DNA of 64,000 nucleotides. It comes from Candidatus Altimarinota bacterium (lineage in GTDB: Bacteria; Patescibacteriota; Gracilibacteria; BD1-5; UBA6164). The position numbers and the translations under genes are program-made. Under the pieces are notes generated by a model. That model had not been told where the DNA came from and searched no databases. It saw only the letters and a program-made list of their open reading frames with translations. The DNA lies in assembly GCA_027019405.1 (NCBI GenBank), contig JALUWO010000017.1, positions 1-64,000 on the forward strand, read 5' to 3'. Shown piece by piece: positions 1 to 64,000 of this stretch (position 1 is the stretch's first letter; each line of letters begins with the position of its first letter).

Positions 1-2
1 AA

Positions 3-572
3 GAAAAAGATATTATTCAACAAAATTTTCCTATCAAAACAAATGCTACTGAAATGTTATTTTTACAACATATTTATAAACATTTAAAAGTTGATTGAAA
101 AGCTGCTATTATTATTCCAGAATGAGTTTTATTCAATACTTGAAAAGCATTTAAGGATATAAAACAAGAATTATTAGAAAACTATAATTTGCATAGTATT
201 GTAAGTCTACCAGCTTGAGTATTTTTACCTTATAGTTGAGTTAAAACTAATATTATATTTTTTAATAGACAGTGAGCTACAAAAGATATATGGTATTATG
301 AAATAGATTTAGAAAGAAAGCTTACAAAAAATAAACCAATCACTTATGAAGAAATAAAACATATTCCAGAATTGTTACACAAAAGAGAGGTTTGAGATAA
401 TTCATGGATTGTAAAAGTAGAGGATATAAAAGATTATGATATAAGTGCAAAAAATCCAAATAATAAAAATGAAGAAATCATCAGAACTCCAAATGAGATA
501 TTTGAAGAGTTAGAAACTAATGATAAACAAATAAGTAAATTATTAAGTGAATTGAAAATTATATTGAAATAA
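3..572 (+). CDS. hsdM: Type I restriction-modification DNA methyltransferase subunit M, C-terminal part
   Basis: The gene is cut by the left edge of the window; 189 residues remain. They match the back half of an N6-adenine methylase of type I restriction systems: a segment giving AAIIIPEWVLF when TGA is wrongly read as Trp (G in place of W after E), then a hydrophobic strand VKTNIIFFNR followed by DIWYYEIDLE, which is typical of HsdM. The catalytic NPPF/Y motif would lie upstream. Six or more in-frame TGA codons sit at Gly positions. It methylates host DNA at the target of the restriction enzyme. hsdS and hsdR are not in view. A strong terminator follows directly. Confidence 0.85.
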
Positions 573-577
573 AAAAA

Positions 578-613
578 AGTACTAGTTTTTATTTTACTAG
601 TACTATTTTTTTA
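578..613 (+). terminator. Rho-independent terminator after hsdM
   Basis: Perfect 9-bp stem AGTACTAGT / ACTAGTACT around a 9-nt loop, followed by a T-run. It starts six bases after the hsdM stop. Confidence 0.85.
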
Positions 614-627
614 TTAGTTATACTAAA

Positions 628-704
628 TGGCAAGGACCTTAGGAATTGCACCTAAGCCTTCAGGGGTCGGAATCCTGACACTCTTCTAATTAAGCTAGGT
701 CCTT
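628..704 (-). tRNA. tRNA with anticodon CCG (decodes CGG; Arg or, more likely, Trp)
   Basis: On the minus strand a full cloverleaf can be drawn: acceptor stem AAGGACC / GGTCCTT, D arm GCTT..GAGT, anticodon arm CAGGA-TTCCGAC-CCCTG (one A-C mismatch next to the loop), variable loop AAGGC, T arm TTAGG-TGCAATT-CCTAA, discriminator G73 and an encoded CCA end. The anticodon CCG lies at 668-670. A1-U72 with G73 is the pattern of bacterial tRNA-Trp, but A20 and G73 are also compatible with tRNA-Arg. G18 is replaced by A and the D stem has G-U pairs. It lies downstream of guaB on the same strand. The amino acid cannot be settled from the gene alone. Confidence 0.75.
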
Positions 705-708
705 AGAA

Positions 709-749
709 TTTGTTTATTTATTATATACAAATTAATAAATAAACAAATT
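709..749 (-). terminator. Inverted repeat between guaB and the tRNA
   Basis: TTTGTTTATTTATTA pairs with TAATAAATAAACAAA. The hairpin follows the guaB stop on the minus strand but has no long T-run, so it may be a weak terminator or a processing site ahead of the tRNA. Confidence 0.4.
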
Positions 750-751
750 AA

Positions 752-2197
752 TTATTTTTTTATTTTTCAATGAGGAGTTCATTCAAAATATCAAGCAGAA
801 CTTTGAACTCAAACTATAGCTTTATCATAAAATTCATCTAAAGTTTTTGCTCATATGTAAGTCATAGCAGATCTTAGTCATGTAGTAAATTTATCTACTA
901 TATTTCAAACTGATTTTAATCAATCCTTTAAATATATTTTACTATCACTTATTCATTCAACAAAAATTTCTTTTCTTGCTATTTTAAAAGCTGTTTTTTC
1001 TGAGTTTCTTAAACTAACTGCTCTTTTTGATGCCATTCCATAATTTTTTTTATACATTTTTCAATCAATATCATAAAATATATCTCAAGTTGATTCAAAA
1101 GTTCAAGTAAAAAGAGTCCCTATCATTATATGATTAGCTCATGCAACCATACTTAATGATAAATCTCTAGGATCTCTTATTCAACCATCTCAAATAATAA
1201 ATCATCACATTTCTTTTGCTTTTTTAGCACAATCTAGTATTGCAGAAAATTGAGGTCTTCAGACTCAAGTAATCATTCTTGTTGTACACATAGCTCAAGG
1301 TCAAATTCATACTTTTACTCAATTTGCTCATGCTCTGATTAATTCTTCAGTTCAATCTGATGTCATTACATTTCAAGCAATTAAAATAGGAGAATCTCAA
1401 AAATTTAATCTAAATTTTTGTATTGCTTTAATCATAGATTTTTGATATCAATGTGCTGTATCTAAAATAAAAATATTAACTCATGCTTCAATTAATCTTT
1501 TAGCTTTATCTAAAAAATTATTTATTCATAATGCAACTCATAAATTTAATCTTCATTTATTATCTAATGTTGGTTTATAAATACTATTTCTAATAGTATT
1601 TCATTTAGTTAAAATTCAAACTAATTTTCATAAAATATTTACTATTGGTAGACTAGAAATATTATTTTCAATCATTAAATTAAAAGCATCTTCATTTGAT
1701 ATTCAATTTTCTCATATGATTAATTTATTTTTTTTGATATTTCATAATAATTCATATTGTTCATATTTTTCTAAATCATTTGGAGTAAAAATAGAAATAG
1801 GTTTAAAATCATCATCAACTAGTATAACAGCTTTATGTGCTCTTTTATTAATAATTCATAAAGCTTCTCTTACATTATTGTTTTTAGTTAAAACAAGTGG
1901 TGTATCATAAACTAAGTGTGCTTTTTTTACATGATTAACTATGTCAATCATTTTTTCAATAGACATATCTTGAGGCAGAATTCAAAGTCAACCATATCTT
2001 GCTAAAGTTTCACACATTCTTTTTCCAGTAACTTGATTCATATTTGAACTAATAATAGGAATTGTTGTTCAAAGAGGTGAATTTGGTGTAATATCTGTAT
2101 CTTTTAGTCTTGATTTTCAATCAAAATAATTTTGAAAAATAAAAACATCATTAAAAGTTAATTCTTGCTTAGCAAAATCTGGATTTGAAAATTTCAT
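752..2197 (-). CDS. guaB: IMP dehydrogenase
   Basis: The 481-residue protein has the usual IMPDH length (about 485-500). It oxidises IMP to XMP with NAD+, the committed step of GMP synthesis, in the cytosol. Visible features are an N-terminal LTFNDVF..., SSNMNQVTGKRM early barrel segment, two CBS domains around residues 95-215, and the active-site loop GAMCTTRMITGVGRPQ whose Cys is the catalytic nucleophile. The C-terminal flap region contains YGMASKRAV. Around 40 in-frame TGA codons all sit at Gly positions. The start ATG at 2197 has no ribosome binding site, as usual here. ruvC lies just upstream on the same strand with a 15-nt gap, so the two are probably cotranscribed. Confidence 0.95.
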
Positions 2198-2212
2198 AAT
2201 ATATTAATTAAA

Positions 2213-2692
2213 TTATAATCTAGTATTTAAAGCTCACATATAAGCAAGTCAAATTGCATCTGCTGCATCATCAGGCTTAGGAATCTCATCAAGCTTCATA
2301 ATCATTTGAATTGCTCTTTGTAATTGAATCTTTTTTGCTTGTCAATTTCATGTAATTGCTTTTTTTACTTGTAGGGGAGTATATTCTAATATTTTTAAAT
2401 TATTTCTTATTGCCTCATAAACTATAACTCATCTTGCTTGTGCTACATCTATTCAAGTTTTTAAATTTGTTTGAAAAAACAATTTTTCAATTGATATTAT
2501 ATCAGGATTAAAAGTTTTTATTAATTCCTTTATATCATTTCATATTTCAAGTAATTTTATACTTAAATCAATTTTTGGAGTTGTTGAAAATACTCAAAAA
2601 TCTATTAATTGATAATTTGAATTACTTATTTTATTTATTATAGCATATCAAACTGTAGTAGTTCATGGATCAATTCATAATATAATAGACAT
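2213..2692 (-). CDS. ruvC: Holliday junction resolvase RuvC
   Basis: This 159-residue protein is of normal RuvC length. RuvC is the endonuclease that cuts Holliday junctions during recombination, working with RuvAB. The acidic catalytic residues are present: Asp in GIDPGTTTVGYA at the N-terminus, Glu in ISIEKLFF near residue 65, and the C-terminal DDAADAIGLA. The DNA-binding segment QARGVIVYEA is also recognisable. It is the first gene of a two-gene minus-strand group with guaB. Confidence 0.93.
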
Positions 2693-2790
2693 AATTATTT
2701 TGTTATTTGACTTATTTTTATAAATATGTTTTAATATAATTGTATATTTGATTTATCTTTCATAAAGTTTATTCTATGATATAAGAAACT

Positions 2791-2940
2791 ATGAAAAAAT
2801 CAAAAATAATAGTTGAATGAAGTATTTTGGATAAAATTGCCAAATCAAATATACTTACACAAGCAGAAAAATTAAATTTCTTGAAATATATATGATATAT
2901 GACAACAAAAGAAAAAAAGGAACTTTCTGCTATAATATAA
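2791..2940 (+). CDS. Small hypothetical protein (49 aa)
   Basis: A short frame with two in-frame TGA codons read as Gly. The product is charged and probably helical (ILDKIAKSNILTQAEKLNFL followed by a lysine/glutamate-rich tail). It is flanked by a divergent ruvC and by a strong terminator that begins at its stop codon, which supports it being a real transcript. I do not recognise a family. Confidence 0.55.
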
Positions 2941-2972
2941 AAAACCAAAGCCTAATCAACTTTGGTTTTTTA
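2941..2972 (+). terminator. Bidirectional terminator
   Basis: Stem AAAACCAAAG / CTTTGGTTTT with a T-run on the plus side and an A-run on the other. It separates the small plus-strand gene from the convergent epimerase gene. Confidence 0.85.
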
Positions 2973-4358
2973 TATTTTCCAATCAAAGAAATGTCATAAG
3001 TCTAATCTTTCATCATCAAACTTAAATAATTTTCAAGATTTTCTAAGCATTTTTAATACTTCATCAACAATTTTTTCTGAGACATTTTCTCAATATAAAT
3101 GTTGTTTTTTTATCATTTTTTTATTTGCTATTGCTCACTTAACTATATCAGCCATTAATCTAGAATTGATTGGTGGAGCTATAATATTTGTTCCATCAAG
3201 AATTGTTTCAGTTCTATCACTACCAAATCTAAAAGTTACACATGGAACTCATACAATATTTGCTTCTTCCTGCATGCTTCAAGAATCAGTAACTACAGCT
3301 CAAGCTTTTGATATCATATCTATTACTTCTGAATGGTGAGCTAAAGCTGGACCATAAGCAAAATTTTTAGAATATTTTTCTTTAAGTTCTTCAATATCTT
3401 TTCTTAATCAAAAGTTATCAATTGCAAATTCAGAAGCATAAAGACCTAAAAAACAAACATAAACTCAATCTTGAATTAATTTTTTTATAGCATTGTAAAT
3501 TACTAAAAATCTTTCTTTTTTTAAAGTATTTTCTCTTCTATGAATAGTTATAAAGATAAAAGGTTTTCATTTCATATTTGGAAATTTTTCAAATGCTGTT
3601 GAATTTCACATTTTTTCCATAGAAATTTTTATTGCATCTGCAACAGTATTTCATACTACTTTTATATGTTCTTTTGGGAATCCTTCATCAATAAGAGTCT
3701 TTTTATATAATTTAACTGGAGCTGCAAAAAATCAAGTAGAACCTTCAATTGCTCTTGTATCAAATTGTTCAGGATAAGGTTCTATACTTCATCTCTCATA
3801 AATATCAAAATCTTGTAAATCTTTATAATATTTGTCCCAATCAAATTTTCACTTTTCAAAATTTTCAAATAATTTATGATAAAATTCTTTACTTGGTGTA
3901 AAAGTTCTAATTCAAGCTTCAACATGAACAACTGCAAATTTATTTAAAAATGCTGCTTTATCAGCAGTTGTTGCTGTCATAGTATCTCAATGAACATAAG
4001 GAACAGGAATTTTTTTATAATTTTCATATATTTCAATAAGTAAGTCACCTAGTCTTTCAACTATTAAAGAATATTTTTTATGAATATTTCAAAAAATATT
4101 TAAATTTACATCAACATTCATTCAAAATTCAGTTAATACTCCTTTACTTAGATTATAATCATAATGCTGTCATGTATGAACTAAAATAACAAGTTCTCAT
4201 CTTTTTTTTAGCTCTAAATATAAAGGAGCTTGTTTTATAATATCAGGTTTAGTAGCAATCATTATAATATGAGCATATTTTTGTTCAGTATTTTCTAAAT
4301 CTTTCCAAAAATTATCTCTTATAAATACTTGATTATCTTCACAATTAATTTTATTCAT
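2970..4358 (-). CDS. wecB: UDP-N-acetylglucosamine 2-epimerase family protein
   Basis: The 462-residue protein has the GT-B fold signatures of non-hydrolysing UDP-GlcNAc 2-epimerases, which convert UDP-GlcNAc to UDP-ManNAc for cell-surface glycans. Visible motifs are HTGQHYD near residue 60, HVEAGIRT, VVGNTVADAI, ITIHRREN and TDSGSMQEEA..GVPCVTFR. It is about 90 residues longer than the usual 370-380; the extra sequence lies after HVEAGIRT (roughly residues 135-225) and is rich in aromatic and acidic residues. The sugar specificity is inferred. The UDP-GlcNAc precursor route is represented nearby by glmS. Confidence 0.85.
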
Positions 4359-4360
4359 AA

Positions 4361-4404
4361 AAAAAACTATATAATAAATTATTTTAATTATATAGTTTTT
4401 TTTT
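4361..4404 (-). terminator. Terminator after the DMT genes
   Basis: Stem AAAACTATATAA / TTATATAGTTTT read on the minus strand, followed by eight T residues just before the epimerase start codon. Confidence 0.75.
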
Positions 4405-4421
4405 TATTTTCAAGCAATTAA

Positions 4422-4640
4422 TTAATGTTTAAAAATAATTCAAATAATTATAAAAATTGAAACAATTATTGTTACAATAACATCTTTTTTTGATGGGATC
4501 TCTTTAAGTATAAAATATGAAATAATATATACAAATCATAAATACAATAAACTTAACAAACTTGTAAGAACTACTCATAAACTAGAATACATAGTCAATG
4601 ATAATAATATTGATACTATTACTATAGAATTTGTAGTCAT
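4422..4640 (-). CDS. Short membrane protein resembling the C-terminal part of an EamA/DMT transporter
   Basis: The 72-residue product has about two to three membrane segments and a central LKEIPSKKDV motif like the conserved glutamate loop (xxEPxxxxx) of EamA transporter repeats, followed by IVTIIVSIFIIIGIIF. It starts 8 nt after the stop of the gene encoding a larger DMT-like protein. The two together look like one transporter divided into two reading frames. Substrate unknown. Confidence 0.55.
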
Positions 4641-4648
4641 TAATAATT

Positions 4649-5296
4649 TTATATATTTTTTTTTAATAGTTTTATTTGTTTAAATTCTTTTTTTAAAAAG
4701 ATTAAAATCAAAGAAATAACTATAACAAGTAAACTTTCTGTAAAATAATAACTTGCAGGATTAAATTTTGTTAGAAAATATAAAACAGCAAATATTTGAA
4801 ATGATTTTATAGTTGAAGACAATAAAACCATTAAACTATATTTATTAAAATTAAATTTTTTGTAATCTATACTTGTTAAAATAACAACAAAAGAAGCTGT
4901 AATTGCACTCAAAAAAGTTATTACATTTGCTCTTTCAGATGCAATAAAAATAAAACCTATTATTATAGGAAAAACTTGATAAAGCATAGCATAAGGCTGT
5001 AAAACTGAAATTTTTTCTTTTGCATAAGCTATTCTTCTTAAAGGATAAGTTACATATAATCAACTTGTTGCAATAAAAAGTATAAAAAAATCTTTTATAC
5101 TAAAATGTGTATCTACAATATTATAATTAAATATTCATAATAAAAATAAAATTCCTATTATAAAAAAATGATATCATCTATTAATTAAAGTTTGTAAATT
5201 ATTTCATATAACTTTATTTTCTACTACTTTTTTAGTTAGAACCATTCCTGTAGCATTTAGAAATGACTGAAAAACTCATAAAATTAAACCAAACAT
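4649..5296 (-). CDS. DMT/EamA-type membrane protein, N-terminal part
   Basis: The 215-residue protein has about six to seven hydrophobic segments. It begins MFGLILGVFQSFLNATGMVLTKK-like, typical of the first helix of drug/metabolite transporters, and contains YPLRRIAYAKEKISVLQPY at the end of the first EamA repeat. It lacks the final helices, which appear in the next small gene. It lies 6 nt downstream of another EamA protein. Role is export or uptake of an unknown small molecule. Confidence 0.6.
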
Positions 5297-5302
5297 ATTT
5301 CT

Positions 5303-6172
5303 TTATTTAAAATAATATCATAATCATATCATAAACATAACAATTATAGCAAGTATTACTTGTTTTTTTTCTGGATTATCTTTTAAAATAAATTTAATTG
5401 ATAATATTTGAAAAACTAATCATATAAAGGAAATAAGTGTTGCTATTAATACTCAAGCAGTTTGTATGATATATAATCATATAATAAAACCTAACCAACC
5501 AATTATTCAAGCTCAAATTCTATATTTATAAAATTCTTTTTTTTGAGTAAAAAGAAGTTTTAAGCTGTTTTTTTGAATTAATGAAACTATTATAGTTATA
5601 GATAAAAATATTATAGTTTCTATTCATAAGTATTGAATAGTAGTATATTTGATAAAAATATATCATACTAATAATGTTATAACTGCCTCAAGAAATTTAA
5701 CAAAAAAGAATTGTAAAATATGTTTTGAAAAGCTTATTTTTTTTATATCTACACTAAAAAATATAATTATAAAAATAGTTAAAAGAGTTATTAAAAAACT
5801 TGTGAAACTACTTCAGTTTTTAGTTCAATAAAAAATAATAAATCAAAATAAAACTATAAAAATCTTATCAAGATTTTTATAGGGTAACAATTCTGATAAT
5901 TTTACTTTTTTATAAATATTTATATATAAAAAAGTATTTATATAACTTATACTAGCAATAAATAAAATTATAAAAAGTATTTTATAATCATATAATATAT
6001 TCATATTAATATTTTTATAAAATACTAAGAAATATATTATTATTATTCATGGTATAGGTCCAAATACACTAAAAAGAGACTGTGGTAATTTTGAAACTAA
6101 TACAGCCTTTTTCCATACACTATCAGTAATACTATTAAGTAATGATGTTATTATTCATAAAATTATATTCAT
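5303..6172 (-). CDS. EamA/DMT-family transporter
   Basis: The 289-residue protein has around ten hydrophobic segments, the usual size and topology of a complete DMT-superfamily permease. The N-terminus MNIILGIITSLLNSITDSVW resembles the first helix of the family. Its start codon follows the glmS stop by one base (TAATATG), and the next EamA-like gene follows 6 nt after its stop, so all are likely on one transcript with glmS. Substrate unknown; a sugar-related role is only suggested by the neighbour. Confidence 0.65.
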
Positions 6173-6173
6173 A

Positions 6174-8003
6174 TTATTCTACAGTTACACTCTTAGCTAA
6201 ATTTCTTGGTTTATCTATTTCTTTTCATAGATATAAAGCCATATAATAAGCAAATAAATCAAGTGATTCTGCTATTAAAAATGGATTTAATTCTTCTATT
6301 GTTTCAGGAATTTCTATTATATCATCAAATTCCTTTTTGTGTTTATTATTTTCAGTTAAAACTCAAATAACTTTTCAATCTCTAGCTTGTATTTCTTTTA
6401 GAGTAGAAATATTTTTTTCTTCAAGTTTTGAATTTGGATTAAGTAAAACAGTAGGGAAGTTCTCATCTATTAAACTTAAAGGACCATGTTTTAATTCTCA
6501 AGCTGAATAAGCCTCACTATGATGATAAGTTATTTCTTTTAATTTTAAACTTCATTCTAAAGCAATAGGAAATAGTAAATTTCTTCATAGAAAAAACATA
6601 TTATTATATACAGAATATTTTTCTGATAATATTTTTATACCATCTGTGTTATCTAATATTTTTTGTAATTTTTTATCTAAATTTTCTAGATTTTCTATAA
6701 TTTCTTTAAATTTTAAATATTCTAGATTTCTAGAATTTCATAAACTTAAAGCCATTAATAATAATACTCATAATTGACCTATAAAAGCTTTTGTAGATGC
6801 TACTCATATTTCTGTTCAACTATGTGTATATAATCATATATCAGTTAATCTAGCAATACTTGATCATACACTATTTACTATTCAAAAAGTTAATCATCAT
6901 TTATTTTTTACTATTTTTAAACATTCTAGAGAATCAGCAGTTTCTCATGATTGAGATATAAAAATATATAAAGTTTTATCATTTATAAAATGTTTTTTAT
7001 ATTTAAATTCTGTTGATACATATACACTAGTTTCTATATCAGCTAAATCTTCAAACCAAGTTGCAGCAGTTAATCATGCATTATAACTTGTTCAACTAGC
7101 TATAATTTCTATTTTATTTATTTTTTTAGAGATTAATTCATCCAAAGTTTTACTTGTAATTTCTTTTTTTTCAAAATCAATTCTTCAAGCTAAAGAATTT
7201 TTTAATATCTGAGGTATTTCATATATTTCCTTTAGCATGTAATGTTTATATTTTCATAATCAATCAGATTCTTTGTTTTTTTCTAAATTGATTAAATTTT
7301 TTTCAATTATTTTATTATCAAGATTAAAAATATTAAATGTTCAATTTTTAATAACTACTATTTCTCAATCTTCAAGTGGGATAAAATGATCACAAGATTC
7401 TTTTAAAGCATTTGGATCTGAACTTAGAAAAAATTCTTTTTTTCAAAAACCTAAAACAAGAGGTGAACCAATTTTAGCTCAAATTAAAATATTTGGATTC
7501 TCTCTATCTATAACTGCAATTGCATAAGCTCAAACAAGTTTTTTAGTTATATTTTTTATGGTAGTTTCTAAATCTTTTTGAAAATCAGCTTCAATTAATT
7601 TTGCAATAACTTCAGAATCAGTATTACCATAAAAACTAAATCATGCATTTTCTAAATCTTTTTTCAATTCAATATAATTCTCAATAATTCAATTATGAAC
7701 TACAAAAAATCTATTATTATTAGAATAATGAGGATGACAATTTTCTTCACTTACTCAACCATGAGTAGCCCATCTTGTATGAGCTATTCATAAATTAAAA
7801 TTTTTAAAATCAGAATCATTTTTTTCTATTTTAGAAGCTAAATTTGATACTTTTCAAATTGCTTTTTCTAAATAAAAATCTCATGAATTATTAACTGTAA
7901 TAATTCATGCACTATCATATCATCTATATTCTAAATTTCTAAGTCAATTAATTAGAAAATCTTTAGCTCTTTTATCTCAAATATAAGCAAAAATTCAGCA
8001 CAT
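6174..8003 (-). CDS. glmS: Glutamine-fructose-6-phosphate aminotransferase (isomerising)
   Basis: GlmS makes glucosamine-6-phosphate from fructose-6-phosphate and glutamine, the first step toward UDP-GlcNAc. The 609-residue length equals the classical enzyme. The N-terminal MCGIFAYIG carries the nucleophilic Cys2, followed by LRNLEYRGYDSAGI; the C-terminal half has two SIS domains; the protein ends DKPRNLAKSVTVE, the conserved C-terminal tail. TGA codons encode the Gly residues in all these motifs. The upstream gene ends 13 nt before the start. Confidence 0.96.
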
Positions 8004-8016
8004 TGTATTAAAATTA

Positions 8017-8640
8017 TTAATTAAACATATCTATAAAAAATTCTTTTATCTTCTCCCATAAACTTAATTTCTTTTTAGGATGCTTTTTTTCTTCAATATT
8101 TTCTAAGCTATTTTTTACATCTATTGTATTTTCTTGAATATTAATTAATTTTTTATCCAGAATAATCATATAACCAGAAAATAAATTCATTCAAGTTCCA
8201 GAGTCAGGATTTATTTGTTCTGATAACATTTGTAATCAAGTATTCAATTTAGTTATTGTTTGTATTCTTTTGATGTCATCAGTAAGACTTTTTTTATAAT
8301 CTTCAGCAGTAATTCTAAACTCTTTTGGTAAATATTTATCTACATCTTCAGTTTTTTCAATTTCATCAATTTTTTCAAGTATTTCTTCAATCTCTTCCTG
8401 ACTAAGATCAACTTCATCAACCATATTTTTTAATTCTTTTATTTCATCTTGTGATAATTCTCAATCTTCAAGCATTTCTTCAAGTCTTTTTAATATATCA
8501 GAATTATCTTTTTTTTCTCTTGCTTCTTTTTTAATTTTTTCTTGTTCTATTATCTTGATTTGTTCATCTTTTTTTTGCTTTTCAGATTTTTCTTTTTTCT
8601 TTTTTTCTTCTTCTGCAAGTTTTCAAGCCTCAATACTCAT
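8017..8640 (-). CDS. Hypothetical charged coiled-coil protein
   Basis: The 207-residue product is rich in Lys, Glu and Ile. Residues 8-45 form a lysine/glutamate helix, and residues 45-105 an acidic, coiled-coil-like stretch (SQEEIEEILEKIDEIEKTED). The C-terminal third is less charged. There is no signal peptide or membrane helix. It is the first gene of the minus-strand run leading to glmS. No family recognised. Confidence 0.65.
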
Positions 8641-8765
8641 AGTTATAATATTTATTATATATTTATATATTATATTAATAAAATATTTATTTTTTCAAAA
8701 TATATTTGCAACTTATATGATTTTAAATATTATATACTTAATATATACTTTTAGTAAAAAATAAT

Positions 8766-9836
8766 ATGAAAGAAAAAATATATTTAGTATTTTTACATAA
8801 AATATGATTTAATCATAAAAAATTACACTCTATTTTTAAAGAAAAACAAAATTATAAAGAAGTCTTTGAAAAAATAAATTACACTTTCTTAATAAAACAA
8901 TGATTTAAAGAAAAACAAACTAATCTAATTCTTGAAAATAAAAAAAAGCTTAATAAAGAAAAAATACATAAAATACTTAATAATTTAAATGTAGATATTA
9001 TTGATTTTTTTGATATTAATTATCCTAATGATTTAAAAAATATATCAAATCCACCTTTTTTGTTATATTTAAGAGGTAAAATAGATAATAAACCTAAAAT
9101 TGCTTTTGTATGAACTAGAAATACTACTTATTATTGAGAAAAAGTTATTTTTATGTTGATTCCAGAACTTTCAAAGTATTTTACAATTATTTCATGATGA
9201 GCTGCCTGATGTGATAGTTTATCTCATAAAGAAACTATTAAAAATAATTGAAATACAATTTCTGTTATATGAACTTGAATAGATTTAAATTATCCAACTT
9301 ATAATAGAGAATTGTATAATAAAATTGTAGAAAAATGATGAGCTGTAATTTCTATTTTTCCAATCTGAGAACCTTGAAATGCATATAATTTTCCTATAAG
9401 AAATGAGATAGTAGCATGATTATCAAAATGAATAGTTATAATAGAAGCTGCTAAGAAATCTTGAAGCTTAATAACTGCAAAATTATGATTAGAACTTTGA
9501 AAAGATTTATTTGCAATCCCATGAGAAATTACTAAAAAATATAGTGAATGAACAAATTCATTAATATTAAATTGAGAAGCTAAACCAGTGTTATCATACA
9601 ATGATATATTAAATGAATACAATATATCAGAAAATCTTGTAACTAATAATACATCTATAAATTTAGACAATAATGAAAAAATAATTTATAACTTATTGAT
9701 AGAAAAGAGTTTTATCTTTGATGAATTATTAGTAAAAACTAATTTTGATATATGATTATTAAATCAGAAATTATCAATAATGGAAATAAAACAAATAATA
9801 AAAAAGAATATAGATTGATCATATCAGATTAATTAG
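8766..9836 (+). CDS. dprA: DNA processing protein DprA
   Basis: DprA binds incoming single-stranded DNA and loads RecA during natural transformation. The 356-residue protein has the Rossmann-like core: FVGTRNTTYYGE, IISGGAAGCDSLSHKETI (family SGxAxGxDxxxH), VIGTGIDLNYP, PIGEPGNAYNFPIRNEIVAGLS and AKKSGSLITAKLGLELGK. A winged-helix-like C-terminus follows. Its presence suggests DNA uptake, which fits the possible acquired genes at 13.6 kb. It opens a plus-strand run. Confidence 0.92.
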
Positions 9837-9900
9837 TATTTGCAATATAGTGTTTTATGTATAAAATACTACAAATTTAAATTTAAAAAAATATTTTAAT

Positions 9901-10701
9901 ATGGAAAACTTAATTATATTAAGAACAGAAATTATTGTTTTTTTATGATCACTTTTTTATTTTTTATATTATATAATTGATAAAATTATTTTAACATATA
10001 CAAATCTAAAAAAAATAGTTAAACCTGATAGAAAAATTGTTGAAGAGAAAGCTAAAAGAATTAGAAAAATTGCAGAAAACAATAAAGATAATCAAACTAA
10101 GAAAGAAATTAAAACAATAAAATTAAAACCAGAACAAACAAAAAAAATAAAAGAAATAATAAAAAGAGTTCAAATAAATACTTCAAAATGATATTTTGAT
10201 ACAGCCAAAAGTTTAATTATAGAATGACTTGCTATTGATAAATATAATAAAGAATTAAATATAGAACTTGCATCAATATATGAAAAAAATAAAGATTATA
10301 AAAAAGCAGAATTTATATATAGAGATTTATTAGAAAATCAAGAAGATACTTTTATTGTATTAAAAAAATTATGATATAATCTTGCTTTACAAAGAAATTT
10401 TGAAGAATCTTTAACTTTTTTCCTTGAAGCATATAATAAAAGAAAAAATGACATTGAAACTATTGAAACTATTGCTGATTTAATGTATGAATTAAAATAT
10501 TATAAAAAAGCATTAAAATTTATAAAACTATATTTAAAAGAATATCCAAGAAATACTGAAAAAATGAAGATGAAAGCATATTGCTTAGAAGTTTTATGAA
10601 AAAATAAAGAAGCTTATGAAACTTATAATAAAATCTTGGAATTACAACCATATAATTCTAAAATTTTGGAAAAAGTTCAACATTTAGAATGACTAAAATA
10701 A
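9901..10701 (+). CDS. Membrane-anchored TPR-repeat protein
   Basis: The 266-residue protein has one N-terminal membrane helix (residues 8-33), a lysine-rich linker to about residue 80, then helical repeats with the TPR pattern, for example YEKNKDYKKAEFIYRDLLEN and YYKKALKFIKLYLKEYPRN. TPR arrays bind other proteins. It lies 64 nt after dprA and is followed by a terminator. Partner unknown. Confidence 0.75.
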
Positions 10702-10742
10702 TTAAAAGATTTTAACATTTTTTATTAACAAGATATTATCAT

Positions 10743-10772
10743 AAAAAGTAAATTATAAATTTACTTTTTTAT
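10743..10772 (+). terminator. Terminator after the TPR gene
   Basis: Perfect stem AAAAAGTAAATT / AATTTACTTTTT with a 3-nt loop and a T-rich tail. Confidence 0.85.
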
Positions 10773-10817
10773 TTTTTTATATACTTTAAATAAAACTTAA
10801 TTATAAAACATAAAAAT

Positions 10818-12149
10818 ATGATAAAAATACCTCCACATAGTTTAGAAGCTGAACAATCAGTATTATGAAGTCTATTGATTGATAAGGATTGATTTATAAC
10901 AATAAGTGATATATTAACTCATGAAGATTTTTATGATGAATCAAATTCTATGATTTTTGAAATTATGTTCAACCTTTATAAACAAAATAAACCAATAGAT
11001 TTAATTACTGTAAAAGATAAATTAGCAGACAAAAAACTTTTAGACAAAATTGGTTGAATGACTTACTTAACTGAATTAACTGAAATAGTACCAACTACAG
11101 CAAATATTTTCCAATATGCAACAACAGTTAAAAATAAATCAGTTTTAAGAAGACTTATAAGAACTTGAAATGAAATAATTTGATTTTGATATAGTGAAGA
11201 TGAAAAATTAAATGAATTACTTGAAAAATCAGAAAAAGCACTTTTTTCAGTTACTCAAACTTTTATAAGAAATAAACTTGTTCATATAAATGAAATTTTA
11301 ACTTGAAGATATGAGGAATTTGCAGAAGTTCATGAAAACCCTGATTCTATAAAAGAAAATAGAATTTTTACAGGTTTTCCAAGTCTGGATGGAAAACTTG
11401 GCTGAATGAAAGCTTGAGATATGGTTGTATTAGCAGCAAGACCTTCTATGTGAAAAACAGCTTTTGCTTTAAATCTAGCTCAAAATATATGATATGATAA
11501 AAAAAATGTTGCTATATTTTCTCTTGAAATGAGTAAAGAACAATTAACAGATAGAATGATAGCTAGTGCTATGTGAATAAATTCTTGGAAACTTGCAAAA
11601 TGAGAACTTGAGGATGAAGAATTTATGAAAATATGAGAAGCAATGGAAAAATTATCTCAAGCAAATATTTATATTGATGATACAGCAGGTTGAAACCTTA
11701 CTGATTTAAAAAGTAAGTGTAGAAGGTTAAAAATGGAATCAGGTCTTGATCTAATTATTATTGATTACCTACAATTGATGAGTAATTGAAATTCAATGAA
11801 TAGAGTACAAGAGATTTCAGAAATTTCTAGATGAATTAAAGCTCTAGCAAGAGAACTTAATTGTCCTATAATTGCATTATCTCAATTATCAAGACAGTTA
11901 GAATCTAGACCTGATAAAAGACCTATCATGTCAGATTTAAGAGAATCATGAGCAATAGAACAAGATGCAGATATAATTATGATGCTTTATAGAGAAGAGT
12001 ATTATGATGAATTTACTGAAAGAAAATGAGTAACAGATATTCTTATAAGAAAAAATAGAAGTGGTCCAATTTGAAATGTTGAACTTATGTTCAAAAAAGA
12101 TAATCAAAAATTTGAAGAAATTCAAAGAGAAGCTTGATATATGTGATAA
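10818..12149 (+). CDS. dnaB: Replicative DNA helicase DnaB
   Basis: The hexameric helicase that unwinds DNA at the replication fork. The 443-residue protein begins [14 protein letters not shown] (N-terminal DnaB domain) and has the RecA-like core: [18 protein letters not shown], Walker A AARPSMGKTAF near residue 210, [10 protein letters not shown], Walker [10 protein letters not shown] and the C-terminal [12 protein letters not shown]-type motif. Many of the conserved glycines are TGA. It is followed 10 nt later by rimO. Confidence 0.96.
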
Positions 12150-12159
12150 TTAATTTTTT

Positions 12160-13515
12160 ATGAACAATAATAATATAAATTTTTCTGCTATAAATTTAGG
12201 ATGTACTAAAAATCTTGTAGACTTAGAATTTTTCTTATGAGAAATTTTAAAAGAAAATTCTAATGAAACCAGTTTTAATTTTTATGAAAATCCTGAAGAT
12301 GAGGATGTAGAATTTGTAATAATAAATACTTGTGGTTTTTTATCTAGCTCTAGAGATGAAGCTGAAAAAATAATGCTAGAATATGATAAGTTGTGAAAAA
12401 AACTTATTATTATTGGTTGCTACACTCAAGTAAAAAATGATGATTTCTTAAATAGTTTAGAAAATTTATATCAAGTTTTAAGTTATAAAGATTTTGAAAA
12501 ATTGAAAGACTTAAGTCAAAAAAAAGCAATTTTTGAAGAAAAAATTAATGAATTTAAACTAAAAAAATTTGAAAAATCTATTTGAGATAAAGCATTTATT
12601 TATGATTCAAAAAAGATTAGAGCTTTTTTGAAAGCAGATTTATGATATGAGTATTTAAAAATAGCAGAATGATGTAATAATTCTTGTTCTTTTTGTATTA
12701 TTCCAGATATTAGATGAAAACAAAAATCTAGATCTATAGAAGATATTTTAAAAGAAGTAGAAATAATGGTAAAATCTTGAATCAAGGAAATAGAAATTAT
12801 CTCTCAAGACACAACCAGATACTGAATTGATTTATATAAAACTCCACAATTACTAAAATTACTTGAAGAAATTGATAAAATTCCTTGAGATTTTGTATAT
12901 AGACTTTTTTATATGTATCCTGATATCTTAAGTTTAAATCATCTAGAAAGACTTTCAAAACTTAAAAAATTATTGCCATATTTTGATTTTCCTTTTCAAC
13001 ATATTTCTCCAAAAATATTAAAAAATATGGGAAGATTTTATGATGAAAATCATATTTATAAACTTTTAGATTATATAAAACAAAATTTTAAAAATCCATT
13101 TTTTCATACAAATTTTATAGTTGGTTTTCCATGAGAAACAGAAGATGATTTTGAACAATTATTAAATTTTGCTAAAAAATATGAATTTGATTCAGTTTCA
13201 GTTTTTGGTTATCATGATGAACCATTGGCTAAAAGTTCAAAACTAGAAAATAAAGTTTCTCAAGATATTATAAAATCTAGATTAGAAAAATTAAAAAAAG
13301 TTCTAAATAAAATTTATACTAAAAAAGATAAAGTAAGAAAATGAACTAAACAAATCTGATTTATTGAAAAAATAAATGAAAAAAAATGAATTTGTAAAGT
13401 AAGACCATATATTAAAGCTCCAGATATTGATGAGTTAGATGAAGTAAAATTTGAGAATTTAGTTTGAGTGGAATATATAAATATTTGAGATAAAGTAGAA
13501 TATATAAAAAAATAA
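12160..13515 (+). CDS. rimO: Ribosomal protein S12 methylthiotransferase RimO
   Basis: A radical-SAM enzyme that adds a methylthio group to an Asp of ribosomal protein S12. The 451-residue protein has the three cluster-binding Cys of the N-terminal UPF0004 domain (NLGCTKN, NTCGF, GCYTQ), the radical-SAM CNNSCSFC motif near residue 175 and a C-terminal TRAM-like domain. The LFYMYP segment and FDFPFQHISPKILKNMGR are typical of RimO rather than MiaB. miaB is separate at 47.4 kb. It is cotranscribed with dnaB. Confidence 0.93.
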
Positions 13516-13525
13516 TATCAAAAAA

Positions 13526-13553
13526 GTTGACATTATTTTTTTATTGTATATAA
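13526..13553 (+). promoter_or_regulatory. Promoter of the possible acquired gene pair
   Basis: A perfect -35 TTGACA and a -10 TATAAG separated by 16 nt, about 50 nt upstream of the lipoprotein start. Together with the ribosome binding site it gives this gene pair its own expression signals. Confidence 0.6.
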
Positions 13554-13595
13554 GTATAAAGTCCTAGTGACAGATCTGTTCATCAAATCTTAGAG

Positions 13596-13602
13596 AAGGA
13601 GG
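13596..13602 (+). promoter_or_regulatory. Strong Shine-Dalgarno sequence (AAGGAGG)
   Basis: A consensus ribosome binding site, 9 nt before the ATG at 13612 and 3 nt before the ATG at 13606, which favours 13612 as the start. No such sequence precedes the native genes I inspected. Confidence 0.7.
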
Positions 13603-13611
13603 TATATGATT

Positions 13612-14067
13612 ATGTATATTAGATTGATGATTATCATGATTTCTAGTATTTTTTTAACAGCATGTGCAACTAAAAGTACTAATCTTGATAATACAGGTTC
13701 TAATACAGTTGATTATAGTTATTCTAAAGACAATATTGTTATAATCAAAAAGAAAACTAAATCTACTGTAAAAAATAATAGTCCTGATTTTAAAAAATCA
13801 GTAATACTCAAGCAAAAACTTGCTAAATGTGGAATAAAATATGTACCATGGGCTGATAGAGTCAAAAATGATTTAATTTTGATGCCAAAAATAGTAAAAG
13901 TTTGTAAAAAAACTAAACTAAATCTAAATGGTTATATTCTGCATTCTAGAAGAAAAAAGCTTAAAAAAGGATTTGTTTTAAATGATAAGCATTTATTTAT
14001 TCCATATTTTTGGACTGAAAAACAAATTGATGCAGCATTAAAGCATATCTTAGTAAAACAAAAATAA
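13612..14067 (+). CDS. Putative lipoprotein, probably horizontally acquired
   Basis: A 151-residue protein (153 if the ATG at 13606 is used). The N-terminus is hydrophobic with a lipobox FLTAC at about residues 14-18, so it is probably a lipid-anchored surface or periplasmic protein. The rest is basic, with a Lys-rich segment and VPWADRV and FWTEKQID motifs; I do not recognise a family. It contains no TGA codon; Gly is GGN and Trp is TGG. It has a consensus ribosome binding site, unlike its neighbours. It is followed 75 nt later by a second gene with the same traits. Inferred origin: a bacterium or phage using the standard code. Confidence 0.8.
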   Translation: MYIRLMIIMISSIFLTACATKSTNLDNTGSNTVDYSYSKDNIVIIKKKTKSTVKNNSPDFKKSVILKQKLAKCGIKYVPWADRVKNDLILMPKIVKVCKKTKLNLNGYILHSRRKKLKKGFVLNDKHLFIPYFWTEKQIDAALKHILVKQK

Positions 14068-14142
14068 AGTCTAACTAGTTTTTTCTAGTTAAATATAATA
14101 ATAGTTTATAACTATTAAAGACAAACTTATAAGGAGTATGTC

Positions 14143-15282
14143 ATGAAAAAAGGTATTTTAATTTTAACTGGTTTAGCAACTTTAAGTATTTCTGCTTTTG
14201 CAGCTAATGATACAAATTGTAGTACACCTCTTTTAAAAAGAGATTTCAATGTCACTGTTCAAAAAGAGTATCAAGGTGTATCTGCACAAGAACTTTTTGA
14301 TCAATCTGAACATGTAAAACAGGTTAAACCTGTGTTAATCAAAGAAATCAAAAAGTATACAAAGATGCTTAAGGCTTCTGATGAAGCATACAGTGGTGTA
14401 ACAACAGTTGATCGTATAATCAATGAAGTATGTGAGCTAAAAACTCCACTTTGGGAAGCCATGTCAGCAAATCAAAAAACTCTCATGTTGGGGATTGATG
14501 GAACACCAAATCCATATATGAGAAAGTCTGCACATAATGCTGATGTAAAAGCTTTAAAAGAAAAGTTAAGTGCAACCAAAAAAGCACTTGCAAAAGCCAA
14601 AGCTGAAATCACAGTTGCTTATAAAACAGCTGACCAAAGAGTTATTGATGAAGCAAACAGAAAAATCTCAGCTTTGAAACTTAGACATGCTGCAGATGTT
14701 GCAAAACTAAACAAAGAGCTTGAACAACAAGCAAATACTTTAAATAACCTCACAAAATCTCCTCATGCAATTGGTGTTTATAACACTGCAAAATTCCATG
14801 GTTTCAAAACAATTGACTTTGGAAATGGAGATGTTGCTATCTGTTCTACAGGTGTAAAACTACTTACAGCAGAAAAAATAAATTTAGAGGCTGTATGTAT
14901 TGCTGATGCAGGTCATTATAAAGGTCATGATACAGTAAGAATATATGAAGGTTACTCCACTGATGATACAAATGATATTGATTTTGTAAGACTACCTTAT
15001 GTGATCAAAACATCAAATGTTGATACCAGATTGAGATATTACAATGCTCCAGCTTCTGTGAGAAAAGGCCTTAGAAATGGTCCAGATTATCAATCTGCAA
15101 TTCTATACAGTGGAGGAAGAGTGATTACAAATGATCCACAATCATACTATCACTCTCCAGTTGTGCACCATAAAGCAAAAACAAAAAAACCACTAAAAGT
15201 ACAAATTATCAACACTGACAAAGATCCAGTTGTTGTAAAAACTGTAAAAGATGAAGAGAATTCATCTCACTGGTGGGAATAA
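14143..15282 (+). CDS. Putative secreted coiled-coil protein, probably horizontally acquired
   Basis: The 379-residue product has a clear Sec signal peptide (MKKGILILTGLATLSISAFA, cleavage after AFA), four or more Cys, and an alanine/lysine coiled coil at about residues 125-205. The C-terminal part is globular with several His and ends HWWE. It has no TGA codon, uses GGT/GGA for Gly, contains the only CGT Arg codon in the window (14412-14414), is visibly richer in G+C than its neighbours, and has a good ribosome binding site AAGGAG before the ATG. Function unknown. Style and codon use suggest a Campylobacterota-like or phage donor, but this is a guess. Confidence 0.85.
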   Translation: MKKGILILTGLATLSISAFAANDTNCSTPLLKRDFNVTVQKEYQGVSAQELFDQSEHVKQVKPVLIKEIKKYTKMLKASDEAYSGVTTVDRIINEVCELKTPLWEAMSANQKTLMLGIDGTPNPYMRKSAHNADVKALKEKLSATKKALAKAKAEITVAYKTADQRVIDEANRKISALKLRHAADVAKLNKELEQQANTLNNLTKSPHAIGVYNTAKFHGFKTIDFGNGDVAICSTGVKLLTAEKINLEAVCIADAGHYKGHDTVRIYEGYSTDDTNDIDFVRLPYVIKTSNVDTRLRYYNAPASVRKGLRNGPDYQSAILYSGGRVITNDPQSYYHSPVVHHKAKTKKPLKVQIINTDKDPVVVKTVKDEENSSHWWE

Positions 15283-15334
15283 AATAGTTTTTCAAAATTA
15301 AAAGTTTTACTTTTTGATTTTGATTCAAATCATT

Positions 15335-15366
15335 AAAGCAAGTCTAGAAATAGACTTGCTTTTTTA
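15335..15366 (+). terminator. Terminator after the acquired gene pair
   Basis: Stem AAAGCAAGTCTA / TAGACTTGCTTT with a GAAA loop and a T-run. Confidence 0.85.
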
Positions 15367-15392
15367 TTATTATAATTTTTATTGATATTTTT

Positions 15393-15422
15393 TTGACAAA
15401 TAAAATAAATATATGTTACAAT
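15393..15422 (+). promoter_or_regulatory. Promoter of the peptidoglycan-binding gene
   Basis: TTGACA and TACAAT separated by 18 nt, about 70 nt upstream of the ATG at 15494. Confidence 0.5.
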
Positions 15423-15493
15423 TATCTTGTAATTTAAAAAAGTATTTCACAAAATGATATATTTTTAGTATTTATATTTATAAGAAAAAAACT

Positions 15494-16174
15494 ATGTTTA
15501 GTATAATTAAAAACTATAAAAATTTATTCCTAAGTTTTACAAAAAATAATTTTGCATGATGAGTAGAAAAAGGAGGAAATAATCAGGAAGAAGTAAAAGA
15601 TACTAATAATAATTGAACTAATATTGATGAATTAGTATCTAAAATGCTTTCTGATAATAGAATTGATTGAAAAGATAAAGATTATATAAAACAATTACAA
15701 GAACAATTAGAAAGTGATAAAAATGATATATATAAACAAACAAAAGAAAAAACAAAAATAATAATGAAAGATATATATAATGATTTATTAGATAAAGGTT
15801 ATACTATTAAAAACCCTTCTGATAGGGAAACACTTAAATGATTAATGAAAATTAGCTGAACAAACTTACCAAAAGAAGTTAATATAAACTCTTTAACTTC
15901 AATATATAAATCTTGAGAAAATATATATTTAACTTGAAGAAAAACTTGAGTAAATTGAGATGAAATTATTTGAAAAATAGATAAAAATTGAAAATTTACT
16001 AATGATATATCAAATTATGAAGAATTAAGTAATTTAAATTCATCATATAATGATAATGAAATTGAAGCTTATCAAAGAGTAGCTGCTATTTCTTCTGATA
16101 TAGATAATGATAATAAAGCTGAAGCTGCCAAAAAAGAAGCTGAACAAAAGCTGAGAAGATACAAGCTGCAATAA
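15494..16174 (+). CDS. Frameshifted surface protein, N-terminal part
   Basis: This 226-residue frame is rich in Asn, Lys and Asp, contains many TGA-Gly codons and has no obvious signal peptide. It ends at TAA 16172-16174 just after an alanine/glutamate-rich helix (EAEQKLRRYKLQ). The next frame begins with a perfect continuation of that helix if one A is added in the CAAAAG run at about 16145-16150. The two parts therefore look like one gene of about 640 codons broken by a single-base deletion, a sequencing error, or slippage. Confidence 0.6.
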
Positions 16175-17424
16175 ATTGGTATAAATGAAAACCTAAAGAA
16201 GCAATAAAAAAAATACAAGAAAAATTAAATATTACTCAAGATTGAATAGTTTGACCTATTACTGTAAAAACTATTGCAAAATTTCAAAATAAACACAAGC
16301 TAGAAGCAGATTGAAAAGCATGAAAAAATACACTTAAAGCTTTATGATTAGATACAAAAATTTATAATAAAAAAGAAAAAATCAATAAATCTTCTCAAAA
16401 AGAAACTACAAAAAAACAACAAGAACAAACTTCAATAAAAGATAAACTAGATTCAAAAGTAAAACCTATTGAATATTGAATTGATAAAGATGATGTAATT
16501 AATGCTGCTAAAACATTTTTAAAAGAAAATAATAACAATTCAATAAATACAGAAGCTCCTATTTGAAGTTATACTTATAATTGAGAAACTCATAATATAG
16601 TATTAAAATGAACTCCTTGAAATTATAAAGTAGAATTAGATTGAACATGAGTAATTGATGATATAGATCAAAAAGTAGTAGGAGATACTGTAAAAGACAT
16701 AAATAAAACAGTAAATGATTTAATTAAAAAATATCAAAAAAACCTTGAAATTAAAGAAAAAGAAACTTTTCCTAAAAAGTTATGAGAATATAAAAATTAT
16801 GAATGAAAAAAACAAAATATAATTCTAGAAGAGAATAGATCTCCTTGAATCAATTGAGAAGAAGAAAAAATAACATATATTTTAGAATTTGATAATTCAA
16901 CTCCAACTTTTCATAATGATATAAAAAAAGAATATGATCATATTCCAACAGCAGATGAAGTAGAAAAAGATATAAAAACATTACAACAAAAAGTTGATGA
17001 TTATAATTTAGATGTAGATACTGATGAACAATGGGAAGAATCTGAAAAAAAAGATGAATTAGAAGAACAAAAAGAACAAAAAGAAGACAAAGAGAAAACT
17101 AAAAAAGTAAAAGAAATTTTAGAAAAATCTTGAATCATATGAGATACTACAATTAAAATAGACTCATGAGATTATAAATGAGAAAAATTTAAATTGAATT
17201 TTGATATAGATTGAGATAAATTAAAACTTGATTCAAAATGGAATCAACCTTGAACAGATAAAGAAATACAAATTGATAAGAATCAAGTAATTTGAAAAAA
17301 ACCTGATGAAGTTATGACTTATATAAATGAATTAAAAAATAAATTAATATCAGAATATCAAAAACAAGTAGCAAAGGAGAAAAAAAATAATTATGATCCT
17401 ACAAAAAGTAAAAATGAAAGATAA
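16144..17424 (+). CDS. Frameshifted surface protein, C-terminal part with peptidoglycan-binding domain
   Basis: Read in the -1 frame relative to the preceding part. It opens with AEKIQAAINWYKGKPKEAI, then a recognisable PG_binding_1 domain (about 60 residues; IQEKLNITQDGIVGPITVKT, FQNKHKLEADGKAGKNTLKA). Several related beta-rich units follow, each with a lysine/acid stretch, plus a Glu/Lys-rich linker near 17020-17110. There is no good start codon of its own near the join. The domain suggests attachment to the cell wall. A terminator follows the stop. Confidence 0.65.
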
Positions 17425-17443
17425 AAAATAAATTTCACAAAAT

Positions 17444-17480
17444 AAAACTTATTTATATACTTATAAATAAGTTTTTTTAT
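17444..17480 (+). terminator. Terminator
   Basis: Stem AAAACTTATTTATA / TATAAATAAGTTTT with a T-run, just after the frameshifted surface gene. Confidence 0.8.
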
Positions 17481-17574
17481 TTTTATAAAAAAGACTTAAA
17501 TATGACAACATATTTACAAAAAGTCAGTTAAAAAAATAACAGGCAATTATTTACTTATTTTTAACTTAATATAT

Positions 17575-20250
17575 ATGACAAATACAGAATTTGCAAAAAA
17601 ATACAAACCAAGTGATTTTGAAGATAAACTTTATACTCATTGGGAAAATTCAGGTTTATTTAAACCAAGAGAATCAACTACAGGGGAACAATTTTATATT
17701 CCTATGCCTCCACCAAATGTAACTTGAAAACTACACCTTGGTCATGCAATAATGACAACTCTTGAAGATATTATGGTTAGATACCATAGAATGAAAGGTG
17801 ATTCAACACTTTGGATTCCTTGAACTGATCATGCTTGAATCTCAACTCAAGCAAAAGTAGAAGAAAAATTAGCAAAAGAAGGTAAAACAAAACATGATAT
17901 AACAAGAGGAGAGTTTTTCAATGAATGCATGAATTGGAAAAAAGAATATGGTAATATTATCACAAATCAAATCAGAAAAACATGAGCTAGTTGTGATTGG
18001 TCAAAAGAAAGATTTACACTTGATGAAGAATTAAATGAAAATGTAAGAAAAGCATTTGTAGATTTATATAACAAATGATTAATTTACAAATGAGAATATA
18101 TGGTAAACTTTGATCCAGTATTAAATACTGTTGTATCAGATCAAGAAGTTGTTTACAAAGAAGAAGAAGGACATTTATATCATATTACATATTTTGTTTC
18201 ATGAAGTGATAATGAAATAGTTATTGCTACAACTAGACCTGAAACCTTACTTTGAGATGTTGCAGTTGCAGTACACCCTAAAGACAAAAGATATAAAAAA
18301 TTATTAAAATGAGAAAAAAAATTAATACTTCCTATAGTAAATAAAGAAATTCCAATTATAGCTGATGAAATGGTAGATATGGAATTTGGTACTTGAGCAG
18401 TAAAAATAACTCCTGCTCATGATACAAATGATTTTGCTACAGCTAAAAGACATAATTTACCTCTTGATAATGTTGTTATTGATAAGAATGGTAAAATGAC
18501 AAAAGTTGCAGGGATTTTTGCATGACAAGATTTTAGAACAGCTAGACAAAATATTGTAGAACTTTTAAAAGCAAAAGGAAATTTAATAAAAATAGAACCT
18601 CATACTTCAAAAGTAGCCTATGGAGAAAGATCATGAGCAAAAATTGAAACTATTATATCAAAACAATGGTTTGTAAAAGTTGAACCATTAGTTAAAAAAG
18701 TTACATCTGGTTACAAGAAAAAAGATTTTGAAATAATTCCTAAAAAGTATAATAAAGTATTTGAAGATTGGATATATAATCTAAGAGATTGGTGTATTTC
18801 AAGACAACTTATATGGGGACATAGAATACCTGTTTGGTATGATGAAAATTGAAATCAATACTGTGCAGAAAATGAAAAAGAAGCTCAAAAACTTGCTTGA
18901 GAATGAGTAAACTTAGTTCAAGATACAGATGTTTTAGATACTTGGTTTAGTTCTTGATTATGGACTTCATCTATATTATGACATAAAATTTGAGAACCAT
19001 TTGAAAATCAACCAGAACTTTATAAGAAATATTATCCTGCTCAAGTTTTAGAAACTGGTCATGATATAATATTCTTCTGGGTTATTAGAATGCTTCTATT
19101 TTGATATGAATTTACTGAACAAAAACCATTTGAAAAAATTTATCTACACTGATTAGTAAGAGATAAAATTTGAAGAAAAATGAGTAAATCTCTATGAAAT
19201 GGTATAGATCCACTTGATATGATTGAAAAATATTGAACTGATGCATTAAGACTTAGTTTAAGTATTTGAAATACTCCTTGAAATGATTTAAAATTTGATG
19301 AAGACAATGTAAAAAATAATTCTATTTTTATAAATAAACTTTGGAATGCTTCAAGATTTGTATTTACAAATTTAGATCAAAAACAAGAAAAAGATGATAA
19401 AAAATTAGAAGAAATATTAGTCAAAAATTATGATAATTTAATGTTTCATGAAAAATGGATTTTATCAAGAATTAAATATCTTTCAGATTTAGTTACTAAA
19501 TCAATGGAAGATTATAACTTCTCAGAAGCCTGAATAGAATTACAAGCATTCACAAAAAATGAATTTTGTGATTATTATATAGAGGAATTTAAAATAACAA
19601 AAGATAAATCAAAATTTTGAAATGATGTTATAACTTATACATTAAATAAATTATTAAAATTATGGCATCCATACATTCCATTTGTTTCAGAAGAAATTTA
19701 TAATAAACTTTGATTTGAAGGAGATTTAATTATTGCAAATTGGGGAAAAGTCAATATAAAAAGAAATGAATCTATAGAAAAAGATAATAAATTAATTATT
19801 GAGATAATAAAAGAAATAAGAAGATTAAGGGCAGATAATAATATAATGCCAAGTAAAACTATTTGATTGCAAATCTATGCTAAAAATAAAAATGCTGAAA
19901 TAATAACTGAAGTAATTGATTTAATTTGATCAATTGTAAAAGCTGAAAAATATGAATTAGTAAATAAAAAACCAAATGATGAAAATCTAGCTTATTGAGT
20001 AATAAAAGCATGAGTTGAGGTTTATGTAGATTTAGAAAATGCTCTTGATTTAGAAAAAGAAATTGAAAGACTAAAAGAACAAATTATTGATACAAAAGAA
20101 TATATAGCTATTTTGGATAAAAAATTATTAAATGAATCCTTTGTAAGAAATGCTCCAGAACATTTAGTAAGAGCTGAAATGGATAAAAAAGCAAAAGCTC
20201 AAGATAAATTAAATAAACTTGAAGAAAAGTTATCTAAACTACAAAAATAG
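17575..20250 (+). CDS. valS: Valyl-tRNA synthetase
   Basis: Charges tRNA-Val. The 891-residue protein has the class I signatures PPPNVTGKLHLGHA (HIGH motif, about residues 40-55) and KMSKSLGNGIDP near residue 535, the editing-domain segment [17 protein letters not shown], and the C-terminal coiled coil typical of ValRS. In NVTGKLHLGH the first Gly is TGA and the second GGT, a direct demonstration of the code. It forms its own transcription unit and ends in a terminator. Confidence 0.96.
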
Positions 20251-20251
20251 A

Positions 20252-20282
20252 AAAACAAAAGCTAAAATAGCTTTTGTTTTTT
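20252..20282 (+). terminator. Terminator after valS
   Basis: Stem AAAACAAAAGCTA / TAGCTTTTGTTTT followed by T residues. Confidence 0.85.
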
Positions 20283-20341
20283 GATAATATAAAAATTATA
20301 TTTATTATATAAAAGTATATATTATTTATAAACTATTAAGT

Positions 20342-23140
20342 ATGAAAAAAATAATTTTTATTCTTCTATTTTTATTATTAATAAAAATAAATGTATTTGC
20401 ATTAGATCAAAATCAAAATAAACCTGATATTCAGACTTTATCATACACTTGATACTATCAACAAGATAAAGAAATAGAACTAAGAGGTAGTTATTTAGAT
20501 AATTGTAAAATAAATAATATAAATAATTTACCTATAAATTATTTATATAAAAATAACTCATTTATTTTTAATGTAAAACAATTAAAAAATAGTTTTACTA
20601 ATTTAAAAATAAAATTAATTTGTAATCAAATAAATTATATTTTTAATAAAAATATACCTTATATTGATAATTATGAAATCACAAAAGATAAAAAAAATTG
20701 AGATATAGTTACAATAAAATGAAAAAATTTTTGAGAAAATCCTCAAGTTTTTATTTGAAATAAAAATTTTAAAATATTAAATAAAAATAAAGATAATTTA
20801 CTTGTAGTAAAATTGAATAATAATATATCAAATAATCAGCTATATATTCAAAATGATTCTTTAAAATCAAATTTAATAAACCTTCCTATACAAGTTCCTA
20901 AAATAGATTATATTCAAAGTGATAATTGATTTTCTCAAGGAACTACTTTAAAAATTTATTTTAAGAACTTAACATATTGATCAGACCTTTGATTATTAAT
21001 CAATAATAAAAAAATAAATATTTTAAAAAAAGATTATCATAATAATTACATAGAATATAAAGTAGATGATTTTTTAATTTGAAATAATAAAATTCAACTT
21101 GAAAAAGATTGATTTAAATCAAATATTATAAATATAAACATATATCCTAAAACACCAATAATAAAATCAATAGTTCCATGAATAAATAATAAATGAAAAG
21201 CTATTTATAAAATAATTGGTCAAAATTTCATAAATAATAAAGAAAATTTTTCTGTTTACTTATTTGATAACAAAAAACTTAATATAGAAAAAATTGAATC
21301 AAATCAAATAATTGTTTCTGCTCCTGATTTATCATATTGAAATAACTTTTTTTATATCATCAATGATTGAATTATTTCAAATATATATAATTATAAAAAA
21401 AAGATAATTAATATACCTAGTTTTACAAATATAATTAATGATTGAATTAATTATGTTTCTTCAGGAAGTAATATCTTTAAACTTTCAATATATAGAATTT
21501 TAAAAATTTGAGTAAGTAAATTTAATAAAAATATTGATAATATTTTTATTAATTGAAATAAAGTTTCAAATGTTGAAATAAAATGATGAATAATAAAAGT
21601 TCTTATAAATCAAAGTATAAATAAATGAAAAATAACTTTATCTAGAAATAATCAAAAATTAGATATATTAAAAACTTTTGATTTTGAATATCAAGATCAT
21701 CCAAGTATTTCATATATAAAAATATGAAATAAATTGAAAGCTTGAACTCAAGTAACTATTTATTGAGATAACTTTTCATATTCTAATATTAATTCAAATA
21801 ATTTTTTTAGAAAAAAAGATTGAACAAAATTAGATATAACTGTTACTGATAAAGAAATTACTTGATATCTAACAAATGATTTCAATAAAAACACTGACAG
21901 TAGTATATCTATCTCAAATAATTGATTGAATACATCATTAAATTTTAATTTATCTAAAGTTGATAATCCTACAAAAATAAATTGAAAAACAATAATAAAA
22001 TCAATTTCTACACTTAAAAATTGAGTAATTTATAAAATTGGAGATAAATTAAATATAATCTGAAAATATTTTCATCCTAATGATAAAATTTTTATTGATA
22101 ATAACTTATTAGCTTCTGAATATTTATCTCCTACAAATATTCAAATAAGGTTACCAGATAATAATAAATTTTTATGAATTCATAGACTTAGTATTAAAAA
22201 CTCATCTTGAATAGAATCAGATTTATGAAATATTTTTATTTATAGTAAAAATGATATTCCTAGTGTTGAAATAAATGAAGATAAAATAGATAATAATAAA
22301 ATAACCATAAATAATGTAACCCATAAAAATAATAATAAATTAATTTTAAATTATAAAATAGATAATAAATTTTATGATATACAAGTAAATAAAGTTATTT
22401 TTAAAATAAAAAATTTTGATAAGAACAATTTTTATCCTACATTTAAATTAATTAATGATTCAAATAATTCAAACATAGAATCAATAGATAAAAACTGATA
22501 TATAATATTTAAAACACCTTTTATTATTCCCAAAAATATAAATCAGAAAACAAGTTTTTCTCTTCAAAATGATTCAGATTTTATGAAAATAATGAAACTA
22601 GATATAGAATTATATAGTATTGAATGAATATATCATGATATAAATTGAAATGAAAAAAAATTCACAAATTTTAAGATAAATAATAATAATGATATTTTTT
22701 ATATAAATTATACTAAAAATTTTAGTTGTATAGATTCTGAAAATAAATTAATAAATTGTAATGATTTTGTAAATTATAAATCTACTACTACTAATAATAA
22801 TAATATAAAAACCAAAGTTCAAATTATTCCACCTAACATACCTAAAATTACAAATACAAAATCAAACATATCATTGATAAGGGAATATGCTCAAGCAAAA
22901 CATATTTTAGAAAAAAGCATAAGATGAAAAAAAATAATTTTAGTTTTAAATAGGTTTTTAACTAAAAATAAAAATAATTTAAATACACTAAATACATTAA
23001 AAATAAAAATTCAAAATATAAAAACAAAAATTCAAAATAAAAATTGAGTAAAATATTTTTTCATGAAAAATATAATTAATTATCTAAATTGGAAATTATA
23101 TGTTCAAATAAAAAATATCCTTGAACAACAAGGAAAATAA
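20342..23140 (+). CDS. Large exported protein with IPT/TIG-like repeats
   Basis: The 932-residue protein has a Sec signal peptide (MKKIIFILLFLLLIKINVFA) and is extremely rich in Asn, Lys and Ile. It contains several beta-sandwich-like repeats with the recurrent pattern of IPT/TIG domains, for example PIIKSIVPGINNKGKAIYKI followed by GQNF, and again YIKIGNKLKAGTQVTIYGDNF, and KIGDKLNIIGKYFHPNDKIF. Such domains act in cell-surface adhesins. A basic helical region lies in the last 100 residues. Likely a surface protein for contact with other cells; this is inference. It is a single-gene unit with a terminator. Confidence 0.75.
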
Positions 23141-23164
23141 AACCTATTTTTTAGGTTTTATTTT
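23138..23164 (+). terminator. Terminator
   Basis: Stem AAAACCTA / TAGGTTTT overlapping the stop of the IPT/TIG-like gene, followed by T-rich DNA. Confidence 0.75.
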
Positions 23165-23223
23165 GATTTAATATATATTTTTACTATAATCTCTTAAGTT
23201 TTAGAAATTAATTATAAAAAATT

Positions 23224-24306
23224 ATGCAAATAGGTATTGTTGGTCTACCAAATGTAGGGAAGTCTACATTATTTAATGCTTTAACAAAAAATTATAGTGC
23301 AGATGCACAAAATTTTCCATTTTGTACTATTGAACCAAATGTTGGTATAGTTAATGTAAATGATCCAAGATTAGAACAAATAAGGAAAGTTATAGGATGA
23401 GAAAAAATAGTTCCAGCTACAACAGAATTTATTGATATTGCTGGTATTGTAGAATGAGCAAGTAAATGAGAATGACTTTGAAATAAATTTCTTGCAAATA
23501 TTAGACAAGCTGATGCAATTTTACAAGTAGTAAGAGTTTTTCAAGATGATGATATAATCCATGTAAATTGAAAAGTTGATCCTAAGTTTGATATAGAAGT
23601 AATTAATGCTGAATTAATTATGGCAGATATTGAAACTGTAGAAAAAAGATTAGCTTCTGATAGAAAAAAAGCAAAATCAGATAAAAAAATGCAAGCAGTA
23701 ATTGAAACTTATGAAAAAATATTAAACTGACTTAATGAATGAAAAATAGTTTCAAATATGTGATTAAATCAAGAAGAATTAGATTCTATTTCTGATTTAC
23801 ATCTACTTACAAATAAACAATTTGTATATGCTTGTAATGTTTCAGAAGATATGATGGATACTCCAGAAGAAGAACTACAAAATATTTTATGACTTGATAA
23901 AAATCAAACAGTAATTCCAATATGTGCTAAATTAGAAGCAGATATGGTTGAAATGACTCCAGAAGAAAAAAATGAATTTTTAACTGAAATGTGATTAAAA
24001 ACAACTTGACTTGATGATTTAATAAAAGCTAGTTATGATGCACTTGGACTTATGTATTATTTTACAGCATGAGTAAAGGAAGTAAGAGCATGGACAATTA
24101 AGAAATGATGGACAGCTCCTCAAGCAGCTTGAGTAATACATACTGACTTTGAAAAATGATTTATTAAAGCAGATAAAGTAAATTGGAAAGATTTAGTAGA
24201 AAATGGCTGATGGGCAGCAGCTAGAGAAGCTTGAAAAGTATCTTTAGAAGGAAAAGAATATGTGGTTGCTGATTGAGATGTATTATTATTTAAGTTCAAT
24301 AACTAA
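23224..24306 (+). CDS. ychF: Redox-regulated ATPase YchF (OBG-type)
   Basis: A ribosome-associated P-loop ATPase of the OBG family. The 360-residue protein is standard length, starting [19 protein letters not shown], with [31 protein letters not shown] and a C-terminal TGS domain ([31 protein letters not shown]). All of these match YchF closely once TGA is read as Gly. It is an isolated transcription unit. Confidence 0.95.
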
Positions 24307-24334
24307 AAAGACTTTTTAAAAAGTCTTTTTTTTT
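24304..24334 (+). terminator. Terminator after ychF
   Basis: Stem AAAAAGACTTTT / AAAAGTCTTTTT with a T-run, overlapping the stop codon. The 24335-24451 stretch that follows is AT-rich and holds nothing I recognise. Confidence 0.85.
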
Positions 24335-24451
24335 AGAAAAATATTTTTTTATTTTATATATTTTAAACTAGAATGTAGGGAATAAAACTTGCTTTTTTTA
24401 TTTTTTATATTATAAATATATATCTAAAAATATATTATAAAATAAAAAACA

Positions 24452-25207
24452 ATGAGTTTAAAACTTGAACATGATTTTCAAAACTGAATAAAGACAAAAG
24501 TTGATTGAGATTTTTTTGAATGTAGTTTCTGAAATAAAGATGAAACTCTTGATAAATTGGAATTACTTCAATTATCAAAAGAAAATAAATCAAAAGTTAT
24601 TTGAATAAATGCAACTGCTCATTCAAATAAAATAATATCAGTAAATGCTGAAAATATAAAGAATCAAACAAGATTATTAAAATGATGAATAGATTGAGTT
24701 ATAATTACAAATATAGAAAAAACAAAAGATAAAATATCTTTAATATTATGAGTTGCAGATTGTGCTACTATCTCTATAGTATCTCAATCTTGAAATACCA
24801 TGTGACTTATACATGCATGACATAAATGAACATCCAATGATATAATATGAAATCTAATAAATAAACTTGAAAATATAAAAGATTGAAAAATAGAAGAATA
24901 TAAAATTTATATTGCTCCTATGGCTTGAGATAATTTTGAATTTGATGAAGAATTATATTTTCAAAATTTTCAAAATTTATGTGATAATTATAAATTACAT
25001 AGTTGAAAATATTTCATACCAACAACTAATTGAAAATGAAATCTAGATTTAAAATCATTAATAAATGATTTATTAATTGAAAATTGAATATCATCAAAAA
25101 ATATATTTTTTGAACCAATAGATACTAATTCTACAGATAATAATTGGCCAAGTTATAGACAAACATGAACTACTAAAAGAATTTTAGTCTCACTTAATAA
25201 AAAATAA
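24452..25207 (+). CDS. pgeF: PgeF/YfiH-type peptidoglycan editing protein (laccase domain)
   Basis: The 251-residue protein matches the multicopper-like Cu-oxidase_4 family, now assigned to removal of wrong amino acids from peptidoglycan precursors. The conserved residues are visible: LGVADCATISIV, GLIHAGHKGTSNDII (His ligand) and the C-terminal YRQTGTTKRILVSL. Length agrees with the family (about 240-260). It sits between ychF and a convergent glycosyltransferase gene. Confidence 0.8.
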
Positions 25208-25240
25208 GAAACTCTATAAAATAGAGTTTTCTTTTATTTT
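25206..25240 (+). terminator. Bidirectional terminator
   Basis: Stem AAACTCTAT / ATAGAGTTT with a T-rich tail between the convergent pgeF-like and glycosyltransferase genes. Confidence 0.7.
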
Positions 25241-26160
25241 AAAATAAAATCATTATATTTTATAGTATTATTATTAATTTTTTTATAATTTTTAAATAGA
25301 TATTTCCAAGTATTAAAAACTATTTTTAAATTTCATTTTTTAGTTTTTCAAATATATAGTCATCTAAAAAATTCTCAATAAATATAAAAAAATAAATTTA
25401 AATAAGAATTATTATACAAACAAGTTTTCCAAAAAATATATCTATATATAATCATCATTTTTATTTCAGAACCTGTAGTTATTCTATTTTGATTTGATTT
25501 TATATGATTAAAAATCAAATCTGGAATAAATTTTATAGATCATTCTCAATATTTTTTAAATACCTGATAAGAAAAAAAAACATCTTCTCAAAAACTCCAT
25601 CTTTCAAAATTTCAGGGAAAACTAAAAAATTCAAAAACTTCTTTTTTTACAATCATTGTTCCAGAAGCCCACTGACTATCAACTATTTTATCAAAATTAA
25701 GTCTTACAATATTTTGCCCATTTTTTAAAACTATTCTTTTATTTCAAAAGATATCTTGATAAGTCAACACTCTTATCATTTTTTTAAAAAAATTAATTTT
25801 AGGAATGAATGCATTTTTATCTCTTCAAGAAACTATTTTTACAGACTCATTTTCTTTTAAATAATCATAAGCTTTTTTGATATAATCTTTATCTATTTGT
25901 AAATCATCATCTATAAAAAGCAATATACTTCAAGAAGATTTTTTAACTCAAAAATTTCTTGCTTTTGAAGCAGATTTTTCATCTAAAAAATAAATTTTAA
26001 AATTAAAATTAATATTTTTTAATATTTCTTTTGTTTTTTCTATATTTCATTGTTCAATTATTATTATTTCATCTGGTTTTTCAGTATTATTTAAAATAGC
26101 TTTTATTGATTTTTCTAAAAGCTTTTGTCTATTAAGAGTAGGAATAATTATACTAATCAT
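25234..26160 (-). CDS. Family 2 glycosyltransferase
   Basis: The 308-residue protein begins MISIIIPTLNRQKLLEKSI, the classical GT2 start, with SASKARNFGVKKSSGSILLF then the DxD-type motif FIDDDLQ near residue 95 (metal and nucleotide-sugar binding) and a GEDVFFSYQV segment. The C-terminal 60 residues are basic and aromatic and may associate with the membrane. It is divergent from the flippase gene, which suggests a role in assembling a surface polysaccharide. Donor and acceptor unknown. Confidence 0.85.
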
Positions 26161-26245
26161 TATTTTTTCTTTTAAAATAATTGAATAAAAATCTTTTTTA
26201 TATATTCTATACTAAATTTTATATTTGCAATTTATTTTATTTTTT

Positions 26246-27727
26246 ATGTTGAAAAAAATAGCTAGTAATACTATAGCTCAAATAATATCAAAAATTGGAA
26301 CTGCTTTGATTTCAATAGTATTAATTGGTATACTTACAAATTATTTAACTGTTGAACTATTTGGTACATATAATAAAGTTTATAATTATATATATATTTT
26401 TTCTTTTTTAGTAGATTTATGATTATATGCAATAACTATAAAAGAGATAAGTGCAAATAAAAAAAATACTAGTTATATTTTTTGAAATATACTTACATTA
26501 AGATTATTAACTTGATTATTTGTTATTATTGCAGCACCAACAATAGCTTATTTTCTCCCTTGATATAATTCTAGTATAATTATAGAATCAATTATTATAC
26601 TTGGATTTTTTGCTCTTTTTTCACTTATAAATTCAAGTATGCTTGCTTTAATGCAAGCATATATGAAAATAGAATATTCACTTTTTTCTGTAATAACTTG
26701 AAAATTAGTAATATTATGACTTGTTGTTTATATTACTAAAAATCTTTTTACTAACCCCCATATATACTGATACAATAAACCTTTTCTAGCTATAATGCTT
26801 GCTTGAATGATTTGAATAGCAATTAATGCATTCTTAAATTACTTATATGCTAGAAAAATAACCCATATAAAATTATTTTTTGATTGGAAATATATAAAGC
26901 ATATCTTTTTTACAAGCCTTCCATATTGATTAGCTTTATTTCTAAGTGTTGTTTACACAAAAATAGATATAGTATTACTTAGTTTAGTAGAACATTGAGC
27001 TATTGCTGAAAGAAGTATTGCATTATATAGTCTACCATTAAAAATAATGGATGTTTTTATGATGATGGGAGCCTTTTTACTAAATTCTCTATTACCTAGT
27101 TTAAGTGAAGCTTACAAAGAAAAGAAATTAGATAAAATACAAAATATCTCTCAAAATACATTTAAATTATTATTTGCTTTTTGAGTTTGAATAATTTCAC
27201 TTTGAATTGTTTTTAAAGATTATATAGTAAACTTAATAGCAAATCCAAATTATTTAGAAGTTACTCCTTTAAATCAATATACTTCTGCAGATGCTTTCAA
27301 TATAGTTTTTTTTATGCTATTATTTTTCTATTTATGACTTGTTTTTTCATATTTATTAGTTGCAACAGAAAGACAAAATAGATTATTAAAAATAAGCATA
27401 ATATTAACTTTAGTAAATATTATCTGAAATATATTATTGATTCCAAAATTTAGCTTTGTTTGAGCCTGATTAGTTACAGTATTTACCCAAATTATTTTTC
27501 TATTTTTAACTTATTTTTATTCAAAAGATATAATAAAATTTAAATTTCCTATTAAATTTATGTTTATTGTAACTATTATTTGAATATTTATTTATTTTAT
27601 TTCATACTTTTTAATTACAAAATTAAGTTTATGATGATATTATAACTTAATTTATTGATTTTGAATTTTTGGAATTTATAGTTATATATTATGATATAGG
27701 GAATATAAAGAAATTAAAAAAGCTTAA
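26246..27727 (+). CDS. Polysaccharide flippase (Wzx/MATE-like, MVF superfamily)
   Basis: The 493-residue protein has about 12-14 membrane helices and the N-terminal pattern of O-antigen flippases (IASNTIAQIISKIGTALISI). Such proteins flip undecaprenyl-linked glycans across the membrane. The central FTSLPYGLALFLSVVYTKID is characteristic. An in-frame upstream TTG at 26225 exists, but ATG at 26246 is the more likely start. The adjacent divergent glycosyltransferase supports a polysaccharide role; uppS at 32.5 kb would make the lipid carrier. Confidence 0.85.
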
Positions 27728-27744
27728 ATCTAAGCTTTTTTTCT
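27717..27744 (+). terminator. Bidirectional terminator
   Basis: Stem AAAAAGCTTA / TAAGCTTTTT between the convergent flippase and methyltransferase genes; it overlaps both stop codons. Confidence 0.8.
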
Positions 27745-28686
27745 AAATTTTGCAATAAAAAATCATTCACTTATTTCACTAGGAAGTAATCTAATACTTT
27801 TAGATACTTCTTTTTTAAAAATATATTTTTTATAACTTATTATTCATTTTTTTGAAATTTCTTTTAGTCATTCTTGATTAAAATATTCTCATATATCAAC
27901 TATTTCAAGTTCAGGAAAATTTATAAGTAAATAATGAACTATTCCTTCATTTTCTAAAGGATCTAAAGTACAAGTAGAATAAATCAATTCTCATCAAGTT
28001 TTTAATAAATTTATTGTATTTTTTAAAATATCTTGTTGTAATTTATAATTTCTTTTATTTATTCAAGATTTTTCTAGATATTTATATGATTTTTCTTTTT
28101 CTAAATTAATTCTTCCCTCAGCAGAGCAAGGAAGATCAGCTATTATTATGTCAAAGAAATTACTTGAAAATTCTTTTTTTAATTCTCTAGCATCTAGGTT
28201 TAATAATTCTATATTTTTTACTCCTTGCTTTTTTATAGTATAAGCTAATTTATCAAATCTAATTTTATTAAGTTCATTTGCATAAATTTTAGTTTCAGGA
28301 TATATACAAGCAATTTGTGTTGTTTTTCATCCTGGAGCAGCAGTTAAATCTAAAATATTATTAGATTTTTCTATATCAATCAAAAAAGCTGGAATCTGAC
28401 TAGTTATTCATTGAACATAAATATATCCATTCTTAAAAGACTTAGTTTCAGATAATTTTATATTTCAAATCTCTTCTATAAAATAAGCATCTTTTAAAAA
28501 ACTAATCTTTTTCAGTTTATATCAATAACTTTTTAATTCATCTAAAGCATTAAAATCATTTTTACAAGAATTTAACCTAAAAGTAGTCTTTCTTTTTGTA
28601 TTAAATCATTTTTCAATTTTATTTAATTCCTCTTTAGAATAAATTAACTTTAATTTTTCTAAAAAATTTTTATCTAATTTTTTCAT
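27730..28686 (-). CDS. RsmB/RsmF-type RNA m5C methyltransferase (NOL1/NOP2/Sun family)
   Basis: The 318-residue protein contains the SAM-binding and catalytic signatures LDLTAAPGGKTTQIA, ANELNKIRFDKLAY, IIADLPCSAEGR (first Cys, PC motif) and IYSTCTLDPLENE (catalytic TC). It methylates cytosine in rRNA or tRNA. Length is shorter than RsmB because the NusB-like N-terminal domain is missing, so the exact target is uncertain. It ends at TAG. Confidence 0.85.
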
Positions 28687-28700
28687 ATCTATTATTTTAT

Positions 28701-29462
28701 TTATTTTTTATTAATTTTTTCTTCCAATTCTGCATTTTTTTCTTCCATATATTTCATAAATTCCTTTTTCTTGAAAAAATATATATAAATTCAAGTTAAT
28801 ATAAGCACTCCAGTTAATACATATCAAAAATAATCTATAATTGTCTCATAATAAGCAGCAAACAATACTCAAAGTATTACTATAGTAGTAGCCCGGATAA
28901 TTGATCAAATTATATTTGAAATCCAAAAAACTTTTGTACTCATTCACATAGAACCTGCTATAAAAGGAACAAAAGCTCTAGTAAAATTATGAAATTTTCA
29001 AAATATAATTCAAAAAGGTCACCACTTTTTTACTCAAGATTTTAAATATTTTACTTCAGTCTTTCATACTCACATCCATACTCCATATTTTTCAAAGAAA
29101 CTATCTCAATAATGTCTTCATAAAATAAAACCTATATAATTTGATATAATGGCTCAAATAGAAGCAAGTCCAATTACATAATATATATTTTGACTATCCA
29201 TATTTGCAAAAAAACCTCATACTATCAGCAATATATTTTGACCTGGAACAACTACTCAGAGTAAGGGAAAAGATTCAATAAGTCACATTAAAAAAACTAT
29301 AACATAATTCCAATATCAAAGATAATTAATTATTCATTTTAACCATTCTATAACTTCTTTTATCAATTCAGGTTTTACAAAAGCTAAAATAGCTAATATA
29401 AAAGTTAAAGCAATCAAAAATTTCAAAAATAAATCTCATATTTTTTTAAAAAAGTTTTTCAT
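28701..29462 (-). CDS. DedA-family membrane protein
   Basis: The 253-residue protein has about five to six membrane segments and the DedA signatures ESFPLLGVVVPGQNILL, IGFILGRHYGDSFFEKYG, and FTRAFVPFIAGSMGMSTKVF. DedA proteins include undecaprenyl-phosphate flippases. The C-terminal 25 residues are a charged helix. Residue 190 is encoded by CGG (28893-28895) at the place where the family has a conserved Trp in the motif NxxGAxxW before LLGY. It lies 14 nt upstream of the methyltransferase and is probably cotranscribed. Confidence 0.9.
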
Positions 29463-29586
29463 TGTATTGTTATTTATAATATATTTTTTTAAAGATTATC
29501 TTAAAAACTTTATTTTACAAGTTAAATAACTTGATTTTTTATTTTTTTAAATACAATTATCAAGTATTATTTATAATTAAAATAAA

Positions 29587-30603
29587 ATGAAGTTAAACAC
29601 TATTAAACATAAAAAGATATATTTTGCTATTTCTTGAACTTTTATGATATTATCTGCTTTGATATTTTTTACAGCAAAATTAAATTATTGAATAGATATG
29701 ACTTGAGGTACAAGTGCTGAATACAGTTATACTTGAAATATAAACATACCAGAAGCTAGAACAAATATAGAAAAAGCTTCAAAAGAAGTAACTTTAAGTT
29801 GAACTCAAATCATAAACTGAATAAATATCTATAAAATATCATGAGAGAAAAAACTTACAGTTATAACTTGATATGAGACAAATGTAGATGCAAAAACTTT
29901 GGATAAAATCAAAAATTCTTTTAGATCAAAAACTTTAGATATTTTAAAAAAGCAAAATAAATCAATTGAAGAAACTAGTTATACAAATATTGGTAAAAGT
30001 TTCTGAGATTATATTAAAAATACAGCTATTCTTACATTGATTTTAGCAATAATATGAATTACTATATATGTTGCTTGGGCTTTTTCTGCTGTAGCTTCAG
30101 GGATATCTACAATGAGTTTTTCAATTATCACAATTTTAACATTATTTCATGATGTATTAATTGCAACATGATTATATATAATTACTTCACTCTATTTTCC
30201 AGAATTCAAAATTGATACATTTTTTATAACTGCATTATTAACAATTCTTGGTTATTCAATAAATGATACAATTGTAGTTTTTGATAGAATAAGATGAAAT
30301 TTAAGAACTTTTGCTTGAAAAAAATGACATAATTTAGAAGAAATAATAGAAACATCTATTGATGAAACTTTAAGAAGAAGTTTATTTACAAGTTTAACTG
30401 TAATTTTTGTACTTACAACTATTTTCTTATTTTGACCTGAATCAATAAACTGATTTATATTAGCTATGATATTTGGTACTGTAGTTGGTACATATAGTTC
30501 AATTTTTATTGCTTCACCTCTTTTATATGAGTTCAATAAATCAAAAGATTTAAGCCAATATAAAGAAAAAACTTATAATCCAGAAGATAAAATAGTAGTA
30601 TAG
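29587..30603 (+). CDS. secF: Protein-export membrane protein SecF
   Basis: SecF works with SecD to drive protein export with the ion gradient. The 338-residue protein shows a first helix near residue 12, the first periplasmic region with [15 protein letters not shown], then five more helices with [34 protein letters not shown] and [16 protein letters not shown]. All are SecF signatures (D1-D5 motifs). secD is not in view. The following ABC gene starts 2 nt after the stop. Confidence 0.92.
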
Positions 30604-30605
30604 TT

Positions 30606-32348
30606 ATGAATTTAATTTTAAGAACATTAAAAGATTATTTAAAATCAGAAAAAAAGATTAAGTATTATTTCTTAATCTTTTTTTGAGTAATTGTATCATG
30701 AGTTTGAATAATAGAACCTTTCTTTATGAAAGAAATTATATGATGAATAGAAAAATATATAAAAACTAATGATTTTAATTTAATCTTTTTTATTAAAATC
30801 TTTTCATATTGGGCTATTTTTATAATATTAATAACTATATCTAGAGCAATTTATTTATTTTGAATAAATAAATTATTATTAAAAGGTCATGCTCAAATTT
30901 ATAAAAAACAAGCTGAAAAGCTTATAAATATATCATATAATTCATACCTAAATAAAAAACAAGGAGAAATATATAAAATTTTTGATAGAGGAATGGAATG
31001 GTCTTTTTTCTTTTTAGATCAATTACTTACAAAATTTCTTGATGTATTTGTATCTTTAGTGTTAATATTGTCTGTACTTATTTATATTAATTTCTATATG
31101 GCTATTGCTACAATAGCTATGGTACCAGTTATGATTTTTATCTGATTGTATATAAATAAAAAAACATTAAATATACAAAAAAAAGTAAATGATAAGCGGG
31201 ATAATGCATACTGAGAATTATCTGATAGTTTAACTAATTTATGATTAGTTAAAACTCTTACCTTAGAAAAAATAATCCAAAAATCAATAAATAAAAAAAT
31301 TGATTATGCAAATAGTAATCAATTATTAGTAACAAAAAGATGGGTTGTTTCTGATATTTATACAAGTATATTGGTAATGATATCTAGATTTTTAGTATTA
31401 TCCTTATGAATATATTTATTAATCAACAATAGGCTTGATTTTGCAACTCTATTCTTATTTTTTAGTTTTATTTGATATATATATTTTCCACTTAGTTTTA
31501 TTTTTAATTCATTAAAAAATATACAAAAACAATTAACTTGAATAGAAAAATTTTATAAACTTTTTGATGAACTAAATTATGATAAAGACAGTTGAAATAA
31601 AAAAATAGAAGACATAAAATGAAAAATAGAACTTAAAAATATAAATTTTTGATACAATAAAAAAAAGCAAATTTTAAAAAATATAAATTTAAAAATAAAT
31701 CCTTGAGAAAAAATTGCTTTAGTCTGAAATACTTGAGCAGGAAAATCTACAATTGTAAATCTACTTTTTAGATTTTGGGATGTAGATTCTTGAGAAATAT
31801 TAATAGATTGAGAAAATATAAAAGAAATATCAAAAGAATCTCTAAGAAAAAACATAGGTCTTGTAATGCAAGATAATAGTCTTTTTAATACTTCAATAAA
31901 AGAAAATCTATTATTTGCAAAACAAAATGCAACAAAAGAAGAATTAGATACAGCAATTAAACTAGCTCAAGCAGATTTTGTATATGATTTAAAAGATTGA
32001 TTAGATACAATTATATGAGAAAGATGATTAAAATTAAGTTGAGGAGAAAAACAAAGATTAAGTATAGCAAGATTATTTTTAAAAAATCCTAAGATATTAG
32101 TACTTGATGAAGCAACTTCAGCACTTGATAATAAAACTGAAAAATTAATACAAAAAGCACTTGATAATCTTATGAAAGGAAGAACTTCTATAATCATAGC
32201 CCATAGACTTTCAACTATACAAAATGCTACAAAAATTTATATGTTGGAAAACTGAAAAATAATTGAAGAATGAAAATATGATGAACTAATGAATAGAAAA
32301 ACAAAATTTTATCAATTAGCAAATCCAGAACATTTAATTTTAAATTAA
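30606..32348 (+). CDS. ABC exporter (fused membrane and ATPase domains)
   Basis: The 580-residue protein has six membrane helices (residues 20-330) and an ATPase domain: Walker A VGNTGAGKST near residue 375, Q-loop VMQDNSLF, signature LSGGEKQR, Walker [13 protein letters not shown] and H-loop IIAHRLST. In Walker A the first two Gly are TGA and the third GGA. It resembles lipid/peptide exporters of the MsbA type; substrate unknown. Codon 198 is CGG (31197-31199), in KKVNDK-x-DNAYGELSDS, one of only two such codons in native genes here. It is cotranscribed with secF. Confidence 0.88.
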
Positions 32349-32369
32349 TCATTCTTTTAATAAATAAAA

Positions 32370-32445
32370 AAGATGGATTTTAGTCTATTTTAATAATAGC
32401 AAGGCTCCATCAAAAACCAATTACCTGAAGAGTTATCCTCTTCTA
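32370..32445 (+). ncRNA. Structured region between the ABC gene and uppS (possible leader RNA)
   Basis: The 124-nt gap contains a nested structure: GATGGA (32372) pairs with TCCATC (32406), inside it CTATT / AATAG, and then a hairpin GAAGAG-TTATC-CTCTTC ahead of an A/T-rich stretch leading to the uppS start. It matches none of the riboswitch or SRP RNA consensus patterns I know. It may be a leader RNA, or chance pairing. Confidence 0.25.
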
Positions 32446-32472
32446 AAAAAATTATATAATAATTTTAAATAT

Positions 32473-33162
32473 ATGTCAAAAAATCATATACAACATCTAG
32501 CAATTATAATGGATTGAAACAGAAGATGGGCTAGAAATAAATGAATACCAGCTTTTATAGGACATAAAGCTTGAGCTGATAATGTAGTAAAAATAACAGA
32601 ATATGCAGATAAACTTTGAATAAATTTTTTAACTTTATGGGCCTTAAGTGTAGATAATCTAAATAAAAGAGATGATGATGAAGTAAAAAAAATTATCAAA
32701 CTTATAAATTCTATTGAAACATACTTAGAAAAAATGAAAATTGAAAATTTAAGATTTGAAACAATAGGAAATATAGAAAACCTTCCTATAAAATCTCAAG
32801 AAATATTAAAAAGAGTCAAACAAACAACTAAAAACAATACTTGAATAACCTTAACTTTAGCTTTAATCTATTGATGACAAGATGAGATAATAAGAGCAAC
32901 TAAAAAAATAATAAAAGCTTGACTTGAACCAGAAAAATTAACAAAAGAAGAATTCAAAAAATATCTTGATACTAACTTCTTACCAAATCCAGATTTAATT
33001 ATAAGAACTGGTTGAGATATAAGACATTCTTGATTTTTGCTATATGATTCAGAATATTCTGAATACTACTTTACTCCTAAAAAATGGCCAGAGTTTGATG
33101 AAAAAGAATTTGATAAAGCTATAGAAAGTTTTAATAATTCTAAAAGAAATTTTGGAAAATAA
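32473..33162 (+). CDS. uppS: Isoprenyl (undecaprenyl) diphosphate synthase
   Basis: The cis-prenyltransferase that makes the C55 lipid carrier for cell-wall precursors. The 229-residue protein is normal length with LAIIMDGNRRWAR at the N-terminus (catalytic Asp), GHKAGADNV, ALSVDNLNKR (variant of ALSTEN), and the C-terminal PDLIIRTGGDIRHSGFLLYD. It is followed 23 nt later by a trans-prenyl synthase, which would supply its allylic primer. Both form an isoprenoid operon. Confidence 0.94.
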
Positions 33163-33185
33163 AGAATAATTTATAAAACTATATT

Positions 33186-34094
33186 ATGCTTCCAACTTGG
33201 TATATACAGTATAAAAAACTAATAGATAATTCAGTAAAAAAATATTTAACTGAATATTTCAAAGATGAAAAAAATCCTTGACTTGATATAATAAAAGAAG
33301 CTAGTTTATATGCTTGTAAATGATGAAAAAGAATTAGAAGTATTTTAGCTTTGGAATTTTATTTAATTTTTTCTAAAAAAAAGCTTGAAAACTTAGAAAA
33401 AAATGATGATATTATAAAATTTTGTATAGCTTTAGAATTACTTCATGCTTATAGTCTTGTTCATGATGATTTACCAGCTATGGATAATGATGAATATAGA
33501 AGATGAGATTTAACTGTTTGGAAAAAATACTGAGAAGCAAATGCTATTTTAGCTGGAGATTTATTAAATAGTCTTGCTTTTCAAGTACTATGAGAAATAA
33601 ATTTAAATGTATTAACCTATTATTTTGGACAAGCAGTTTGATTACATTGAATGCTTTGAGGTCAAGTTCTTGATTTATATTATGAAAAAAATCCAGATAA
33701 ATTAAATCTAGAAAATTTAATAGAAATTCATAATAAAAAAACTTGAGCTTTGATAGAAGTTTCAGTTTTAGGTTGAATTTTTATAGCAGAAAAAAATCAT
33801 ACTTTTGTAAAAGATGAACAATCAAATAATATAAAAAAATACCTAGATTTTTGAAAAAAAATAGGTCTAGCATTTCAAGTAAAAGATGATTTACTTGATG
33901 TAGAATGAAATTTAGAAGAAACAGGGAAGAGTGTATGAGATTGAGAAGAAAAATGATTTGTATATTTTTTATGAATAAAAGAAACTCATAAATATCTAGA
34001 TAATTTAATTAATGATTGCAAAGAAATAATAAAAAATTTAAATTCAGAAAAATTAAATTTTTTAGTAGAATATATAGGAAATAGAAAAAAATAA
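33186..34094 (+). CDS. ispA: Polyprenyl (farnesyl/geranylgeranyl) diphosphate synthase
   Basis: The 302-residue protein has the first Asp-rich motif [17 protein letters not shown] near residue 95, [13 protein letters not shown], and the second Asp-rich motif [13 protein letters not shown] near residue 235. It condenses IPP with DMAPP to form the primer for uppS. The spacing before the first DDxxxxD is of the FPP/GGPP type; chain length cannot be stated. IspH at 51.4 kb supplies IPP and DMAPP. Confidence 0.9.
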
Positions 34095-34104
34095 AATATA
34101 AATT

Positions 34105-34136
34105 AAAAAAGTCAGTTTTTAAACTGACTTTTTTAA
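34105..34136 (+). terminator. Bidirectional terminator
   Basis: Stem AAAAAGTCAGTTT / AACTGACTTTTT. It ends the isoprenoid operon and lies inside the 3' end of the convergent channel gene. Confidence 0.8.
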
Positions 34137-35009
34137 TTTATATCAACAATTTTTACAAAATTTTGCATCATTTTCATTTGAAGTTCAACATTTTCTACAA
34201 GTATTTTCTTTACTTGTTAAGTTTATAATTTTTGTTGATTCTATAAAAATTATCACTGTAATAGTTGATAAAATTGTTACAAGCATAGGTCAAAGAAACA
34301 TTAAAATAGTTGCTAAAACTTTTGATATAGTTAATGTTGGAACCATATCTCAATATCAAACAGTTGTCATAGTAACAACTCACCACCATAAAGTAGCTGG
34401 AATAGAAGAGAATACTTCTTTATTTCAAAAATTAAATTCAAGTAAATATATAATAGTAGAGAAAAATATTAATACAATTCAAATAACAAATATTGCTGCA
34501 AGATATTCAATTTTATGTGTTTTTAATCATTTTAATAATTTCAAAGCTATTGGAACTTTTTCTATTAATTCAAATATTCTAAAAACTCTAAAAATTCTAA
34601 ATATTGCAAAAATAGTATAATGATCAATTCAATAAACTATTACTAAATAGAAAAATGGAGCAAAACTCAAAAAATCAAAAATATTTAATATTCTAAATAA
34701 AAATCATATTTTTTTATCACTAAAATACCATCTATAAAAATATTCTATAGCAAAAACTATACTGATAAATAAATCAAGTATAAATATAGTATTATGATAT
34801 TTACTTGAGAATCATGGAACTGTATCAAGTCATACTAAAATAACTGATACAAAAATCAAAATTATAATCAAATAATTTGCCCATAATCACAATGTAGTAT
34901 TTGTATCTTCAAATAAAGTATTTTTATCTTCATCTGAAATAATATATCATCAATTATTATTTTTTGTGAGTAATATTTTTTCTTTTGTTTTCTTAATAAA
35001 TCAAAACAT
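34119..35009 (-). CDS. Voltage-gated potassium channel with C-terminal zinc ribbon
   Basis: The 296-residue protein has six membrane segments. The fourth carries regularly spaced arginines (RIFRVFRIFEL), the mark of a voltage sensor, and the pore loop holds the K+ selectivity filter TTVGYGD. The last 30 residues form a zinc ribbon with CRKC and CKNC pairs, unusual for a channel and a possible cytoplasmic regulator. TGA encodes one filter Gly. The stop lies in the shared terminator. Confidence 0.88.
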
Positions 35010-35061
35010 ATTATATATTTATTTATATTTTTGTTATTATATCATACTTTTTATAAAAAAT

Positions 35062-35095
35062 AAAAAATAGAGTATTTTTATTTACTCTATTTTTT
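35062..35095 (-). terminator. Terminator after clpP
   Basis: On the minus strand, stem AAAAAATAGAGTAAA / TTTACTCTATTTTT-like, followed by T residues; it starts at the clpP stop. Confidence 0.8.
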
Positions 35096-35708
35096 ATTTT
35101 TTTATAACCTTATCTATTAATCAATATTTTTTAGCCTCTTCAGCTGTCATAAAATTATCTCTATCACAATCTTTCTCTACCTGTTTAATATCTTTTCAAG
35201 TATGTTTAGCTAATATTCTATATAATCTATCTCAAGTTTTTACTATATGTTCTGCTGCAAGTTTTATATCTGTAGCTTGTCATTCAGCTCCACCAAGAGG
35301 TTGGTGAATCATTATTTCACTATGAGGAAGAGCATACCTATGTCATGCTTCTCATCAAGCTAAAATAATTGATCACATTGAGGCAGATAAACCAATAGAA
35401 ACAGTATGAACGGGACAAGAAACAAATTGCATTGTATCATAAATTGCAAGTCAAGCTGTAACATGTCATCCTGGAGAATTAACATAAAGTGTTATTGGAG
35501 CTTTAGGATCTTGTTTTTGTAAAAAAAGTAATTGAGCAATTACTGTATTTGCTACAGCTGAATCAATTGCTTCTCATAAAAAAATTATCCTATCTTCTAA
35601 AAGCCTAGAATAAATATCATATGCTCTTTCTCAACTTGGAGTTTTATCAATTACTGTTGGAATTAAAGTACTTGTTAATATCTTATCTGTTTTTCAAATA
35701 TGTGTCAT
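35094..35708 (-). CDS. clpP: ATP-dependent Clp protease proteolytic subunit
   Basis: The 204-residue protein matches ClpP throughout: RIIFLGEAID near the N-terminus, YVNSPGGHVTAGLAIYD, catalytic Ser in GLSASMGSIIL, catalytic His in [14 protein letters not shown] and the [18 protein letters not shown] tail with the Asp region. It forms the tetradecameric protease chamber. Its ATPase partner is not in the window. It is a single gene, divergent from gltX. Confidence 0.95.
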
Positions 35709-35849
35709 TTTCAATATTTAATTATATAATATCTTACATAAACATTATAACAAAAAATAAAAAAAATAGAAAATAAAATAAGTTTTTTTTGCTTTACAAA
35801 GTAAATAAAGTGTATAAAATAAAATAAATTTAATCCTTAAATAAAATAA

Positions 35850-37322
35850 ATGACTGTAGTTACAAGATTTGCACCAAGTCCAACTTGATATGTACATATT
35901 TGAAGTTTAAGAACTGTATTGTATAATTATTTATTTGCAAAAAAGAATAATGGTAAATTTTTAGTAAGAATTGAAGATACTGATAGAACAAGATTAGTAG
36001 AAGGAAGTGTTGAAAATATGCTGGAAGTTTTAGCCTCAGTTTGACTTATTCCTGATGAATGACCAAATAATCCTTGAGACAGATGACCATATTACCAATC
36101 TGAAAGACTTGATATTTATAAAAAATATATTCAAGAACTTATAGATAAAGATAAAGCATATTATTGTTTTTGTAGTCCTGAAAGACTTACAAAACTAAGA
36201 GAGGAACAACAATCTTTATGATTACCAACAAAATATGATAAAAAATGTAGATACTTATCAAAAGAAGAGATACAAAAAAAACTTGATGCTTGAGAACCTC
36301 ATACTGTAAGATTAAAAGTTCCTGATAATACAATTATTGAATTTAATGATTTAGTAAAAGGTAAAATCAAAGTTCCTTCAAAAGATATTGATGAACAAGT
36401 TTTATTGAAAACTGACTGATTTCCAACTTATCATTTAGCTAATGTAGTAGATGATCATCTAATGTGAGTTACACATGTTATAAGATGAGATGAATGGACT
36501 CCAAGTACACCAAAACATGTAATTATGTATGATGCTTTTTGATGGGAAAAACCTGTTTTTGCACATATTCCACTATTATTATGAACAGATAAAAAGAAAT
36601 TATCAAAAAGAACATGAGATGTTGCTGTTGAAAAATATTTAGAACATTGATATCTAACTGAAAGTTTAATAAACTATATTGCTCTTTTAGGTTGGAATCC
36701 AAAAACTACTGAAGAATTTTTCTCAATGAATGAATTAATTGAAAGATTTGATTTAAGACAAGTCCATAAAGCATGAGCAGTTTTTGACGTTGAAAGATTA
36801 AAATTTTTTAATTCTCACTATTTAAAAACTCTAGATTTAAATTATTTATATAATAAATTGAAAACATATCTATCAAAATATGACAAAGATTTTTTTGATA
36901 AAATAAATACTTTTTGAGATGACTACAATAAAAAAATTCTAAATGAAATAAGAACAAAAATAAAGAAATTTGATGAATTCAAAGAAAATACTTATTATTT
37001 ATACAATGAACCTAAAATTCCAAATAAAGAGCTACTTATTAATGAAAAAATGAAAATAAAAGATATTGATACAGTTAAAAAAGCATTAGAAATATCAATA
37101 TATATAACAAAAAATAATAATGATTTTAATTCTATAGATGAAGTAAAAAATATATTTATAGAAAAGATAAAAGAAGCTGAAATGAAAAATTGACAAGTAC
37201 TATGGCCAACTAGAGTAGCTCTAAGTTGAGAACAATTTTCTATTTGAGCATTAGAACTTATTTATATCTTATGAAATAAAAAGTCAACTGAAATTTTAAC
37301 TAAAGTATTGAAAACATTATAA
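35850..37322 (+). CDS. gltX: Glutamyl-tRNA synthetase
   Basis: The 490-residue protein has the GluRS signatures [18 protein letters not shown] (HIGH motif), the VEDTDR-type RIEDTDRTR, and KLSKRTGD (KMSKS-like motif) near residue 255. The YCFCSPERL segment contains a Cys pair. It charges tRNA-Glu; whether it also charges tRNA-Gln cannot be decided here. It is followed closely by a small zinc-ribbon gene. Confidence 0.94.
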
Positions 37323-37368
37323 AAAAATGTTAGACTATAGTTATAATTAATTTAATAAAATATATATT

Positions 37369-37707
37369 ATGAACTACCAAGCATTAAAATCTATGATTGA
37401 GAGTCTAATAAAATCATTTAAATGTCAAGAATGTCAAAGCAATATAACTGAAAAAAATATTGATATTGTTTGAGCAGCATGAAATAGTGTAAATATTGAT
37501 ATAGAATGTCCAAAATGTGCTAAACATACAATGGTAAAATCACAAATATTACAAATAGATGCAAGTAATATAAACTTACTTAAAGATAATTTAACAAAAC
37601 TAAAAACAAACCTAGAAACACCAATAAAAGATGAAGAAATGATTAAACTAAGTAAAGATTTAAAAAATAGAAACATAAGTGCTAGTGATTTATTTTCAGA
37701 TAAATAA
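37369..37707 (+). CDS. Small zinc-ribbon protein
   Basis: The 112-residue product has two Cys pairs, CQEC near residue 20 and CPKC near residue 45, forming a likely zinc ribbon, followed by a lysine-rich helical tail ending ISASDLFSDK. Function unknown. It lies 46 nt after gltX and ends at a strong terminator, so it is probably cotranscribed with gltX. Confidence 0.7.
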
Positions 37708-37724
37708 AAAAGTTGAAAAAGAAA

Positions 37725-37768
37725 CTAAAAAAACTATAATCTATTATAATAGATTATAGTTTTTTTAG
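37725..37768 (+). terminator. Long hairpin terminator
   Basis: Nearly perfect palindrome AAAACTATAATCTATT / AATAGATTATAGTTTT followed by T residues. Confidence 0.85.
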
Positions 37769-37779
37769 TTATAAAAAAT

Positions 37780-38190
37780 ATGAAAAAAGTACTACTCTCA
37801 ATAGTTATAATTATAGTTTTATATATAATAATTGTTTTTAAAGCTCCTATTATAGCAAATCAAATAGAAAAAATGATTTGATTATCTTGATTAAATGAAA
37901 AAATAAGAGATATAAAAAATAAACTTGATTATTTCTGAACAAAAGTCCCAACTAAAGATGATTTGCAAAAATATTATAGTTGAACATTAAATACTATTGA
38001 TAAAACAAAAGAAAACATTGATAAATTAAGAAAAAAAGCTGATGATTTAAAAAATACTTATGATAAAACAAAAGATACTATAAATCAAGCATGAGAAAAA
38101 TTGAACCAATTAAAAGATACTGCAAATAAAATCTGAGATGTAACAAATGATATAAATAAAATAATTAACTCAACTTGAGCTGTTAATTAA
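37780..38190 (+). CDS. Membrane-anchored helical protein
   Basis: The 136-residue product has one N-terminal hydrophobic segment (residues 4-24) and a long helical, lysine-rich region with heptad character (IDKTKENIDKLRKKADDL and so on). No family recognised. It is convergent with the HyfG gene and shares its terminator. Confidence 0.65.
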
Positions 38191-38200
38191 AAATTATTGT

Positions 38201-38240
38201 ATAAAAAAATGAAGTTTTTATAAAAACTTCATTTTTTTAT
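38201..38240 (+). terminator. Bidirectional terminator
   Basis: A perfect 20-bp inverted repeat centred on 38220/38221 (TGAAGTTTTTA core), with A-runs and T-runs on both sides. It ends both the helical protein gene and the six-gene Hyf-like operon. Confidence 0.88.
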
Positions 38241-39715
38241 ACATCAAATCAACTATAACTCATATCAAAACTTTTATTACAAACAGGGAAGTCTGCAATT
38301 ATATTATTTAAAACAGCATATTCAAGTAAAGTCCAATTTACAAAACTTGGATCTTTAAATTTATAATAATTAATTTTTCAATTTTCTACATAAATAATTT
38401 GTAAATTTTCTCATCTATGTCATTCAGTTCTAGAAACAAAATATCAATCAGATAATTCTATTTTTTTATCTTTTTGTTTTTCTTCAAAATTTAATTTTTC
38501 TAATTTTTTTATAGATTTTTTTATGATTTTAAAACTTTGTTTTACTTCTTTTGCCCTTACATTAAATCTATCAAAACAATCACCATTTTCTCATAGAATA
38601 CATTTAAAATCAAAATCTTCATAATAAGAATCTACTTGTCTAAAATCTATTTTTAATCAACTTGCTTTTGCTCAAAGTCATAAAGAAGAATGAACTAAAG
38701 CAGTTTCTTTTTTCACAATTCATGTAGTAAAAAGTCTATCATAGATTCAAGTAGAACTACTTGCAATATACAATAAATTCTTAAACCTATCATTTATTTT
38801 ATCAATAGTTTTTAAAATCTTTTTAGATTTTTTTTCTGTTAAATTTATATTATTTTTTCAAAAATTTATTACTCAATCCAATAATCTATCTCAATATACT
38901 TTTTCATTTAATTTTAAAAATTCTTCTCTTATTTCCAAAAATCAATTTAATAAATATCCTTGTCATACATCATTTAAAATTGCTCAAATTGTCCATAAAT
39001 GATTATAAATCCTTTCTAATTCTAAAGCTATAATTCTATTTAACTTAGTTAATTCTGAAACTTTCATTTTAGCAGATTGTTCTATAAGTTTAGCAAAAGT
39101 TAAACTTGTAGCTATTTTTGAATCTCAAGCTATTTCAGTTGATGCTTCTAATAATTGTTGTAAATCCGATTCTTTTGTAAAATAATTTTCAACTCATCTG
39201 TAAACCCAACCATTTTGAATATCCAAATTTAAAGTATCTTCACCATCAACTGTAAATCTAAAGTGACCAGGAGGAATAATTCAAGCATGTATAGGTCCAA
39301 CTTGAACTTTTACTTCTCATTCAAATTTAGTTTCAGTAAAAATATACTCTTGTTTTTCTTTTACAATAGCTTTTCAAAGTTTCCTTTTTGGAAAATAATC
39401 TTTAGAAAAATTATGTAATCTTAAAATATGATTTTTAGATCAAGTAGTAGTTTTTCCATAAAAATCATAAATTTCATTTTCAAATAAATAAGCAGCATAA
39501 TAAATATCTGATATTTTTGGAAGTTCTTCTTGGTTTGAATGTACACAAGTTAATAAAATTTCCTTTTCATCCAAAGTTAATAAAATCATTAACTCATCAT
39601 TATTTTCATCAACTTCTCTTAAAAATTCTCATAAAAAATAATATCAATCATTTTTTAAAAGTTTTACTGCATCAAACACTTGTTTTAAAGTTTCAAATTT
39701 TTTAATTTGTAACAT
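38237..39715 (-). CDS. hyfG: HyfG/NuoCD-like large subunit lacking NiFe ligands
   Basis: The 492-residue protein joins a NuoC-like N-terminal part (residues 1-125, with ENEIYDFYG) to a NuoD/hydrogenase large-subunit-like part. It keeps VGPIHAGIIPPGHFRF, NGWVYRGVE, LELERIYNHLWTIGAILND and the RTEGHRGE-type segment. Both CxxC motifs that hold the NiFe centre in true hydrogenases are absent: the first region reads TEIAGDSKIATSL and the C-terminus reads FPVCNKSFDMSYSGFDV. It is therefore not a hydrogenase and resembles energy-converting hydrogenase-related proteins. It is the last gene of the operon. Confidence 0.85.
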
Positions 39716-39725
39716 CTTGATTTTT

Positions 39726-41147
39726 TTAAAATATAAACAATACACTAACAATACTTCAAATTCACATAATCAAAGTAACTAAAATAGGAGTAAAGATACT
39801 ATTAAAAGAAAAATTTTCTTTTATCAGCTTAGTATCAGTTCCATCTTTTTTCTTAAATAATTTAGAAAAATTTATAAGCATTCCTGAAAAAATTAATATA
39901 AAAGCAAATATAACAATAAAAGTTAACCATATATTTTTTATAAAAAGAGTATATATTAATCATATTTCAGAGATAAATAGAGGAGAGATTGGTACTCAAA
40001 CAAGCATTAAAATTGATATTATTATAAATTTTGATGATACACTTTGATTTTTTAAAAGATCTGATATTTTCTCAAATTTACCTGTTTTTTGTTCTAGTAA
40101 AACATTTCATACTGACATAAAACTAGAAGTTTTTAAAAAACTATGTGCTATTAGATGTAGTAATCATAATTTTAAAGCAAGAGGACTACCTATTCATAAA
40201 GCCAAAGCTAATATTCACATATTTTCACTAGATGAATAAGCAAGAGTTCTTTTAAAATGTCTTTGATAAATTAATATAAATCCAGAATAAACTAATGTTA
40301 TTATTCAAAAAGCAAGCAATACATTATTTGTAAAATCAGCTGTATTTAACAATATATCTACTATAATTTTTAACTTAAAAATTATATACAAAGCCAAAGG
40401 TAATAAAATAGAAGACATAAATGCTGAAACTGGAGTTGATGCTTTACCATGAGCATCTGGTAACCAACTATTCATAGGGAAAAGTCAAACTTTTGTACCA
40501 AATCAAACTAAAATAAAAATAAATGATAGCTTAACTAGTAAAGGATTAACATTCTCATAAGTAATTAGATTGAAATCTAAACTAGTAAGTCAAGAACTTA
40601 TAAGCATTAAAATTCAAAACAATCATACTGTTAATCATACAGAACATAAAATAACATATTTCCAAGCAGCTTCCCAAGAAGTAGAAACACCATAAAAACT
40701 TATCAAAAATGTTGTAAAAATAGTAGTTGCTTCAAGTGCTATCCACATAACTAATATATTGTTTGTACTAGCTACAAATAGCATTGCAAAAACAAATAAA
40801 TTTACAAATATATTATATTGTTTCAATCTTGAAAAACCTATAACTTTATGTTCAAATTCTTTTTTAAAATAATACACAGCATACCATCAAATCAAAAAAG
40901 CAAGTGTAGCAATCAATAATATAAATAAAGAATTTATATTATTATAATTTGAAAAATTTATATTATAATTACTAAAAAATATAGATAATTTATATGAATA
41001 TCAAATTTTAAATAAATAAACAATAAAAAATGATAAAAATAAATAAACTATAGTTGATAACTTTAAAACAAAAAAACTAAATTTTTTATTTAAAATAAAT
41101 GCAATTATACTTAAAACAATAGGTGTAAATAAAACTATGTAAAACAT
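39726..41147 (-). CDS. hyfF: HyfF-like antiporter-type membrane subunit
   Basis: The 473-residue protein has about 14 helices of the NuoL/M/N family of ion-translocating subunits. The conserved pump residues are present: Glu in WIALEATTIFTTFLI near residue 125, Lys in FGTKVGLFPMNSWLPDAHGK near residue 225, and SSSENMG near residue 290. It lies 10 nt upstream of the large-subunit gene. As part of the membrane arm it would move protons or sodium. Confidence 0.85.
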
Positions 41148-41188
41148 ATCTTTCAATTTTATTATATAAAAATATTAGAAAACAATTT

Positions 41189-41821
41189 TTAATCTTTTAA
41201 ATCTGATAATTTATCAATGTCTATACTTCAATAAACAGATCTTATTTTTAATGTTGAAATAATTAAAATTGCTAAACTCATTAAAATATCAACAATTATT
41301 CATAACTCTATATAAAAACTAACTCTTTCCAAAACAAGAAGTGATAATAAGAAAACTCAATTTTCAAGCTCTAAAAAACTCAATATATCTCAAATTAATT
41401 TTTTATGATTTGCAAAGTTTAAGAATCCTGAAACAAGCATAAACATAGCTCAAATAAAGATATAATTATTTGTTCAATATACTTTATTAGAGATAAAAAC
41501 AATTATTAAAAGGGAAATGAAATAAAATATCAAATTTGTAAAAATACCAAATTTAAATTCTCTTTCTACAATTGGTAACTTTGATGTTTTTATAAAATGG
41601 TATAAAAAACTTGGTATCAGAAGTAATCTTATAAGTATAGCAAATATAAAAGATATAAATATAAATATATCACTTGTAAATTGTTTGTGATATATCATAT
41701 AAAAAAATGATATTATGATTGCAACTTGAAAAATATAAATTTTTATAAAATTTTTATAATTTCATGTAACTCAAAGTATAAAAATTGTTAATACTAAAAG
41801 TAAAAATAAAATTTCTAACAT
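41189..41821 (-). CDS. hyfE: HyfE-like membrane subunit
   Basis: The 210-residue protein has six to seven membrane helices and the family pattern LSFLELENGVFLLSLLVLER followed by ELGIIVDILMSLAIL and a C-terminal SIDIDKLSDLKD. This is the hydrogenase-4 membrane component E, which combines NuoK-like helices. The start ATG is 6 nt after the stop of the HyfC gene. Confidence 0.8.
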
Positions 41822-41827
41822 TTTTTA

Positions 41828-42730
41828 TTATTTTAAAAGATAAAAAGAGATAGTAATAAGTTCCAAAATAAGTAAAAATCAAAATACATTTTGATATTTA
41901 AATAATCTCATTTTTGTAATAAATGTTTCAAAAAAAGCTATAAAAACTAAAATAACTAAAACTTTCAAAACATATAATCAAAATAACTCAAAAGAATTTG
42001 TTAAAGAATAAGTATTATTCCAAACCAAAAATATAAGTAAGTTAACAAAAGCAATTAGATTTATTTTTGAAGCAATTTCCATAATTGCAAGTTTTGATCA
42101 TGTTGTTTCTAAAAGCATTGCTTCATGTATCATTGTTAGCTCAAGATGTGTAGATGGATTATCAAAAGGAAATCTTTTATTTTCTGCCAATAAGATAGCA
42201 AATAAATTTACTGCTAAAATAAAAACAAAAAAACTAACTATTATATTTGAATTATTTTGTAAAAAACTAGCTATAGATACCAAGTCCATATTTCATCAAG
42301 CAAGAACCACAAAAGCTAAAATCACTAAAATAGTTACTGGCTCTACAATAGCTAGAACAAAAGCTTCTCTAGCTGCACCAAGTCATCAAAAATAAGTAGC
42401 ATTATCCAATGCATAAAGCATTAAAAATACACTTCAAAGTCATAAAATATGAAATAATACAATTATATTTATATTTAATCAATTTCAGACAACTGGAATT
42501 AAAAATAAGAAAGTCAAACTTGTCATCAATATAATTAAAGGAGCAATAAAACTTACAAAACTTGTAAATTCTGACTTAAAATTAGATTTTTTAAATAATT
42601 TAATCAAATCATAATAAGTCTGAAAACAACTTAAAGTTTTTCTTCCATTTAATATATTTTTTATATTTTTTAAAAATACATCAAATAATGGAATTAAAAA
42701 TAATACAATTATAAAAAATAATATATACAT
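41828..42730 (-). CDS. hyfC: HyfC/NuoH-like membrane subunit
   Basis: The 300-residue protein has about eight helices and the conserved NuoH loops FQTYYDLIKLFKKSNFK and, near residue 200, AENKRFPFDNPSTHLELTMI followed by HEAM. This subunit links the ion-pumping arm to the hydrophilic subunits; the Glu- and Asp-rich loop is well kept although the redox centres in the partners are gone. It is 10 nt downstream of the HyfB-like gene. Confidence 0.88.
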
Positions 42731-42740
42731 TTTTTAAATA

Positions 42741-44708
42741 TTAATTAAATAAAACAATCACAACTAATAACAATAAAGCTAAAAACATATAAAATATATA
42801 ACTTTGTATTTCTCAATTTTGTAAAGATTTAACCTTTTTAGCAATACTAGAAATAAATTTTAATACCTTAGCATAAAAATTATCAACAAAATATTTATTA
42901 ATTGTAGAATATTCTATATTAGATAATTCTTTTTTATAAACTATTTCAGATTCTTTTTTAGAATTTTTACTTAAAATTTTTGATTCACCATAAATACTTG
43001 CAAATATTCTTCTAAGTGGTTGTATAAAAGCAGTACTAGTATATTGAGTTTTTGGTTCTATATAATTATAACCACAATTCCAAACTGGCATTTTCTTCTC
43101 TTTTTTTGATAAAACTTTATATAAAATATAACTTACTACAAAAAATACAGTCAATATTCATATAAGATATATAGGGGTATAGTTTAAATCTAGATTTCCA
43201 AAACTAAATAAGTTTCATTCAAATCTTATATTTAATATTTTTGAAACAATTAAATATATAAAACCAGGTAGTACAGCAAGTAAAACAATAGCCAACATCA
43301 AAACTCAGTAAGATATTTTTTCTCAAATTGATTTAATATCTTTATATTCCAAACTTATATCTCTTTTATTTCCCAAAAATGCTATTCAAAATACTTTTGT
43401 AAAACATATCAAAGATAATACAGCTGTTGCAGTTAAAGTAACAACTGATAAAATCAAAAGAAATTTAGTTACAATTGAACTTGAAATAACAACTGATTTA
43501 AATAATCAAACAAAAGTTAAAAATTCTGAATTAAAACCATTTAATGGCATTACTCATGCAATAGCTATACTTCAAACAAGAAAACTCAAAGCTAAAAAAG
43601 GAAAAGTTTTTATAAGTCATCCAAGTTTTGTATATTCATAAGTATTTGTTCTCTCTATCATTCAACCAGCAACTAAAAATAATAATCATTTAAAAATAGC
43701 ATGATTAAAAGTATGATAAAGTGCAGCAAATATTCAAACAACAACTATAAAACCATTATGTAAATACATTCATAGCATACTTATAGCTATACCTAAAAAT
43801 ATAATTCAAACATTTTCTATTGTATGATATGCTAGTAATTTTTTGATATTGTGTTGTATAATAGCATAAAATACTCATAAAAATGATGAAATAGCTGCAA
43901 TAAGTAAAGTTACTACAAACCAAGAAAATTGAACTTGTCAGTGAAAAAATATAAGTAAAAATTTAAGTATCATTAAAACTGGAAGTTTTACCATAAATCA
44001 ACTCATAAGTGCTGAAACATTTGTTGGAGCAATTGGATGAGCCTTTGGTAACCAAATATGAATAGGGAATAATCAAGCTTTTGATCCAAATCATATTAAA
44101 GCTGCAAAAAATGATAAACTTGCTAAACTTTGAGTTAAACTAGCATTTCACCATTGTAAAAAAGAAGTACTATGAGTTGATATTATAAATGGTATAAATG
44201 ATAAAAGAATAAAAAACATTCAAATATGAGTTATAATCAAATACCAAGCTCAATCTTTTAAAATTCATTTTTTTGTAGCTTCATGAACTACTAAAAAATA
44301 ACTAGATACACTCATTATCTCCCAAAAAACTAAAAAAGTTATTGCTTCTGAAGAAATAATTACTCCAAGCATGGAAGTAACAAAAAGCAATAACATAATA
44401 TAATAAAAATTTAATTTTTTTCAGTGTTTTAGATATTCTCCAAAATAAAAATCACTATAAAAACTTACAGCAAATCATAAAACTGCAAAAATCAAAAGAA
44501 AATAATTTTCTAAACTTTCTATATGAAATAAATTAAATAAATTTACTACAGAATTATGTAATAAATTATTTACTGAAAATATTCAAATCAATAAAAAAAC
44601 TGTAGCTAAAGTATGATTTAATATCTTTACTTTTCTTAAACTATCAATTTTTAGAAAAAATGAAGCTAAAAATAATAATCCAAATAATATCAATATTGTT
44701 ACTAACAT
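42741..44708 (-). CDS. hyfB: HyfB/NuoL-like antiporter-type membrane subunit
   Basis: The 655-residue protein is a full-length hydrogenase-4 component B. Visible pump residues include Glu in VFWEIMSVSSYFLV near residue 115, Lys in [20 protein letters not shown], and KKLLAYHTIENVGI. The C-terminal quarter has the VWNCGYNY motif typical of HyfB, and a final anchoring helix. The start overlaps closely with the upstream NuoB-like gene (TAATATG), indicating translational coupling. Confidence 0.9.
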
Positions 44709-44709
44709 A

Positions 44710-45186
44710 TTATTTTATAAAATTAACTAAATAATTAAAAATATCTTTTGAAGAAGGATTTCAAGGAATTTCTAAATCAACTTTTCATAAAACTTCTTTC
44801 ACACTTTTACAATCTTCAAATCTATTATCTCATTTTATAGCCTTATCTCCACAAGCTATAATAACTTTTGGATCAGGCACAACTTCATAAGCATCTTTTA
44901 AAGCTTTTTGCATATTTTTTGTAACTGCACCAACTACAAATATTCAATCAGCATGTTTTGGTGAAGCAGTAAAAGAGATATTGTATGATTCCAAACTAAA
45001 TTGGGGTCACTCAAGAGAATATAATTCAGTCATAATTTCTTCATTATCTCCTACATCAATACATCTTAATTTTAATGATTTTTTTAATACTTTTGGAACT
45101 TTATTTTTAAGATCTAATTCTTCTGGTTTTACTTTTTTATTTTTCATTTTAGTAAAAACCTCTTTTGTAATGTTTATAAATGACAT
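44710..45186 (-). CDS. hyfI: NuoB/HyfI-like subunit without iron-sulfur ligands
   Basis: The 158-residue protein aligns with the small subunit that normally carries cluster N2. It keeps SPKHADGIFVVGAVTKNM and VVPDPKVIIACGD. All four ligand Cys are gone: the usual GSCNGCE is GDNEE, GDCA is GDKA, and PGCPP is PGNPS. The remaining Cys residues are at other places. It is the first gene of the operon behind a good promoter, and the frame is intact, so it is a maintained protein rather than a relic. Length is normal. Confidence 0.82.
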
Positions 45187-45221
45187 TTTTTTTTATTATA
45201 CAATAAAAATTATAAGACAGA

Positions 45222-45248
45222 ATTATAGACAAAGTTTTTTTTTGTCAA
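45222..45248 (-). promoter_or_regulatory. Promoter of the Hyf-like operon
   Basis: On the minus strand TTGACA (45243-45248) and TATAAT (45222-45227), 15 nt apart, 36 nt before the start codon. Both boxes are perfect consensus. Confidence 0.65.
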
Positions 45249-45252
45249 AAGA

Positions 45253-45280
45253 AAAAAGATAGTTTTTGAACTATCTTTTT
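45253..45280 (-). terminator. Terminator upstream of the Hyf-like operon
   Basis: Stem AAAAAGATAGTT / AACTATCTTTTT immediately after the stop of the next gene on the minus strand. Confidence 0.8.
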
Positions 45281-46215
45281 TAATGATTTTTTATAAAAGT
45301 ATTTACATCTCACACAGTTTTAATTCTATATTTTCAAGTTTCAGGATTATATTTAATTGTATAATGAGGTAGTTCTCATCAATTTAAGTGTTTTAATGTT
45401 GAAAGATAAGCCTCAAAAGAAATATTATCCAATTCTTCTTTATTTAATTGTATATTTATGTCTTCTATTTTATTTAATTCTTCCACAAATCTTGATAAAA
45501 TATTTTTTTCTGCATTTCTATTATATACAAAATATTGAGATTCTTTTCATTTTTGAATAATAGATAATTTTTCAGGACTTCAAGTATTATCAATTAAAAT
45601 AACTCACTCAGGATTATGTTCTCAATCTAGTATATCTAATTTCTTTTGTGCTTTATTTATTCTTCTTAAAAATTTCATAAAGTCTTCATATTTTTCTGGG
45701 ATACTTAATGAATGAGATTTTTTATTAAAAGCAACATTACAATGTCAACAACCAATTTGTCATTTATTATTTATATTATGAGTATCACTATGTGTATAAT
45801 AATTATCAAGTCATCAAATAGTAACAATCAAAGCTTCATAAATATCTTCTGAACTTATTTCTCATGACAATCATAATTTATTTATATAATGATATGCTGA
45901 AGCTAATAATCAATCAGAACCTCAAGGAATTGATACTCCTTTTTCTTGTTTTTCTTCTGTTCTATCATCTATACAATAAGTTGTATTTGGAGATAGTACA
46001 TCATAATTATATGAAATAATATGATTTAAAACTTTATCTGGAATTTCTGATCATTCTTTAATTTCTATATCATTTTTATTTTCAATTATTCTTTTATAAA
46101 AAACAATTTTATCAATTTGTTTTTTTGTTAACTCAACATTAGGAGCTAATGGTTCTCTAGAAAAAGGTTTATATGCTTTTAATGAATCAATTTTTCATCA
46201 TCAATCAACTTCCAT
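45280..46215 (-). CDS. Hypothetical protein with a possible zinc site (carbonic-anhydrase-like pattern)
   Basis: The 311-residue protein is cytosolic and not a member of a family I can name. Its middle holds CIDDR followed by SIPGGSDGLLASAYHYI, then 65 residues after the first Cys an HSDTH motif and, 10 residues after its second His, GCGHC. The order Cys...His...Cys with CxDxR is reminiscent of beta-type or cadmium-type carbonic anhydrases. That is a pattern match only. The gene has its own promoter and terminator. Confidence 0.6.
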
Positions 46216-46245
46216 ATTTTATTTTTTAAAAATTAATGTTAGATT

Positions 46246-46273
46246 GTTATAGTACTTTAGTTTTATAAGTCAA
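46246..46273 (-). promoter_or_regulatory. Promoter of the 45.3-46.2 kb gene
   Basis: On the minus strand TTGACT (46268-46273) and TATAAC (46246-46251) with a 16-nt spacer, 31 nt before the start codon. Confidence 0.5.
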
Positions 46274-46380
46274 ATAAATTTTAACACATTTCTTAAATAT
46301 ACACAAAACAATTTTTTAAAAAATTGAATATTTTATTTTTTATATATAATTATATAAACTATTTTAATAAAAAATAAAAA

Positions 46381-47403
46381 ATGAGAGATTTTTTAAATAA
46401 AATAAAATTAAAAATTAAAATAATAATATATATAAGTATTATTTTAATTTTACTTTTTTGAATTCTTTATTTTACAACTAGTTATTTTAAACAAATAACA
46501 AATGATACAAAAATTCTACTATCAAAACTAATAGAAATAATAAATTATCCTTTAATTACTTTCTGAACATCAAAAATAAGCATATCAAATATTTTTATTT
46601 TCCTTATTATAATTTATATAGGAATAAAAATAGCCTGATTTTATAAGATTTTTATATACAATATAAGAAAAAAATATAATAATAATTTATCATATTCAAA
46701 TACAACTTTACTTGCAAATATAGGTTATTATACAATAATAACTATTGTACTTCTAACTTCTGTAAAAGTAATATGAATAGATCTTTCTAGTCTTACTATT
46801 ATAGCTTGAGCATTATCAGTATGAATCTGATTCTGATTACAAAATATAGTCTCAAATTTTGTATCAGGTATAATACTTATGTTTGAAAAAAGTATAAAAG
46901 TAGGTGACTATATTGAATTATCAGATTGAACAAGTTGAACAATTCTTGATATAAAAATGAGATCAGTTACAATAAAAACAAACAACAATATTGATATAAT
47001 TATACCAAATCAAAAATTTATAGAAAACAATATTGTAAACTGGACTTTAAATGATAAAAAAGTAAGATTTAAAATTCCTTTTTGAGTAGCTTATTGAACC
47101 ACAATAAAAGAAGTTGAAAAAGTTATATTAAACTCATTAGAGCAATCAAATATTCCTCATATGAAAAGTTGAGATTATAAACCATTGATAGTTATGACAA
47201 ATATGAATTCAAGCAGTATAGATTTTGAATTATATGTATGGATAAGATGAGATGAAACAACAAGACCAAATAGAACAAAATCAGATTATTTAAAAATGAT
47301 TTATACAAGTCTAAATGAAAATTGAATAAGTATACCTTTTCCTCAAACAGATTTACACATAAAAGATTCTATTCCATTAGAAATAAATATTAACCATAAA
47401 TAA
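46381..47403 (+). CDS. Small-conductance mechanosensitive channel (MscS family)
   Basis: The 340-residue protein has about four to five membrane helices. The pore helix GALSVGIGFGLQNIVSNFVS (about residue 140) is a very clear MscS TM3, followed by the beta domain with VGDYIELSDGTSGTILDIKM and IIIPNQKFIENNIVNW. It releases solutes during osmotic downshock. It is followed 12 nt later by miaB. Confidence 0.92.
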
Positions 47404-47415
47404 AATAATTAAAAA

Positions 47416-48867
47416 ATGAAAAAATATTATATAAAAACATTTTGATGTGCAATGAATCAAGCTGATTCAGAAAAAATAAATATGATTCTACTTCAATCTT
47501 GATTTTTAAAAGTAGCTAATTGGAAAAAAGCTGATTTAGTTGTTTTAAATACATGTTCAGTCAGACAAAAATGAGAAGATAAGGTAGTTGGACTACTTGA
47601 AGAAATAAAAAAATATAGTAAAAAAGAAAACAAAAAAATCATAACAACACTTACTGGTTGTATGATAAGAAAAACTTGAATGAATGAAAAATACTTAGAA
47701 AGCTATAAAAGAGATAGAAAAAATGCAAAACAAATAAATACATTAAAAGAAAGTAATGAAATATATAACAATGATGATAAATTATTCCCAAGACTTTGAG
47801 ATAAAATAGATATAGTATTGAGAATAGAAGATATAAAATATTTTCCTATTATATTAACACATATTTTTAATGAAGCTATCTGAAAAGATTATAGTTTTGA
47901 TGATTATTTAAAACAAAAACAATATAGAGAAAATCCATCAAGTGCTATTATTATAATACAAACTTGATGTGATAATATGTGTAGTTATTGTATAGTACCT
48001 CAAACAAGATGAAGAGAAAAGTCTAGAACTATAGAGGAAATAGTAAATGAAGCAAAACAAGTAGTAAGAAATTGAGCAAAAGAAATTACTCTTGTATGAC
48101 AAAATGTAAATTCTTACTGAAAAGAATTTGTAGATAAAAAATTTTGGAATAAAGAAAAAGCAAAATGGAATGATGGATTAGAAAAATCTCCTTTCAGACA
48201 ATTACTTGAACAGTTAGACAAAATAGAATGACTTGATAGAATAAGATTCACATCAAGTAATCCACATGATATGACTCAAGACATACTTGATGCTCATTTT
48301 GATTTAGAAAAAACATGTAACTACTTACATTTTGCACTACAATCTGGAAACAATAAGATGTTAAAGCAAATGAACAGAAGACATACTTATGAAGATTTTA
48401 AAAAAATGGTAAATTATTTAAGAAACAAAGACCCCTATTTCTCAATTTCAACAGATATAATTGTAGGATATTCAAATGAAACAGAAGAAATGTTTGAAGA
48501 TACAATTAAAGCATATAAAGAATGTCAATTTGATTTTGTATATAATGCTAGATATTCTGTAAGAAAAGGAACTATAGCAGAAAAAATATATCCAGATAAT
48601 ATTCCTGAAGAAACTAAAGCTAAAAGATGGCATAAACTTAATGATTTATTACTAGAAAATATACAAACTAGAAATAAGTTAATGTTAAATAAACAAGAAG
48701 ATATTCTTGTATCTTGAGAAAAAGATTGATATTTTTATGGTAGAACTAGAAATTTTAAAGAAGTATTTTTTAAAAAAGATGAAAAAATAAAAATTTGAGA
48801 TTTAGTAAAAGTAAAAATTACAAATCTAGATAAATATGTATTAAAATGAGAATTAATTAATGACTAA
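47416..48867 (+). CDS. miaB: tRNA-2-methylthio-N6-dimethylallyladenosine synthase MiaB
   Basis: The radical-SAM methylthiotransferase acting at A37 of tRNAs. The 483-residue protein begins YYIKTFGCAMNQADSEKI, with VLNTCSVRQKGEDKV and LTGCM (auxiliary cluster Cys), the radical-SAM CDNMCSYCIVPQTRGRE near residue 185, QNVNSYG and a C-terminal TRAM domain. It is about 35 residues longer than typical because of a lysine-rich stretch between the first two domains. Confidence 0.94.
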
Positions 48868-48875
48868 AAATAAGA

Positions 48876-49136
48876 ATGATACTAATAAAAACACTTATAA
48901 AAATAATTTTATTATACATAATAATTATTTTCATAACACCAAATCTATGACTTTTTTTAGATAAGAAATTAGATATAAAAATAAATAAAAAAATAATAAA
49001 TATAAGAAATTCTATTCAAAAAAATATATATTACGAATGGAGTTTATTTAAAAAATGGGCAAATAATCCAACTCCAAAAATGAGAAACAAATTAAATCAA
49101 GAAAATAAAGATATTAAAAATATTGAAAACAACTAA
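48876..49136 (+). CDS. Small membrane protein (86 aa)
   Basis: One hydrophobic N-terminal segment (residues 2-28), then a basic, helical tail with YYEWSLFKKWANNPTPK. It begins 8 nt after the miaB stop and probably shares its transcript. No family recognised. Confidence 0.55.
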
Positions 49137-49138
49137 TT

Positions 49139-49216
49139 ATGAATAAAACATTATTATATTCACTTATATTTTTGCCTATAATAATAGCAATAATATATAT
49201 TATATTTATAAAATAA
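49139..49216 (+). CDS. Tiny membrane peptide (25 aa)
   Basis: A single hydrophobic helix flanked by MNKT and a terminal Lys. It starts 2 nt after the preceding stop and ends inside the operon terminator, so it is transcribed. Coding is plausible but unproven. Confidence 0.3.
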   Translation: MNKTLLYSLIFLPIIIAIIYIIFIK

Positions 49217-49245
49217 GACTAGATAATTCTCTAGTCTTATTTTAT
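49208..49245 (+). terminator. Bidirectional terminator
   Basis: Stem AAAATAAGACTAGA / TCTAGTCTTATTTT between the convergent miaB operon and the methyltransferase gene. Confidence 0.85.
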
Positions 49246-50418
49246 CTTTAATTTAAAAATTTCTCTTCAAACAAGTTGTTTTTGTCTTTTATATAATAAA
49301 CTTCATGATTTAGTTTCTTTAAAATCAAATTCAGAAGGGAATAAAGGAAGTATATCACAATATTTATTCAATATATCATAAACTTCTTCAAAAAATATAT
49401 ATTTTCATTTTACATCCCAAAAAGGAAATGAAATAACTATATTCCCAGAAAATCAAACTTGCTTCAATCAAGAAAAGAATTTTTCATAAAGTTTTGATAA
49501 ATTCTTTTTTTGAATATTTATTCTATCAAAATTTATATTTTTTTGAGTCATTACCTCTCATAAAAATCATTCAGAAACAATTGAATCATTTTTATTATTC
49601 TTTAAAATAGAATTTTCTACTATATCTCTTGCATCAGCCTCAATTATCTCAATATTTAATCAAGAAATTTTAGATTTTAAATTTCAAAGATTAGATTTTG
49701 ATTCTTGAATCATTTTAGGATTAAAATCACTACCAAAAAGATTTTTTATTCACATATATGCTCATTCAATTAAAATTGTTCAAAGTCAAACAAAAGGATC
49801 ATAAAGTGAAATCAAATTCTTTCAATCATTCCTTGAAAGATTTATCATTATTTGTGAAAGTTTTGGTGGAAGCATTCATATATCCATATCTCTTGATTTT
49901 CAATAATCTCTAGCTGAATAAGCATCTATATCTTGGACCCAAATAGTTTTTCAAAAATAAAAAATACCTCCTAAATCAATTATATTAAAATCAATTCATC
50001 TTTTTATTAATTTATTTCATATAATCTGAGCTGATGACAGATTTTTATCATTTTTATTTACAAATCTTGAAGATACATTATTTTGTTTTAAAAATCTTTT
50101 AGTATTTATCAATATTTTAGACAACTGTAAATTAGTTTCTCAAAACAAATTTATTCAATAATTAAATTTTCAATCAAAACTTTTAGAATAATTTAAAACA
50201 GAATCTAGTATATCATCTAAAGTACTTTTTATATTTAGTTCAAATATTTTAATAGTTCAACCTAAAAAATTAGCTTTTAATAATATTTCTTCTTGATTAA
50301 GTCAATCTAAAACCAAAACACTTTTTTCACTATATATAACTTTTCAATCAGGAAAAACAGATAATATTTCACTTATACTAAGTTTAAATTCTCTTCAAAG
50401 TTGGAATCAATATAACAT
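49237..50418 (-). CDS. Trm11/TrmG10-type tRNA guanine-N2 methyltransferase
   Basis: The 393-residue protein has an N-terminal THUMP-like part and a C-terminal methylase. Characteristic are IDAYSARDYGKSRDMDIGML, PPKLSQIMINLSR, the SAM loop LYDPFVGLGTILIEG near residue 235, LFGSDFNPKMI and IIEADARDI. The normally following DPPY motif reads SEGFLGE (IVSEGFLGEVM), an altered catalytic loop. This is common in Trm11-like proteins of these bacteria as far as I recall, but the exact target is open. Confidence 0.78.
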
Positions 50419-50491
50419 AACTTTTTTATTTTTTTAATAATTATTTTAATTTATTATATAACTTTTTATAAAAAGCAATAATTTAAATATT

Positions 50492-51424
50492 TTATTTTAA
50501 TTCTAAATCAAAATTAAAATTTATTTTTTCTTCTACAATCTTTATTTCCTCAATAAGTTTTGCATTATTTTTTTCTAATTTTTTAATTAAATTATTTACC
50601 AAATCATGAGAAACTGATGCTCAAGAACTAATTCAAAGTTTTTTTATTCATTTTAAAAAATTTAAATCTAAATCTTCAAATCTATCAATTAAAATTGATT
50701 TTATTCAATACTTATCTCATATATTTTTTAATTTATTTGAATTACTAGAATTTTTTGATCAAATCACAATCAATGCATCTATTTTTTTTACTTCAATAAG
50801 TTTTTTTACTGCATTTTGTCTATTTGTTGTAGCATAACATATATCAGATGTATCTGGTTTTTCTATTTTTTTAAATCTATCAAAAATATATTTTTCCAAT
50901 TCATCTTTATCTGAAACTGAAAGAGTAGTTTGAGTAAGTAATACTAATTTTTCATCTTTTAAAGTATTTCTTAATAAATCTACATCTTTTTTATTTTCTA
51001 CTATAAAAATATTATTTTTATCCTCTCATAATATTCAAAGAGCTTCTTGGTGTTTTTTTTGTCCTATATAAATTATTTTATATCATTTTTGTAAAAATTT
51101 CTTAGCTTCTGTATGTACTTTAATAACTAAAGGACAACTTGCATCAATATAATTAATTCACTTATCTTTTACTTTTTGTATATATTTTGGACTTACTCAA
51201 TGAGCAGAAAAAATCATAATACCATTTTCTGGAATATTCTCTAAATTATCATCAAAAATAACTCCTTTATTCTTATAATAATCAATAATTATTTTATTAT
51301 GAATTATTTCATGATTTACAAAAATAGGAGCTTTATATTTTTCCAAAGCCCCATTTAATATATTAATAGCTCTATTAACTCAAGCACAATATCCTCTTGG
51401 ACTAGCTAAATAAATATTTATCAT
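50492..51424 (-). CDS. ispH: 4-hydroxy-3-methylbut-2-enyl diphosphate reductase
   Basis: The last enzyme of the MEP isoprenoid pathway, making IPP and DMAPP. The 310-residue protein has the three cluster-binding Cys in PRGYCAGVNRAI, DASCPLVIKVH and DICYATTNRQ, plus FSAHGVSP and SSGASVSHDL. All are standard for IspH. It feeds the prenyl synthases at 32.5-34 kb. It is followed by, and probably cotranscribed after, adk (4-nt spacing). Confidence 0.95.
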
Positions 51425-51427
51425 AAC

Positions 51428-52042
51428 TTATTTTAAATTTAATTTTTCTATTAATTCTTTAGTTACTCATTCTATACAATTATCTGCATCAATTTTAACC
51501 AACTTTCATTCTTTTTCATATTCATTAATAGCTGGCATTGTCTTAGTATAAAAGTCATCAATTCTTTGTTTTATTGATTCTTGATTATCATCTTTTCTCA
51601 CTTCAAGTTTATCTCAAGTTTTTGGATCATAATTAAAGCTAGATAAAAAAGTTTCTCAAGTTTTTGGATTATATTTTCTACCTAATAATCTTGCTTCTGC
51701 TTTTTCTCTAGATAATTCGAATAAAACTACCTTATAATTTCATAATACTTTGTCTGCTGTAGTTTTATTTCAAGCATTTCTAACAAGACCATCAAAAATA
51801 ATTTTCTCTGATTTTGCTTTATTTTCAAGAAAATCTAATAAAATATCTTCAATCATTTCTGGACTAACTTGTTTTCAAGCTTCAATTGTCTCTTTAATAG
51901 TTCTTCATAAATCACTATCTTCTTTTGCTAAAGTTCTCAAAGCACCTCCTGTTTCAAAAATTTCAAAACCAAAATTTTCTTGTAAAATTTTTCATTGAGT
52001 TCATTTACCAGAACCTTGAATTCATATAAATAATAATTTCAT
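51428..52042 (-). CDS. adk: Adenylate kinase
   Basis: The 204-residue protein has a P-loop FIGIQGSGKGTQGK, FETGGALRTLA, FDGLVRNAGNK and a LID region with GRKYNPKTGETF. The LID has no Cys cluster, so it is the zinc-free form. It balances AMP, ADP and ATP. It starts a minus-strand unit with ispH. Confidence 0.9.
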
Positions 52043-52063
52043 ACTTTTTTAAAATTTAAAAAT

Positions 52064-52101
52064 AAAATCCACCTAAGTAAAACTAGGAGGATTTTATAAA
52101 T
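52064..52101 (-). terminator. Terminator of the RNase P RNA gene
   Basis: On the minus strand AAAATCCTCCTAG pairs with CTTAGGTGGATTTT (one bulge), followed by T residues, just beyond the 3' end of rnpB and before adk. Confidence 0.75.
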
Positions 52102-52112
52102 TTTTATAATAA

Positions 52113-52489
52113 TTGCAAGAGTAATAAGCCGGATTCTGTATCTAGGTATCAATCTATCTAGGTTATAAATTACTTTATAACTCAAGCTGAGTATACTTTT
52201 ATAAAACAATAGGGGATAATAATTCTATAAAAGTACCATTCCCATTGCACCACATAAGGTTTACCAAGATTCTTACATTGCTGTAAGACTTCATTTGTAG
52301 CTATTAAAATAACACCAAATGACTTTTCACCTTTCACTAAAATTTAGCTAGTATTGTCTCTGTGGCACTATCTGTATTTATATTTTATTTATTAAATATA
52401 AACCAAGGTTGTTATCCTTTATGCTTTCCCCATGGTGTCCAGACTTTCCTCTCCTAGAATAAACTAGCAGTAGATACCTTCTCTTGCAA
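52113..52489 (-). ncRNA. rnpB: RNase P RNA, bacterial class A
   Basis: The catalytic RNA that cuts 5' leaders from tRNA precursors. Universal segments are present in order on the minus strand: GAGGAAAGTCTGGAC (P4 5' side), AGTGCCACAGAGAC, GTGAAAGGTGAAAAG, GGTAAACC, and AGAATCCGGCTTAT near the 3' end. The ends pair as P1 (GCAAGAG / CTCTTGC). About 377 nt, normal length. It has its own promoter and terminator. Confidence 0.93.
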
Positions 52490-52493
52490 AATA

Positions 52494-52520
52494 ATTATAT
52501 TGTTTTTTATTTTTTTGCAA
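52494..52520 (-). promoter_or_regulatory. rnpB promoter
   Basis: On the minus strand TTGCAA (52515-52520) and TATAAT (52494-52499), 15 nt apart; the -10 ends about 5 nt before the RNA's P1 helix, the right distance for the start of transcription. Confidence 0.5.
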
Positions 52521-52529
52521 CAAAAAAAA

Positions 52530-54137
52530 TTAATCAATTGATTTTATAGTTTTCAATATATTATAAATCTTTTTTTTCTCAAAAAATGAAACAACAGGAA
52601 TTTCAATCTCATCAAAATTTATAAAATCATATTTCTTTTTTAATTTTTTAATAAAATCTTCTTGAGAAATTTCCTTTTTAACTCTAGAATTTTTATTATT
52701 TTCTTCAATTTTAAATAAATATTTAACAAGTTCTCAAATAAAAAGAGGCATTGTTAAATCATTATATTCTAATCATCTTAACTGCATAAGTTTTTTAGCT
52801 TTCAAGATATCCTTAAATCAAACTTTTGCCAAAAATAAATCTCTAACTTCAATATTTTTTTCTTCTCAAGATTTAATTTTTTGTAACAAATTAACTATTT
52901 TTAAAGCTCATCTTCAATAAGAAGTATCTTTATGCTGAACTCAAGGCAAAGATAAATCATAATTCCTTTTTAATCTTAAAAATCTTCCAGCATGACCTGT
53001 ATCAGGATGAATTTTATTATTTAAATCTAAAAATCTTTTTAATTCTGTTCAAGTTAAGATTTCTCACATAAAAACTTTTGGAAAATGTTGTGGAACTCAA
53101 ATTTCTTCCAATTTTTTTCAATTTAATAAATTTTCCATAACTATTGCAAGTCATTCTTCTTTTTCCAAATTTGCTGCACTTCTAAAGTATCAAATCAATT
53201 TTTGATTATTCCTAAGATTTACAGTATGAGCTTCAATTTCATGAGAAATTAATTCTAAAATTCTTTTTATAGTTAAAAAATTATATTTTTCATTTTTTGG
53301 TATTCAAAGATGATATTCTCAATCATAAATACTTCATCTTTCTTCTATTTTCACATCTATATCCAATTTTAATAAATCAAAAACATCTTGGAGTATTTGA
53401 ACATATTTTTCTCTTGGAATTTTTTTAGATAAAAACTCTTTATTAACATTTTTTTCAATTTTTTCTTCTTTTATTTTAGGAAAATAAGAATAATCTTCTG
53501 GTAAATACTCTTCTGCTTTATGCAAAAAATTTAAATATTCTTTTTGTTCTATATCTTCTAATTTATCTTTATTTTTTTCATATCTATCTCTTAAAAATTC
53601 ATAGGCCAAAATTACTTCTCTAGGATTATTTTTTATTTCTCAATCAAAAATATCTTTTTCTAAAAGTTTTATTTTCTCTATAATTTCTTGTTTTTTTTCT
53701 AAATCTAAATTATTATTTATTCAAGCTTTTTCTAATTCAAATACAAGTCATAATTTAGTAATTTCTAAAATTTTTAAAGCATAATTCAAACTTCAAATCA
53801 ATAATTCTGAAATTATCTTTTCTTCTTCTCATTTTTTTTCTACATTATTAATTTCTTTAATATATTTTTTAATTAATTCTTGTTTTTCTAAAACTTTATA
53901 ATTAGTCTTCTTACCAAGATTTAATAAAACTTCTTTATTATTTAAATTTATTTCTTCTATTTTTTCTCACAAAAAATCAGAAAACAATGTAATATTAAAA
54001 TTATTTTCTCAATGTTTTTTATAACTATAAGTAACTTCAAAAATTTCAGTTAATTCTCAATTATAGATATTTTTGTTAATATCTTCTATTAATAAATCTA
54101 AATTATTTATTTGATTATTCTTTTCAACTAATTTCAT
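52530..54137 (-). CDS. DUF1704 (MATCAP-like) metallopeptidase family protein
   Basis: The 535-residue protein has a long charged helical N-terminal half (many Lys/Glu) and a C-terminal domain with ELISHEIEAHTVN near residue 300, an HExxxH zinc motif, followed by KEEGLAIVMENLL, whose Glu would be the third ligand. This is the layout of DUF1704, the family of the eukaryotic tubulin-tyrosine carboxypeptidase MATCAP. Substrate in bacteria unknown. No signal peptide, so it is cytosolic. Confidence 0.7.
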
Positions 54138-54323
54138 TTAATATTTTTTATTTAATTTAATATAAATATTTTAGCACTTTTTTTAAAAAAAATCAAATAT
54201 CAAAACAATAATTTTTTTTTATTCAAAAATGTTAAAAACTAAATATTCTTATTTATTACAAAAGAAAACTTAAGTATGTTCACATTTTTTAAACATAAAA
54301 CCTTGTCAAGCAAAAAGTTATTT

Positions 54324-54351
54324 TTGACTATTATTTCAAAACAAATATTAT
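54324..54351 (+). promoter_or_regulatory. dnaA promoter
   Basis: TTGACT and TATTAT with a 16-nt spacer, 49 nt before the dnaA start. The 54138-54399 interval is otherwise AT-rich, and I see no cluster of DnaA boxes in it. Confidence 0.5.
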
Positions 54352-54399
54352 GAAGTCATAACAAAAGAGAATTTTTAAAAAATAAACACAAATTTAAAA

Positions 54400-55818
54400 A
54401 TGGAAAAAAACTACAAACTTAAAAATATTTTATTAAATCTAATACCTGAAATCAAAAAACAAGATTTTCTAGTATATTTTAGAAAAATCTCAATTTTAGC
54501 TGAAAATAATGAAAAAATAACTTTTTGAGTTGTTTCTACTTTTATGAAAAATAATCTTGAAGCAAAATTCTATGATAAAATATTAAGAGCAACTCAAAAA
54601 GAAAAAGAAACTATAGAAAAAATAGAATTCAAAGTTGATAATGAAATAGATAATCCATCAAATTTAAATGTAATTAATTGTGCAACCTTTTTAAAAGAAG
54701 CTTGAAAAAAAGTAAATAAAAAAGATACAAAAAAACAAAGCATAGGCTCTACAATGAAAGAAAAAAATACTATAAATTCAAGATATGATTTTCAAAATTT
54801 CATTGTATGAGTTGATAATCAATTGGCCTTTTCAGCTTGTGAAGCAGTAGCAAAAAATCCATGAAAATCATATAATCCCTTATATATATATGGTGATGTA
54901 TGACTTTGAAAGACACATTTATTACAAGCAACTTGAAATGATATTTACAAAAAATATAAATGAAAAAAAGTTGTCTATACAACAGCTGATAAATTTATAA
55001 CTGAATATATTTCTGCAGTTAAAAAAAGAAAAGTAGAAATGCTAAGACAAAAATTTAGTGATATTGATGTATTAATAATTGATGATGTACAATTTTTAGC
55101 AAAAAAAGAACAAACTCAAAATGAGTTATATAATATTTTCAATTTATTATATGATCAAAATAAACAAATAATAATATCTTGAGATAGAGCACCTAAAGAA
55201 CTTGAAAACCTAGAACCAAGACTTAGAAGTAGATTTGAATGGGGAATAACTGTTGATATAGGTAAACCAGATTTTGAAACTAGACTTGCAATTCTACAAG
55301 AAAAAGCAAGAGAAAGAGAATTTATGGTACCTCAAGATATTGCTGAATTTATTGCTGCAAATGTTACTGAAAATATAAGAGAGCTTGAATGAATATTAAA
55401 TCAACTTATTGCTGAATATGAATTAACAGGAAAAACTCCTGAACTAAATAAAATAGCTGAAAAACTAAAAAAATTAAGCTTTACAACTGATATATTATGA
55501 GCAAATAAAAAAGAAACTGCTAAAATTCAAATAAAATCTTATGAAGATATTATAGATGCTGTTTCAAGACACTTCTGAATTGAGAAAGAATGAATATTAT
55601 GAGAAAATAGAAAAAAAGAATTTATGATACCAAGACAAGTAAGTATGTATTTATTAAAGACAAAAATGAATTATACTTATGAGAGAATTTGAAATATCTT
55701 TTCATGAAGAAATCATGCTGCAGTATTATATAGTTGTAGAAAACTTGAGAAGCTAATCAAAAAAGATAATGTATTATTAAATGAATTAAATATAATAAGA
55801 GAAACAATTTGATTATAA
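54400..55818 (+). CDS. dnaA: Chromosomal replication initiator DnaA
   Basis: The 472-residue protein has an N-terminal domain I, a linker rich in Lys, the AAA+ core (FQNFIVGVDNQLAFSA, Walker A GDVGLGKTH, DVLIIDDVQFLAKKE, LEPRLRSRFEWG) and the C-terminal DNA-binding helix-turn-helix with MYLLKTKMNYTYERIGNIFS then GRNHAAVLYS, the DnaA signature. It initiates replication. dnaN is not next to it, and no obvious origin lies directly upstream. Confidence 0.96.
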
Positions 55819-55852
55819 AAAACCCCAATTAATTTGGAGTTTTTTTCTTTTT
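55816..55852 (+). terminator. Terminator after dnaA
   Basis: Stem AAAACCCCAA / TTGGAGTTTT (one mismatch) with a T-run. Confidence 0.75.
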
Positions 55853-55890
55853 AAATATTATACAAATAAGAATATAAATAAGAATTAAAA

Positions 55891-57975
55891 ATGAAATTAA
55901 ATGATATCTACACAAATCTAGAAAAAACTATTAATCTAAAATGAAATTTAAAAAAAACAAGTATTATTACAAATAAATTAATAAAAACCACTATTGATTC
56001 ATTAAAGAACAATTTAAATAAAAATATTTTTTTAAATAAAAGAAAAAAAATTCTTATAAAATCAAAAATCAACAAAGCAATAAATAGTATAAATAAAAAA
56101 AATAAATTAATAAATAAAAATATAAATCTCAAAAAAATAATATCAAAAGATAATATTTTCTCATTAATAAAAGAAAATTTTACTAGTATCTTTCATAAAA
56201 AAAATTTTTTTAATAAACAAAGAAAAAATAATACTTTTTATTTTATTCTTAAAATAACAATAATAATACTTATATCTGATTTTATAATTGCAAGTCTTTT
56301 TCTGTATAGTTGAGTTAATGATTTAAAAAATATAAATAAAATAAATACAATTAAACAACTAAATAATTCATATATAAAAACTAGTATTTCATCTTTTTTA
56401 TATAAGCCTTTTTCACTAATATCAAGTAATTATATATCAAATATAATAAATATATCTGAACTAATAAAAAATATAGATAAAACCTCAATAATTTATTATA
56501 ATATATATAAAAAGAATAATAAAAACTCTATTTTTATAACAGATATAATAAAAACTAATAGATGAAAAATTATAGAAACATTAACAGACATTAAAAATAT
56601 AAATATTAACTTAGAAAAAATAAAAATAAATAAAGATTCTAAATATTTTTCAAACTATATTTTTCTAAAAGATATTTTTTGAAAGCTAGAAACAATTATA
56701 ATTACATATAAAAATAATCCTCAAACTATTTTAAATATACTTTGAGATAAAAAAATTAAAAAATATATAATATTATTTCAAAACAATGATGAACTAAGGG
56801 CTACTTGAGGTTTTCCTTGAAGTGTATGAATTATTAGTATTTATAAATGAGAAATAATAAATTTTAAAAAAGAAGATATATATAATTTAGAATGGAATAT
56901 AAATAAAAATTATAAAAATAAAATTCCTAGCCCAGGGTGAATAAAACAAATAAATCCTTCTTTTACACTAAAGGATTCAAATTACTACTCAAGTTTTTTA
57001 CAAAGCAGTACAGCAATAAATTTCTTTTTACAAAAATGATGATACAATTTTAATTGAATAATCTTTATAAATACAAATACTATAAATAAAATTTTAAATT
57101 TGATCTGATGAGTTTATTTCAAAAAAATAAACACTTTAATAAAATGAAATAATTTCAACACAATAATCTCATTATTAGTTGAATCAAAAATATCAAAACA
57201 ATGAACTCTATGAACTCCTAAAAAAATACTTTTTGATTTTAGTCAATTATTTAAAAATAAAATAATAAAATCTCACAAATATATAGAAATATTAAAAATA
57301 ATTAATAATGATATAAAAAAAAGAGAAATTAGTTTCATACTTTTTAATAAAAAAGAGAATACTTTTTTCCAAGATTTAAAACTAAACTGAAATATTAACT
57401 ACAATAAATATAAAAATTTTATTTATCCTATTTTTACTTCACTTAGTCAAAATAAATCTGATAGATATCTAAAAATAAGTTACAATATAAATATAAACAA
57501 AACATTAAATAAAAATAAAAAATGTAATTACATAACAAATTTAGATATAAATTTAAATCATACTTTTAATAAAGAGAAAAAGCAAGATTTAATAAATAAA
57601 ATGAAAAACTTCAATATAAAACCTACAGAAAAATTATTAAATATTCAATGAAACTGAGAAAATAAACAATATATAAGACTTATAATTCCAAATAAAACAC
57701 TAATAAATAAAAATATAAATATAAATATTTTTAAAAATAATAAAACAAATTTAGTTAGTTTTTACACAAAAGAAAAACCTTGAGAAAACAAAAATTATTC
57801 TATAAAATATATTCAAAATAATTTAACTTGTAACAACTATAATTTCTGATTATTAAAACAAGCCTGAATAAAAAAATATAATATTAATTTTACATATAAA
57901 ATTAATGGTAAAATAATAAAAAACATTAATAAAAATAATTTAAATAAAGATTTTTATATAAAAATTGATAAATAA
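55891..57975 (+). CDS. DUF4012 family membrane protein
   Basis: The 694-residue protein has a basic N-terminal region of about 115 residues, one membrane helix (about residues 115-140), and a large extracellular part. The family signature FQNNDELRATGGFPGSVGII (about residue 290) is clear, as in other Patescibacteria DUF4012 proteins. It is very rich in Asn, Lys and Ile. Function unknown; surface location suggests an envelope role. It precedes the murE-like gene by 45 nt. Confidence 0.8.
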
Positions 57976-58020
57976 AAAAAATTAAGTATAAAATAAACAA
58001 TAAAATATAATATAAAATAT

Positions 58021-59337
58021 ATGTTTCATAAAGTAAAACATTTAGTAGCACTTGATAATCCTCTTAGATTAGCATATCATAAAATAAGAGCAATTATTGC
58101 AAATTTTTACTATGGTTTTCCAAGTAAAGATATGATTATAATTTGAGTAACTTGAACAAATTGAAAAACAACAACTTGTAACTTAATAGCAAAATGATTT
58201 ATTGAAAATTGAGAAGATGTTTTTATGTTTTCAACTGTAAATATAATCATGTGAAAAGAAGAATTCACAAATAAAACAAAAATGACTAGTCCAGATGCTT
58301 TTGAATTACAAAGATTATTAAAGATAGCTAAACAAAAATGAATCAAGAAAGCCATAATAGAAACAGCTAGTCATTGAATAAAATACAACAGAATCTGGTG
58401 AATTAATTATGATACAGTAGTTTTAACAAATATAACTCAAGACCATTTAGATCTTCATAGAACAATGGATGATTATGTAAATACAAAATTACAAATTTTT
58501 AAAAAATTAATATCTTATAAAAGAAAAAAAGATATAAAAAAAACTGCCATAATAAATATAGATAGTAATTATTCAGAGTTATTTTTAGATAAAACTTATG
58601 ATTCACTATATACATATGGAGAAAGTCTGGATGCAACACTAGAAATAAAAAATATAATAGAAGAAAAAAAATATACTTATTTTGATTTAAATATATTAGG
58701 TGAAACTCTAAAATTAAAAACAAAACTAAGAGGTATTTTTAATATATACAATATAACTGCTGCTATCTGAGTTTTTATGAGTTTCTGATTATCAAAAGAA
58801 AAGATAATAAATATTGTAGAACATATAAAATGAATCCCTTGAAGACTGGAAGAAGTAGAAAATACAGAATGATACCAGATTTTTATAGATTATGCACATA
58901 CTGCTGATGCTTTAGAAAATGTAATTAATTCTTTAAATAAGATAAAATGAAGTTGAAGACTTATAACAGTTTTTTGAGCAACTGGTGATAGAGACAAAAG
59001 TAAAAGACCTATTATGTGACAAGTAGTATCCAAAAATTCTGATTTTGTAATACTTACACAAGATGATGATTATTCTGAAAATACAACTGATATAATAAAA
59101 GATGTATTACCATGAATAGAAAGAGTAGAATGAGAAGATTTTTGGATAATTCCTAATAGAGAAGATGCTATAAGAACAGCTTTAGTTAGCTGAAAAAAAT
59201 GAGATATTATTTTAATAGCTTGAAAATGAGATGAACATGTAATGGTTACACAAAAATGAACAATACCATGGCATGACAAAACAAAAGTTGAAGAAATCTT
59301 AAAAGGATTAGATGAAAATAAAATTATAGAAAGTTAA
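58021..59337 (+). CDS. murE: MurE-like Mur ligase
   Basis: Adds the third amino acid to UDP-MurNAc-dipeptide. The 438-residue protein starts directly with a short helix and the ATP loop IIIGVTGTNGKTTTCNL near residue 45; the usual 80-90-residue UDP-binding domain 1 is missing or reduced. Other motifs are TASHGI, TNITQDHLDLHRTM, FIDYAHTADALENV and VFGATGDRDKSKRPIMG. The substrate motif, DNPR in diaminopimelate enzymes, reads QDDDYSEN, so the amino acid added cannot be predicted. Confidence 0.85.
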
Positions 59338-59377
59338 TTATAATTTTCTTGTTTTAATTGATAAAATAATAAAAAAT

Positions 59378-60814
59378 ATGAGTCTTTATCTTAAATATAG
59401 ACCACAAGATTTTGAAAGTCTTGTCTGACAAGATTTTATAAAAAAAACTTTAAGGAATGCAATAAAAAATAATAAAACTGTTTGAGCATATCTTTTTTGT
59501 TGACCTAGATGAACATGAAAAACATCAACAGCTAGAATTGTAGCAAAAGCAATTAATTGTTTAAATCCAAATAACTGAGATCCATGTAATGAATGTAAAA
59601 TATGTAAAGCAATAAATAATGAATCTTTGGTTGATGTTATAGAAATAGATGCAGCAAGTAATACCTGAGTAGATAATATTAGAGAATTAATAGAAAAATC
59701 TCATTTTACACCAACATATTCAAAATACAAAGTATATATAATAGATGAAGTTCATATGTTATCAAAATGAGCTTTTAATGCATTATTAAAAACATTAGAA
59801 GAACCTCCAAAATATTTAAAATTCATATTAGCAACAACTGAAACACACAAAGTTCCTGATACTATTATATCAAGATGTCAAAGATATGATTTTAAGAGTA
59901 TATCAAAAGAAGATATAAAAAAAAGACTTGAATTTATATCAAAAAAAGAAAGCATAAAAATTGATAAAGATTCTTTAGATTATATTATAAATAATAGTTG
60001 ATGAGCACTTAGAAATGCAATAAATATATTTGAACAATTTATTGATAATTGAGAAATTAATTATAAAAATATAAGTTCCACTCTTTGACTTGTAAAAAAT
60101 GAAGAATTAAAAGATTTTTTAAATAAATTATTAAAAAAAGATAAAGAAATCATTAATAATTATGAACAATTAATTGAAAATTGAAAAAATATAAAACTTT
60201 TTTCAAAAGAATTATTATTCTATATAAGAGATAGTATACTAGAAGATTTAAAAGAAAATAAAGATATAAGTAATAAATTATCAATTATTGATATCTTAGA
60301 TGAAACTATCTCAAAAATGAAAAATTCAATTGATGAAAATACAACATTTACAATCTGAATATTAAAAATAATAAATCCATTATCAAATCATTTTATAAAA
60401 ACAAAAGAACTAAATAAAACAGAAACCAATACAATCATAAAAGAAATAAAAAAATCAAACACAATAGAAAAGAACATAAACACCAAAAAAGAAGAAAATA
60501 AAAAAGAACTAGATATAAATGATATTTGAGATATCTTTTGAGATACTAGTGATACTATAAAAAATGAAGAAAAAAAAGAAAATAATATTTTTGATAAACA
60601 AAAGTATTTAAATCTACTTAAAGAACTTTGAGTAAAATGAATGATAGTAGCAAGTATTAAAGCATCTGATTTTTCTTTTAATAATCAAGAATTAACAATA
60701 AAATTTAAAACAAGTTTTGTATTAAATCAAGTAAATTCAGCAGATAATATAGCTATTTTAAATCAAGCATTAGAAAAAATGTGATTTAAAGATATAAAAA
60801 TTATTTTAAAATAA
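59378..60814 (+). CDS. dnaX: DNA polymerase III subunit gamma/tau
   Basis: The clamp-loader ATPase. The 478-residue protein begins LYLKYRPQDFESLVGQDF, with Walker A FCGPRGTGKTSTAR, the four-Cys zinc module (NCLNPNN..DPCNECKICKAI), IEIDAASNTGVDNIRE, IIDEVHMLSKGAFNALLKTL, EEPP and SRCQRYDF. The C-terminal third is a Lys/Asn-rich linker and small domain. It is followed by priA with TAATATG coupling. Confidence 0.95.
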
Positions 60815-60815
60815 T

Positions 60816-61787
60816 ATGTATTGTTTAGTATCTACATTTTCAAATACCTTTGATCAACTAGGATTATTATATTTTATTCCTAGTTTTTTAGAAAAAGAAA
60901 TAAAAATAGGACAAATAGTTGAAATACCAATTTGAACAAAAATAGAAATAGCTGTAGTATTAAAAATATGAACTCTAGAAAAAATAAACATTTTAAATAT
61001 AGATAAAAATAAAATAAAATCTATCATATCTATAAAAAATAATTTTATTTTTTTAACAGAAAAACAAATAAAATTAGCACAATATATATCACAATACTAT
61101 TTTTCTCATATTCACAATAGTATTTCTTTATTTTTCCCAAAAAATTTAAGAGAAAAAATCAAAAAAGATAAAATAAATTCTCATCTAATATCTCTTAAAA
61201 GAGAAGAATGTAAATATAATTTTGATTTTAAAAAAAACTTATCAGAAAAACAAGAAGAAATTTTTAAAAAAATTCAAAATTCAAAAGAAAAAAAGTTTTT
61301 ACTACACTGAGTAACAGGGAGCTGAAAAACTGAAATTTATATAAAATTAATTAAGCAACAACTAGAGTTATGAAAACAAAGTCTTTTACTTATTCCTGAA
61401 ATAATTTTAACTAATCAACTTGAAACAAGACTTAAAAAAGTATTTTGAGAAAATATTTTAGTTTTAAATTCAAGTATTACAGAAGCCAATAAAACAAAAG
61501 CTTGGATTTTTATTTATCAAAACCAAGCAAAAATCATAATCTGAACCAGATCAGCACTTTTTTATCCTTTTAATAATTTATGACTAATTATCATAGATGA
61601 AGAACATGATAATTCCTATATTTCAGACCAAACTCCAAGATACAATTCCATAGAAATAGCTAATAAAATTACAGATTTAAATTGAAACAAACTATTACTA
61701 GCTAGTTGAACACCAAGCATAAAATCAATGTATCAAGCAATAAAAGGGAAGTATAAATTATTAAAGTTATTAAAAAAATTTGAATAA
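60816..61787 (+). CDS. priA: Truncated primosomal protein PriA (first half only)
   Basis: PriA restarts replication at stalled forks. This 323-residue protein has the N-terminal DNA-binding domain, Walker A LLHGVTGSGKTEIYIKLI near residue 170, and the DEEHD helicase box with SDQTPRYNSIEIA and LASGTPSIKS. It then ends at KFE. The second helicase lobe and the Cys-rich zinc region, over half of a normal PriA of about 700 residues, are missing. The stop is TAA followed by a terminator, so it is not caused by misreading TGA. ATP-driven unwinding is doubtful. Confidence 0.88.
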
Positions 61788-61825
61788 AAAAATAAACAAA
61801 ACTAAATAGTTTTGTTTATTTTTTC
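61786..61825 (+). terminator. Bidirectional terminator
   Basis: Stem AAAATAAACAAAACTA / TAGTTTTGTTTATTTT between the convergent priA and ABC-F genes. Confidence 0.85.
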
Positions 61826-63552
61826 TTTTTACTTCATTTTCTTTTCTTTGAGTCTCAAAATTTATTTTTCATTCTTTTTATTTGCCTTTCTGAAAGTTTT
61901 TCTTCCAAAACTAAATTAAGTTCAGCTTCTTCATCAAATAAATTAAAATCCATATCTATTCAATTTTCAAGTTTAAATCTATAGTCTTCATAATTTCAAT
62001 ATGAAATTGAAAGTTCTCAGTCTTGAATAAACCAAATATTTGTAGCAAGCTTATTAACAAAATATCTATCATGAGATATAAATAATATTGTTCCAGAATA
62101 TTTATTTAAAGCAGATTCAAGTGCTTCTCTTGTATCATAATCCAGATGATTTGTTGGTTCATCAAGAATAAGTAAATTTGATGGAGTTTGTCATAAAATA
62201 GCAAAAAGTAGTTTTGAAGTTTGTCATCAAGATAATTCTGAAACTTTCTTATCTAAATCAGTTTTTTCAAATAAATAATGTTTTAAGAATCAAATCAAAT
62301 GTTCATCTGGATATTCTAAACCAAATTTTTCAAAATTATCTCTAATTGTTTTATTTTTATCAAGTTCTTCATGAAGTTGAGAATAATAAACTATTTTAGT
62401 AGTTTTTCATTTATTGAAATATCAATCCAAAACTGGAATTTGTCACATAATAGTTTTAAGTAAAGTTGATTTTCAAACTCAATTTTCTCAAACTATTCAA
62501 ATTCTTTGTCATTTATATAAAGTAGCATCTGAAATATAAAATAATGGATCTTTTCTTCATATAAACACTTCTTTAAAAATAAGCATTTTTTCTGAACTAT
62601 CTTTATATTCCTCAAAGAAAAATTTTGGTTTTCTTGGAATATAAGGTTTTTCTATTTTTTCCATTTTATCAATCATCTTTTCTCTTGATTTTGCCCATCA
62701 AGCTCTAGAACCAGCTCTAAATCTATTAATTAATTGCTCTTGTTTTTTTATATATTCAGCCTGTCTTTCCCAATCTTGCATTTTCTTTTTTTCTCTTCTT
62801 TCTCTTTCTAATACATATCATGAATAATCTGTATGATAAAATTCTATTCACAAAGTTCACTGAATTTCATAAGTTTTATTACAAGTTTTATCTAAAAATT
62901 CTCTATCATGAGAAATAATTACATAACCTCATTTCCATTTATTTTTTAAATAAGATTCAAGCCATTCAACTCAAGCTATATCTATAAAATTTGTTGGTTC
63001 ATCTAGAAATAAAATATCTGGTGATTGTAATAATATTTTAGCTAGAGCAATTTTTGTTCTTTGTCATCAACTTACTTCTACTAATTTTTTATCAAGTAAA
63101 TCCAAAATTCACATTCAATTAGCAACTCAATGGATTTTATTATCTACTTCATTTCATCAAAAATTATTATATTGTTCTAAAAAAGAAGTATATTCTTCTA
63201 TTAAATCCATATCTTCAGGATTTTCTTGCATTTTCTCTTCTATTTCTTTTATTTTATCATCCAATTCTAGCACTTTACTAAAAGCTTGTTTTAATTCTTC
63301 TTTTACTGTTTTTTCTTCATTATCTGAATAAATTTGATTTAAATATCACAAACTAAGATTTCATATATTTTCTATATATCAATCAAAATTTTTATTTTCT
63401 CAAATAAGTAACTTAAAAAAACTTGTTTTACCTACTCAGTTTGGTCAAACAATTGCTATTTTATCATTTTCATTCAATGTAAGTTCTATATTTTTTAGAA
63501 CTTCTTTATCTTGAAATTCAAGTTTATCTATTTTTATTTTTAAATGTTTCAA
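61816..63552 (-). CDS. ABC-F family ATPase (ribosome-associated)
   Basis: The 578-residue protein has two ATPase domains with no membrane helices: first Walker A IVGPNGVGKTSFF and signature [13 protein letters not shown] with [12 protein letters not shown], then the linker with the [15 protein letters not shown] motif, second Walker A IVGENGVGKSTLLKT and [12 protein letters not shown] with [12 protein letters not shown]. It acts on translating ribosomes. The start is TTG ([13 protein letters not shown]); no ATG lies between it and the upstream in-frame stop. TTG starts are unusual among the genes here. The C-terminus is Lys-rich. Confidence 0.88.
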
Positions 63553-63702
63553 TTTCCTATAAATTAATTTTATAAATATATTCTAAATATTTTATTTTAA
63601 AAGTAAATATTATAATTAATTTTAATGATTTTTATTTTGCAAAAACTAAGCTTTTTTGTAAAATAAAACAGCTTTTTAAAATATATTAAAAAAATAAATA
63701 AA

Positions 63703-64000
63703 ATGAGTATAAGAAAAAAAATAAAGCCACAACTACCAAACAAAAATCCAAAAATAAAATCTTGGGCTATAATAATTATTATCTCAATAATATTTGCTTT
63801 ATTAGTACCTTATTTAAATAATGTACAACAATATAAAGATACAAAAATTTGAATAAATCAATTAGAAAAAAATTTTAATAAATGAGAATATAGTAAAATA
63901 TTAATAGATTGAAATAAAGCTATAGCAACTAAATCATGAGAATTAATTTATGAACAATGAATAGAAAAAATACCTAGAGATATAATAATACTTCCTAAAA
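63703..64000 (+). CDS. ftsH: Probable FtsH membrane protease, N-terminal end
   Basis: Only 99 residues are in the window. They show a basic N-terminus, one membrane helix (residues 23-41) and an exported segment with INQLEKNFNKGEYSKILIDG and an IPRDIIILP-like stretch. This is the layout of FtsH before its AAA+ core. The assignment is tentative because the ATPase and protease domains lie beyond the right edge. Confidence 0.5.

What the first reader, a model, noticed from the sequence alone, without database searches (positions are those of the whole stretch)
13526..15366. Two exported-protein genes with foreign translation signals
Both genes lack TGA in about 530 codons, while neighbours of similar size carry roughly 20-40 each. 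Both have strong Shine-Dalgarno sequences (AAGGAGG, AAGGAG), which native genes lack. The second is visibly richer in G+C and contains the only CGT codon. A perfect TTGACA promoter and a terminator frame the pair. They encode a lipoprotein and a secreted coiled-coil protein. Inference: recent transfer, perhaps from a prey/host bacterium or phage, into a cell that can still read them because GGN and TGG keep their meaning. A gene from a standard-code donor may enter this code, but not the reverse.
Basis: partly seen in the sequence, partly recalled or inferred. Interest (0 to 1): 0.72.

Follow-up and report, generated by a model that had tools for sequence, protein, structure and literature searches.

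The report
Imported standard-code gene pair in Gracilibacterium
A bacterium that reads the stop signal TGA as an amino acid carries a pair of genes still written in everyone else's genetic code, taken up recently from another bacterium, and this turns out to be one case of a steady one-way inflow that the different code does not block.

Summary
ORF1 (lipoprotein) and ORF2 (exported coiled-coil protein) have 0 TGA among 22 glycine codons, where native genes use TGA for about 76%. Both have Shine-Dalgarno (SD) sites, present at 6 of 624 native genes. The pair has a TTGACA element, a terminator and foreign codon usage. Transfer is well supported. The only relative found, in another genus of the same family (68%/53% identity), is also TGA-free and SD-led. 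Native orthologs of the two genomes are saturated at synonymous sites, so a vertically inherited copy should be full of TGA; the cassette therefore arrived at least twice. Both copies lie on the same strand about 215 bp upstream of diverged homologs of one native gene, which is unexplained. The pair belongs to a class: in 915 kb of this genome SD occurs at 9/12 TGA-free genes versus 6/675 others. In a one-contig relative, SD-led genes with only one or two TGAs have the first TGA in the last 20% of the ORF in 7/7 cases (4/33 without SD), which reads as donor TGA stops now read as glycine. The donor is not identified; Campylobacterota are hinted for a sister gene. No reads were available; the second genome argues against a chimera.

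The parts
13504..13544 (+). inverted repeat at the left junction; overlaps the end of the RimO-like gene and the cassette -35 region
   Evidence: arms 13504-13521 and 13527-13544, 94% complementary
13527..13554 (+). sigma-70-like promoter: TTGACA, 16 nt, TATAAG
   Evidence: same TTGACA-16-TATAA(C) arrangement in the L009 copy
13570..13579 (+). ACAGATCTGT palindrome in the 5' leader, conserved in the relative; possible operator
   Evidence: GACAGATCTGTT identical in both cassettes; function inferred
13596..13602 (+). Shine-Dalgarno AAGGAGG of ORF1
13606..14067 (+). ORF1: lipoprotein of 153 aa (151 aa from the better-spaced ATG at 13612); no TGA
   Evidence: no Pfam, PHROG or NCBIfam family
14131..14136 (+). 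Shine-Dalgarno AAGGAG of ORF2
14143..15282 (+). ORF2: exported protein of 379 aa, N-terminal signal peptide, central coiled coil (helices about 124-204); no TGA
   Evidence: low-confidence model; no family
15335..15362 (+). intrinsic terminator of the pair
   Evidence: -16 kcal/mol, z -5.7
15393..15422 (+). promoter of the native downstream gene (TTGACA-18-TACAAT); equivalent motif in a relative without the cassette
15494..17424 (+). native TGA-rich neighbour (MFSIIKNYK..., PG_binding_1 domain), two frames that overlap at 16117-16174; homolog lies directly downstream of the cassette in the other genus
   Evidence: 29% identity, E 5e-14

Best explanation
A two-gene transcription unit (promoter, SD-led lipoprotein gene, SD-led exported coiled-coil gene, terminator) was taken up recently from an AT-rich, standard-code, probably Gram-negative donor. 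It can be used at once, because every codon in it keeps its meaning in the TGA=Gly cell. Related copies arrived separately in at least two genera of the family. The proteins are most likely made and exported by the Gracilibacterium itself as accessory surface proteins for contact with other cells. Shown: standard-code signature, foreign codons, SD, terminator, separate arrival in two genera, membership in a genome-wide class of imported genes. Inferred: uptake through natural competence and type IV pili from partner cells, use at the cell surface, donor identity.
For: TGA 0/22 here and 0/27 in the other genus. SD at all four cassette genes against 6/624 native. Foreign usage in nearly all codon families, e.g. 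ATA 17% vs 51%, ATC 28% vs 4%, TTA 36% vs 68%. Native orthologs of the two genomes are saturated at synonymous sites (excess codon identity -0.02 to 0.17), yet no cassette Gly pair includes TGA although 7 of 19 differ. Only 2 of 353 class genomes carry ORF2. The same big-gene/PilD locus exists without a cassette in G021. Class evidence: TGA-free genes and SD co-occur (p 1e-14 in G000, 4e-13 in one-contig G017). Stop scars: first TGA in the last 20% of 7/7 SD-led low-TGA genes vs 4/33 without SD, p 1.8e-5. A TGA-free sister lipoprotein with a cytochrome c domain has its best matches in Sulfuricurvum and Sulfurovum. DprA lies in the window and prepilin peptidase in the genome.
Against: No donor homolog was found in phages, plasmids, IMG/VR scans or the one genome-contig scan; that scan needs exact 8-residue matches, so its sensitivity is limited. 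Landing upstream of the same native gene family in two genera is not predicted by random insertion. ORF1 codon usage is only weakly foreign. No reads could be inspected.
Confidence: 0.85

Rival explanations
1. The cassette is a remnant (moron) of a code-11-compatible phage that infects Gracilibacteria and standard-code bacteria.
For: Such phages are reported, with TGA-free genes and backup stops (PMC10746230). Own promoter and terminator are moron-like. Short lipoproteins can be exclusion proteins (weak Cor-like match, E 0.05).
Against: No match in 50,697 phage records or in IMG/VR scans. No phage genes among the neighbours. Gracilibacteria prophages in that paper are TGA-dense.
Confidence: 0.08
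2. Assembly chimera: a fragment of another bacterium was joined into the contig.
For: The bin holds standard-code contigs, some resembling Campylobacterota plasmids.
Against: An independent MAG of another genus has the same pair beside a homologous TGA-rich gene. TGA-free SD genes are interleaved with native genes elsewhere, and occur in a one-contig relative.
Confidence: 0.03
3. The pair is kept in the standard code by selection because it is expressed in the standard-code host or prey after DNA delivery.
For: The pair has its own promoter, SD, signal peptides and terminator. C269 alternates TGA-free secreted hydrolase genes of near-native codon usage with native TGA-rich genes.
Against: The window cassette is foreign in nearly all codon families, so no TGA-specific selection is needed. 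The same class contains DapD, nitronate-monooxygenase-like and phosphatidyltransferase genes useful to the importer. No DNA delivery route is known.
Confidence: 0.04

Closest known systems
Recent horizontal gene transfer detected by unameliorated composition
   Same: foreign codon usage, patchy distribution, donor-type translation signals
   Different: the recipient uses another genetic code, so absence of TGA and stop scars give an independent date stamp
Code-11-compatible phages of Gracilibacteria and Absconditabacteria (Liu et al. 2023, PMC10746230)
   Same: genes without in-frame TGA that are readable in both codes; TGA stops backed up by nearby TAA/TAG
   Different: chromosomal accessory genes without phage neighbours; retained SD; the donor stop is now translated as glycine
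ATP-citrate lyase of a BD1-5 gracilibacterium, proposed as laterally acquired (Sieber et al. 2019, PMC6851277)
   Same: import of genes by Gracilibacteria
   Different: that inference rests on similarity to archaeal proteins; code-based evidence was not used in the passage read

Membership tests
Recently imported standard-code gene | no codon with changed meaning | tested here: met
   0/22 and 0/27 TGA
Recently imported standard-code gene | foreign synonymous usage outside Gly | tested here: met
   ORF2 -0.070 vs native mean 0.123, below the native minimum of -0.061; ORF1 0.035, between the 1% and 5% points of native genes
Recently imported standard-code gene | arrival after the divergence of the carriers | tested here: met
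   native orthologs saturated, cassette TGA-free in both
Recently imported standard-code gene | identified donor homolog | tested here: inconclusive
   none found, but the searches reach only close relatives or limited collections
Recently imported standard-code gene | related genome with the locus but without the insert | tested here: met
   G021 locus for the G125 copy; not located for the window copy
Phage moron or prophage remnant | phage genes nearby or relatives in phages | tested here: not met
Transposon or insertion element cargo | transposase or integrase, terminal inverted repeats, target duplication | tested here: not met
   neighbours are RimO-like, DnaB, PG-binding protein and ValS; no flanking repeats shared by both copies

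The most novel reading that the evidence does not exclude
Some TGA-free, SD-led exported-protein genes in these bacteria are kept in the standard code because they act in a standard-code partner cell, while adjacent native partner genes that use TGA for glycine can only be read by the Gracilibacterium. The code would then separate effector from protector.
Probability: 0.04. Interest if true: 0.95.

Novelty: new variant of a known kind. Interest (0 to 1): 0.6.

Why it matters
Whether a changed genetic code isolates a lineage is an open question. Here the answer can be read from sequence: standard-code genes enter freely and leave a code-specific mark (no TGA, SD, a TGA stop turned into glycine), so the inflow and its age can be counted. 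The direction is asymmetric, because native genes would be truncated in a standard-code cell. The mark also gives a way to find partners of uncultured Gracilibacteria by tracing donors of the newest imports.

Tried and rejected
Searches for a donor in phages, plasmids and IMG/VR gave nothing. The leader pattern in IMG/VR gave mostly hits inside coding DNA. The centre of the genome search could not be set to Campylobacterota. 16S 3' ends for an anti-SD test were not found; hits to the pattern matched no rRNA family. AlphaFold models were too poor for fold comparison. Vertical descent of the cassette with TGA avoidance was rejected by synonymous saturation of native orthologs and foreign non-Gly codons. 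High expression as the cause of TGA avoidance (seen in r-proteins and EF-Tu, which prefer GGT) was rejected for the pair: SD is absent from those genes. A weak hit in G030 was treated as coiled-coil chance similarity.

Full report
WHAT IS THERE. The window is contig C17 of a 2.7 Mb, 504-contig bin. Table 25 (TGA=Gly) gives long ORFs throughout. Between a RimO-like gene (ends 13515) and a large PG-binding-domain gene (starts 15494) lie ORF1 (lipoprotein) and ORF2 (signal peptide, coiled coil). Neither has a TGA; both have an SD site; TTGACA-16-TATAAG precedes them and a strong terminator follows. No Pfam, PHROG, NCBIfam or PDB relative was found.

HOW UNUSUAL. In 915 kb of native contigs of this genome, 687 ORFs had at least 6 Gly codons. 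Only 12 lack TGA, and 9 of those have an SD, against 6 of 624 TGA-rich genes and 0 of 51 intermediate ones (Fisher p 1e-14). The intermediate genes include ribosomal proteins and EF-Tu, which prefer GGT and lack SD.

THE RELATIVE. One scan of 84,980 species genomes found one relative, in a Gracilibacteria MAG of another genus of the same family (G125). A profile search of 353 class genomes found only these two plus a weak coiled-coil hit. There the same two genes (68% and 53% identity) are also TGA-free and SD-led, with the same promoter spacing, a conserved ACAGATCTGT leader element and a terminator. Both cassettes end 211 and 218 bp before diverged homologs of one native gene (29% identity, E 5e-14), although the other flanks differ. 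In G021 the homologous locus lacks the cassette.

TIMING. Orthologs of the two genomes (PilD, EngB, p180, DUF407, p272) show almost no synonymous memory. A gene inherited since their split would be mostly TGA at Gly. The cassettes have 0/49 TGA, although 7 of the 19 Gly positions they share differ in codon, and they use foreign codons elsewhere too. So they arrived separately, recently, from related donors. A nitronate-monooxygenase-like gene shows the same pattern in three genera with very different G+C, and DapD in two genera.

STOP SCARS. In the one-contig genome G017 (800 kb read) 35 of 605 genes lack TGA and 16 of these have an SD. Genes with an SD and only one or two TGA have the first TGA in the last 20% of the frame in 7/7 cases, against 4/33 without SD (p 1.8e-5). 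I read these as donor TGA stops that now encode glycine, with a short tail to the next TAA or TAG.

DONOR AND MECHANISM. The donor of the pair is not identified. A TGA-free lipoprotein with a cytochrome c domain in the same genome has its best plasmid-collection matches in Sulfuricurvum and Sulfurovum, and some standard-code contigs in the bin resemble Campylobacterota plasmids (TraT nearest to Campylobacter coli). DprA in the window and prepilin peptidase in the genome fit natural competence; published proteomics also discusses DNA uptake by Gracilibacteria pili (PMC11452946). Use of the proteins at the Gracilibacterium's own surface is inference.

OPEN POINTS. Why both cassettes sit upstream of the same native gene is unexplained: shared insertion preference and functional coupling both fit. 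Reads, donor and expression are untested.

Noticed in passing
L224:1-4060 (G000:C269:1-4060): Three TGA-free genes (Amidase_6, C39-like peptidase, a third short ORF) alternate with native TGA-rich genes for small membrane proteins or lipoproteins; each TGA-free gene is followed by a hairpin. Codon usage apart from Gly is native-like.
   Followed up: partly
L224:1-203 and 1640-1870; G000:C144:61410, C144:63249, C309:40602: A leader with SD and signal-peptide start occurs about five times in G000; the copy at L224:1626 has a run of ten G between TTGACA and TATACT, as in phase-variable promoters.
   Followed up: partly
window 15494-17424: The native downstream gene is split over two frames that overlap at 16117-16174: assembly indel or real frameshift.
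   Followed up: no
G000 contigs C10, C30, C33, C47, C50, C58, C83: Standard-code contigs co-binned with the Gracilibacterium, several plasmid-like; the bin is about twice the usual genome size of the family.
   Followed up: partly
L170:1486-2568 (G019), L094:2255-3322 (G000), L171 (G125): Nitronate-monooxygenase-like gene, TGA-free in three genera with GC 0.38, 0.31 and 0.30: repeated import of the same function.
   Followed up: yes
L101, L205, L206 (G000): Highly expressed native genes (EF-Tu, ribosomal proteins) avoid TGA in favour of GGT: translational selection within the recoded glycine set.
   Followed up: partly
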